39,542 bases of DNA. Source: Clostridiaceae bacterium. Its GTDB lineage: Bacteria > Bacillota > Clostridia > Peptostreptococcales > Natronincolaceae. Below, in pieces: positions 1 to 39,542 of this stretch. Every line of letters starts with the position of its first letter. Positions within the stretch are counted from its first letter, which is position 1. The translations under genes and the position numbers were made by a program. The stretch lies in the NCBI GenBank assembly GCA_020832135.1, contig JAFIFG010000117.1, positions 1 through 39,542 on the forward strand, given 5' to 3'. The notes below the pieces were generated by a model, which searched no databases, was not told the DNA's origin, and worked only from the letters and a program-made list of their open reading frames with translations.

Positions 1-197
1 TAACAACTAAACAATTTTTTAAAGGTTCCTTTGAACCTTTACTTTCCTATGCCTTTTTTTCTGTGTGTAGCTGCAGATTTTAGTTGCTTTTACAGCTTTT
101 CTTGTGGATAAATTCATTTTTGAATTCTGCAACTACCTATAAATCAACACTTAATTATATTGCTGTACTAGTTGTCCATATTCATTTTAATTAATAG

Positions 198-249
198 GGG
201 TAGGTAAGGTATCTATCACGGTATACCGTGATAGATACCTTACCTACCC
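198..249. repeat. 52-bp perfect palindrome
   Basis: The two 26-base arms, 198-223 and 224-249, are exact reverse complements with no loop; the centre is CGGTATACCG and the outer ends are GGGTAGGT and ACCTACCC. It lies just beyond the terminator of the recombinase gene at 278-1936. There is no T-run on either side, so it is not a typical terminator. It could be a recombinase binding or attachment site, or a cruciform-forming end structure. The rest of 1-197 shows no gene; it holds a small hairpin (21-28 with 33-40, arm AAAGGTTC). Confidence 0.85.
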
Positions 250-254
250 GTAAC

Positions 255-293
255 AAAAATACACGATCTCCAATATCTTAAAGGAGATCGTGT
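255..293 (-). terminator. Rho-independent terminator of the 278-1936 recombinase
   Basis: An 11-bp perfect stem (261-271 with 283-293, arm ACACGATCTCC on the minus strand) with an 11-base loop. It is followed on the minus strand by ATTTTTG. The recombinase stop codon TAA (278-280) lies within the loop. Confidence 0.75.
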
Positions 294-1936
294 TGATTTA
301 ATTCTGGATATAACAATGTCACTTCTTTAATATCAACCCTTTTCTCTTCTTTGTTGTATAATACTTCTACTTTATCTACAAAATTCAATACAAATTCTCT
401 TCGTACTCTTATTAAATCTTCATCATTTCCTTTACTAAAAATACCCGGTAAAAAATGACTTATTAACTCTTGCAATTCTTCCTTAGTCTTTCTTTTAATC
501 CCCATATTCTTGCAAACAATTTTCAAAGCATTTCTATAATTATCTAAAATATCATTGGCAATGATACGTTGAGTGTGAATAGCTTTCTTCATATATTCAT
601 CGTTCTCTCCAGATACAATAGTATTTATATTTAGTATGAAATCCTCGTATTTTTTGATCCTTATTTTTATTTCATTTTCTATAGTAGAAGATTTCGAAAT
701 TATCTCTTCCATTCTTTGATTATATGTATTCCAATATATGTCTATATTATCTAAACAAAAGAAATTGCTTCTCATATGTTCTAAAAATCGATGCTCAACT
801 AACCATGACGGAATAATAACCTTACACTTTTTTCCTTCTATTTTATTTATATAAATACATCTATATACATTTGTCTTATTTATGCCGGGATTCCTTGATT
901 TCATAATACTTTTACATTCTGGACAAACTAATTTATCCTTTAGAATAAAACTAGTATCATAGTGAAATCCATCTCTACTTTTTGCTCTAACACTTCTTTC
1001 ATCAAGGGTTTTATTCCATGTTCCTTCACTAATTATGGCATTATCTAAAGTCTTTTCAGATATTATAGGATTATCGTTTTTTCTTCCGGGATTACGTCTA
1101 CCTCCACGTCTATCCCAAACTATTTTTCCAGTATAAATTTCATTTTTAATAATTCCTTCTATCTTTCCCTTACTCCAAGTTATAAAGCCATAATTTTCAT
1201 TCATCTTGTCAGCTATTAATTTATATCCCATTCCCATTAAATATAATCTGAAGACCTCTTCAACTAGTGCTCTTTCAAGGTTCGATGTTTTAAGTGTTGT
1301 ATACCATTTCTTTTTGCTTTGTGAATTGTTTGTATTAATCTTAGGTATGTAACCAAATGGTACTTTTCCTCCGGGCCATCTCCCCTTACTTGCACAAGTT
1401 ACCATACCTGATTTGACTCTATTAGACAGAAGGTTACCTTCCATTTCCGCAAGACTTGTAAATACTATATGTAATAATCTTTCTATATCAGAATTACTTT
1501 CATCAAAATTTTCTCCATCTCTTATATAATGTACCTTTATGCCTTTTCTTTTAAAGTACATCTCTAGTTCTATTGTATCTTCTACAACTCTAGATAATCG
1601 ATCCCTTGCATAAATTATTAGATGCGAAAATTTACCTTCATAAGCTGAATATATGAGTTCAGTTAACTGTGGTCTATCTTTAAAACTATCTAGTATATTG
1701 AATTCCTCATCAGACTTTCTTTCTATCCTTGTTGCTGGCTTTACTTCTTTGAAAGTAAATTTTTGGGGCAACTCCCATCCTTTTTCATTAACAAATCGCT
1801 GAATACTATCAAGTTGTGCATCAAGAGAATATCCTTCTTCATCTTGTTTAGAGGAAGATACTCTTAAATATGCTGCTACTTCTTCAATTGGATTTCCCTC
1901 TTTTTCCTCTACTAATAATTGAGTATTTTTGGCCAT
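278..1936 (-). CDS. Large serine recombinase (recombinase B)
   Basis: A 552-residue site-specific DNA recombinase of the large serine family, which cuts and rejoins DNA through a 5'-phosphoserine link. The N-terminal resolvase domain begins AAYLRVSSSKQ, with the nucleophile probably Ser27, and contains the conserved RDRLSR motif near residue 113. A recombinase domain follows (GKVPFGY, then GIIKNEIYTGK), then a zinc ribbon (CPEC near 341, YRC, KKC) and a C-terminal coiled coil. Length is normal for the family. The start ATG is preceded by AGGGAG about 11 bases upstream and overlaps the 3' end of the broken recombinase gene by 53 bp in another frame, so the two were co-transcribed and probably translationally coupled. 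It may need the neighbouring recombinase as partner, or may act alone now that the neighbour is broken. Confidence 0.93.
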   Translation of the reverse strand: MAKNTQLLVEEKEGNPIEEVAAYLRVSSSKQDEEGYSLDAQLDSIQRFVNEKGWELPQKFTFKEVKPATRIERKSDEEFNILDSFKDRPQLTELIYSAYEGKFSHLIIYARDRLSRVVEDTIELEMYFKRKGIKVHYIRDGENFDESNSDIERLLHIVFTSLAEMEGNLLSNRVKSGMVTCASKGRWPGGKVPFGYIPKINTNNSQSKKKWYTTLKTSNLERALVEEVFRLYLMGMGYKLIADKMNENYGFITWSKGKIEGIIKNEIYTGKIVWDRRGGRRNPGRKNDNPIISEKTLDNAIISEGTWNKTLDERSVRAKSRDGFHYDTSFILKDKLVCPECKSIMKSRNPGINKTNVYRCIYINKIEGKKCKVIIPSWLVEHRFLEHMRSNFFCLDNIDIYWNTYNQRMEEIISKSSTIENEIKIRIKKYEDFILNINTIVSGENDEYMKKAIHTQRIIANDILDNYRNALKIVCKNMGIKRKTKEELQELISHFLPGIFSKGNDEDLIRVRREFVLNFVDKVEVLYNKEEKRVDIKEVTLLYPELNQHDLL

Positions 1937-3443
1937 TTAATATCAACTCCCTAACATTCTCGTAGATAAAAAGTTCTAATAGAGCTGGGTAATTTTGTTC
2001 TAGTTCATCGGCTATAACCTCGCAATACCCGCCTTTTGCTAGTGGGATGATAATATCTCTTAATTTGCTACTTATGAATTCCTTTTTTGCTATTAAATTT
2101 TTAGTATCGATATTTCTTTCTTCTATTTTCTTTTGTTTACTTACTATATTAGATTTAATTGACTGGTTATTTGATGTAATTAGTTTATCTATCATACATT
2201 TCTATTCGCTTATCAGGTCTAATGATTTTTTTCTATTTTCAGAAATTTTTCGATCTATTTCTTTTATTACATTATCTATTACCTCTTTATAATTTTCTGT
2301 AATAGATAACGACTCTACTATTGATAAAGTCAGATCTCTTACTAAAGATTTCTTTCTTATAGATTTACACCCTTTAGTATTACAACTATATGCACCTTTT
2401 GAATATTCTAATGTCTTATTGCAACGCCTACATCTAATTGATTTCTCTAAAATAACGTTCGCCTTGTTTTCATTTAACCTAATACTATTGTTTTGATCGT
2501 TATTTATACACCATTTATCTACCACCCTAAACCATTATTCAGGAGTTATCACTGTAGTTTCTATATTAGTAAATGGTAAAAAAAATTTTTCATTTGCCTG
2601 AACAATATTTTCATTATGTTGAACATAAAACATATTGTATCTATACATTGCATTTGATATCTGAATTCCTGCATAAAATGGCCTACTTAAAATTTTTTTT
2701 ATATCTGAGGGCTTTAAATTAGATACAAGCTTAAAATATTCTTCTGACTCTGTACCTTTGTAATTAGTTTCCATATTATCCTTTAATTTACTACACAGTT
2801 TTTGGTGATCTGTTACTTCATCGTTATTTAAAAAGATATCAAATATGTCCTGTACTATTTTGAATTTAGCTCCATCTTTATAGTAGGTTTTATCATATTT
2901 ATCATATTTAAAACCATAGGATGGAGCTTTATCATATATTTGTTTTTGAATCTTAGCATTTCTTCCAGCTTCGGTTCTTTGTTTAATTCTTCTAGGCTCC
3001 ATCTCAGCTAAACCCATAATTATATTTTCTATAAATTCAGTAGCATAGCTTTTTTTATCATTAAGTTCTATGTCATTGCTATATAATATTTCTACATTCA
3101 ATTTTTTAAATATATTCTTTAATTCAATATACTCTTCAAAGTTCCTACACATTCTATCTCTTCTTGTTACTATAATAGATTTAAAATACCCTTTTTTAGC
3201 ATCATCTAGTAATGCCATGAATTGAGGTCTATCAGTATATTGTCTTGATGAAGCTGAAATTAATTCGCTATATTCATTATAGATAAATAAATTTTTGTTT
3301 CGAGCATGTTCTCTGCAGAAATGTTTTTGAGTCTCTATAGGGTTAGGTACACTTGTATTAGATTCTCTTGCATAAATTGCTGCATATTTATAGGGATTAC
3401 TTATAATCTCTTGAATTTGGTTTTTCTCCTCTAGTAATTCCAT
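1884..3443 (-). pseudogene. Large serine recombinase broken by two in-frame stop codons (recombinase A)
   Basis: One continuous frame of about 520 codons encodes a complete large serine recombinase but contains TAA at 2535-2537 and TAG at 2202-2204; the frame is the same on both sides of each stop, with no shift. The first part (about 302 residues from ATG 3443) has the catalytic region YAAIYARES (Ser28), RRDRMCR and the recombinase domain. The second has a zinc ribbon (CRRC, then CNTKGC). The third is the coiled coil and tail. Across the first stop the text reads ITPE-stop-WFRVVDKW, where family members have a sense codon, commonly Gln; CAA to TAA is a single change. Neither downstream piece has a convincing ribosome site. 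The start is ATG 3443, with AAGGCGG nine bases upstream, rather than the TTG at 3452. A fragmented but functional protein is unlikely. Confidence 0.85.
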
Positions 3444-3558
3444 ATATATCAACCGCCTTTTCTTCCTTGAAACTTTCTTCTATTATTTTATCTATTATAA
3501 ATCTAACAAGTTTATTCTTAGCATTGAGTTCCTTAGTAAAATATACTTCGTTCTTCAT
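3397..3558 (-). CDS. Small 53-residue protein overlapping recombinase A
   Basis: The frame starts MKNEVYFTKELNAKNKL and ends GEKPNSRDYK. Its ribosome site GGAGG lies seven bases before the ATG, among the best in this region. It ends inside the start of the recombinase A gene, overlapping it by 47 bp in another frame, and lies between that gene and the nuclease gene, so all belong to one transcript. The charged helical sequence gives no family that I recognise. By position it could be an accessory or directionality protein for the recombinases. That is inference only. Confidence 0.6.
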   Translation of the reverse strand: MKNEVYFTKELNAKNKLVRFIIDKIIEESFKEEKAVDIYGITRGEKPNSRDYK

Positions 3559-3586
3559 ATATACCTCCATTTATATCTTCAGTAGT

Positions 3587-4387
3587 TTAAAATAGCCTAT
3601 TATTCATTTCTTCATTTATTGAATTGATGATATTAATTATTATTGAATTAAAATCCTTCGCTTCAACACATTTTTCAAAGAACTCACAATTGACATTGCA
3701 ATACTCATTTGGCTTACAAGGAAATTCTTTTTCATCAGATATTTGACTAGACATGTCTTCAATAAATGCTTTAACTTCGTTAATTAGCTCATCGGTTACT
3801 TCTATTTCCATTTTATAATTATACGATAGATAGTAATAACTAACTATATCTGGGTAACAGCCTAACTTCTCTTGGGTAAGTAGAATATAAATTGGTAATT
3901 GCACAAGACCTATTGGCTCTACTTTGGCACCAGTTTTATAGTCAATAGTTTCTATTAAGTTGTCATTTCTCAAATAAACTTTATCCAACTTTCCAGTTAG
4001 TACAACACCTGCTCCCATATCTTTCTTTATCATCTCTTCTATTATTAAATTTTCCTTGCCTTGATCCTTAGGATCATGGCAGTATTGTGATAGCATATTA
4101 AGTCCCCTTAAACCATATTCCCTCTCCTCCTCAATTGATTCATATCCATCTCTTATCCAATTTCTCCTTAGTAATTTGTGCAAATTAGCTTCGTTTCTAT
4201 ATTCCTCGCTAGTTATTTTATTAAACTGAGCAAGCGTAGAATGAATGCTGTTTCCAAAAGACAAAAACTTATTAGCAATAGTCCCTTCAGATTTTTTCTT
4301 TTCTATATACTTGTAACGATACTTTTTTCTACAATTCATAAATACCTGCATATTTGAATTGCTAAGATAGATGTTGTTTTGCTTCAT
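3587..4387 (-). CDS. PD-(D/E)XK nuclease with 4Fe-4S cysteines (Cas4/AddB-like)
   Basis: This 266-residue protein resembles the RecB-type nuclease domain of AddB and Cas4. Visible motifs are GNSIH (His49), GKLDKV (Asp135), TIDYKTG (Asp149, Lys151) and QLPIY (Gln163 to Tyr167), the full motif set of a RecB-family exonuclease. Cys19 plus Cys230-x3-Cys234-x5-Cys240 match the iron-sulfur cluster layout of AddB and Cas4. No helicase domain, cas gene or CRISPR array is present. The start was moved to ATG 4387, with AGGAG eight bases before it; the upstream GTG at 4396 is too close to that site. It is the first gene of the recombinase operon. It may process element DNA ends or counter host nucleases, but the role is unknown. 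Confidence 0.8.
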   Translation of the reverse strand: MKQNNIYLSNSNMQVFMNCRKKYRYKYIEKKKSEGTIANKFLSFGNSIHSTLAQFNKITSEEYRNEANLHKLLRRNWIRDGYESIEEEREYGLRGLNMLSQYCHDPKDQGKENLIIEEMIKKDMGAGVVLTGKLDKVYLRNDNLIETIDYKTGAKVEPIGLVQLPIYILLTQEKLGCYPDIVSYYYLSYNYKMEIEVTDELINEVKAFIEDMSSQISDEKEFPCKPNEYCNVNCEFFEKCVEAKDFNSIIINIINSINEEMNNRLF

Positions 4388-4575
4388 ACTGTCCACTCCT
4401 ACCTAAATCTAGTTTTCTATCCCGACACATGTTGCAACATATATAAAAATTGACACTATATGCGTCTATGTACGATATATTATTTTCATAATTTCATAGT
4501 TTATTAGTGTTAATTTATGGTAATAATTCTCCTAACCATTTTTTTAGTTTATAGAAGCAATATAGGGGGGATTTT
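4388..4575. promoter_or_regulatory. Divergent control region with a 12-bp dyad
   Basis: The region lies between the nuclease-recombinase operon (minus) and the XRE repressor gene (plus). It contains a perfect palindrome ATGTTGCAACAT at 4429-4440, a plausible operator for the adjacent repressor. On the plus strand TTGACA at 4452-4457 resembles a -35 box, with AT-rich GATATATT about 18-20 bases later. The arrangement is that of a phage-type switch. The promoters themselves are weak calls. Confidence 0.4.
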
Positions 4576-4974
4576 ATGATTACGCTAGGTAAAAGGCTAA
4601 AATACCTTAGAATAGAAATGGATTTATCTCAACAAAATCTAAGTGATGAGTTATGTATACCAAGAAGTACCATATCCTCATGGGAATCTGATAGTAGGAT
4701 ACCTGAACTCTCCGCAATAATAGAGTTATCAGATTATTTTAATGTCTCAATTGATTATTTAGTAGGAAAGTCTAGTATGAAAAGTTATGTTGCTAGTAAA
4801 TCCTCAAATGAAAGCCCTTATAAAGCTATATTTGATGATTTAGAACTAATAGATTTTATAGATAAGCTTGCTGAAAGAAAGGATCTACAGGTACTATGTA
4901 AGATTTTAAGAAGCATCTCAAGAGACAATATTGGTAAGATTACTGATGTCATTAAGGTGTTAAAATTGGATTGA
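4576..4974 (+). CDS. XRE-family helix-turn-helix repressor
   Basis: A 132-residue protein. Residues 1-65 form a Cro/CI-type HTH_3 domain: GKRLKYLRIEMDLSQQNLSD, then IPRSTISSWESDSRIPEL, then a third helix ending FNVSIDYLVGKS. The C-terminal half (66-132) is helical and unassigned, with no visible LexA-type protease residues. The ATG follows the ribosome site GGGGGG six bases upstream. It is transcribed away from the nuclease-recombinase operon and sits next to a 12-bp dyad, so it probably represses that operon and possibly itself, keeping the element quiescent. The DNA target is inferred. Confidence 0.9.
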   Translation: MITLGKRLKYLRIEMDLSQQNLSDELCIPRSTISSWESDSRIPELSAIIELSDYFNVSIDYLVGKSSMKSYVASKSSNESPYKAIFDDLELIDFIDKLAERKDLQVLCKILRSISRDNIGKITDVIKVLKLD

Positions 4975-5291
4975 AATTGATAAACTTTGATTTAAATAGT
5001 TATGAAATCAATAGTCCTTGAAAAATAGTTGTTTATTTTCAAGAGATGCTTCAAAAACCTTTAAGCTTTCTTTTAAATTTTATTCATCTTTTATGATTAT
5101 CTCTACATTCTGATGTCATTTAAAAGTTTTTATTTTTAGTATTAATTTTTGAATACTTTTCTACATATATCGGTTCGTCAATTGAATCATTTATCCTTAA
5201 GTCAACTAGATCCTTTTCTTTTTTTTTTGATAATTACTTATTGTAGATTGTCAAGTAAAATTAATTGTAAATCAACATTGAGCTGTGTTGG
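4975..5291. other. AT-rich stretch without a convincing gene
   Basis: No frame here has a good start and ribosome site. On the minus strand, about 5125-5225 reads like protein in one frame (for example KDLVDLRINDSIDEPIYVE) but has no start and ends after about 34 codons; a poly-T run at 5219-5228 separates it from the small frame at 5292-5363. This looks like a decayed small gene. Confidence 0.35.
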
Positions 5292-5363
5292 TCATTTTTC
5301 AGCTTTCTCTTTTTGTTCTTTTATCTCTTGAAGTTCTCGTTTCTTCTTTAGAATTTCTCCCAT
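5292..5363 (-). CDS. Possible 23-residue peptide or remnant
   Basis: ATG at 5363 is preceded by AGGAG at good spacing and opens a short highly charged frame, MGEILKKKRELQEIKEQKEK, ending at TGA 5292-5294. Beyond the stop the same frame continues PTQLNVDLQLILLDNLQ before a second stop, which suggests the start of a longer gene that has decayed. It lies just after the terminator of the restriction enzyme gene. No family is recognised. Confidence 0.3.
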   Translation of the reverse strand: MGEILKKKRELQEIKEQKEKAEK

Positions 5364-5392
5364 AGATTATTTCTCCTTTCATTTTTGGGTAT

Positions 5393-5426
5393 CAAAAAAG
5401 CGATTAAGATCTTTCTCTTAATCGCT
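5393..5426 (-). terminator. Terminator of the MmeI-like gene
   Basis: A perfect 11-bp stem (5399-5409 with 5416-5426, arm AGCGATTAAGA) with a 6-base loop. On the minus strand it is followed by six T. It lies 67 bp after the stop of the 5493-8195 gene. Confidence 0.85.
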
Positions 5427-5492
5427 CTGTTCTTACCTGTTTGCTACAGTTGTTAAATAATATATAAGTATGTTTTTAAATTAACTCATCAA

Positions 5493-8195
5493 TTAATTTT
5501 CTTGTGTTAATTCTTTATATCTTTTCATCAAATATGCTATGCAATCTTCTTCTGAAGTTATATTCCAAATTTTACCGTATGTTTCCCAAACGACTCGATC
5601 ATTTGCAATATGAGCTCTTCTTAATTCTGGAGGCATAATAGTATCATCATATAAATCTCCTAACGTCCAATCAGAATATAGTTCTCTTGCTTTCAAAATA
5701 TTTCCTGCTGTCTTTTCTAATTTTAATTTCATATTATCCTCTAACTTGGGAAAAGGAAAGGTATTATAAACTATAAATGCTGAGTATCTATAGTCGCTCT
5801 TTAATCTACCAGCCACTACTCTCATCCAAGCCATATGAACATTAGATGTTAGAAGAGCATATAATACTAAATCACCATCTGGTACTGTCAAGACCGCATT
5901 ACTAAGTATTACACTTTGGTCAACATATCCAATTGGTATATATCTTCTCTTTTCTGATGATGTAGCAGGAACAACTAATGATTTTTCTGGATTGTTGGTT
6001 TCCCTAAAAAGCCACGGTGTATCTGCTTTTTTTCTTGTTCCAGCATCACTACTGGCCAAACGCATTTCTCTTACGTTTTCTATTCGTTTCATAAGTAAAG
6101 GATGCTTTCGTACTTCTCTTATATCTGCATCTGCAAACCATAAGCAATATCTTTCTTTTCCTTGAATAAATTCCCTAGCACCCATAAACCTTTTAATCCA
6201 TTGTTCTGCTTTAGGATCTTTAGATAATAATTCTTCTTTCTCCTCACTGCTAAGTAACAAGAAGCCCCCTTCTGTTGGTTGGTTCCCTTTCATCATTTTA
6301 GGCATTCCACCCAAAGAAGATCTTGCTTCATTCACGATTACATTTGGCGCATCTACCAAATATGGACTTATATTTTTCCCATTTGTTAAGGTTCCATTTG
6401 AAGAGTATAAATATTTGTGATTACTATTATTATAAGCTTTGCTAAATCCTATTATTACACAATGGACTGCTGCTTTCCCTTTGGCTTCATTGCTCCATTT
6501 GAAAGTTTTATATGCAAAATCTATGATAATATCATTGTTAAGTAGATGAGTCCAAAGAGTTTCTACTTGTTCTCCTTGAGTTATTGAATTTGTAGAAACA
6601 AATGCTGCTTTAACCCAAATATTGTTATTCATCACCTGCATCGCTTTTATAAACCAAGAAGCAACATAATCAAGGTTTTTCAATTTTGCCTTTTTCCCAA
6701 ATAATGCTCTCATATCATTTTTTTGCTCTTTAGTTTGATATTCAGCACCAATAAATGGGGGATTACCCAATATATAATTTAAATTTCCTGCAGTTAAGTC
6801 ATCCCATTCTAGCTGTAATGCATTCCCATAAATAATACTAGCATTTTCTTTAATAGGAAAATCTATAATATTCATACCAAAATAATTGCTAACTTCTTGA
6901 TCCATTAAGTGTTTCATTAAAAGAATAGATACTTTTGCAATTTCACAAGCAAAATCTTCATATTCAATCCCGTAAAATTGATTAATATGAACCCTTGTAT
7001 AAATAGCGTTTATCATTGCCATTTGTTGATTAACACCCATATCATACAAGTATTTAAGAATTTCAAATTCCAATTCTCTTAACTTTTGATAGGTAAGAAT
7101 AAGAAAGTTCCCACTACCACATGCTGGATCCAGAAATTTTAAATTCGCTATCTTATCGTGGAATAGATTTAATTCTTTTATTGTATTTTTTGAGCGTTCA
7201 AATTCATCATATAAATCGTCTAAGAATAATGGCCCTATTACCTTCATAATATTTTCTTCAGAAGTATAATGTGCACCTAATTCACGACGTTTATCCTGAT
7301 CCATAATTCCTTGAAACATCGCACCAAAAATAGCTGGACTTATTTCACTCCAATTAAAATCACAACATTCCAGAATTATTTGACGCATTTTTTTATCAAA
7401 AAAGGCAGGTGGAAGTTTTTCTGAAAATAAATGACCATTGATATAACGAAAACGGTTTAATTCTTCTGATAAATTAGTCATCCTTTGATCTTTTGGAGTA
7501 TCGAGAATAGAGAATAATAACATTATTCTCATCGATAAATCTGAACCATCCTCTTTAGATTCGCTAATATACTTTTGAAAACTTCCCTTTTCAAAAATTC
7601 CTGTATCGTCCGCAAATAAACAAAAAAGTAATCGAACTAAATAGACTTCAAGATTATGACCTATATATCCATTTTCTTTAAGTGCATCATGAATTTTTGC
7701 CATTTTATACGAAGCATCCGTATTTAATTCTATTTCCGTTTGTGTTTCATCTGTTGTTCCATAACCAGCTATGATTCCAAAAATACGAACATGCTGTTTT
7801 AACTGTGTTACTTTAAACGGTTTATATCTATGATCTTTTTCTAAGTTGTACACTTCAATCTTATTAAAATCACAAACCATTACTAACTTAGGAATTTCTT
7901 CTGGTTTAAGAGCATGTATATAGTCCATTGCTTGAGAATATGCTCTAGTTAAAGACTTGCCCTTTGATTTCATTTCAATTAAAATTTTTCCCGGTATCAA
8001 ATAATCAATATAACCTATTGAACCATCTTTTAACCTAATTTGATATTCATGTAAACCATCTCGAAAATCCACACCAAATACATTCATCAAATCTTTTTCA
8101 AATGTTTGAGCTTCTTGTCTTTCATCTCCTATACAGTTTTTCCATTGTTTTTGAAATTGAACTGCTCTTGATTCAATTTCTGTCCATCGTAACAT
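5493..8195 (-). CDS. MmeI-like (type IIG/IIL) restriction-modification enzyme
   Basis: This 900-residue single-chain enzyme should both methylate adenine in its target and cut DNA at a fixed distance. The N-terminal nuclease motif is Asp64-x9-Glu74-x-Lys76 (IDY, then IEMKSK), the same spacing as in MmeI. A helical linker follows. The N6-adenine methyltransferase core has motif I DPACGSGNF from Asp356 and motif IV NPPFIG from Asn478. The target-recognition region (about 600-780, with PTEGGFLLLS and YCLWF) and a C-terminal helical part complete the MmeI order. Length is typical and no catalytic residue is missing. ATG 8195 follows GAGGTG. It is the only intact gene in its segment and has its own terminator; a decayed HTH gene lies directly upstream. 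As element cargo it would protect the host against phage. The recognition sequence cannot be read from the protein. Confidence 0.88.
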   Translation of the reverse strand: MLRWTEIESRAVQFQKQWKNCIGDERQEAQTFEKDLMNVFGVDFRDGLHEYQIRLKDGSIGYIDYLIPGKILIEMKSKGKSLTRAYSQAMDYIHALKPEEIPKLVMVCDFNKIEVYNLEKDHRYKPFKVTQLKQHVRIFGIIAGYGTTDETQTEIELNTDASYKMAKIHDALKENGYIGHNLEVYLVRLLFCLFADDTGIFEKGSFQKYISESKEDGSDLSMRIMLLFSILDTPKDQRMTNLSEELNRFRYINGHLFSEKLPPAFFDKKMRQIILECCDFNWSEISPAIFGAMFQGIMDQDKRRELGAHYTSEENIMKVIGPLFLDDLYDEFERSKNTIKELNLFHDKIANLKFLDPACGSGNFLILTYQKLRELEFEILKYLYDMGVNQQMAMINAIYTRVHINQFYGIEYEDFACEIAKVSILLMKHLMDQEVSNYFGMNIIDFPIKENASIIYGNALQLEWDDLTAGNLNYILGNPPFIGAEYQTKEQKNDMRALFGKKAKLKNLDYVASWFIKAMQVMNNNIWVKAAFVSTNSITQGEQVETLWTHLLNNDIIIDFAYKTFKWSNEAKGKAAVHCVIIGFSKAYNNSNHKYLYSSNGTLTNGKNISPYLVDAPNVIVNEARSSLGGMPKMMKGNQPTEGGFLLLSSEEKEELLSKDPKAEQWIKRFMGAREFIQGKERYCLWFADADIREVRKHPLLMKRIENVREMRLASSDAGTRKKADTPWLFRETNNPEKSLVVPATSSEKRRYIPIGYVDQSVILSNAVLTVPDGDLVLYALLTSNVHMAWMRVVAGRLKSDYRYSAFIVYNTFPFPKLEDNMKLKLEKTAGNILKARELYSDWTLGDLYDDTIMPPELRRAHIANDRVVWETYGKIWNITSEEDCIAYLMKRYKELTQEN

Positions 8196-8263
8196 ATCTC
8201 CACCTCATTTATGTAAAAATAAAAATATTCTTAACATAACAATTGATATTATCATCTCGTTTT

Positions 8264-8397
8264 TTAATGCCAAGCAACTATCTCTTTCTCTAGTACATTA
8301 CCTTTATCCAATTCTTCACGTAATCTACGTATGGCGTGATCTGCATAATATTTGGTTCTTTAAAAATTTTCCAAAGTTTATCATATGAAAATGCTAT
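8264..8397 (-). pseudogene. Remnant of a small HTH (HTH_26-type) regulator
   Basis: On the minus strand, AAAGAGG is followed by ATA and then codons for AFSYDKLWKIFKEPN, the usual opening (M-AFSYDKLWK) of small Cro/CI-type regulators. The expected ATG at 8395-8397 reads ATA. The frame ends at TAG 8290-8292 after 35 codons. In another frame from about 8330 the text reads YYADHAIRRLREELDKGN, ending at TAA 8264-8266. The recognition helices are missing. It lies upstream of the restriction enzyme, where a controller gene would be expected. Confidence 0.5.
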
Positions 8398-8475
8398 GAC
8401 AACCTCTTTCTGTCATTAATTTAAACTTTATATATCTAAAGATTATTATATCATGAATAACAACATTATCGTACA

Positions 8476-8506
8476 ACAAAAGGGAGCTCTTTAGCTCCCC
8501 CTTGTT
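8476..8506 (-). terminator. Hairpin, possible terminator
   Basis: Core stem GGGAGCT (8482-8488) with AGCTCCC (8493-8499) and a four-base loop. It can be extended outward by AACAA/TTGTT with two mismatches. On the minus strand it is followed by TTTTGTTG. No intact gene precedes it; it may be left from the decayed sequence at 8560-8830. Confidence 0.45.
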
Positions 8507-8673
8507 ACAAAATATTCTTTTATAAAAGGCAACCATTATCGCCGTATAGCACTGCGTAGATATCTTAAAATTTATTAGTTAATTTGTTGTGTCTCCCGAG
8601 ACTATATCGATACAAACAAAAACATCAATATGTGTCTTTAGGACTTTTTTTATAAATCCTTCGCTATCTTTAT

Positions 8674-8826
8674 TTAGAAGCAATATGTTTGTAAAGCAGC
8701 TAAAAATGCAGAATTTCTAAAATCCGTTCGTTGTATCAATGCTACACACTCCACATGTATTTGTATACGGAAGTATATATATAGATCAATTTTATTTGAA
8801 TTTTTCAAAACCGTATAAACTATTAA
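8674..8826 (-). pseudogene. Fragment resembling the 3' end of an rRNA uracil-C5 methyltransferase gene (rumA/rlmCD type)
   Basis: A minus-strand open stretch contains HVECVALIQR (from 8757), closely matching the C-terminal signature of RumA/RlmCD proteins (PHT-x-HVE-x-V). The bases just upstream read PYTN in a frame one base off, so the match continues through a one-base shift. No upstream methyltransferase domain and no start are present. After the motif the frame runs TDFRNSAFLAALQTYCF and stops at 8674. Nearby, 8580-8673 reads like another coding scrap (VLKTHIDVFVCIDIVSGD). The 3' end of rumA is a known target of serine-recombinase elements, so this may be a recombination scar. Identity rests on a short motif recalled from memory. 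Confidence 0.45.
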
Positions 8827-8894
8827 TCAAACCCTTTCCTCAACAATTACTTCATAGACTCTTTTTATTGTTTAAAAACATATTGCCTTAATAG

Positions 8895-9080
8895 TTATTT
8901 GGATCTTCCATTCTTAATTTCATTCTGTACTATGTAGGTTATTCTCTTTAATATTTTATCTATTTCTTCTTTGGTCTTATTTTTGTAAGCATCATTATAT
9001 ATCTCAATTTGTGTATTTCCAAGATTAAATTTCTCTACTAAATTACCTTCGGATTTTTGACTCCTAATTTTTGGATACAT
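8895..9080 (-). CDS. Small conserved-type protein divergent from the edge recombinase
   Basis: A 61-residue protein. After a polar start (MYPKIRSQKSEGN), the core EKFNLGNTQIEIYNDAYKNK resembles unnamed small proteins that I recall near serine recombinases of clostridial elements. The C-terminal half (TKEEIDKILKRITYIV) is an amphipathic helix and the tail is basic. The ATG follows GAGGGGTGG. It is transcribed away from the recombinase at 9335, with about 250 bp between them. Its size is similar to SprB (58 residues), the directionality factor of SPbeta, so an excision-control role is possible, but I see no sequence proof. It could equally be an uncharacterised regulator. Confidence 0.6.
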   Translation of the reverse strand: MYPKIRSQKSEGNLVEKFNLGNTQIEIYNDAYKNKTKEEIDKILKRITYIVQNEIKNGRSK

Positions 9081-9136
9081 TTGACCACCCCTCTTACCCT
9101 TAAAATATTCAAAGCCGACTTTGTCCTATTACAAAA

Positions 9137-9182
9137 TCCAGCATGACTTGATATCTATAGGGGTGCTGGAATTTATTTTTTA
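9137..9182 (+). terminator. Hairpin followed by a T-run
   Basis: Stem TCCAGCA (9137-9143) with TGCTGGA (9164-9170) and a 20-base loop, followed on the plus strand by ATTTATTTTTT. It has the form of a plus-strand terminator, yet no plus-strand gene lies upstream. It may insulate the recombinase promoter from read-through, or act in its leader RNA. Confidence 0.4.
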
Positions 9183-9334
9183 TAAATTAATACAAAAAAT
9201 CAAATACTACTTTTATCTATATTATTTCTGATGCTTTATAAGTTTGTTTACCATACCTAAATCTAATAGTTTTTAAATCCCGAACTACCACATAATCATG
9301 TATAAGATGATAATTGGTTGAAGAGGGTGAAAAT

Positions 9335-10921
9335 ATGGATGTAGCAATGTATCTACGTAAGTCTAGAGCTGATATTGAATCTGAATTAAAAGGTGAAGAA
9401 GAAACACTGAAAAGACATGAAAAAATACTTTTAGAACTAGTAAAGAAGCTTAATTTAAATATATTGCAAGTATATAAAGAAGTGGTTTCTGGAGAATCTA
9501 TAGCCGCAAGGCCAGTTATGCAGGGACTACTTTCTGATGTAGAAAAAGGATTATTTGATGGTGTGCTTGTTGTAGAAATAGAACGTCTTGCCCGTGGGGA
9601 TACCATGGACCAAGGCATAGTTGCACAAACCTTTAAATATTCCAATACAAAGATTATAACTCCATCAAAAACCTATGATCCACAAAATGAATTTGATGAA
9701 GAGTATTTTGAATTTGGATTATTCATGTCCAGAAGAGAATATAAAACAATCAATAGACGTTTGCAATCTGGTAGGCTTTCATCCGTGAAAGAAGGTAAAT
9801 ACGTAGGGAATATACCTCCCTATGGTTATGCTAGAAAAAAACTAGAACGCGAGAAAGGTTATACGTTAGAGCCTCATCCTGAACAGGCTGATATAGTAAA
9901 TTTTATTTACAAGCTCTATACTATAGGTGAATTACAGGAAAATGGCACCTTAAAAAGATTAGGTGCTTCCTTGATAGCTAAGAAATTAAATGATTTAAAC
10001 ATTCCTACTGTTAAGGGTGGTGTTTGGACTCCCCACACAATACGAGGTATATTAAGTAATCCAGTATACATAGGAAAGATACGATGGAACTCCCGATCTC
10101 AAGTGAAAAAAATTATAGATGGTAAAATGGTTAAAGAAAGACCTAGGGCCAAGGAAGAAGATATAATACTGGTTGATGGACTACACACTGCTATTATAGA
10201 TGATGAATCTTATAAGCTAGCAAGAAAGATTGCCAAAGAAAATACTATTGCAAGATTACCTAGTAATAAAACTATTAAGAATCCACTTTCTGGTATAATC
10301 ATATGTGGATTTTGTAGGAGAAATATGATAAGAAGACCTTATGCTAATAACTATCCAGATGCGCTAATGTGCAGTGTTCCCACCTGCCCTAATGTAAGTT
10401 CTATGCTGTATCTAGTTGAAGAAAAACTTTTAGAAGCTTTACAAGTTTGGCTAAATGAATATACATTGGATTTTAATTTTGAAGAACCTACAAATGAACA
10501 TTTAGACTTACAAATTGATATAATAAAAAAATCTTTAGAGAAGCTTACTCATGAGATGGAAACTATACAGAAACAAATAAGTAATCTACATGACTTATTA
10601 GAACAAGGTGTATATACTATAGAAACTTTTGTAGATAGATCTAAACTTCTTAATGAAAAACTGAGAATATTAGAAAATGATAAAAAGTATATGCAGGAAA
10701 ATATAAATAAAAGCGAAAATAGAATTAAAACTATAGAGACTTTAATTCCAAAAATACAAAAAATATTAGAAGCTTATCATTGCACAGAAAATCCTGCAAT
10801 AAAAAATAAGTTACTTAAGGAAGTTCTAGATAAGGTTGTATATACCAAAACTGTTAGTGGAAGATGGCACGCAAAGCCTGATAATTTCAAGCTTAAACTT
10901 TATCCTAAATTACCTAAATAG
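9335..10921 (+). CDS. Large serine recombinase at the element edge (probable integrase/excisionase)
   Basis: A 528-residue large serine recombinase. The resolvase domain starts MDVAMYLRKSRADIE (nucleophile Ser10), with EIERLARG near residue 87. The recombinase domain has IPPYGYARK and IRGILSNPVYIGKIRW, the zinc ribbon has ICGFCRR followed by CSVPTC, and a long coiled coil spans about 385-475. ATG 9335 was chosen because AGAGGGTG sits just before it; the in-frame TTG at 9314 has no such site. It points at the cotJC break, with its stop codon inside the dyad at 10919-10948, so it most likely catalysed the insertion and could excise the element. Its subgroup (LRKSRAD) differs from the other two recombinases in the window. 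Confidence 0.94.
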   Translation: MDVAMYLRKSRADIESELKGEEETLKRHEKILLELVKKLNLNILQVYKEVVSGESIAARPVMQGLLSDVEKGLFDGVLVVEIERLARGDTMDQGIVAQTFKYSNTKIITPSKTYDPQNEFDEEYFEFGLFMSRREYKTINRRLQSGRLSSVKEGKYVGNIPPYGYARKKLEREKGYTLEPHPEQADIVNFIYKLYTIGELQENGTLKRLGASLIAKKLNDLNIPTVKGGVWTPHTIRGILSNPVYIGKIRWNSRSQVKKIIDGKMVKERPRAKEEDIILVDGLHTAIIDDESYKLARKIAKENTIARLPSNKTIKNPLSGIIICGFCRRNMIRRPYANNYPDALMCSVPTCPNVSSMLYLVEEKLLEALQVWLNEYTLDFNFEEPTNEHLDLQIDIIKKSLEKLTHEMETIQKQISNLHDLLEQGVYTIETFVDRSKLLNEKLRILENDKKYMQENINKSENRIKTIETLIPKIQKILEAYHCTENPAIKNKLLKEVLDKVVYTKTVSGRWHAKPDNFKLKLYPKLPK

Positions 10922-10948
10922 GTATCACCTATAACATGGTGGTACCTA
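10919..10948. other. Attachment-site half with imperfect dyad at the cotJC/element junction
   Basis: TAGGTATCACC (10919-10929) faces GGTGGTACCTA (10938-10948), an 11-bp stem with one G-T pair and an 8-base loop. The left arm holds the recombinase stop codon (TAG 10919-10921); the right arm holds the stop that truncates CotJC (TAG on the minus strand, 10946-10948). It could serve as a terminator for the two converging genes, but serine recombinase attachment sites are also imperfect dyads, and it lies exactly where one half of the site is expected. Confidence 0.5.
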
Positions 10949-11143
10949 TTCTTCTGTTCCTATGTCTGTTAATAATCCTTTTGCCTCCCTAGTGGGAATG
11001 GTATATCTTTGATTTAAATATCTTAAGGCTGCTGATAATTCTCCATCTGGTCCTCCATATTGAGTTAATAAATATCTAGCTAGCTTAGGATTCGTCTGGT
11101 GAACCTTAACAGGATATTGTAATTTTTTTTCATAAATCCACAT
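10946..11143 (-). CDS. cotJC: CotJC N-terminal fragment, gene interrupted by the element
   Basis: The 65 residues, from MWIYEKKLQYPVKV through YGGPDGELSAALRYLNQRY to LLTDIGTEE, match the start of CotJC, a spore-coat protein of the manganese-catalase family that is normally about 190 residues long. The frame then meets TAG, supplied by the element. The missing part would include most metal ligands (those after the first Glu of GTEE), so the fragment cannot be active by itself. It has a strong ribosome site (AAGGAGG) and follows cotJB in the usual cotJA-cotJB-cotJC order. The undamaged reading frame up to the break suggests the gene may still be restored by excision in the mother cell. If excision no longer works, this is a pseudogene. 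Confidence 0.9.
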   Translation of the reverse strand: MWIYEKKLQYPVKVHQTNPKLARYLLTQYGGPDGELSAALRYLNQRYTIPTREAKGLLTDIGTEE

Positions 11144-11163
11144 ATACTTTCCTCCTTATGCTT

Positions 11164-11421
11164 TTAAAATTCTTCCTCCCACGGCCAAGGAGTTTCAATC
11201 CATCTCCAAGGATATTGACTTGGGGAAAATCCATAATTTAATAAAGGTCCATAGGCCATTTCATATTGTTGCTTTAACATCATCAATTCTCTAGCATATT
11301 GATTAAATTGCATAACTGCTCTTTGATCTTGAGGATGGGTGTCTAAGTACAGTTGTAATTCTAGAGCTGCAAACTCTACGTCCTGAATTTTTCTCATTAG
11401 AGCTCTTCTTTCATGCATCAT
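11164..11421 (-). CDS. cotJB: Spore coat protein CotJB
   Basis: An 85-residue protein with the CotJB features: LMRKIQDVEFAALELQLYLD near the N-terminus, then YARELMMLKQQYEMAYGPLL, and an aromatic tail WRWIETPWPWEEEF. CotJB is an inner-coat component that works with CotJA and CotJC. Its ATG overlaps the stop codon of cotJA by one base (TAATG), showing translational coupling, and cotJC follows after 20 bp. In Bacillus subtilis this operon is expressed in the mother cell under sigma-E; I could not find a clear sigma-E promoter here. Confidence 0.95.
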   Translation of the reverse strand: MMHERRALMRKIQDVEFAALELQLYLDTHPQDQRAVMQFNQYARELMMLKQQYEMAYGPLLNYGFSPSQYPWRWIETPWPWEEEF

Positions 11422-11612
11422 TATTTATCCCACCTCTCTTCCTTAGGTACATAAGGTTGATATAGCTCTGGAAATAGTGTGCCCCTCATTAAAGCTTCTC
11501 TAATGGGATATTCCATCATGTAGGTTTGATAGGGTATATATGCACGGGCATACATGACATACATAGGCATGAAGGGTATGGGATATATATTGTAGTAGGG
11601 TGTATGCATCAT
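11421..11612 (-). CDS. cotJA: Spore coat associated protein CotJA
   Basis: A 63-residue protein rich in Tyr, Pro and Met, with the CotJA-type core YQTYMMEYPIREALMRGTLF followed by PELYQPYVPK. It is the first gene of the cotJ operon; AAGGAGG lies about ten bases before a double ATG (11612 or 11609). The N-terminal part (MMHTPYYNIYPIPFMPMY) is unusually rich in Tyr and Pro. It functions in deposition of the inner spore coat together with CotJB and CotJC. Confidence 0.93.
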   Translation of the reverse strand: MMHTPYYNIYPIPFMPMYVMYARAYIPYQTYMMEYPIREALMRGTLFPELYQPYVPKEERWDK

Positions 11613-11811
11613 TTGATATCTCCTCCTTAATTTAGTTTTTTAGGCAGTGCCTGTAATACTATACTATTCAAAGACAACCTTTTTGGTGTTTTATTTGTCA
11701 TAAATTTATTTATGTAAGCATATAATACGAGACTTAATTTAAATAGAGTTATTATTCGCCTTAAATCGTAGGGGAATTTCTTTATAGGATGTATTGCTTA
11801 ATCTTTTTTCC

Positions 11812-11844
11812 AAAAAAATAAACAGAGAAGATATCTCTGTTTAT
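11812..11844 (-). terminator. Terminator of mnmA
   Basis: A perfect 11-bp stem (11818-11828 with 11834-11844, arm ATAAACAGAGA) with a 5-base loop, followed on the minus strand by six T. It begins 18 bp after the mnmA stop. The remaining 11,613-11,811 spacer upstream of cotJA shows no gene. Confidence 0.9.
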
Positions 11845-11861
11845 AAAAAATTGCTTATCTA

Positions 11862-12968
<1,107 letters not shown>

Positions 12969-13063
12969 CTATACTACCTTCCTTTGCTTATAATCCTATT
13001 TATCTATTATTCTATCTTTATACCTCCCATTGTATACTGGAAAACAGCTATTTAAAGATAGTA

Positions 13064-13104
13064 ATATAAAAACTGCTATTACATAAACATAGCAGTTTTT
13101 ATAT
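13064..13104 (-). terminator. Terminator of the DUF3298-like gene
   Basis: A perfect 16-bp stem (13064-13079 with 13089-13104), loop of nine bases, with a run of five T inside the distal arm on the minus strand. It starts 5 bp after the stop codon at 13109. Confidence 0.85.
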
Positions 13105-13108
13105 TGAT

Positions 13109-13720
13109 TTATTTAATTAGATGATTTAAAGGACTGACTTCATCTATCTTATCTACAAGTACTCTATAGGGGATTGAAAATTTTGGTATGCCATAAACAT
13201 AAGGAGTATACTCATATAATTGGAAGAATACTACCAAAGCTTCTGAAGTGAGATAAAAGTCTTGTTTTTTATCGATGGTTTCAAATGCTACTAAGAGAGG
13301 AATATCTCTTTGATGAATTTCTTCCTTTACTATTTCATTAATTGTTTCTATATAGCCACTGTTTTTAATAAATAAATCCTGCAATTCATAAACTTCTCCC
13401 TTTTCTAAACTTACATTTATTGCTTTTAATGCTGTCATCCCATGAGCAGCACCCTTTGAATAAGAATAAATATATAACAATATACTCAAAACTTCTTCAT
13501 CTATTAGTTTTACCTCGTATTCTCCCCAAATCTCCTTCGTATAATCTTCTTCATATCCCTGTTCTACAATCATTTTGTATATTTCTTCCTGAATAATTCC
13601 ATTAATTTTGACTTCTGCCTCTTGATTTTTCAAGCCTACTACATCAGGATATGTCAATCCTATCCTATGCCTTATTAACTTTCTTTCAACCACCTTAATG
13701 TTGCCCCTCTCCCACATCAT
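13109..13720 (-). CDS. DUF3298/RsiV-like domain protein
   Basis: A 203-residue protein with no signal peptide or membrane segment visible, so apparently cytoplasmic. The pattern fits the DUF4163-DUF3298 family: YPDVVGLKNQEAEVKINGII near the start, YSKGAAHGMTALKAINVSLE (the G-AHG motif) in the middle, then LEKGEVYELQDLF and a tail ending YRVLVDKI. In anti-sigma factor RsiV this domain binds lysozyme outside the cell; here the membrane part is missing and its function is unknown. The start was moved from GTG 13732 to ATG 13720 because the ribosome site AGAGGTGG overlaps the GTG. It stands alone, with its own terminator. Confidence 0.75.
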   Translation of the reverse strand: MMWERGNIKVVERKLIRHRIGLTYPDVVGLKNQEAEVKINGIIQEEIYKMIVEQGYEEDYTKEIWGEYEVKLIDEEVLSILLYIYSYSKGAAHGMTALKAINVSLEKGEVYELQDLFIKNSGYIETINEIVKEEIHQRDIPLLVAFETIDKKQDFYLTSEALVVFFQLYEYTPYVYGIPKFSIPYRVLVDKIDEVSPLNHLIK

Positions 13721-13815
13721 TAAGCAGACCACCTCTTTTCGAAATTAATCCGAACTATAATTTTTATCTATACTTAGTATAATATGCTATTGCCGTGAGA
13801 GTGTTACGGAAATTT

Positions 13816-13839
13816 CATGGTTGGTTACATGGTTGGTTA
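13816..13839. repeat. Two tandem copies of a 12-bp sequence
   Basis: CATGGTTGGTTA occurs twice in direct succession, in the spacer between the DUF3298-like gene and the activator ATPase gene. No role is evident. Confidence 0.9.
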
Positions 13840-13879
13840 ATAGTAGGCTTGATTTATTTGTTATATCAAAAACTATGAT

Positions 13880-14647
13880 TTATTCATCCTCAAATCCAAT
13901 AACAGCTGCACCTATGGCACCTATAAACTGAGATAAATCAGAAGAGTAAATATCTACACCTATTTTTTTCTCTAACATATTTTTCAACAAGGAGTTTTTT
14001 GATACTCCTCCGGAAAAAAACACTCTGTCCTCGATGCCTACTCTACTTACTAATCCATTAGTTCTATTAGCTACCGACTGTAATAAGCCAGCTGCAATAC
14101 CTTCTTTTTTAGCTCCTTGTGCCATTAAACTAATTACTTCCGATTCTGCAAAAACAGTACACATGCTATTTATATTTTCAGCCTCAGCACCACTTGCAAT
14201 TTGTGAGAGTTCGCTAATATCTATCTCTAAAGCATTTGACATTACTTGTAAAAAACGTCCTGTTCCAGCAGCACACTTATCATTCATGAGAAAATCTACT
14301 ATATTACCTTTTTCATTTAATTTGATAACTTTGCTATCTTGCCCTCCTATATCAATAACTGTTCTAATAGAATTGTCAAGATAGTATGCTCCTCGTCCAT
14401 GACAAGTAATTTCTGTTACCTTTTTTTCTATAAAAGGTAATGCCACTCTGCCATATCCAGTACCCACAATGCTTTTTACTTGGTTTCTCTCTATTCTAAC
14501 CTCTTTTAAAATATCTGCTAATATTTTTGTTCCCGTTTCCTTTGGACTCCATCCAGTAGGTAGTATCTTTTTACCTATGACTTCTTTACCATCAAAGATA
14601 ACAGCTTTACCAGCTACAGATCCAATATCTATCCCTATACTATACAT
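13880..14647 (-). CDS. ATP-dependent activator/reductase of the 2-hydroxyacyl-CoA dehydratase / double-cubane protein family
   Basis: A 255-residue ASKHA-fold ATPase of the HgdC/BadF family. It shows phosphate loops GIDIGSVAGKAV (5-16) and TVIDIGGQDSKV (96-107), plus SGGVSKN near residue 215. Cys125 (DKCAAGTGRFLQ) and Cys163 (SMCTVFAES) are the two cysteines that in the homodimer hold a shared 4Fe-4S cluster. These proteins use ATP hydrolysis to push an electron at very low potential into a partner iron-sulfur protein. The partner is evidently the upstream gene at 14750-15907. About 100 bp and a hairpin separate the two, which may set unequal expression. Confidence 0.9.
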   Translation of the reverse strand: MYSIGIDIGSVAGKAVIFDGKEVIGKKILPTGWSPKETGTKILADILKEVRIERNQVKSIVGTGYGRVALPFIEKKVTEITCHGRGAYYLDNSIRTVIDIGGQDSKVIKLNEKGNIVDFLMNDKCAAGTGRFLQVMSNALEIDISELSQIASGAEAENINSMCTVFAESEVISLMAQGAKKEGIAAGLLQSVANRTNGLVSRVGIEDRVFFSGGVSKNSLLKNMLEKKIGVDIYSSDLSQFIGAIGAAVIGFEDE

Positions 14648-14703
14648 TTTACCACTTCCTTATTTTTTATTACCAATGATTTCCTACTACTATATTTAAT
14701 CAT

Positions 14704-14734
14704 AAAAAGAGTCTCTTTTACAGAAACTCTTTTT
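14704..14734 (-). terminator. Hairpin between the double-cubane protein and its activator
   Basis: A 12-bp stem with one G-T pair (14704-14715 with 14723-14734, arm AAAAAGAG) and a 7-base loop; on the minus strand the last arm ends in five T. It lies after the stop of the upstream gene and before the activator start. It looks like a terminator or attenuator inside the operon. Confidence 0.65.
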
Positions 14735-14749
14735 ATTTTTTTACATTTA

Positions 14750-15907
14750 TTATTTTGCTGTTTCTATAAAGGACTCTAGGAAGGCCTCTACTCTAACTTT
14801 AATTTGTCCTACATCTGATTCTGAGTAATCAGTTTCTATTTGTAGGAAAGGAAGGTTTAATTGATCCTTAACAAAATTCTTCACTGTAAAGGATTCTATA
14901 TTATATGTGTGACAGGCTTGCCATGTTAAATCTAGCACTCCATCCACTTGGTATTCCTTTGCTAATCTTTCGATTAGATCTAATCTTGCTGTATTAGGAG
15001 TCAAGCAAGAACATGGTGTTGCTAAATACTTTTCTGCTAAAGCTAACATTGGTTCTTTTTCTTCATCCACCATTACGTCTAAACTTTTATACCCAGTACA
15101 ATTTTCTAAAACAACAACACTAGCTCCTGCTTCCTCTAATATCTTTAACACCTTCTCAGAGCCACTTCCTATAGGTACTCCAGTTAATAAAACTCTTGGA
15201 GCATTTTCATCAAAGGCAAATTTTCCTTCTTCTATTTGTTTTTCTACTTCTTCTATCAACTCTTCTATTAACCTTATACCTGCTTCCTTATCTACATTAA
15301 ATCCTTTTAACCATTGTGCCAACATCATATCCATACCCGTAAGTGGTGCTGGTTTGTGGGCATTTAATTCATGTAGTCTTTTCATCGCCTTTCTTTCTCT
15401 ATTGGCTAACTTAATTGCATCTCTTAATTTTTCTTCAGTAATTTCCACACCGAACTTTTCTTCTAAGAAACTTTTGAAGCGAATCATTTCTTTTCTCCAA
15501 TATTCTAATGCTTCTTCACCTTCTGCCGTTTGTGGAAGGTTCATAATATGCATCGGTTTAATTTTTCCCATTAATTCATACATCTTCTTCTTCCCATCAC
15601 AGGTTGTTTCTGCTAAAAGAACGTCTGAGAAGTAGAAATAAGGGCATTTATCTGTAATGGCAAACCCATAACTTGATTTAATCAGTGGACAGAGATTTCT
15701 TGGCAACTCCTTTTCAGCTTCTTCTATAGGCTCTTGTTTGGTGCCACATAAGGTTACAGGAATAGCATCTGCAGCTAAAGCAATCTCCTGCGGTGAAAAT
15801 ACACAATACATCCCTACTACTTTCTTACCTCCCTCACTTGCTTCTTTGATCTTTACAGAGTTAATACCTCTAAGTTCCTCTACCTGTTCCATAAGCTTTG
15901 GTCTCAT
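14750..15907 (-). CDS. Double-cubane cluster protein / 2-hydroxyacyl-CoA dehydratase D-component family
   Basis: A 385-residue protein of the HgdB/FldC fold family. Cysteines at 35 (GMYCVFSP), 54 (LCGT), 73 (NLCP), 88 (KCPYF) and 103 (TTCDGKKKMYE), plus later ones in ENCTGY, TPCSC and WQACHTYN, are the iron-sulfur ligands of this family. The single-subunit form next to a lone activator, without a second dehydratase subunit, CoA transferase or acyl-CoA dehydrogenase, resembles double-cubane cluster proteins rather than amino-acid fermentation dehydratases. Such proteins carry out difficult low-potential reductions; the natural substrate is unknown. GGGGG lies very close to ATG 15907; Met6 at 15892 is an alternative start. 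Confidence 0.88.
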   Translation of the reverse strand: MRPKLMEQVEELRGINSVKIKEASEGGKKVVGMYCVFSPQEIALAADAIPVTLCGTKQEPIEEAEKELPRNLCPLIKSSYGFAITDKCPYFYFSDVLLAETTCDGKKKMYELMGKIKPMHIMNLPQTAEGEEALEYWRKEMIRFKSFLEEKFGVEITEEKLRDAIKLANRERKAMKRLHELNAHKPAPLTGMDMMLAQWLKGFNVDKEAGIRLIEELIEEVEKQIEEGKFAFDENAPRVLLTGVPIGSGSEKVLKILEEAGASVVVLENCTGYKSLDVMVDEEKEPMLALAEKYLATPCSCLTPNTARLDLIERLAKEYQVDGVLDLTWQACHTYNIESFTVKNFVKDQLNLPFLQIETDYSESDVGQIKVRVEAFLESFIETAK

Positions 15908-16049
15908 TTCATTTCCCCCTTATTCTTCTTATATAATTATTATTTACTATTCTTTTTCGTTAATAAATTCACTTAAAGTCTATCATACAGGTTTTCTAAC
16001 TACCAATTGTAAATTTTTATAATTTTCTATCCTACTATAAAATATTTCT

Positions 16050-16096
16050 ATACAAAACAAAAACTAGACTATTACATCTAAGTGCTAGTCTAGTTT
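16050..16096 (-). terminator. Terminator of the sigma/anti-sigma operon
   Basis: A perfect 11-bp stem (16061-16071 with 16086-16096, arm AAACTAGACTA) with a 14-base loop, followed on the minus strand by TTGTTTTGT. It lies just after the stop at 16102. Confidence 0.75.
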
Positions 16097-16101
16097 CCTT
16101 C

Positions 16102-17697
16102 CTATTTAAGCTTTATTATAATACTTTCCTCCATCCTTCTAGTTTCTCTATAACCTCTAATAACTAGGGCAGTTGGTACAATTTCATCCGGACCCCTTAC
16201 CTCTGGAGGAAGATTTTTAGATCCTGGAGAATGCTTTAAAATAATGCGATTTTTCGTAATATACATTATTGGATTTTCCAAATTCATACTATAATAAAAA
16301 TGATTATCGTCTTTACCTTCTATTATAGTGCCGTCGCCATCAATAAAATAGTACTCCTCCCAATTTTCTAATGCATAGAAAAAAGAATTGGCTTCTGCCC
16401 TGAAGTCTATTTCTAGGTTTCCATAGTTTCTGTCCTCTATAGGTTCTCTAAGGATTACCTCTGTTTCATCTTCCCTTATGTCGATGCCTTCTATCACTAT
16501 CTTACTGTCCATATATTCAAACTCTTGTGGGAAAGGTTTATTCATATTAATATCAAAACTTGCATAGGTATTTGCCTTTACATGTACTTCATATCCACCA
16601 ACTTTAATTTCCACTTTTGAAGGTTCATCTAAATATATTGTATCGAACTCTAAAGTAACCCTTGTGGATTTCTTTCTATTACGGCTATACTCACTGGTAA
16701 CATCTCCCCCCATAAACCTACTTTGATATTCTTTACCATTACTGAAGAGCCGCATGTTAGAAAAATGCTCTAAAATATAGTCTTGATTTTGATTGTGGTC
16801 ATAGCTATATGTTAATAGAGTAGCGGTAGGACCTACAGTTAATGTTTCTAACTTCAATATATTGTCATCCACTTCTAAATCCTTATGAATATCATAAGTT
16901 GTTATATCATAGGTGCTAACTGGTATCTCAAAATTCCAATTACCCTCAACAACTTTATCGGAATCTGTTATATTACTTTCCAATCCATTGATATTTAAAA
17001 ACAAGGTTGATTCTTTCTCTGTCAATGGTTGTAGCCTTATTAAAAACTTTCGTTTGTGAGGCTCATCCGACGCTAAAGTCATCAGTGAAAAGTTAGGACG
17101 TTGAAACTCCTCTGGAATATCCTCATCATATTCAAAGCTTCCTACAAATTCAATACCATTCTTGGTAGTACCATAAAGATCTTCCTTCTTTAAGTCTTCT
17201 ATTTCTAAGAGTAGTACTGTCTTAATATCATCCGCTAATATACTCTCCACCGTCACTTTTATATCTTGATCAACTGCTGTGAGATTGACTTGATCTCCAT
17301 ATCCCTCCTGAAGCAATTCATATACCGAGCGACTTTCCCTAATGCTTAACTGTCTCCACCAGTTCAACACCCCAAAACCATCAGTGGCAACAGCTGTTGC
17401 TATAAATAATGTCATCATTGCTACTAAAACAATAGCCCTGCGGAACCTTCTTCTATGATGTACTGTAGGTTTATTAGCTTTCTTTGCATCAGCTCTTAGC
17501 TTATCCATAAATGCTTCAGGAACTTTAACCTTACTATGCTCTCTTTCTACATGTTCTATAGTGTTTTGTAGTTCCTCTAGTTCTTCTCTACATTCTATAC
17601 ATTCTTTCATATGTTTCTTTATTATTTTTTCTTCCTCTACCGTCAATGTTTCATCTATATAATCTATTAATTTGTTTCTGATATTTTCACAATTCAA
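16102..17697 (-). CDS. Anti-sigma factor with zinc-finger and DUF4179-type domain
   Basis: A 531-residue protein. Residues 1-45 are a ZAS-type anti-sigma domain with His29-x3-Cys33-x2-Cys36 (KKHMKECIECREEL). A basic stretch (HHRRRFRR) and one membrane helix (about 88-105, AIVLVAMMTLFIATAVA) follow. The remainder is outside the cell: a DUF4179-like region with WWRQLSIRESRSVYELL, then a long beta-rich part. The TTG start at 17697 has AGGAGG at nine bases, and the gene begins 4 bp after the sigma gene. It should hold that sigma factor at the membrane and release it on an envelope signal sensed by the outer domain. The signal is unknown. Confidence 0.88.
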   Translation of the reverse strand: MNCENIRNKLIDYIDETLTVEEEKIIKKHMKECIECREELEELQNTIEHVEREHSKVKVPEAFMDKLRADAKKANKPTVHHRRRFRRAIVLVAMMTLFIATAVATDGFGVLNWWRQLSIRESRSVYELLQEGYGDQVNLTAVDQDIKVTVESILADDIKTVLLLEIEDLKKEDLYGTTKNGIEFVGSFEYDEDIPEEFQRPNFSLMTLASDEPHKRKFLIRLQPLTEKESTLFLNINGLESNITDSDKVVEGNWNFEIPVSTYDITTYDIHKDLEVDDNILKLETLTVGPTATLLTYSYDHNQNQDYILEHFSNMRLFSNGKEYQSRFMGGDVTSEYSRNRKKSTRVTLEFDTIYLDEPSKVEIKVGGYEVHVKANTYASFDINMNKPFPQEFEYMDSKIVIEGIDIREDETEVILREPIEDRNYGNLEIDFRAEANSFFYALENWEEYYFIDGDGTIIEGKDDNHFYYSMNLENPIMYITKNRIILKHSPGSKNLPPEVRGPDEIVPTALVIRGYRETRRMEESIIIKLK

Positions 17698-17701
17698 GTC
17701 G

Positions 17702-18223
17702 TTACACCTCCTTATTCATAACTTCCTTTAGCAACTTTAGCCCTCTATATATTCTAGACTTCACGGTTCCTATAGGTACTTGTAAAATTTCTGCTATCTC
17801 TTCTTGAGAGTAACCATTTATATATTTAAGAAGAATTGCTTCTTTATGAATATCCTCCAGTCTATTTAACTCCTCTTTTAGCTCTATACTAAAGCTTTCT
17901 TGATAGCTACTTTCTATCACTTCACTATCTCCAACAACAGTTTCTCTTTTTTGTTTTCTTACAATATTCCTACACTCATTTAAAAATATAGAAGTTACCC
18001 ATGTTTCAAAATATTTTTCTTCTTTTAGTTGATGGATATTTTCATATACCTTCATGATGGTAATTTGAAAAACATCTTCAACATCATGATGATTATGGAC
18101 ATAGGCCCATGCTATTTTATAGTATTTGTTTTTCCTATGGTCTAGCCAATCTACAAAAGCATCTATATCATTGTTTTTAATTTTTTTAATGAGTGTTTTT
18201 TTCATAAATTTATTCCCTATCAC
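17702..18223 (-). CDS. ECF-type RNA polymerase sigma factor
   Basis: A 173-residue extracytoplasmic-function sigma factor. Region 2 spans about 20-90, with the -10 recognition/melting part HDVEDVFQITIMKVYENIHQ. Region 4 spans about 115-170, with the HTH YSQEEIAEILQVPIGTVKSR. It forms a two-gene operon with its anti-sigma factor. Start: GTG 18223, with AGGGTGG seven bases before it; ATG 18205 is the alternative and matches the family's usual short N-terminus. A GGAAC element on the minus strand (18270-18274) could be the -35 box of an autoregulated ECF promoter, but no clear CGT-type -10 is visible. Confidence 0.93.
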   Translation of the reverse strand: MIGNKFMKKTLIKKIKNNDIDAFVDWLDHRKNKYYKIAWAYVHNHHDVEDVFQITIMKVYENIHQLKEEKYFETWVTSIFLNECRNIVRKQKRETVVGDSEVIESSYQESFSIELKEELNRLEDIHKEAILLKYINGYSQEEIAEILQVPIGTVKSRIYRGLKLLKEVMNKEV

Positions 18224-18303
18224 CTTTTCACCACCCTTACATCAATTAGATTTACTACTGTATAAAAAAGTTCCATCCTTTTTAAAAAACTTCTACACTT
18301 CAT

Positions 18304-18333
18304 AAAAAAAACACCCACAGAGGTAGATGTTTT
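18304..18333 (-). terminator. Terminator of the PC4-like gene
   Basis: An 11-bp stem with two G-T pairs (18308-18318 with 18323-18333) and a four-base loop, followed on the minus strand by further T residues. Confidence 0.75.
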
Positions 18334-18360
18334 TCTTGTAAGTACTTTTCTATTATTAAA

Positions 18361-18582
18361 TTATAAGTCCATATGATTTAACAGGTCCCTTAATTGCTTT
18401 AATTCTTCCTTTGATAAAGTAATCCCCTTACCCATTTTTTCATATTCTGGTGCCCAATCACGGATATCATATTTAGGATCTCTATTGTTCCAACTAATTA
18501 AGTTTAATTCCCTTTTCCAACCTTTTCCCGATTCCGATAATACACCTATTGATTTTACAATATCATATTTTATGTTTGTCAT
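18361..18582 (-). CDS. YdbC/PC4-like ssDNA-binding protein
   Basis: A 73-residue protein matching the bacterial PC4-like family typified by Lactococcus YdbC, which binds single-stranded nucleic acid as a homodimer. The signature is SESGKGWKRELNLISWNNRD, then PKYDIRDWAPEYEKMGKGIT and a C-terminal helix (LSKEELKQLRDLL). The start was set to ATG 18582, with GAGGTG at good spacing; the GTG at 18591 is part of that site. It is a single gene with its own terminator. The role may be in transcription or repair; the exact function is not established. Confidence 0.88.
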   Translation of the reverse strand: MTNIKYDIVKSIGVLSESGKGWKRELNLISWNNRDPKYDIRDWAPEYEKMGKGITLSKEELKQLRDLLNHMDL

Positions 18583-18683
18583 ATTAGTCACCTCGATTAA
18601 TCTTTTTTATAAAATTGTTTATAATTTCCTATTGGTTATAAAAAGTCTCCTGAATTAAATTCATTTTATAGTAATTCTCTGCT

Positions 18684-18728
18684 AAAAGCAAATATAGTAG
18701 CAAAGAATAAACCTCTGCTACTATATTT
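18684..18728 (-). terminator. Terminator of the folate/aroF operon
   Basis: A perfect 13-bp stem (18690-18702 with 18716-18728, arm AAATATAGTAGCA) with a 13-base loop, followed on the minus strand by GCTTTTAGC. It begins 9 bp after the aroF stop. Confidence 0.8.
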
Positions 18729-18737
18729 TGATTATCA

Positions 18738-19514
18738 CTATATAGCTTTCCGTATTTTTTCATATTCTTGAAAGGTCAAGGATTGATGTCCATCACTTAA
18801 AGCACATGAAGGATTAGGGTGAACTTCTATCATTAGTCCATCGGCCCCACATGCTAATGCAGCCTTTGCCATTGGTGCTATAAGCTCCTTCACACCTGTG
18901 CCGTGACTTGGATCTACAATAATAGGCAACCCTGTTTCCTTTTGCATAATAGGTACAGCAGCTAAGTCCAGTGTATTTCTAGTATAGGTATCAAAACTTC
19001 TAATGCCTCTTTCACATAATATAATATTTTTATTTCCATAGGCAGCAATATATTCTGCCGCCATAATCCACTCTTCTATAGTAGCACACATGCCTCGTTT
19101 TAATAGGATAGGCTTATCTAAGCTTCCCACTGCTTTTAACAAAGAATAGTTAAACATATTTCTAGAACCTATTTGAATAATATCAGCATACTCTGATATT
19201 ACATCCATGTGTCCTTCATCCATTAATTCTGTTACAATAGGCACTCCTACTGCTTCTCCTGCTTCCTTTAGGTATTCTAATCCCTCTATCCCTAAACCTT
19301 GAAAAGCATAAGGACTTGTTCTAGGTTTAAATACTCCGCCTCTTAAAACCTCAACGCCTATCTCTTTTAAGGCATGAGCAGTTTCTAGAATCTGCTCTTT
19401 AGACTCTACAGAGCATGGACCCGACATATATATGGGAGGATATCCTTCACCAATATTTAATTTTCCTACCTGCACTATAATTTTTTCACCAGTTAGAATT
19501 CTTTTTTCACTCAT
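18738..19514 (-). CDS. aroF: DAHP synthase (3-deoxy-7-phosphoheptulonate synthase), type I-beta
   Basis: A 258-residue enzyme that condenses phosphoenolpyruvate and erythrose 4-phosphate, the first step to chorismate. Family motifs are GPCSVES (32-38), [35 protein letters not shown] and [17 protein letters not shown]. It lacks the extra N-terminal ferredoxin-like domain that makes some relatives feedback-sensitive, so it is probably unregulated by aromatic amino acids. It is the last gene of the folate operon and overlaps folK by 8 bp, which ties it to p-aminobenzoate supply. Chorismate mutase and other aro genes are absent. The symbol aroF follows common usage for this family. Confidence 0.93.
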
Positions 19515-19989
19515 GGCTTACCTTCCTAATTCCATTTTTATTTAATTCGTTTATTATATCATGTATTTTTGTTCCGTCAATGATAATATGATCTGCAATT
19601 TCATATAGTGGAACCATAACAAAATTTCTTTCAAGCATTCTAGGATGAGGTATGGTAAGTGTGTCATCAACAGATGTATAGTTTTCATATAATAATATAT
19701 CTACATCTATTGTTCTAGGTCCCCATCTAATAATTCTTTTTCTATTTAATCTCTCCTCAATAGTATTACAATATGCTAAAAGATCATAGGGCTCTAAAGT
19801 AGTATCGATCTCCGCCACAATATTTAGAAACAAATCCTGTTCTTCATAACCCACCGGTTCTGTCTCGTAGTAAGAAGACACTTTATTAACTTTAATTCCT
19901 CCATGTTCTTCTATGAAATCCATAGCATCATCAAGATATTTTTTTTTATCCCCCATATTACTCCCTAAACCTAAGTATGCTTTAGCCAT
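19507..19989 (-). CDS. folK: HPPK: 2-amino-4-hydroxy-6-hydroxymethyldihydropteridine diphosphokinase
   Basis: A 160-residue enzyme that transfers pyrophosphate from ATP to hydroxymethyl-dihydropterin, making the activated pterin for FolP. Motifs are [11 protein letters not shown] at the start, [20 protein letters not shown] (pterin site), [15 protein letters not shown] (the two Mg-binding aspartates of DVD) and [16 protein letters not shown]. Full length. It overlaps folB upstream by 8 bp and aroF downstream by 8 bp, so translation of the three is coupled. Confidence 0.97.
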
Positions 19990-20347
19990 TTTTTCTTCTC
20001 CTTATCTCTACACCAAAGTAGTCGTATATACCCTTTACTGGAGCTTCTGGCTTTTTAATTCTTACTACGATTTCATTAACCGATGTGAAGTTTTGAAGTA
20101 TACTGGAGGCTATATTTTCTGCTAAAGCTTCTATCAATTTAAAACGCTTATTCTCTACCATATCTTTTACTAGTTCATAAGCCTCTCCATAGTGTACAGT
20201 ATCCTCTACCTCATCACTTTCACCTGCATTTTTTAAGTCCGTATACATATCTATATCTACAAAAAACTTTTGTCCCAACACTGCTTCTTCCTGCATAACA
20301 CCATGATAGCCATAAAACCCTAGGTTTTTCATAATTATTTTATCCAT
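19982..20347 (-). CDS. folB: Dihydroneopterin aldolase
   Basis: A 121-residue enzyme that cleaves dihydroneopterin to 6-hydroxymethyl-dihydropterin and glycolaldehyde. It shows the family start FYGYHGVMQEEAVLGQKFFV (with the substrate-binding Glu), then VHYGEAYELVKDMVE, LIEALAENIA and a C-terminal strand VRIKKPEAPVKGIYDYFGVE with the catalytic Lys region. It begins 1 bp after the folP stop, using AGGGTGG as ribosome site, and overlaps folK. Confidence 0.96.
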   Translation of the reverse strand: MDKIIMKNLGFYGYHGVMQEEAVLGQKFFVDIDMYTDLKNAGESDEVEDTVHYGEAYELVKDMVENKRFKLIEALAENIASSILQNFTSVNEIVVRIKKPEAPVKGIYDYFGVEIRRRKNG

Positions 20348-20348
20348 A

Positions 20349-21215
20349 TTATTCCACCCTCATTATAGCATCTGTTACCATAACTGTTCTTAAATTTTCA
20401 ACGATATCATGTACCCGCACAATGTCCACACCCTGCATAATACCCATAACAGACGTTGCTAATGTTCCCTCCACTCTTTCTTCAGGAGGAAGATCTAAAA
20501 TTTTTCCTATCATGGATTTTCTTGAAGTGCCTAAAAGTATAGGATATCCCAGTGCATTTAATTCTCCAAGCCTAGACATTACATGCATATTTTGTTCAGG
20601 TGTTTTTCCAAAACCTATGCCTGGATCCAAGATAATTTGCTCTTTTTTTACTCCAGCACTCAAAGCTATATCTATAGATTTTCTTAGAAAACCGCTTATT
20701 TCCTCTATAATATCTTTTTCATACTCTGATCCCTGTTGATTATGCATTATAACAATAGGAACATCATACTTCGCAATAACAGAAGCCATGGCAGGATCTT
20801 TTTGTAACCCCCACACATCATTAATCATATGAGCACCTGCTTTTAAAACCTCTTCCGCCACCTCTGCCTTATAGGTATCCACTGATATTGGCACAGATAA
20901 TTCCTTTGCTAACCTTTTTACAATATCCAAAACTCTACGTAGCTCTTCCTCTGCAGACACCAGTTGGGATCCGGGTCTAGTTGACTCTCCCCCTATATCT
21001 ATAATGTTCGCTCCCTCTGCCACCATTTTTTTAGCACGGTTGACAGCCTTGTCAATGTTCATGTAGTCCCCACCATCGGAAAAAGAGTCGGGGGTAACAT
21101 TAAGTATACCCATGATATAGGTTTTTGTTCCAAATTTAAATGTATGTTGGCCACATTTTACTTCTACTTTTCTGTTAGGATAGTATTGAACATTCTTCAT
21201 ATCCTTCACCTCCAT
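20349..21215 (-). CDS. folP: Dihydropteroate synthase
   Basis: A TIM-barrel enzyme of 288 residues that joins p-aminobenzoate to the activated pterin; the target of sulfonamides. Motifs are GILNVTPDSFSDGGDY (loop 1), DIGGESTRPGS (loop 2), NDVWG, IVIMHNQ, DPGIGFGKTPEQN, LLGTSRKSMIG (loop 7) and RVHDI near the end. The frame extends to TTG 21227, but ATG 21215 lies directly after the folE stop with GGAGG before it. ATG 21200 with GGAGGTG is another possibility and would give a 283-residue protein. Position between folE and folB matches pathway logic. Confidence 0.96.
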   Translation of the reverse strand: MEVKDMKNVQYYPNRKVEVKCGQHTFKFGTKTYIMGILNVTPDSFSDGGDYMNIDKAVNRAKKMVAEGANIIDIGGESTRPGSQLVSAEEELRRVLDIVKRLAKELSVPISVDTYKAEVAEEVLKAGAHMINDVWGLQKDPAMASVIAKYDVPIVIMHNQQGSEYEKDIIEEISGFLRKSIDIALSAGVKKEQIILDPGIGFGKTPEQNMHVMSRLGELNALGYPILLGTSRKSMIGKILDLPPEERVEGTLATSVMGIMQGVDIVRVHDIVENLRTVMVTDAIMRVE

Positions 21216-21216
21216 T

Positions 21217-21783
21217 TTAGCCTCCAAAATTTATCAATGACATAGCCTCTGCTCTAGCCTTAACATCATGTTTAAATACACCTCTTACCACAGAAGTTAC
21301 AGTCTTTGCTCCAGACTTTTTAACTCCCCTCATAGTCATGCACATATGCTCCGCCTCCACTACAACAATAACTCCATGAGGTTGTAGCATTTCTGCAATT
21401 GTATCAGCTACGGTAGAGGTTAATCTTTCCTGTAATTGAGGTCTTCTTGCAACTGTATCCACAACTCTTGCCAACTTACTTAAACCTGTAAGCTTTCCAT
21501 CTTTAGGAATATACCCTACATGTACTTTTCCATAAAAAGGAACTAAGTGATGTTCACACATGGAATAAACTGGAATATCCTTTACCAACACCAACTCCTC
21601 ATGCTTTTCGTCTTGAAAAAATATTTCAAGATGTTTTTTAGGGTCTTCCTTTAATCCCCCAAATATCTCTTCATACATTTTAGCAATACGTTTTGGCGTG
21701 TCTTGAAGCCCTTCTCTATCTGGATCTTCACCTATAGCTTCTAAAATATCTCTTACTGCTGCCTCTATCTTCTTTTTATCCAT
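21217..21783 (-). CDS. folE: GTP cyclohydrolase I
   Basis: A 188-residue enzyme that converts GTP to dihydroneopterin triphosphate, the first step of the pterin branch. The zinc and catalytic residues are in [20 protein letters not shown] (Cys, His, His) and the later Cys of [29 protein letters not shown] is the other signature. Full length. It follows pabC by 21 bp and is almost contiguous with folP. The phosphatase that removes the triphosphate is not encoded in the window. Confidence 0.97.
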
Positions 21784-21804
21784 CTGGCAACCCTCATCTC
21801 TCTT

Positions 21805-22620
21805 TTATTTTTTCTGTAGATATTGAATATAGGCCTTGCTTATTTCTTCAGTAATGGAATTTCTTTTAATAGATAATTTCCTATCTTGAATTTCACTTAC
21901 AGGCATAATCTCCATGAGAGAATTCGTTAAAAATACTTCCTCTGCCTGCAACAGATCTTTTCTTGTATATTTTCCTACCTCTAACTTTAGATCTAATGCC
22001 TCTACAACTTCTATGATTTTCTTTCTCATAATACCTGGCAAAATACCGCAATCAATAGAAGGGGTATATACAATGGTATTTTTTATAAAAAATATATTAC
22101 TTATAGCTCCTTCACAAAGATTTCCTTCAACATTTTCAAATAGAACTTCATCATAGCCATTGTCTAAAACGGATTTTCTCGCTATTAGATTTTCCATATA
22201 GTTATTAGACTTAATATAGGTTAAAGGTGAATAAGGGTTTCTCTTAATATTAGTAAAGGCTAACTTGAAGCCTCGATCATAATCTTCTTTTCTATATTTA
22301 TCTTCCCTTACAGAAACCACAAGATAATTTTTGTCATTTCCCCTGGCATATAAAACCTTTAGAGCTCCAACTTTTAAAGCATTGGCATCCATGACTTGCC
22401 TACAATAACCCTCTATTTTATCTATATCAAAGTCAATAAAGAGATTAAGCTTTTTACAACCATCTTTAAATCGCTCCATATGTTCCTGCAAAAAATATAT
22501 CTTTCCATCTTTAAACTTCATAGTTTCAAATAACCCATAGCCATAGGTAAAACCTAAGCTACTTGCAGCTATACAGTTATCCTCTTCTCTTTGTAATTTT
22601 TCATTGATTAAAACATACAT
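21805..22620 (-). CDS. pabC: 4-amino-4-deoxychorismate lyase
   Basis: A 271-residue class IV PLP enzyme that releases pyruvate from aminodeoxychorismate to give p-aminobenzoate. Family features are GYGLFETMKFKDGKIYFLQE near residue 28, TYIKSNNYMENLIARK containing the PLP-binding lysine, and DEVLFENVEGNLCEGAISNI with the later TNSLMEIMPV. D-amino-acid or branched-chain aminotransferases are relatives, but its position directly after pabB decides the call. AAAGGTGA precedes the ATG. Confidence 0.93.
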   Translation of the reverse strand: MYVLINEKLQREEDNCIAASSLGFTYGYGLFETMKFKDGKIYFLQEHMERFKDGCKKLNLFIDFDIDKIEGYCRQVMDANALKVGALKVLYARGNDKNYLVVSVREDKYRKEDYDRGFKLAFTNIKRNPYSPLTYIKSNNYMENLIARKSVLDNGYDEVLFENVEGNLCEGAISNIFFIKNTIVYTPSIDCGILPGIMRKKIIEVVEALDLKLEVGKYTRKDLLQAEEVFLTNSLMEIMPVSEIQDRKLSIKRNSITEEISKAYIQYLQKK

Positions 22621-22644
22621 TCAAATCACCTTTATCCGCCACTA

Positions 22645-24015
22645 TTAGCTGTTTAGAGCCTCCATAAGTGCCTTGGCTTTATGGAAGGTTTCTTCATATT
22701 CTAATTGTGGGTCTGAGTCCCATACAATACCGCCACCCACTTGAAAATAAGCTTTATTATCCTTACACACAATTGTTCTTATGACGATATTTAAGTCCAT
22801 TTCTCCATTTAAGCCTATATATCCTATAGATCCTGTGTAAATATTTCTTTGGGTAGGCTCGAGCTCATCAATAATTTCCATAGCTCTAATTTTAGGTGCC
22901 CCAGTTATAGAGCCTCCTGGAAAGGTGGATGCTATGCAGTCTATCACGTCAGAGTCTTCTCTCATTTCTGCTTGTATTGTAGAAACTAAATGATATACTG
23001 TTGAATATTCTTCTAAATGAAACAACTCTGTTACCTCTACAGTACCTGTCTTTGCTACTCTACCTAAATCATTTCTTTCTAAATCTACAATCATTAAAAG
23101 CTCTGCCTTATCCTTCTCACTAGATAAAAGATCGTTTCTATTTTCTAAATCCTCTTGGGCTGTTTTACCCCTAGGTCTAGTTCCTTTAATCGGTCTTGTT
23201 TCTATAATATTATCCTTCACCTGGATAAATCTCTCGGGAGAACTACTTACAATATGACCTTCTCCGAAATCAATAAAGCTTGCAAAGGGTGCTGGATTTA
23301 TTTTTCTAAGCTTTCCATATAATTCATAAGGACTTTGCTTCATAGTCCCTTCGAACCTTTGGGTTAAATTAGCTTGATATATATCTCCTGCTCTGATATA
23401 CTCCTTCAATTTATTCAATGCTTTAATATAACTATCCTTTGTAAAGTTACATTTCAGTTCAATAGGGTTATCTTTTTTCACTATATCTATTACTACACCT
23501 TTTTCTTCTGCCTCGCTGATGTTATTTGCTATTTCTTTAACAATATCTTTCGCATCCTTATTTATTCCTAAAGCAGCAATAAAAACCTTCTCTTTCCTAT
23601 GATCAACAATAATAACACCGTCATATAGACCGAAAAAACAATCAGGAATATCCACATCATCTATGGCTGTTCGTGGTAGTTTCTCTATGTGATGACATAA
23701 ATCATATCCTAGATACCCTACAAATCCACCAATAAAGGGTAATTCACTTGTATATTGTCTTTTGTATTTATTAAAAATTTCCTTTAACTGTTCAATCACA
23801 TTGCCATAGAAGGTATTTGTGGTACCCTCCTCTATAATATCTATTCTATCGTTTTTACTTTTAAAGATAACGGAAGGATTAAATCCTATAAAGGAATACT
23901 TACCTAGTTTTTCAGAATCCATTCCACTATCTAGAAAAAAACTGTACTCATCATCTTTAAAAATACTATATAATTGAAAACTATCTAATGTAGTTTTAAT
24001 CTCTTCTATATGCAT
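22645..24015 (-). CDS. pabB: Aminodeoxychorismate synthase component I
   Basis: A 456-residue chorismate-binding enzyme that aminates chorismate using ammonia from PabA. The C-terminal catalytic half has [64 protein letters not shown] and [12 protein letters not shown], typical of the PabB/TrpE family. The PIKGT motif, with the lysine found in PabB where TrpE has Ala, supports PabB over anthranilate synthase. It overlaps pabA by 10 bp. A trpE identity is unlikely because no other trp gene is present. Confidence 0.95.
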
Positions 24016-24605
24016 TCTCTCACCTGCTTTTCAACGGGCTTTGCCCTTAATAAGAAATTGTTTAAAAGTTCCATTCCCATTTCAGTTAATATGGCTTCAG
24101 GGTGAAATTGTACCCCCTCTATCATATATTTCTTATGTTTTATGCCCATGATCTCTCCTTCAGAGGTTTCAGCAGTTATTTCAAAGCACTCAGGTAAAGT
24201 ACTTCTATCTATAACTAGAGAATGATACCTAGTTACCTTTAAAGGATTGTTAAGACCTTCAAAAACTCCTTGATCCGTGTGCTGTATAGGGTGTACTTTT
24301 CCATGAACAGGTTCTAAAGCTCTAACAACTTTAGCACCAAAGACCTGCCCAATGGTTTGATGTCCTAAACAGATGCCTAATATAGGTATTTTCCCCTTGA
24401 ATTTCTCTACAACCTCTATACATATTCCTGCCTCATTCGGTGTACATGGTCCAGGAGATAAAACTATAATATCAGGGTTTAAATCTTCAATTTCGCTTAA
24501 TGTAATACAATCATTTCTATATACCTGTACTTCCTCCTTCAAACATAACAAATATTGTGTTAGGTTGTAGGTGAAGGAATCATAATTGTCAATCATTAAT
24601 ATCAA
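24006..24605 (-). CDS. pabA: Aminodeoxychorismate synthase glutamine amidotransferase component
   Basis: A 199-residue class I glutamine amidotransferase that supplies ammonia to PabB. The nucleophile lies in [14 protein letters not shown], the catalytic His-Glu in [14 protein letters not shown], and the N-terminus has [10 protein letters not shown]. The start was placed at TTG 24605, giving the family's usual opening ([11 protein letters not shown]) with AAAGGGGTG six bases upstream; the longer frame from GTG 24614 is too close to that ribosome site. It is the first gene of the folate operon. Such subunits can also serve anthranilate synthase (dual PabA/TrpG). Confidence 0.95.
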
Positions 24606-24668
24606 CTGTCTCACCCCTTTTTAAGAATCATTTAAATGCAAGATTTCAAAATTTAAAGTTTCACTTTG

Positions 24669-24698
24669 ATTATACACGTTCGTACACTTTATCGTCAA
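24669..24698 (-). promoter_or_regulatory. Promoter of the folate operon
   Basis: On the minus strand TTGACG (24693-24698) and TATAAT (24669-24674) are separated by 18 bases, a near-consensus housekeeping promoter. The leader to the pabA start is about 55 bases, too short for a tetrahydrofolate riboswitch, and none is seen. Confidence 0.75.
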
Positions 24699-24741
24699 AC
24701 TAAAAAACTGCAAATATAATGTAAAAATGCCTGAAATATAC

Positions 24742-24771
24742 AATTAACCCTCTAGACCTAGAGGGTTAATT
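24742..24771 (-). terminator. Strong hairpin, probable end of the prkA-spoVR operon
   Basis: A perfect 14-bp stem (24742-24755 with 24758-24771, arm AATTAACCCTCTAG) with a two-base gap at the turn. It lies 70 bp after the HD-domain gene; the T-rich tail on the minus strand is weak (TTGTATATTTC). Confidence 0.55.
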
Positions 24772-24839
24772 AATTGAGAATACTGGATTTTATAGAATAG
24801 AAAATTGTAAATAAGGAAAGTTAAAATTTTAACATCTTT

Positions 24840-25319
24840 TTAATATTCTAATGTTACTTCTTTATCTTCTAGAAATCTTTTGCATTGATTTATGCTATTA
24901 CATTCTATACACAATCTCGAAGCTTTATCCCCTTTATATATTGCAATATCCAGCTGGCTTGTTAGATTCTTGCCTTTTCTATGCTTTTTTATCGCCTCTA
25001 TTATAAGCACTATATCTTCATCATCAAATCCACAATCAAGCAATATGCTTTCTGCCATTTCTCCACTGGCTACCGCATGATCTACCCCTTCTGTATACTG
25101 CTTCCATCTTCCAATATCATGTAACAATGCAGCGGCATAAATTATTTCCTTTTCAATTTTATAATTGTTCTCTAGTGCTTCAATATATGCGATCCGAGCC
25201 ACATCTAAAAAATGTTGTAGGTTGTGGCGACAAAAAATACGTTCTTTTTCTAGCTCTATATTTCTCTTAAGATAGCAATTATACACTTCATGCTTTAGTA
25301 TCTTATTTACTTTCTCCAT
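24840..25319 (-). CDS. HD-domain phosphohydrolase
   Basis: A 159-residue protein with an HD metal-dependent phosphohydrolase domain. The motifs are HNLQHFLDVARIAY (first His), AAALLHDIGRWKQY (the HD pair), DHAVASGE (further His), IKKHR and a later DKASR. Nucleotides or phosphate esters are usual substrates of this fold; the specific one is unknown. The start was set to ATG 25319 after GGAGG; the longer frame to 25364 overlaps spoVR and lacks a better site. It is the last gene after prkA-yhbH-spoVR, so it may be expressed during sporulation. Four late cysteines (LCIECNSINQC) are unusual and could bind metal. Confidence 0.85.
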   Translation of the reverse strand: MEKVNKILKHEVYNCYLKRNIELEKERIFCRHNLQHFLDVARIAYIEALENNYKIEKEIIYAAALLHDIGRWKQYTEGVDHAVASGEMAESILLDCGFDDEDIVLIIEAIKKHRKGKNLTSQLDIAIYKGDKASRLCIECNSINQCKRFLEDKEVTLEY

Positions 25320-25360
25320 AAGTAAACCTCCATGTTGATAGAATTCTTTTGAAATAGTTA

Positions 25361-26761
25361 TCACTTGTTAGATATAGAACTCATAGTGATTCTTTTATTT
25401 TCATCACATATAATCATTTGATTGGTATTGCTAACAATAGTCTTTAGTCTAACTTTTCCACCCCAAAGTCTAGCAATATACTTTAAGGTTTCATAAGCAT
25501 AGGGCAACTCCAATTCTCTGCCATCATATTGATGTTCTAGTAAGAGAGAACGATCTTTATCTATTACTTCTTCTACCTTTATACATGGGATTCCTTCTAT
25601 TCCAACAGTATTTGCAATAGTATTTCTAATTTTCCTCCAACCATCTTCATCAGCTACTTCTTCAATTTCATAATCTCTACCTCTTTTTATATATTGGAAC
25701 AGATTCATTTCTTTACACAAGTCTTCTGTTAAATATTTACGAATAAAGGATTGATCTCGCTCTAATTTTCTTACCTCCATTATTTTTTCTTTACCATACC
25801 TTGCTTCTATATCCATAAAGATTTTAAACCCCATATAGTATGGATTAATATTTCCTAATAAAGGTCTTACCACTTGGTTGTGACGACTTAAAAATTCTAG
25901 ATGTAGACTTTCCGGAAGTTCTAAACGATTTAAAATCTTATAGTGCCAATAACTGGCCCAACCTTCATTCATAATCTTAGTTTCCATTTGAGGTATAAAG
26001 TATTGAGTTTCCTCTTGAACAATACTTATAATGTCCTTTTGCCATTCCTCTAGCTTAGCATGCTCCATCATAAATGTTAGAATATCCTCCATTGGCTCTA
26101 ACGGGATTTTATCTAACTTAGGATAAGGAATTTCTTTTTTTTCATCTAAGGGGCTCTTGGGCTTCATTTCTTCATAATATTTGTTTAGGAGATTTTTTTT
26201 CTTATCCTCAAGCGAAAGTTTTTTCTCCCCTACTACTCTTGCGGTTTGAAACCGAATAGCATGGGCCGCATCCAAAATAGCCTCCACTTTTTCATAACCA
26301 ATGCTGGGATCATGCACATAGTTTCGAATTCTGTCGGCATGACTTTTGAACATTTGAATTGTGTATTCCGCTCTAGTTCCTTCAATAAACAAGCGGTTAT
26401 TCTTAAAAAAATCGTTATGACCATAGACATGAGCTATTGTCAAGATTTGCAGGAGCAAAGTATTGTTTCGCATAAGATATGCAATACATGGATTAGAGTT
26501 AATTACCATTTCATAGGGTAGCCCTTTTAAGTTATAGGAGTAGAGGGTCTTGCTTTTTTCATAGGCTTTCCCATAGCTCCAATGGGGATAATGGGCAGGC
26601 ATCCCTACATAGGCTTCATAGCATAGCATATCTTCATGATTGCAAATTTCAAATTCCTGAGGATAACAGGACAGGCCCTCCTCCTCTACTATTTTTTCTA
26701 TTTTTTCATTCCATTTTTGTAATTCCTTCACTGTATATTCCATAGTAGGTGAAATAATCAT
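25361..26761 (-). CDS. spoVR: Stage V sporulation protein R
   Basis: A 466-residue SpoVR-family protein, needed for spore cortex formation in Bacillus subtilis, biochemical activity unknown. Typical motifs are [65 protein letters not shown] (conserved EGWA) and a C-terminal [13 protein letters not shown]. Length is normal. The ATG overlaps the yhbH stop by four bases (ATGA). The trio prkA-yhbH-spoVR is conserved in many bacteria, including non-spore-formers, and likely acts as one stress or sporulation system. Confidence 0.96.
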
Positions 26762-27948
26762 TCCACGACTTCCTTTTCCTTATTGAGTAATTTTTTTAAA
26801 GCCGGAATGATATCCTCCTTTCCTGAAATAGTTACAACTGCAAAGTTATCTTGTTTGACCTTGGCATTATATTCACCATATATTTTGCTGGTCCGCTTGT
26901 AATAACCTTGAATGATCTCACCATAGCCAAACAAATTACATACCTTACATAATTGTGTAGCTAGCTTAATAGCAATTTCATTATCTACAGACCAATTGTC
27001 TCCATCACTACAATGGAAGGCATAGATGTTCCATACACTTGGGTTATATCTACTTTCAATAATATCTAATGCTTTTTGGTAACCACTACTGATGTAGGTT
27101 CCACCGGACTCTCCTTTATGAAAAAACTCATCTTCATTAACTTCCTTAGCGGTGGTTGAATGTGCTATAAACACTATATCTATATTAACATATTTAAACT
27201 TTACAAACTGATACAGAAGGAAGTAAAAGCTCCTTGCCAAATACTTTTTTGTCATATCCATAGATCCGGAAGTGTCCATAATACATATTACAACAGCATT
27301 GCTCTCTTGTTTTATATCCTCCCTCACTCGAAAATACCTTAAATCATCTTCTTTGAAGGGGAATCGTTGATTCTCTTCTTCAGCATGTACTTCTGGATTT
27401 TCTTTCTTACTTCTTTCATAGCCCTTCTTTCTCTTGAGACGCTCTATCATGGATCTTTTCTTAGCTAGTCTAGGAGGGATGCCCTTTCGCTGATAACCTA
27501 AGCGCTTGAAATTTTTTTCAGTTTCCAATTGATTAAATTTCTTTCTCTGCAAAAATGGTAAATCTAAGTCCTCAAAAACATAGTTCATTAATTCTTCAAT
27601 GGTAACTTCAGTTTCATAAATATCTTCGCCTTCTTCATTTCCAGCCTGCTCTTTGCCCTTACCCTTACCTTTTTCCATATCATCACTACCTATTTTATCT
27701 CCTCGCTTTTCACTGCCATCCCCTGATCCAGTGCCCGATTTATTTTTTCCATATACAAATCTATATTCCTTAATACCCTTTATAGGAATTTTTATTTTTT
27801 TATCCTTATCCTTTCCAATAATACTTTCTTCTGCTATAATATCTGCTATATTTCTTTTAATAGATTCCTCCACTAATTGCCTATGTCTTCTTCTATCCTC
27901 AGCTGAGCGATCTCGACCCTTACTATCGAACTCTCTAAATATAGCCAC
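26758..27948 (-). CDS. yhbH: YhbH/DUF444 family sporulation-associated protein
   Basis: A 396-residue DUF444 protein with a von Willebrand-A-like region: [17 protein letters not shown] is a MIDAS-type DxSGS motif near the middle, and [12 protein letters not shown] follows. The N-terminus [20 protein letters not shown] is typical, and a low-complexity Gly/Lys/Glu stretch lies around residues 75-110. Three starts are possible: TTG 28002, ATG 27978 and GTG 27948. I chose 27948 because GGGGG lies seven bases before it and the resulting opening (MAIFREF) matches relatives. It lies between prkA and spoVR, sharing four bases with the latter. Confidence 0.94.
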
Positions 27949-27989
27949 CGTATCACCCCCAACATCATCCTTGCTCATGAGTTTTTTTC

Positions 27990-29912
27990 TTAATCCTTCC
28001 AAAGGTTGTTAGCAGCATACTTAAGCACTACATTACAACAATGGTCACAATATCCATTTTTCTTCATTTCTTCAACCATGGCATCATATTTCTCCTTTTG
28101 CCCTTTATCTCTAACCTTTGTGCGGGTAACTACTCTACTTAATTCTTTAACAGATGCGGTTAATTTTTTCTCAATAGCCTCTTTTAATGGTTCATAACTG
28201 GTGTAATCTACCTTTCCACCCTTTCTTATGACATAAAACATGTAGGCAGTAACATCTTGACGAAATCCTGGAGCTGCACTTTTGGTAATATCTATTTGCT
28301 CCTCAATTGATCGAAGAAATTGTTCATCTGGCTCTAACTCTTCCCCTGTATTTCTGTCCTTAATTTTAGTTTTATTTACATAAGCTTCAGCATGATCTAG
28401 GTAGTTATTAAATAAATCCTCAGTCTGTTCCTTATAACCATGAATAAATGCTTTTGTAACTTCCTTTTCTAATATTTTATGGTACTCTTTCTTTATAGCA
28501 TCCTGCAGAAAATGTAGATATCTCTTTTTCTCATCATCTCCTATAGTTAGATCCTTTACAGATTTAATTAAAGTTTCTAATACAGTTAAAGGATTAATAC
28601 ACTCTTCCTCAGTTTCAGCTATGGCACCATCGATAGCCTTCATAATAAATCTTGTAGATATACCTGTCATTCCCTCTCTAGAAGCCTCTTCCTTTAGCTC
28701 AAGGGTGTCTACCTTTTTCACCCCGCCCTTTTCTACTATTTCTTCTCCATTATAGAGTTTTAATTTTGTCATAGCATCCACCTTTTCAGAAGGTGCCAAT
28801 CTAGTTAATATGGCAAACATAGAAGCCATTTCTATGGTGTGGGGTGCAATATGAACACTAAACTTACTATTTTTTAATAATTTTTCGTAGATTTTAATTT
28901 CTTCATTTAATTCTAAGCAATAAGGTACTTCGATCTTTACAATACGATCTAAAATAGCTTCATTGGTATGATCAGCTTTAAATTTATTCCACTCCGCTTC
29001 ATTGGAATGGGCTAATATAATGCCATCAAAATAAATCATGGCATTTTTCCCCGCCGAAGGAATGCTCTTTTCTTGTGTAGCGGTAATCATGGCATGAAGA
29101 TACTCTACTTCATTTTTGAAAACCTCTATAAATTCTACAAGACCCCTATTACCTACGTTAAATGCTCCATTAAGAGATAATACTCTAGGATCGTCCTCGG
29201 GATATAAGTCTAGCTTTGATATATCTACAGATCCGATTAAAACAGAGGTGTCTTGGTTGTTGGGATCTACTGGTGGAACTACACCTATTCCTTTTCTAGA
29301 TCGAATACTGAAGTCAACCGTCTCTACCGGAAATTTTTCGAATTCTCCATTATACTCTTCTTTTAACCTATATCTACAAACAGGACATAAATCTCCTTCA
29401 ATATTTATACCTAGTAAATTTTCAAATTTATCCCTAAGATGTTTTGGCACTAAATGAAGAGGTTCCTCCCTCATAGGGCATCCCTTCAAGGCATAAATAG
29501 GATCACTCAATTCTAATGCTTTTTTCAAGGACTCCATAATCGAGGATTTACCGGCACCTACAGGACCTACAAGATAAAGTACCTGCCGGGATTCCTCTCC
29601 TCTCATGGCGGCGGCTCTTAGAAAGTTCATAATTTTCATTAATGTTTTATCTATACCGTAAAAGTCCTTCTTAAAAAAGTTGTACTTCTTAATGATGTCA
29701 TTACCATGAATTCTCCTTAATCTAGGATTCTCTTCTGTATTTATAACCTCCATACCTTCATTAATGACTATCTGATACATTCTATGATGTGCTAATTCAC
29801 ATAAATCTGGGTTTTCTTGAAGTATTTTTAAATAGTCTAAAAAGGTTCCTTCAAAGTGATGCTTTTTATTTTTTGTCCGATCTTGTTTTATTAAATCTTC
29901 AATTTGCATCAT
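27990..29912 (-). CDS. prkA: PrkA serine protein kinase / AAA+ ATPase
   Basis: A 640-residue PrkA. The N-terminal AAA part has Walker [10 protein letters not shown] (116-124), a CPVCRYRL cysteine pair, and [14 protein letters not shown]. The C-terminal PrkA domain (from about 390) ends [19 protein letters not shown]. PrkA proteins were described as serine kinases, and a protease activity has also been proposed; in Bacillus it is a mother-cell sporulation protein. AAAGGAGG precedes the double ATG at 29912. It is the first gene of the operon with yhbH and spoVR. The upstream 29,913-30,078 shows no gene, and I could not pick out a clear sigma-E promoter. Confidence 0.96.
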
Positions 29913-30078
29913 ATGCCATAACCTCCTTTTATAATTCCAACTAATAAGCTAACAGGCCTTTGCAATAATCTAAAATCTTGAATATCTACTAAAATTAATT
30001 TAGGTATTATTAATGTTTATGTGACTAATGACTACTTTAAAACTTTTATGTGTTATCCTAATATATGTCGTTCTGTAG

Positions 30079-30207
30079 ACTTCAGTGCAAATAAAAAAGA
30101 GCATCTACGATGCTTTCGCTAGGAAACCCTAGGTTTCCTTCGACGACAGCAAAGCTGTCTGAGCACCTTCCTGAAGTCGGGCAGGGGATTTCATCCCCTA
30201 TAACCCC
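30079..30207. repeat. Cluster of hairpins in a branched arrangement
   Basis: Outer arms GACTTCAG (30079-30086) and CTGAAGTC (about 30171-30178) enclose three small perfect hairpins: AGCATC/GATGCT, GGAAACC/GGTTTCC and GACAGC/GCTGTC, each with a three-base loop. A fourth, GGGGAT/ATCCCC, follows. Together they can fold as a cloverleaf-like structure on either strand. On the minus strand the last hairpin is followed by CTTTTTTATTT, as in a terminator. No coding frame is present. It looks like a dispersed structured repeat or a small RNA; no known class is recognised. Confidence 0.6.
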
Positions 30208-30254
30208 TTTTTTTATATAATAGGAAAGTAGAACTTTCCTATTATATAAAAAAA
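30208..30254. repeat. 22-bp perfect inverted repeat
   Basis: Arms 30208-30229 and 30233-30254 are exact reverse complements with a three-base loop. The outer ends are seven T and seven A, so each strand carries T-runs. It abuts both the hairpin cluster and the rubredoxin terminator, sharing the latter's T-run, and may back up termination in both directions. Confidence 0.8.
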
Positions 30255-30276
30255 CATCTACCCCTATGGGTAAATG
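30248..30276 (-). terminator. Terminator of the rubredoxin gene
   Basis: A 9-bp stem with one G-T pair (30255-30263 with 30268-30276) followed on the minus strand by seven T. It lies directly after the stop codon. Confidence 0.85.
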
Positions 30277-30277
30277 C

Positions 30278-30439
30278 TTATACTATTTCTTCAAAAGCCA
30301 TTTTAGGTTGATTACATGTTGGACACTTCCAATGTTCCGGCAAATCTTCAAAGGCAGTATTTTTACTAATTTCCTGTGTCCAATCCCCCTTTTCGGGTCT
30401 ATAGGTATAACCACAAACAGTACACTTATAATCTTGCAT
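30278..30439 (-). CDS. Rubredoxin
   Basis: A 53-residue iron protein that carries single electrons in the cytoplasm. Its two metal-binding loops are YKCTVCGYTY (Cys6, Cys9) and HWKCPTCNQPK (Cys39, Cys42), with the usual aromatic core (Tyr11, Tyr13, Trp37) between. The ending KMAFEEIV is typical in position though slightly different in detail. AGGGAGG lies before ATG 30439. It stands alone with its own terminator. In anaerobes such proteins often serve peroxide or oxygen detoxification; no partner enzyme is adjacent, so its electron partner is unknown. Confidence 0.95.
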   Translation of the reverse strand: MQDYKCTVCGYTYRPEKGDWTQEISKNTAFEDLPEHWKCPTCNQPKMAFEEIV

Positions 30440-30510
30440 TTTATAACCTCCCTAGTATTTATTTTATCTTCCCAATACCTTTACCCATTATATACTACTT
30501 TAATAGAATA

Positions 30511-30545
30511 AATACGGTAACATTTCAAAAGAATGTTACCGTATT
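30511..30545 (-). terminator. Terminator of the RND pump operon
   Basis: A perfect 14-bp stem (30511-30524 with 30532-30545, arm AATACGGTAACATT) with a 7-base loop, with a moderately T-rich minus-strand tail (TATTCTATT). A second hairpin (30574-30582 with 30594-30602, arm TCAAGCTAC) lies closer to the gene but has no T-run. Confidence 0.6.
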
Positions 30546-30621
30546 GTAAAAGGAAATTTATTATATTTCTATGTCAAGCTACCGAGATCCTCAGTAGCTT
30601 GATGGTTTAAAAGAATTATTG

Positions 30622-33600
30622 TTAATTCTGAATTACTTCCTTTTTCTTACCTTTAAGTTTCCTTTTAACCCAATTACTGAAGTCATCCATTATAGTATAA
30701 ATAATTGGTGTTACTAACAATGTCAATACTGTTGACATTAACAATCCTCCGATTACAGTTGTAGCCATAGGTGCTTGCATTTCTGATCCTTCTCCTATAC
30801 CCAAAGCTAGAGGCACCATTGCTAATGTCGTAGTTAGTGTTGTCATTAAAATAGGTCTTAGTCTTACAGGTCCTGCTATTTCGATAGCTTCTTTTCTATC
30901 CTTACCTGATGCCCTTAGAGTATTGATATAATCCACCAACACAATACCGTTATTTATTACAATTCCTGCCAGCATCAGCAACCCTATAAGCGCTGTTACA
31001 TTTAAAGTTCTTCCGGTTATAAATAGTGCTAATAAACCTCCTGAAAAAGCTAAAGGTATTGACATGATAATAGTAAATGGATGCATCAGCGACTCAAATT
31101 GTGATGCCATAATCATGTAGACCAATATGATTGCCAACACAATTGCCAGTAACAAATCTGCAAATGCTTCTTCTAATTGTTCATTTTCTCCACCCAGTGT
31201 GTAAAAATACCCATTTGGCATTTCATAATCCTTCAGTAGCCCTTCAATGTCTCGAGTGACACTTACTAAGTCTCTTCCACTAAGTTCACTAGTAACAGTA
31301 GCTACCCTTTGTTGGTCTTCTCTATTAATAGAGGTAGGTCCCTGTGTGATATACATATTTGCCACTTGATTTAAAGGAACGGTAGTTCCCATAGGAGTTT
31401 GAATTCCTATCTGCTCTAGGTTAGCTAAATCTTGCCTTATACTCTCTTCTCCCCTAATGATGATATCGGTTTCGTTTCCTTCTTCCCTAAACTGAGAAAC
31501 CGTCGTACCAAAGGCGAAATTTCTTACAGCATTGGCTACCTGTGCTGTTGTCAAACCATAGGTAGAAGCTTCATATTTGTTAATGTGGATCTGAAGCTCC
31601 GGTACTCCTTCTGTAAAGCTCGTTTCTACATCTCGAGTACCCTCCACCTGCATAATGATTCTTCTAATATCATCTGTAATTTCTTCTAGAGTAGCTAGGT
31701 CATCTCCTTTGACTTTTATCTCAATAGGTGAACCACCACCCATAGCCATTCCATCAGCTGTTGACACCACAATCTCTGCACCAGCAATATCCCTTATAAT
31801 ACCTCTTATTTCATCTGCTACTTCAACATCACTTCTCTGTCGTTCACTAAGACCTACTAACATAATGCTCATACTTCCAGAGTTTTCACTACCTCCTCCA
31901 AGGCCTGCTCCTAGACCACCTCCACCGCCTACAGTAGTAGAAACAATGTCAACCTCTTCTATAGGAGTAATACCTACTTCTATTTGATGCATTATATCAT
32001 CGGTTTCATGTAATTGAGAACCGGTAGGCAAAGTAACATTCACACTTATTTCCCCTTCATCTGAAGAAGGAAAGAATTCCATCCCTACAAATAGTACAGA
32101 AGATACACTTCCTAAAAATACCACTACTGCCATTAGTATAATAGATTTTCTATGCCCCAAACCCCAACTTAATACTTTCTTGTATGCCTTTTCTAATTTT
32201 TCAAAACCACGATCGAAGGCTTCATAAAGACCAGTAAAAAGTCTTTTTTTCTTGGGAGTCCCTACTTTACTTGTTGACCCTGTAATCTCTACTTTTAGAA
32301 TTTTAGAACATAGCATTGGAATCAGTGTTATCGCTACTACTAGAGAAGCCACAAGAGATAATGTAACCGTCATAGCAAACTCACCAAATAGAATAGAGGT
32401 TATTCCCCCTACAAAAACGATAGGCATAAACACTGCTATAGTAGTAAGAGTGGAAGCACTTACTGCCATAGAAACCTCCTTGGCTCCTTCTATAGCTGCT
32501 TCCTTTCCTGAATAACCCTCTGCCCTATAACGATAGATGTTTTCCAACACTACAATGGCATTATCTACCAACATTCCTACTCCAAGAGCCAATCCCCCTA
32601 AAGTCATCATATTTAGTGTAATACCATTAAAATATAGTAAAACAAAGGTTGCAATGATGGATATTGGTAAGGCCGTTGCAATAATAAAGGTACTTGCAAT
32701 ATTTCTTAAAAACACATATAGTATTAAGATGGCTAATATACCACCTATCAATGCATTTTTTGCTACATTTTTAATAGCATCTTGAATATATTCTGATTGA
32801 TCAAAAATGGTAATTAATTCGAATTCAGGATACTCACCTCGTATTTTTTCTACTTCATTATTAATTGCATTAGCAACTTGAACGGTATTGGTTCCAGATT
32901 GCTTCTGTATTTGTATCCCTATCCCATCTTGACCATTAGTTCTAGAAAGACTTTCTATCTCTTTCTGAACTACATTTACTTCTGCTACATCCTTTAATCG
33001 AATAATGGATCCGGAAGGTAGATTTATTGGTAGTTCTCCAATTTCCTCTATAGCTTCAAACTCCCCCATCGTTCTAATAGTTAGTTTCTCTGCTCCTCTG
33101 TCTACTGTCCCTCCTGGCATATTAATATTAGATGCACTGATTACCTGTGTTAGTTGATCTATACTAAGATTATAGGAATTTAACCTTTGTTGATTTATCT
33201 TTATTTCTATTTCATTAACATAATCCCCCATAATAGTTACTGAAGCAACACCGCTAATTCTTTCTAATCTTGGCTGAATGGTATCCTCCGCCAATTGCTG
33301 TAGTTCAAATAAATCTGCTCCATTTGCTAAAGATAGTTGCACAATAGGCATAGCATTTGGATCTAGCTTCATTACCATAGGCTCCATTGCACCATCGGGA
33401 AGTCTCCCTCTTGCCATATCTACCTTTTCTCTCATTTCTAAAGCTGCAAAATCCATGTCCGTTCCAAAGTCAAATTGTGCTATAACAACAGAGCTTCCTT
33501 GAGAAGACATGGAGGTAACACTGTCTAAATCAGCAACAGTGGCTACAGCATCTTCTATAGGTCTAGTAACTAAATTTTCCATCTCGTGGGGCCCTACCCC

Positions 33601-33756
33601 TGAGTAGTTGGTACTAACGATAGCTACTGGAATCTCTATATCTGGCATTAAATCCAATGGTAGACGAGTTAAAGAGATAGTTCCTAGTAATAATATTACC
33701 AGCATCAACATTACAATGGTTACAGGTCTATTTACTGCAATTTTTGATATATTCAT
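30622..33756 (-). CDS. RND-family efflux transporter
   Basis: A 1044-residue inner-membrane pump of the AcrB/SwrC type that exports drugs, detergents or lipopeptides by proton antiport. It starts with MNISKIAVNRPVTIVMLMLV (first membrane helix), followed by RLPLDLMPDIEIPVAIV. Helix 4 has LGGLALGVGMLVDNAIVVLENI with the proton-relay aspartate. After the second porter loop come IIMSIPLAFSGGLLALFITG and the C-terminal VTPIIYTIMDD. The glycine-rich loop VGGGGGLGAGLGGGSE is notable. It begins 2 bp after the adaptor gene. No outer-membrane channel gene is present, as expected for a Gram-positive. Substrate not predictable. Confidence 0.95.
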   Translation of the reverse strand: MNISKIAVNRPVTIVMLMLVILLLGTISLTRLPLDLMPDIEIPVAIVSTNYSGVGPHEMENLVTRPIEDAVATVADLDSVTSMSSQGSSVVIAQFDFGTDMDFAALEMREKVDMARGRLPDGAMEPMVMKLDPNAMPIVQLSLANGADLFELQQLAEDTIQPRLERISGVASVTIMGDYVNEIEIKINQQRLNSYNLSIDQLTQVISASNINMPGGTVDRGAEKLTIRTMGEFEAIEEIGELPINLPSGSIIRLKDVAEVNVVQKEIESLSRTNGQDGIGIQIQKQSGTNTVQVANAINNEVEKIRGEYPEFELITIFDQSEYIQDAIKNVAKNALIGGILAILILYVFLRNIASTFIIATALPISIIATFVLLYFNGITLNMMTLGGLALGVGMLVDNAIVVLENIYRYRAEGYSGKEAAIEGAKEVSMAVSASTLTTIAVFMPIVFVGGITSILFGEFAMTVTLSLVASLVVAITLIPMLCSKILKVEITGSTSKVGTPKKKRLFTGLYEAFDRGFEKLEKAYKKVLSWGLGHRKSIILMAVVVFLGSVSSVLFVGMEFFPSSDEGEISVNVTLPTGSQLHETDDIMHQIEVGITPIEEVDIVSTTVGGGGGLGAGLGGGSENSGSMSIMLVGLSERQRSDVEVADEIRGIIRDIAGAEIVVSTADGMAMGGGSPIEIKVKGDDLATLEEITDDIRRIIMQVEGTRDVETSFTEGVPELQIHINKYEASTYGLTTAQVANAVRNFAFGTTVSQFREEGNETDIIIRGEESIRQDLANLEQIGIQTPMGTTVPLNQVANMYITQGPTSINREDQQRVATVTSELSGRDLVSVTRDIEGLLKDYEMPNGYFYTLGGENEQLEEAFADLLLAIVLAIILVYMIMASQFESLMHPFTIIMSIPLAFSGGLLALFITGRTLNVTALIGLLMLAGIVINNGIVLVDYINTLRASGKDRKEAIEIAGPVRLRPILMTTLTTTLAMVPLALGIGEGSEMQAPMATTVIGGLLMSTVLTLLVTPIIYTIMDDFSNWVKRKLKGKKKEVIQN

Positions 33757-33758
33757 GA

Positions 33759-34970
33759 TTATTCACCTCCTACAACCTTAACTGTCTCTCCATCGACTAC
33801 ATATTGCTGACCCTTGACAATTACTTTATCCCCTTCCTGTAATCCCTCTATTATCTCTATTTCAGAGCCAGTATCCATTCCTACTGTCACTACTATTTCA
33901 ACTGCATAATCTCCCTCTACTACATATACAATTTTTTCTCCATCCTTATCAAGAACAGCCCTACTATTAATAGCTAGTATATCTCCTCTGCTATCGGTAT
34001 CTAGTGTTACAGAACCACTCATACCTGTTCGAATTTTACGTTCAGCATTGTTTATATATACTTTAACCTTATATTGTTGTGTGTTAGGGTCTATAGTGGG
34101 ACTAATAAAGTCAATCTTTCCTACTATTTCCTCCTCCAATGCTGCGGATATATTAATAGCTACTTCTTGCCCTTGGTTTAAAATATTTACGATGTTTTCT
34201 GTTACATTTGCTTGTAAGTAAACTGTGTTTATATCTGAAATTATTGCTAATGGTTGTGCTCCACTGGACATCTCACCGGCCACTACATTCAAACTAGAAA
34301 TAATGCCACTTATAGGAGCCCTTACTATTGTATCCTCTAATGCATCCTGTGCTTGACGATAGGAGATTTCAGCTTGAGACAATTGATTTAGTGCTTGTTG
34401 ATGTCCTATCTCTGCTTGACGTATTTGACTTTCAGCAGCATCTAAAGATCTTGTAGATGCAGATAATTCAGCTTGCTCTAGTTGGCTTTTAGAAGCAGCT
34501 CCTGCCTCATAAAGTTCCCTTGTTCTCTCTAAATTAGCTTGAGCATTCTCTATATTGTCCTTTACAGTATCGTAATTGATTCTAGCGGCTCCTATACTAC
34601 TCTCCGCTTGTTCCACACCCTTTTGAGCTGCGTTTACTGCTTGCTGTGCCTGTTCCACATTCTTACGTATATCCGTTTGATCTATGACAAATAATACACT
34701 ATCTTTGGTGACATAATCCCCCAACCTTACATTTACATTGGTTACTCTTCCTGGTATTTTCGGTAACACCATAGCTTCGTCATTAGCATGAACTCTACCA
34801 TTTAAAGTGATACTATTGGCAATAGTTTTCACCTCTACCTCTTCTACTTCTACCGGTACATAAACTTCTTGTTCTTCCACGATAGCTTCTTCTGCACTTC
34901 CAGTACAACCTACCATTGTAATTCCTACAAGTAATATAATTATTACCATATAAAATCTTTTACTCCTCAT
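33759..34970 (-). CDS. RND efflux adaptor lipoprotein (HlyD/MFP family)
   Basis: A 403-residue membrane-fusion protein that works with the pump encoded next. A lipoprotein signal ends at the lipobox MVGC, with Cys22 as lipid anchor. A lipoyl/barrel-sandwich half follows (PGRVTNVNVRLGDYVTKDSV), then a long coiled-coil hairpin (about 105-215, rich in EQAQQAV repeats), the second lipoyl half (IVRAPISGIISSLNVVAGEM) and beta-barrel domains. The start was moved to ATG 34970, after GGAGGGAG; the TTG at 34985 overlaps this site. Confidence 0.93.
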   Translation of the reverse strand: MRSKRFYMVIIILLVGITMVGCTGSAEEAIVEEQEVYVPVEVEEVEVKTIANSITLNGRVHANDEAMVLPKIPGRVTNVNVRLGDYVTKDSVLFVIDQTDIRKNVEQAQQAVNAAQKGVEQAESSIGAARINYDTVKDNIENAQANLERTRELYEAGAASKSQLEQAELSASTRSLDAAESQIRQAEIGHQQALNQLSQAEISYRQAQDALEDTIVRAPISGIISSLNVVAGEMSSGAQPLAIISDINTVYLQANVTENIVNILNQGQEVAINISAALEEEIVGKIDFISPTIDPNTQQYKVKVYINNAERKIRTGMSGSVTLDTDSRGDILAINSRAVLDKDGEKIVYVVEGDYAVEIVVTVGMDTGSEIEIIEGLQEGDKVIVKGQQYVVDGETVKVVGGE

Positions 34971-35072
34971 TTTTTCTCCCTCCAACTTCTTATATTATTA
35001 GAATTTTTCAATGAATCCTCAGCTTACACTTTAAATTGAAGCTAACTGTTGGTTCAACGTAATCCATTTCAC

Positions 35073-35102
35073 ATTATATTATACTTTGACGTATACCATC
35101 AA
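35073..35102 (-). promoter_or_regulatory. Likely promoter of the RND operon
   Basis: On the minus strand TTGATG (35097-35102) and TATAAT (35073-35078) lie 18 bases apart, about 100 bp before the adaptor gene. The rest of 34,986-35,236 shows no gene. The adjacent response regulator could act here, but no direct-repeat binding site is clear. Confidence 0.5.
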
Positions 35103-35236
35103 TTAAAAATATATTATTTTTTTCTTAAAAATACATCGTTGGCATCTTCGTTTTTATAACTGAATTCTATGCTCACTCATACGTTGTAAGTATTAGCTTG
35201 TTATTTTTGAATTTCATGCATGATTTCAGTTTTTAT

Positions 35237-35267
35237 AAAAAAATACCCTGAACTTCAACTCAGGGTA
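35237..35267 (-). terminator. Terminator of the two-component operon
   Basis: Stem TACCCTGA (35244-35251) with TCAGGGTA (35260-35267), an 8-base loop, followed on the minus strand by seven T. It separates the two-component genes from the RND operon. Confidence 0.8.
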
Positions 35268-35304
35268 AATAAGGTATTCTTCTGAATTAAATCTATTTCT
35301 AAAC

Positions 35305-35994
35305 TTACACTTCAAATCTGTACCCTACACCCCAAATAGTTTCAATATATTGAGGCTGAGAGGGATTTATCTCTATTTTTTCTCTTATTTTTCTAATATG
35401 AACAGTAACTGTTGAGAGATCACCCTGGGAATCAAACCCCCATAGTCTTTCAAACAACTCTTCTTTTTTAAATACTCTGTTTGGATTAGAAGCAAGAAAT
35501 ACCAATAAATCAAATTCCTTTGTAGTTAATAGCACTTCTTCATTATTTACATATACTCTCCTTGAGCCTTGATCTATAACAAGTCCTCGTATTTGGATTC
35601 GATTTTCATGCATTTCTTTATTGTCGGTTAACCTCTCATACCTTGAAATATGAGCCTTCACCCTTGCCACCAATTCGCTTGGACTAAAGGGTTTTGTCAT
35701 ATAATCATCAGCACCCAGCCCCAAACCCCTTATTTTATCTATATCCTCTTTTTTGGCAGAAACCATAAGAATAGGTGTGTTTTTCTTGATTCTAATTTGT
35801 CTGCATATTTCAAAACCATCTATCCCCGGTAGCATTAAATCAAGTATGATTAAATCATAGCTTTGGTTTTGGGCTTTATCCAGCCCCTTATTACCATTGG
35901 CTTCTACTTCCACTTTGAATCCATTTATTTCCAGATAATCCCTTTCTAGTTCAGCAATGCTTATATCATCTTCAATAATTAAAATGCTCTTCAT
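35305..35994 (-). CDS. OmpR-family response regulator
   Basis: A 229-residue regulator. The receiver domain (1-115) has the acidic pair Asp9-Asp10, phosphoacceptor Asp52 (LIILDLMLPGIDG) and the KPFSPSEL signature. The winged-helix DNA-binding domain (about 130-229) has LLTTKEFDLLVFLASNPNRV and TVTVHIRKIREKIE, ending WGVGYRFEV. Its ATG overlaps the kinase stop by four bases. It is probably the response partner of that kinase and may control the RND pump operon downstream, though a terminator separates them. Confidence 0.95.
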   Translation of the reverse strand: MKSILIIEDDISIAELERDYLEINGFKVEVEANGNKGLDKAQNQSYDLIILDLMLPGIDGFEICRQIRIKKNTPILMVSAKKEDIDKIRGLGLGADDYMTKPFSPSELVARVKAHISRYERLTDNKEMHENRIQIRGLVIDQGSRRVYVNNEEVLLTTKEFDLLVFLASNPNRVFKKEELFERLWGFDSQGDLSTVTVHIRKIREKIEINPSQPQYIETIWGVGYRFEV

Positions 35995-37460
35995 ACTTCA
36001 TCACCACTTCTATGATTTTTTAAAGTAAAGAATATGCTAGTACCTACACCTTCTTCACTTTCAGCCCACATGGTACCATCATGCTCTTCAATAATTTTTT
36101 TGGCTATTGCAAGTCCTAATCCACTTCCACCGGTGGAAGTGTTTCTAGAAGGATCTGCTCTATAAAACCTATCAAATATAAAGGAGACCGCCTCCTTTGA
36201 AATGCCTTGTCCATTATCTTTTATTTGTACTTGAATACAATCTTCATATTTTTGAAGTGTTATATCTATTGTGCCATATGGCTTATCCATATATTTTACT
36301 GCATTTTCAATAATATTCACTACTACTCTTTTTAGCTGTATTACATCTACTGTCAAAACCATAGGCTCTCTAATTACACAATGGTACTTTATGATAACAT
36401 TTTTCTTTTCTAAATCAAATCGTAATTCTTCAATTAAATCTATGAAATATTTGGATATATCAATGATTGTTAAGTGTAAGGGAAGTTTATTTAAGTCTAA
36501 TTTAGAAAATAAAAACAAATCATCCATTAATTTGTCTACATCCTCCGTCTTTTTATATATGGTATCAATATATTTCTCCATTTTTTCTGGTGTATCTGCC
36601 ACACCATCCCTTATACCTTCTACATATCCCTTAATAGTGGTAATAGGAGTTTTCAAGTCATGTGATATATTGGAAAGTAGTTCTTTTCTGTTGTCCTCAT
36701 ATTGAAGTTGTGTATCAATAGATTTCTTTAATCTTTTTCTCATTTCTTCAAAGGCATGGGACAGCTCTCCTATTTCATCCTTCCTATTTACCTTGATTTG
36801 AAAATCTAAATCCCCCTCTTTTATCTTGTTAGCTGAATCCTTCAGTTTGCTTAAGGGTTTAATAATACTTCCCGCTACTAGATAAGTTAAAGTTCCATTT
36901 GTTGCAATCAGTATAATGACGATGGCTATAGTAAGTGTATTCACCAATTCCTGAAAAGCTCTCCTTATGGGCTGTATATTCGTTACTAAAAATATACTTC
37001 CTTCACTTCTGTCAGAAAAATAGAAATCATGCTGATTCATCTTTAGCCTTCTATTTTCATCTTCTTCAGCAATGGACATTTCTTGTGCATATGCAGCAAA
37101 CTCAGGTAAATCCTTCAGTATATCAACATCATGGAACACAGGACTAGTATATATAATTTCATCTTCTTTTCTTATTATTACACCTGAGTTAAATGCTTGT
37201 AGCCTGTCGTCCAACTGTCTTAAAGTATCATCATTCATAAAAAGTTCAGGAGACTTTAAAGAAAGTTGTTTTATTTCTATAAGAAGAGCTTCTCTTTCAA
37301 TTAGCGGCCTAAGAGTGTTCATCTTAGATGTACTAGGATAAGTTCTATGAAAATCTTCAATATAATAAATGCCTGCAAAGATCCCTACGATTATTGTCAA
37401 CATAATAGGTACTAAAAGTAATGCTATATAAGATAATAATAACCTAAATTTTATAGACAT
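35991..37460 (-). CDS. Sensor histidine kinase
   Basis: A 489-residue membrane kinase. Membrane helices at about 7-33 and 174-196 flank an outside sensor region of about 140 residues. A HAMP linker (197-250, with IKPLSKLKDSANKIKEGDLD) follows. The HisKA dimer helix has the phospho-His in NISHDLKTPITTIKGY (His267). The ATPase domain shows VNIIENAVKYM, IKDNGQGIS and GGSGLGLAIAKKIIEEHDG. AGGAGG precedes ATG 37460. It is co-transcribed with the response regulator. The sensor region has no domain I recognise; a cell-envelope or drug signal is plausible given the adjacent pump. Confidence 0.95.
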   Translation of the reverse strand: MSIKFRLLLSYIALLLVPIMLTIIVGIFAGIYYIEDFHRTYPSTSKMNTLRPLIEREALLIEIKQLSLKSPELFMNDDTLRQLDDRLQAFNSGVIIRKEDEIIYTSPVFHDVDILKDLPEFAAYAQEMSIAEEDENRRLKMNQHDFYFSDRSEGSIFLVTNIQPIRRAFQELVNTLTIAIVIILIATNGTLTYLVAGSIIKPLSKLKDSANKIKEGDLDFQIKVNRKDEIGELSHAFEEMRKRLKKSIDTQLQYEDNRKELLSNISHDLKTPITTIKGYVEGIRDGVADTPEKMEKYIDTIYKKTEDVDKLMDDLFLFSKLDLNKLPLHLTIIDISKYFIDLIEELRFDLEKKNVIIKYHCVIREPMVLTVDVIQLKRVVVNIIENAVKYMDKPYGTIDITLQKYEDCIQVQIKDNGQGISKEAVSFIFDRFYRADPSRNTSTGGSGLGLAIAKKIIEEHDGTMWAESEEGVGTSIFFTLKNHRSGDEV

Positions 37461-37712
37461 ACCTGCCTCCTTCTAAAAGAAGTATAATATATAGTCTTAT
37501 TATATACAATCATTCTAAACTACCTATAAATTATTTCTTAATTTTTTCTAAAGTGCTGTCTGTATTACTCTATAATTTCATAAAAATTTAAGATTTTATT
37601 TAGCTATAATTTATAATTAACTGATATAATTAATGTATAAAAATATATAAACAATGACTTTATTTATTAGAAACCATAAGAAATATTTGATTATATTTAA
37701 GGGGGAGATTTC

Positions 37713-38018
37713 ATGCAACTTTTTTTGAACTTTTTAAGGTTTTATTTAATATATTCTCTTGTTAAAGTAGTCTTTCGATTTATTTTTACAGCAAAATCAG
37801 GAAAATCAGCAAAAAAACATCAGGAGGAATTTGACTTAAATAACATAAAAAAGTTCTCTGAAGAGGATAAAAAAGAAGTAGCTATTGATATGGTTTTTGA
37901 TAAAATATGTGAGGTATATGTGCCACAAACCAAAGCTTATGAAATTGTAGAAGATGATGGGATTCATTATTTTTGTAGTTGGGAATGTAGACAGAAGCAC
38001 ATTGACAATCAACATTAA
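37713..38018 (+). CDS. Small membrane-anchored protein with a C-terminal Cys/His (PP0621-like) motif
   Basis: A 101-residue protein, the only intact plus-strand chromosomal gene in the right part. Residues 3-26 form one membrane helix (FLNFLRFYLIYSLVKVVFRF). A charged linker follows (SGKSAKKHQEEFDL). The end carries MVFDKICEVYVPQTKAYEI and YFCSWECRQKHI: Cys66, Cys88 and Cys92 with a nearby His could bind zinc or iron. The layout resembles the PP0621 family, small proteins with a membrane helix and a treble-clef-like metal site. GGGGGAG precedes the ATG. Function unknown. Confidence 0.7.
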   Translation: MQLFLNFLRFYLIYSLVKVVFRFIFTAKSGKSAKKHQEEFDLNNIKKFSEEDKKEVAIDMVFDKICEVYVPQTKAYEIVEDDGIHYFCSWECRQKHIDNQH

Positions 38019-38050
38019 CGAGGATGTTATTTATGCTATATTGTATTTAG

Positions 38051-38089
38051 AAAAAAAGAACCTCTATAAATTTTATTTATAGAGGTTCT
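38051..38089 (-). terminator. Terminator between converging genes
   Basis: A perfect 14-bp stem (38057-38070 with 38076-38089, arm AGAACCTCTATAAA) with a five-base loop; on the minus strand a run of seven T follows (the last pairs in the stem). It ends transcription of the lipoprotein gene and may also stop the plus-strand gene. Confidence 0.85.
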
Positions 38090-38140
38090 ATACTTTATTA
38101 TATTAATAAAATCAATTATCGATAGTAAGCTAGAATTTTC

Positions 38141-39214
38141 CTAGAATCTACCAATGATAACATCAGACTCATCAAGAATTCCTGCATTTACTAATGCACG
38201 CTGATAAGAAGTTGCTTCTCTAGAAACTCTAACAGTTGCGCCTGAAATTCCATCGATAGAATTTTGTACTGTACGTGTTGCACCTGTTGCAACATCAACA
38301 CCAAAGATATTGTCATCGTTAATTGCTCCTGCATAACGCTCATTTGACCAATCAATTAAAGATGTAAATTCAGTTGCATTTTTACCTACAAGTGATTCTG
38401 CGATGGCATTAAGGTTACCTTCCCATCCACCTGTACCAAAGTATCCGTATTCAACAGCTTTTGGTTGTGGTTGGCCTCCATTAAATTCAACACCAAAAGC
38501 TTCAAGGAATTCTTGTACTGAAGAATCTTCTGTAATATTTCCTAAAACACCACCCTTGGTAACTACATGTGACCATGGATTCACGTTAAAAATAGTGTTG
38601 TCAGCTAACTCATCCCACTCAGCTGCACGACCACCACTAGTTCTTACTGTTGGAACAGTTAATCCACTTCCAATTGTCATATCACCAACAGGTGTATCAA
38701 AATCGAAGTCTTGAGGAATCTTCATTTCGAACTGATATCTAGTGATTGGGTCTACCATAACAACTGCTGTAACACCTTCATCACTCACGGCAGTAGCATA
38801 GAAGGACATCATATCTGCAGTGTGTACAGTAAACATAGAGTTTCCTGCTTTATAATCTTCTCCACCTTCAGCAGGTGTAGGGTCTACTGAGAAATCTACA
38901 TCAACATATGCATTTCCACTTTGACGTGTTGTCCAATATCCATCTCTTTGTACAAAGAAACGCACCTTAGCATCTTGAATAATTCCACTGTCATCTAATT
39001 CTAGAATTGTTTCAATGTACTGATGAGTATCTTCAAGAGTAACACCATTTGCTTCTCCGTTCCACGAATAACCTACATATCGACCTGCAAGAGATTCCAT
39101 TACAACATCAGCATCTGTGTCTTCAATTACAGTTGCACCAGTATCCTGACTACATCCTACTGCTGCTATTGCCAGCATTGATGCTAAACCTAAAACTAAC
39201 AGCTTCTTCTTCAT
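38141..39214 (-). CDS. Lipoprotein with FMN-attachment-like motifs
   Basis: A 357-residue secreted lipoprotein: signal MKKKLLVLGLASMLAIAAVG with lipidated Cys21. No known enzyme domain is visible in the central part. Near the C-terminus two motifs, VDVATGATRTV (TGAT at 310-313) and IDGISGATVRV (SGAT at 324-327) followed by a helix REATSYQRALVNAGIL, resemble the site at which ApbE covalently links FMN in FMN-binding-domain proteins (usual form D-x-I-S-G-A-T). If real, this is a surface flavoprotein, possibly in extracellular electron transfer. Repeated acidic segments fit an exported protein. GGGGG precedes the ATG. The N-terminal half (SLAGRYVGYSWNGEANGV) is unassigned. Confidence 0.7.
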   Translation of the reverse strand: MKKKLLVLGLASMLAIAAVGCSQDTGATVIEDTDADVVMESLAGRYVGYSWNGEANGVTLEDTHQYIETILELDDSGIIQDAKVRFFVQRDGYWTTRQSGNAYVDVDFSVDPTPAEGGEDYKAGNSMFTVHTADMMSFYATAVSDEGVTAVVMVDPITRYQFEMKIPQDFDFDTPVGDMTIGSGLTVPTVRTSGGRAAEWDELADNTIFNVNPWSHVVTKGGVLGNITEDSSVQEFLEAFGVEFNGGQPQPKAVEYGYFGTGGWEGNLNAIAESLVGKNATEFTSLIDWSNERYAGAINDDNIFGVDVATGATRTVQNSIDGISGATVRVSREATSYQRALVNAGILDESDVIIGRF

Positions 39215-39542
39215 AATTATTTCCCCCTTAAATTAAGTAAATTTTAATTAATAATTAATAATTGTTATTGTTAATTCTTAATCAAATTATAAGGCATCGT
39301 TTTCACCCAGTCAATGCATATGGTGTTATTTTATAAACAAGTGGCATTTTTCCCTGGGTTTTTAGGGACAAATGTCCCTGAATTATATGTTATTTATATA
39401 CCTTAACTTCATGTGCTAGTAAATCTACGCCAAGATAAATTTACCAATTTATTTTTACAAAAAAACATTACTCTTATGAACGAACACTGGATATATTACC
39501 CAAATATTAGTTCTTTAATATGTCCTAGATTGATGTCCTTCC
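39215..39542. promoter_or_regulatory. Upstream region of the lipoprotein gene, with a 16-bp dyad
   Basis: No gene is seen here. AGGGACA (39364-39370) faces TGTCCCT (39373-39379) across two A residues, a perfect dyad of the size bound by Crp/Fnr-type dimers, but I cannot assign a regulator. The part near the gene (39240-39290) is built of AT-rich near-repeats (TTAATTAATAATTAATAATT). No clear promoter was chosen. Confidence 0.35.

Follow-up and report, generated by a model that had tools for sequence, protein, structure and literature searches.

The spore-coat gene cotJC is split at three sites by serine integrase elements across Clostridia: a likely sporulation-controlled DNA rearrangement

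Gene-intervening elements have already been described in sporulation genes, and the portions of the literature available for comparison name sigK, spsM, spoVFB, spoVR, gerE and yabG as their targets. In the case of SPbeta, the accessible parts of a previous study report that the start of the sporulation transcript of sprB was mapped and that a sprB GFP fusion was specific to the mother cell (PMC4191935), and SPbeta is also described, in a source seen in excerpt, as responding to both SOS and sporulation signals. Similarly, it was reported, in the accessible parts of another study, that the gene of the recombination directionality factor (RDF) of the Clostridioides difficile skin element, CD1234, depends on σE and SpoIIID (PMC5025042). 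The cotJC gene of a Clostridiaceae bacterium (GenBank assembly GCA_020832135.1, contig JAFIFG010000117.1) resembles such targets, since it is divided by foreign DNA, its halves share a common core at which the reading frame is restored, and the intervening element carries its own site-specific recombinase gene at one end. No recognisable report of a split cotJC was found in the open-access literature searched. The accessible main text of a survey of large serine recombinase targets (PMC10083194) does not contain the word catalase, and the accessible parts of two further articles describe a C. difficile phage that adjoins a cotJC-like gene without interrupting it (PMC11222575, PMC12122855).

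The window, that is, the whole stretch of 39,542 nucleotides that was analysed, is contig C62 of a 4.0-Mb genome in 155 contigs (G000), and its features are listed in Table 1. As the preliminary description had stated, cotJA and cotJB are intact, both with open frames, CotJC is truncated after 65 residues, its frame ending ...LLTDIGTEE, and a convergent recombinase gene ends close to the cotJC stop; by the coordinates the distance is 24 bp. At this junction, the 5' half reads ...GGAACA-GAAGAAT-AGG. When the whole genome was searched for Mn_catalase (Pfam, E 0.001), only two complementary pieces were obtained, covering profile positions 1-66 (C62:10949-11143, minus strand) and 61-198 (C85:5545-5919, plus strand), and thus the interruption represents a real split rather than a chance stop codon. 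The 3' half occupies C85:5545-5940, with its stop at 5940 and a separate gene next to it (6166-6873), and it is flanked by element DNA. The preliminary description had expected this half to the left of the window; its existence was borne out, but not its place, because the window contig starts inside the element and the half therefore lies on another contig. A script that blindly takes the longest common substring near the piece ends joined the halves at GAAGAAT, resulting in an in-frame CotJC of 190 aa (...LLTDIGTEELAHVEV...), in agreement with the roughly 190 residues that had been predicted. CotJC belongs to the Mn-catalase fold family, with the ligand motifs kept (PF05067). The split of cotJC in this genome is thereby confirmed. 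By eye, GGTACCACCATGTTATA and the arm on C85, GATAACATACTGGCACC, are imperfect inverted copies of each other on either side of the core, and together they give the deduced attP; such a repeat is the usual shape of attP sites.

Table 1. Coordinates of the cotJ operon and of the adjoining element in the window (contig C62)
Feature	Coordinates	Strand	Basis
cotJA, intact	11421..11612	-	open frame
cotJB, intact	11164..11421	-	open frame; relatives adjoin cotJC in related loci
cotJC 5' half, 65 aa + in-frame TAG at element edge	10946..11143	-	Mn_catalase profile 1-66, 81 bits
cotJC crossover core GAAGAAT	10948..10954	-	common to 3' half on C85 (TGGCACC-GAAGAAT-TAGCTCATG); longest common substring, chosen blind
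Element-side att arm GGTACCACCATGTTATA	10930..10946	-	by eye; resembles (by eye) site adjoining integrase of phage phiIBB_P123
Large serine recombinase, 528 aa, proposed cotJC site-2 integrase	9335..10921	+	Pfam PF00239, PF07508; best PDB match YokA/SprA, E 1.6e-52
TAGGACA-N12-AATA, upstream of small gene	9106..9128	-	motif scan
Small protein, 61 aa, divergent from integrase, candidate RDF	8895..9080	-	family in 18 site-2 elements/phages
MmeI-like restriction-modification protein, 900 aa, cargo	5493..8195	-	five MmeI Pfam domains
Cro/CI-type regulator, cargo	4576..4974	+	PF01381
PD-(D/E)XK nuclease-family protein, cargo	3587..4396	-	PF12705
Third serine recombinase, N-terminal part only	2535..3452	-	domain search
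Second large serine recombinase, 23% identical to first	278..1936	-	domain search and identity

The element in this genome spans at least 16.5 kb, comprising 10.9 kb in the window and 5.5 kb on C85, and its interior may be longer. By its sequence, the recombinase next to cotJC is a large serine integrase, with 29.5% identity to its relative SprA of SPbeta (E 3e-59). Its Resolvase and Recombinase domains score above the Pfam cut-offs and its zinc ribbon (PF13408) slightly below (23.6 vs 25.3 bits), and its YLRKSR aligns with YLRRSR of SprA, so that the region of the catalytic serine is kept. No phage structural protein was found among the scanned proteins of the window element, and no relative of the integrase was confirmed in viral_contigs (five pattern matches, none confirmed).

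The same split was observed repeatedly in relatives. In the family to which this bacterium belongs, cotJC is cut at TEELAH in five of 20 genomes (G000, G001, G002, G005 and G006), and the integrases of the other four are 58-79% identical to that of the window. Searches with the integrase, in which up to three or four candidates per genome were scored, returned 40 genomes at E 1e-80 out of 297 from the order, and at E 1e-110 they returned 24 out of 391 from the class. Among 47 newly fetched integrase loci, each with up to 1.5 kb of flank, 19 have an integrase with 49% identity or more to that of the window, and in 17 of these a cotJC half lies within about 160 bp of the integrase; none of the remaining 28, with identities up to 47%, has such a half. 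The two exceptions are G483, in which cotJC is broken at the same site but on two other contigs, and G641, whose 5' piece stops at that site and whose middle piece was not found. Additionally, five of eight loci from genome_contigs carry a cotJC half on the integrase contig (L041, L042, L043, L047 and L048), and in L047 and L048 (integrase identity 47-48%) both halves are present with the integrase in between. Locus L048 comes from an uncultured Lachnospiraceae bacterium, and L046 has one marginal cotJC-like match 9 kb from its integrase. The integrase tree disagrees with the hosts: G001 and G002, although of the same genus, carry integrases from separate branches, which indicates that the cotJC insertions move, and judging from these sequences they may be recent.

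The interruption is wider than the single-site split first noticed, since cotJC is a hotspot with three sites. When 20 integrase-bearing genomes were searched for the catalase family, several contained cotJC in three or four pieces, cut right after QYGGP (site 1), in TEELAH (site 2) or in MAAEQKA (site 3). Using CotJC from the intact relative G004, these sites were aligned to Glu35, Glu66/His69 and Glu148 of the Mn catalase 1jku, which we take to be metal ligands. In G203, a single 3.37-Mb contig carries three ordered pieces, at 682934, 729905 and 769596, interrupted by stretches of 46.8 and 39.5 kb, and four-piece genes spread over several contigs are found in G126 and G450. Integrases of different site groups share 20-30% identity, whereas identity within groups is 34-45% at site 1 (with G645 as an outlier at 24-30%), 45-79% at site 2 and 59-69% at site 3. 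In a tree of 117 rows, which include a few duplicates and leave out the site-1 integrase of G645, the site-1 and site-3 groups each received support of 100, and a support of 96 united all 26 site-2 rows with three phage rows and some rows without flanking cotJC. By these comparisons, each cotJC site has a separate integrase clade, with one outlier. In the class sample, the site-1 integrase led to 23 genomes and the site-3 integrase to 17. Flanking cotJC pieces were present in 22 of 23 site-1 loci and in six of 19 site-3 loci; for the eight site-3 relatives with at least 59% identity, the genome of origin always contains a cotJC piece that ends at site 3, whereas the eleven with identities up to 47% all lack a flanking piece.

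The site-2 elements share a second gene. A search of 46 stretches showed that 18 distinct site-2 elements or phages encode members of the family of the 61-aa small protein (49-70 aa). No match was obtained at L042, L155, L167 and L270, each with several kb of flank, nor in 35 site-1/3 loci (170 kb) or 15 other loci. At seven of 37 related-integrase loci away from cotJC, the matches were weaker (E 1.8e-6 to 0.007). The small protein has no significant similarity to SprB (0.4 bits) and no trusted PDB, Pfam or PHROG match; PDB profile matches to short, unrelated chains were set aside. It is therefore referred to as a candidate RDF, a designation drawn from sequence, and not as a SprB homologue. 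Shared small genes were also sought in the flanks of site-1 and site-3 integrases, but the candidates within the top ten for each site seem to be frames that lie in the integrase genes themselves, and these were rejected.

Upstream of the small gene, a recurrent motif was noticed after a consensus scan, so that this motif and its comparison with sprB are post hoc. TAGGACA lies within 100 bp upstream of eight of 18 small genes, against 0.19 expected from dinucleotide shuffles, and is absent in the other ten; the spaced form GACA-N12-[CA]ATA also precedes eight of 18, against 0.14 expected and at most two in 300 shuffles. Among 239 open reading frames of at least 60 aa at nine small-gene loci, five carry the spaced motif, and all five are the small genes themselves. 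The window motif reads GTAATAGGACA-AAGTCGGCTTTG-AATATTTTAAGG and the region upstream of sprB reads AAGAGACA-N12-CATATAATA, with the same GACA-N12 spacing ahead of the -10. Scanning 1.54 Mb for ATAGGACA-N11-13-[CA]ATA gave 22 rows, 15 of them ahead of a frame of 43-81 aa. Four motif matches over small frames were also seen in site-1 loci of three genomes. The consensus scan itself gave a weak signal, with matches to the σE and σK consensus each upstream of two of 18 small genes (shuffle means 0.2 and 1.1, respectively). The sequence TAGGACAAAT presumably fits a SpoIIID consensus. With nine of ten letters required, this consensus occurs in 15 of 19 upstream regions, not clearly above the shuffles (9.7, maximum 15), and with all ten letters in seven of 19, above the shuffles (0.8, maximum four); these seven include sprB, at another place. 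Three of these seven coincide with the TAGGACA box (L043, L159 and L052), and in L048 the match is the related TTAGACA at the same distance. The motif can be read as a mother-cell switch for the putative excision factor, and the kept small gene with its sprB-like upstream motif, along with the intact sigK of G000, lends indirect support to sporulation control.

The mechanism proposed here, which we hold with considerable confidence, is that a SprA-type integrase inserted the element into cotJC and that RDF-driven excision in the mother cell would rebuild the 190-aa CotJC. With a length of at least 16.5 kb, the mobile element would enter the gene via its own integrase at the conserved core over the T-E-E codons of the metal motif TEELAH, and in growing cells cotJC would stay split. 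During sporulation, a SpoIIID/σE- or σK-type promoter would turn on the small directionality factor in the mother cell, this factor would turn the integrase to excision, and CotJC would be rebuilt in the doomed mother cell, with the spore retaining the element. Excision from cotJC during sporulation, the pairing of the integrase with its site in G000, the role of the RDF, mother-cell control and the function of the rebuilt protein are what we infer from sequence comparison. Counting against this mechanism are the ten small genes without the upstream motif, the integrase loci without the small gene, the dissimilarity of the small protein to SprB and its weaker relatives away from cotJC, an integrase tree at odds with the hosts, the genomes whose pieces lie on different contigs, and the arrangement of the halves in G029. 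The sporulation-controlled rearrangement suggested in the preliminary description is likely.

The alternative that survives best, which nonetheless appears unlikely, is an ordinary insertion of a prophage or island, in which cotJC would be a handy attB encoding a dispensable catalase, its break would be tolerated and no rebuilding would be scheduled. It is favoured by elements that look independently acquired and by the consideration that a dead gene could gather more insertions cost-free, and the distribution of the split across Clostridia bears on it from both sides. A search blind to the integrase found an Mn-catalase-family match in 257 of 391 genomes of the class sample, and 51 genomes, picked for fragment or integrase signs among the matches listed, were searched again. 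The resulting piece table, built from the five split family genomes and the 20-genome and 51-genome searches, holds 187 pieces from 76 genomes, nine of which were dropped owing to adjacent frames, contig edges, unclear pieces or an intact gene (G551, G360, G533, G599, G479, G441, G616, G445 and G129). In 54 genomes, one or more of the sites have a piece to either side, and 13 more genomes show one side only. Two or three sites are cut in 12 of the 54, and these three- or four-piece genes imply two or three elements inside cotJC. In the class sample, as far as the assemblies are trustworthy, cotJC is split in at least 47 of the 257 catalase-matching genomes (19 at site 1, 32 at site 2 and seven at site 3), which span 41 genera by hand count. 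Another intact gene of the family is present in 13 of the 54 two-sided genomes, as ordinary insertion would allow; however, the other 41, G000 included, have none. In addition, of the piece boundaries inside the protein, 88 of 94 ends and 88 of 95 starts fall into three windows covering about one-fifth of its length, although these were set post hoc and many of the genomes had been selected by integrase or fragment matches.

The state of the pieces, and the sprB-like motif ahead of the small gene, also speak against an ordinary insertion. The cotJC pieces remain open and in frame even in genes of three or four pieces. For 10 of 14 loci, blind joining produced CotJC of full length (188-206 aa); among them are the three-piece genes of G203, G455 and G400 and the four-piece gene of G126. 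In the other four, blind core-finding failed, giving short frames in G005, G442 and G645 and an in-frame product with lost residues in G450, and these joins were read by eye in homologous register. Neither half contains a stop in the five family genomes or in one intact relative, and pN/pS is 0.00-0.20 for both halves. The dS between G006 and the intact G004 is 0.13-0.17, and the purifying selection seen in these sequences may predate the insertions.

It is far less probable that the element is a live prophage or integrative and conjugative element that leaves by SOS-induced or spontaneous excision in vegetative cells, in which case rebuilding during sporulation would be a side effect or absent and the motif would mean something else. 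The genome of Paenibacillus phage phiIBB_P123 contains an integrase 52.5% related to that of the window and, just beyond its stop on the other strand, GATAACACCATGGTACAGAAGAGTATGAACCATCGGGATATC, by eye an attP-like palindrome with the cotJC core, so that integrases of this group are also found in phages. The window element has a CI-type regulator, and SPbeta, as mentioned above from an excerpted source, answers both signals. However, the two uses, vegetative and sporulation, are not exclusive. The gap between the halves, which reaches 39.5 kb in G006 and 7.2 kb in G002 (Alkaliphilus transvaalensis, L041), is only about 3.2 kb in G001, too small for a phage, yet this element has kept the putative excision kit: besides the integrase and the small gene, only a nucleotidyltransferase/HepT-like pair was seen in it. 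An assembly or binning artefact, in which halves on different contigs would represent a broken or chimeric intact gene, has a negligible probability and is refuted for the group of split genomes, since, although pieces lie on different contigs only in 27 of 54 genomes, G000 included, and many assemblies are drafts, in the other 27 a single contig holds the two pieces that adjoin one cut or more, 32 of 34 neighbouring pairs on the same contig and strand are in the right order at 2.7-157 kb from each other, the three G203 pieces share one contig and the named scaffold NZ_KK211287.1 of A. transvaalensis ATCC 700919 carries both halves. One of the two misordered pairs, in G442, fits a gene crossing the ends of a circular contig. 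In G029, the halves lie 1.08 Mb apart and, because of their opposite orientation, excision could not rejoin them unless this genome is misassembled.

Extended to all three sites, mother-cell excision would mean that cotJC is assembled by DNA splicing, with up to three unrelated elements, each metal-ligand codon attracting its own integrase clade, all of which would have to be excised at each sporulation before the catalase can be made; we lean towards this broader reading with less assurance than towards the mechanism at site 2. If true, bacteria would have a counterpart to the way ciliates remove internal eliminated sequences, and programmed rebuilding, far from being peculiar to a few strains of Bacillus and Clostridium, would be common for one coat gene throughout Clostridia. 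A suggested reason for the choice of target is that conserved codons for metal ligands offer a broad attB in a gene needed only in a dying cell. Split cotJC genes are likely annotated by standard pipelines as pseudogenes or short hypothetical proteins, and the upstream motif could provide a handle for finding more elements of this kind. Additionally, three sites with many orthologues represent a natural series of integrases, att sites and RDFs for engineering.

Of the elements described before, SPbeta (SprA/SprB), which lies in spsM of Bacillus subtilis, shares with the cotJC element a related large serine integrase and GACA-N12 ahead of the -10 of the sprB promoter; according to partly accessible sources, it also has a small excision factor (SprB, 58 aa), to which the candidate RDF would correspond, and a mother-cell spore-surface gene as target. 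However, its target gene and att core are different, the small protein of the cotJC elements has no detectable homology to SprB, and cotJC, a single gene, is the target of several integrase clades. The skin elements in sigK of B. subtilis and C. difficile (CD1231/CD1234) likewise involve a serine recombinase that divides a mother-cell gene, with the RDF of C. difficile, in the source seen in part, under the control of σE and SpoIIID, and some relatives of the window integrase (about 40-46% identity) adjoin sigK halves; their att sites are different, and sigK encodes a sigma factor whereas cotJC encodes a structural coat enzyme. In gin, which is described in excerpt as a non-phage island in gerE, a small mother-cell gene of Bacillus cereus ATCC 10987, with three serine recombinase genes and one RDF, the number of recombinase genes is the same as in the window element, but the target is another one and a single element occupies a single site. 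Similarly, yin in yabG (C. botulinum), vfbin in spoVFB and vrin in spoVR interrupt mother-cell sporulation genes, as far as the accessible text describes them. In contrast to yin, which its authors, in the part of their text available, found in no other genome, split cotJC occurs in 41 genera. Thus, the kind of element represented by skin, SPbeta, gin and yin is already known, and what is new, judging from the literature searched, is the splitting of one gene at three sites by multiple elements across Clostridia.

Halves of the sigK gene were found adjoining integrases approximately 40–46% identical to the window's integrase, the large serine recombinase proposed to act at site 2 of cotJC, so the latter has skin-type relatives. 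Additionally, further relatives adjoin parts of four other kinds of genes, listed below, which are possibly further split sporulation genes. A separate branch of related integrases abuts gene parts recognized by eye as ABC-transporter binding-protein-like (loci L012, L081, L082, L084 and L086), which is no known sporulation gene. Despite this, the TAGGACA motif, found upstream of the small candidate excision-factor gene in some site-2 elements, is present in L081, L082 and L084.

Gene parts adjoining relatives of the window's integrase, and an RNA of the window (group I: loci L204, L044, L067, L074, L104 and L209, taken together)
Feature	Location	Side or strand	Basis
sigK half	L010, L046, L069, L070, L077, L108	3' side	TIGR02846 match for L010; others by eye
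sigK half	L106 and others	5' side	TIGR02846 match for L106; others by eye
cwlD part	group I		TIGR02883 match
SafA-like LysM protein part	group I
Glycosyl-hydrolase-like protein part	group I		by eye; no NCBIfam match
D-Ala-D-Ala carboxypeptidase part	group I
Clostridiales-2 RNA	window 30133-30215	-	Rfam match, 80 bits

The ATAGGACA...AATA motif, as it occurs in site-2 elements, was also observed in the site-1 elements L168, L184 and L187 (genomes G468, G566 and G455). The small ORFs located downstream of it in site-1 elements differ (51 and 79 aa) and may represent these elements' own excision factors.

Unusual cotJC arrangements were seen in other genomes. In G029 (contig C1), the halves lie at 1011468 and 2091096, 1.08 Mb apart and in opposite orientations, so that a deletion would be unable to rejoin them, and this arrangement may reflect misassembly or inversion. 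In G332 (C1, 2541492-2698788), 157 kb separates the halves, the largest gap among ordered same-strand cotJC pairs sharing one contig. G009 carries an intact cotJC plus several additional 3' fragments elsewhere in the genome (L057, L058 and L059).

Regarding the element that splits cotJC in the window, a third serine recombinase (1884-3452) is seemingly broken into three frames (2535-3452, 2202-2525 and 1884-2195), the domain scan having covered frame 2535-3452, and this region is perhaps a decayed nested element. Near the contig end, a near-perfect 29-bp inverted repeat without spacer (195-252) adjoins the second integrase gene. In the part of the element carried by contig C85, a stretch between ORFs (L003:1102-1250) folds strongly (z -3.75), and three similar stretches fold more weakly (z -0.45 to -1.85). 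The ends of L003:1102-1250, ACCTAAC...GTTAAAT, resemble those of an integron attC site.
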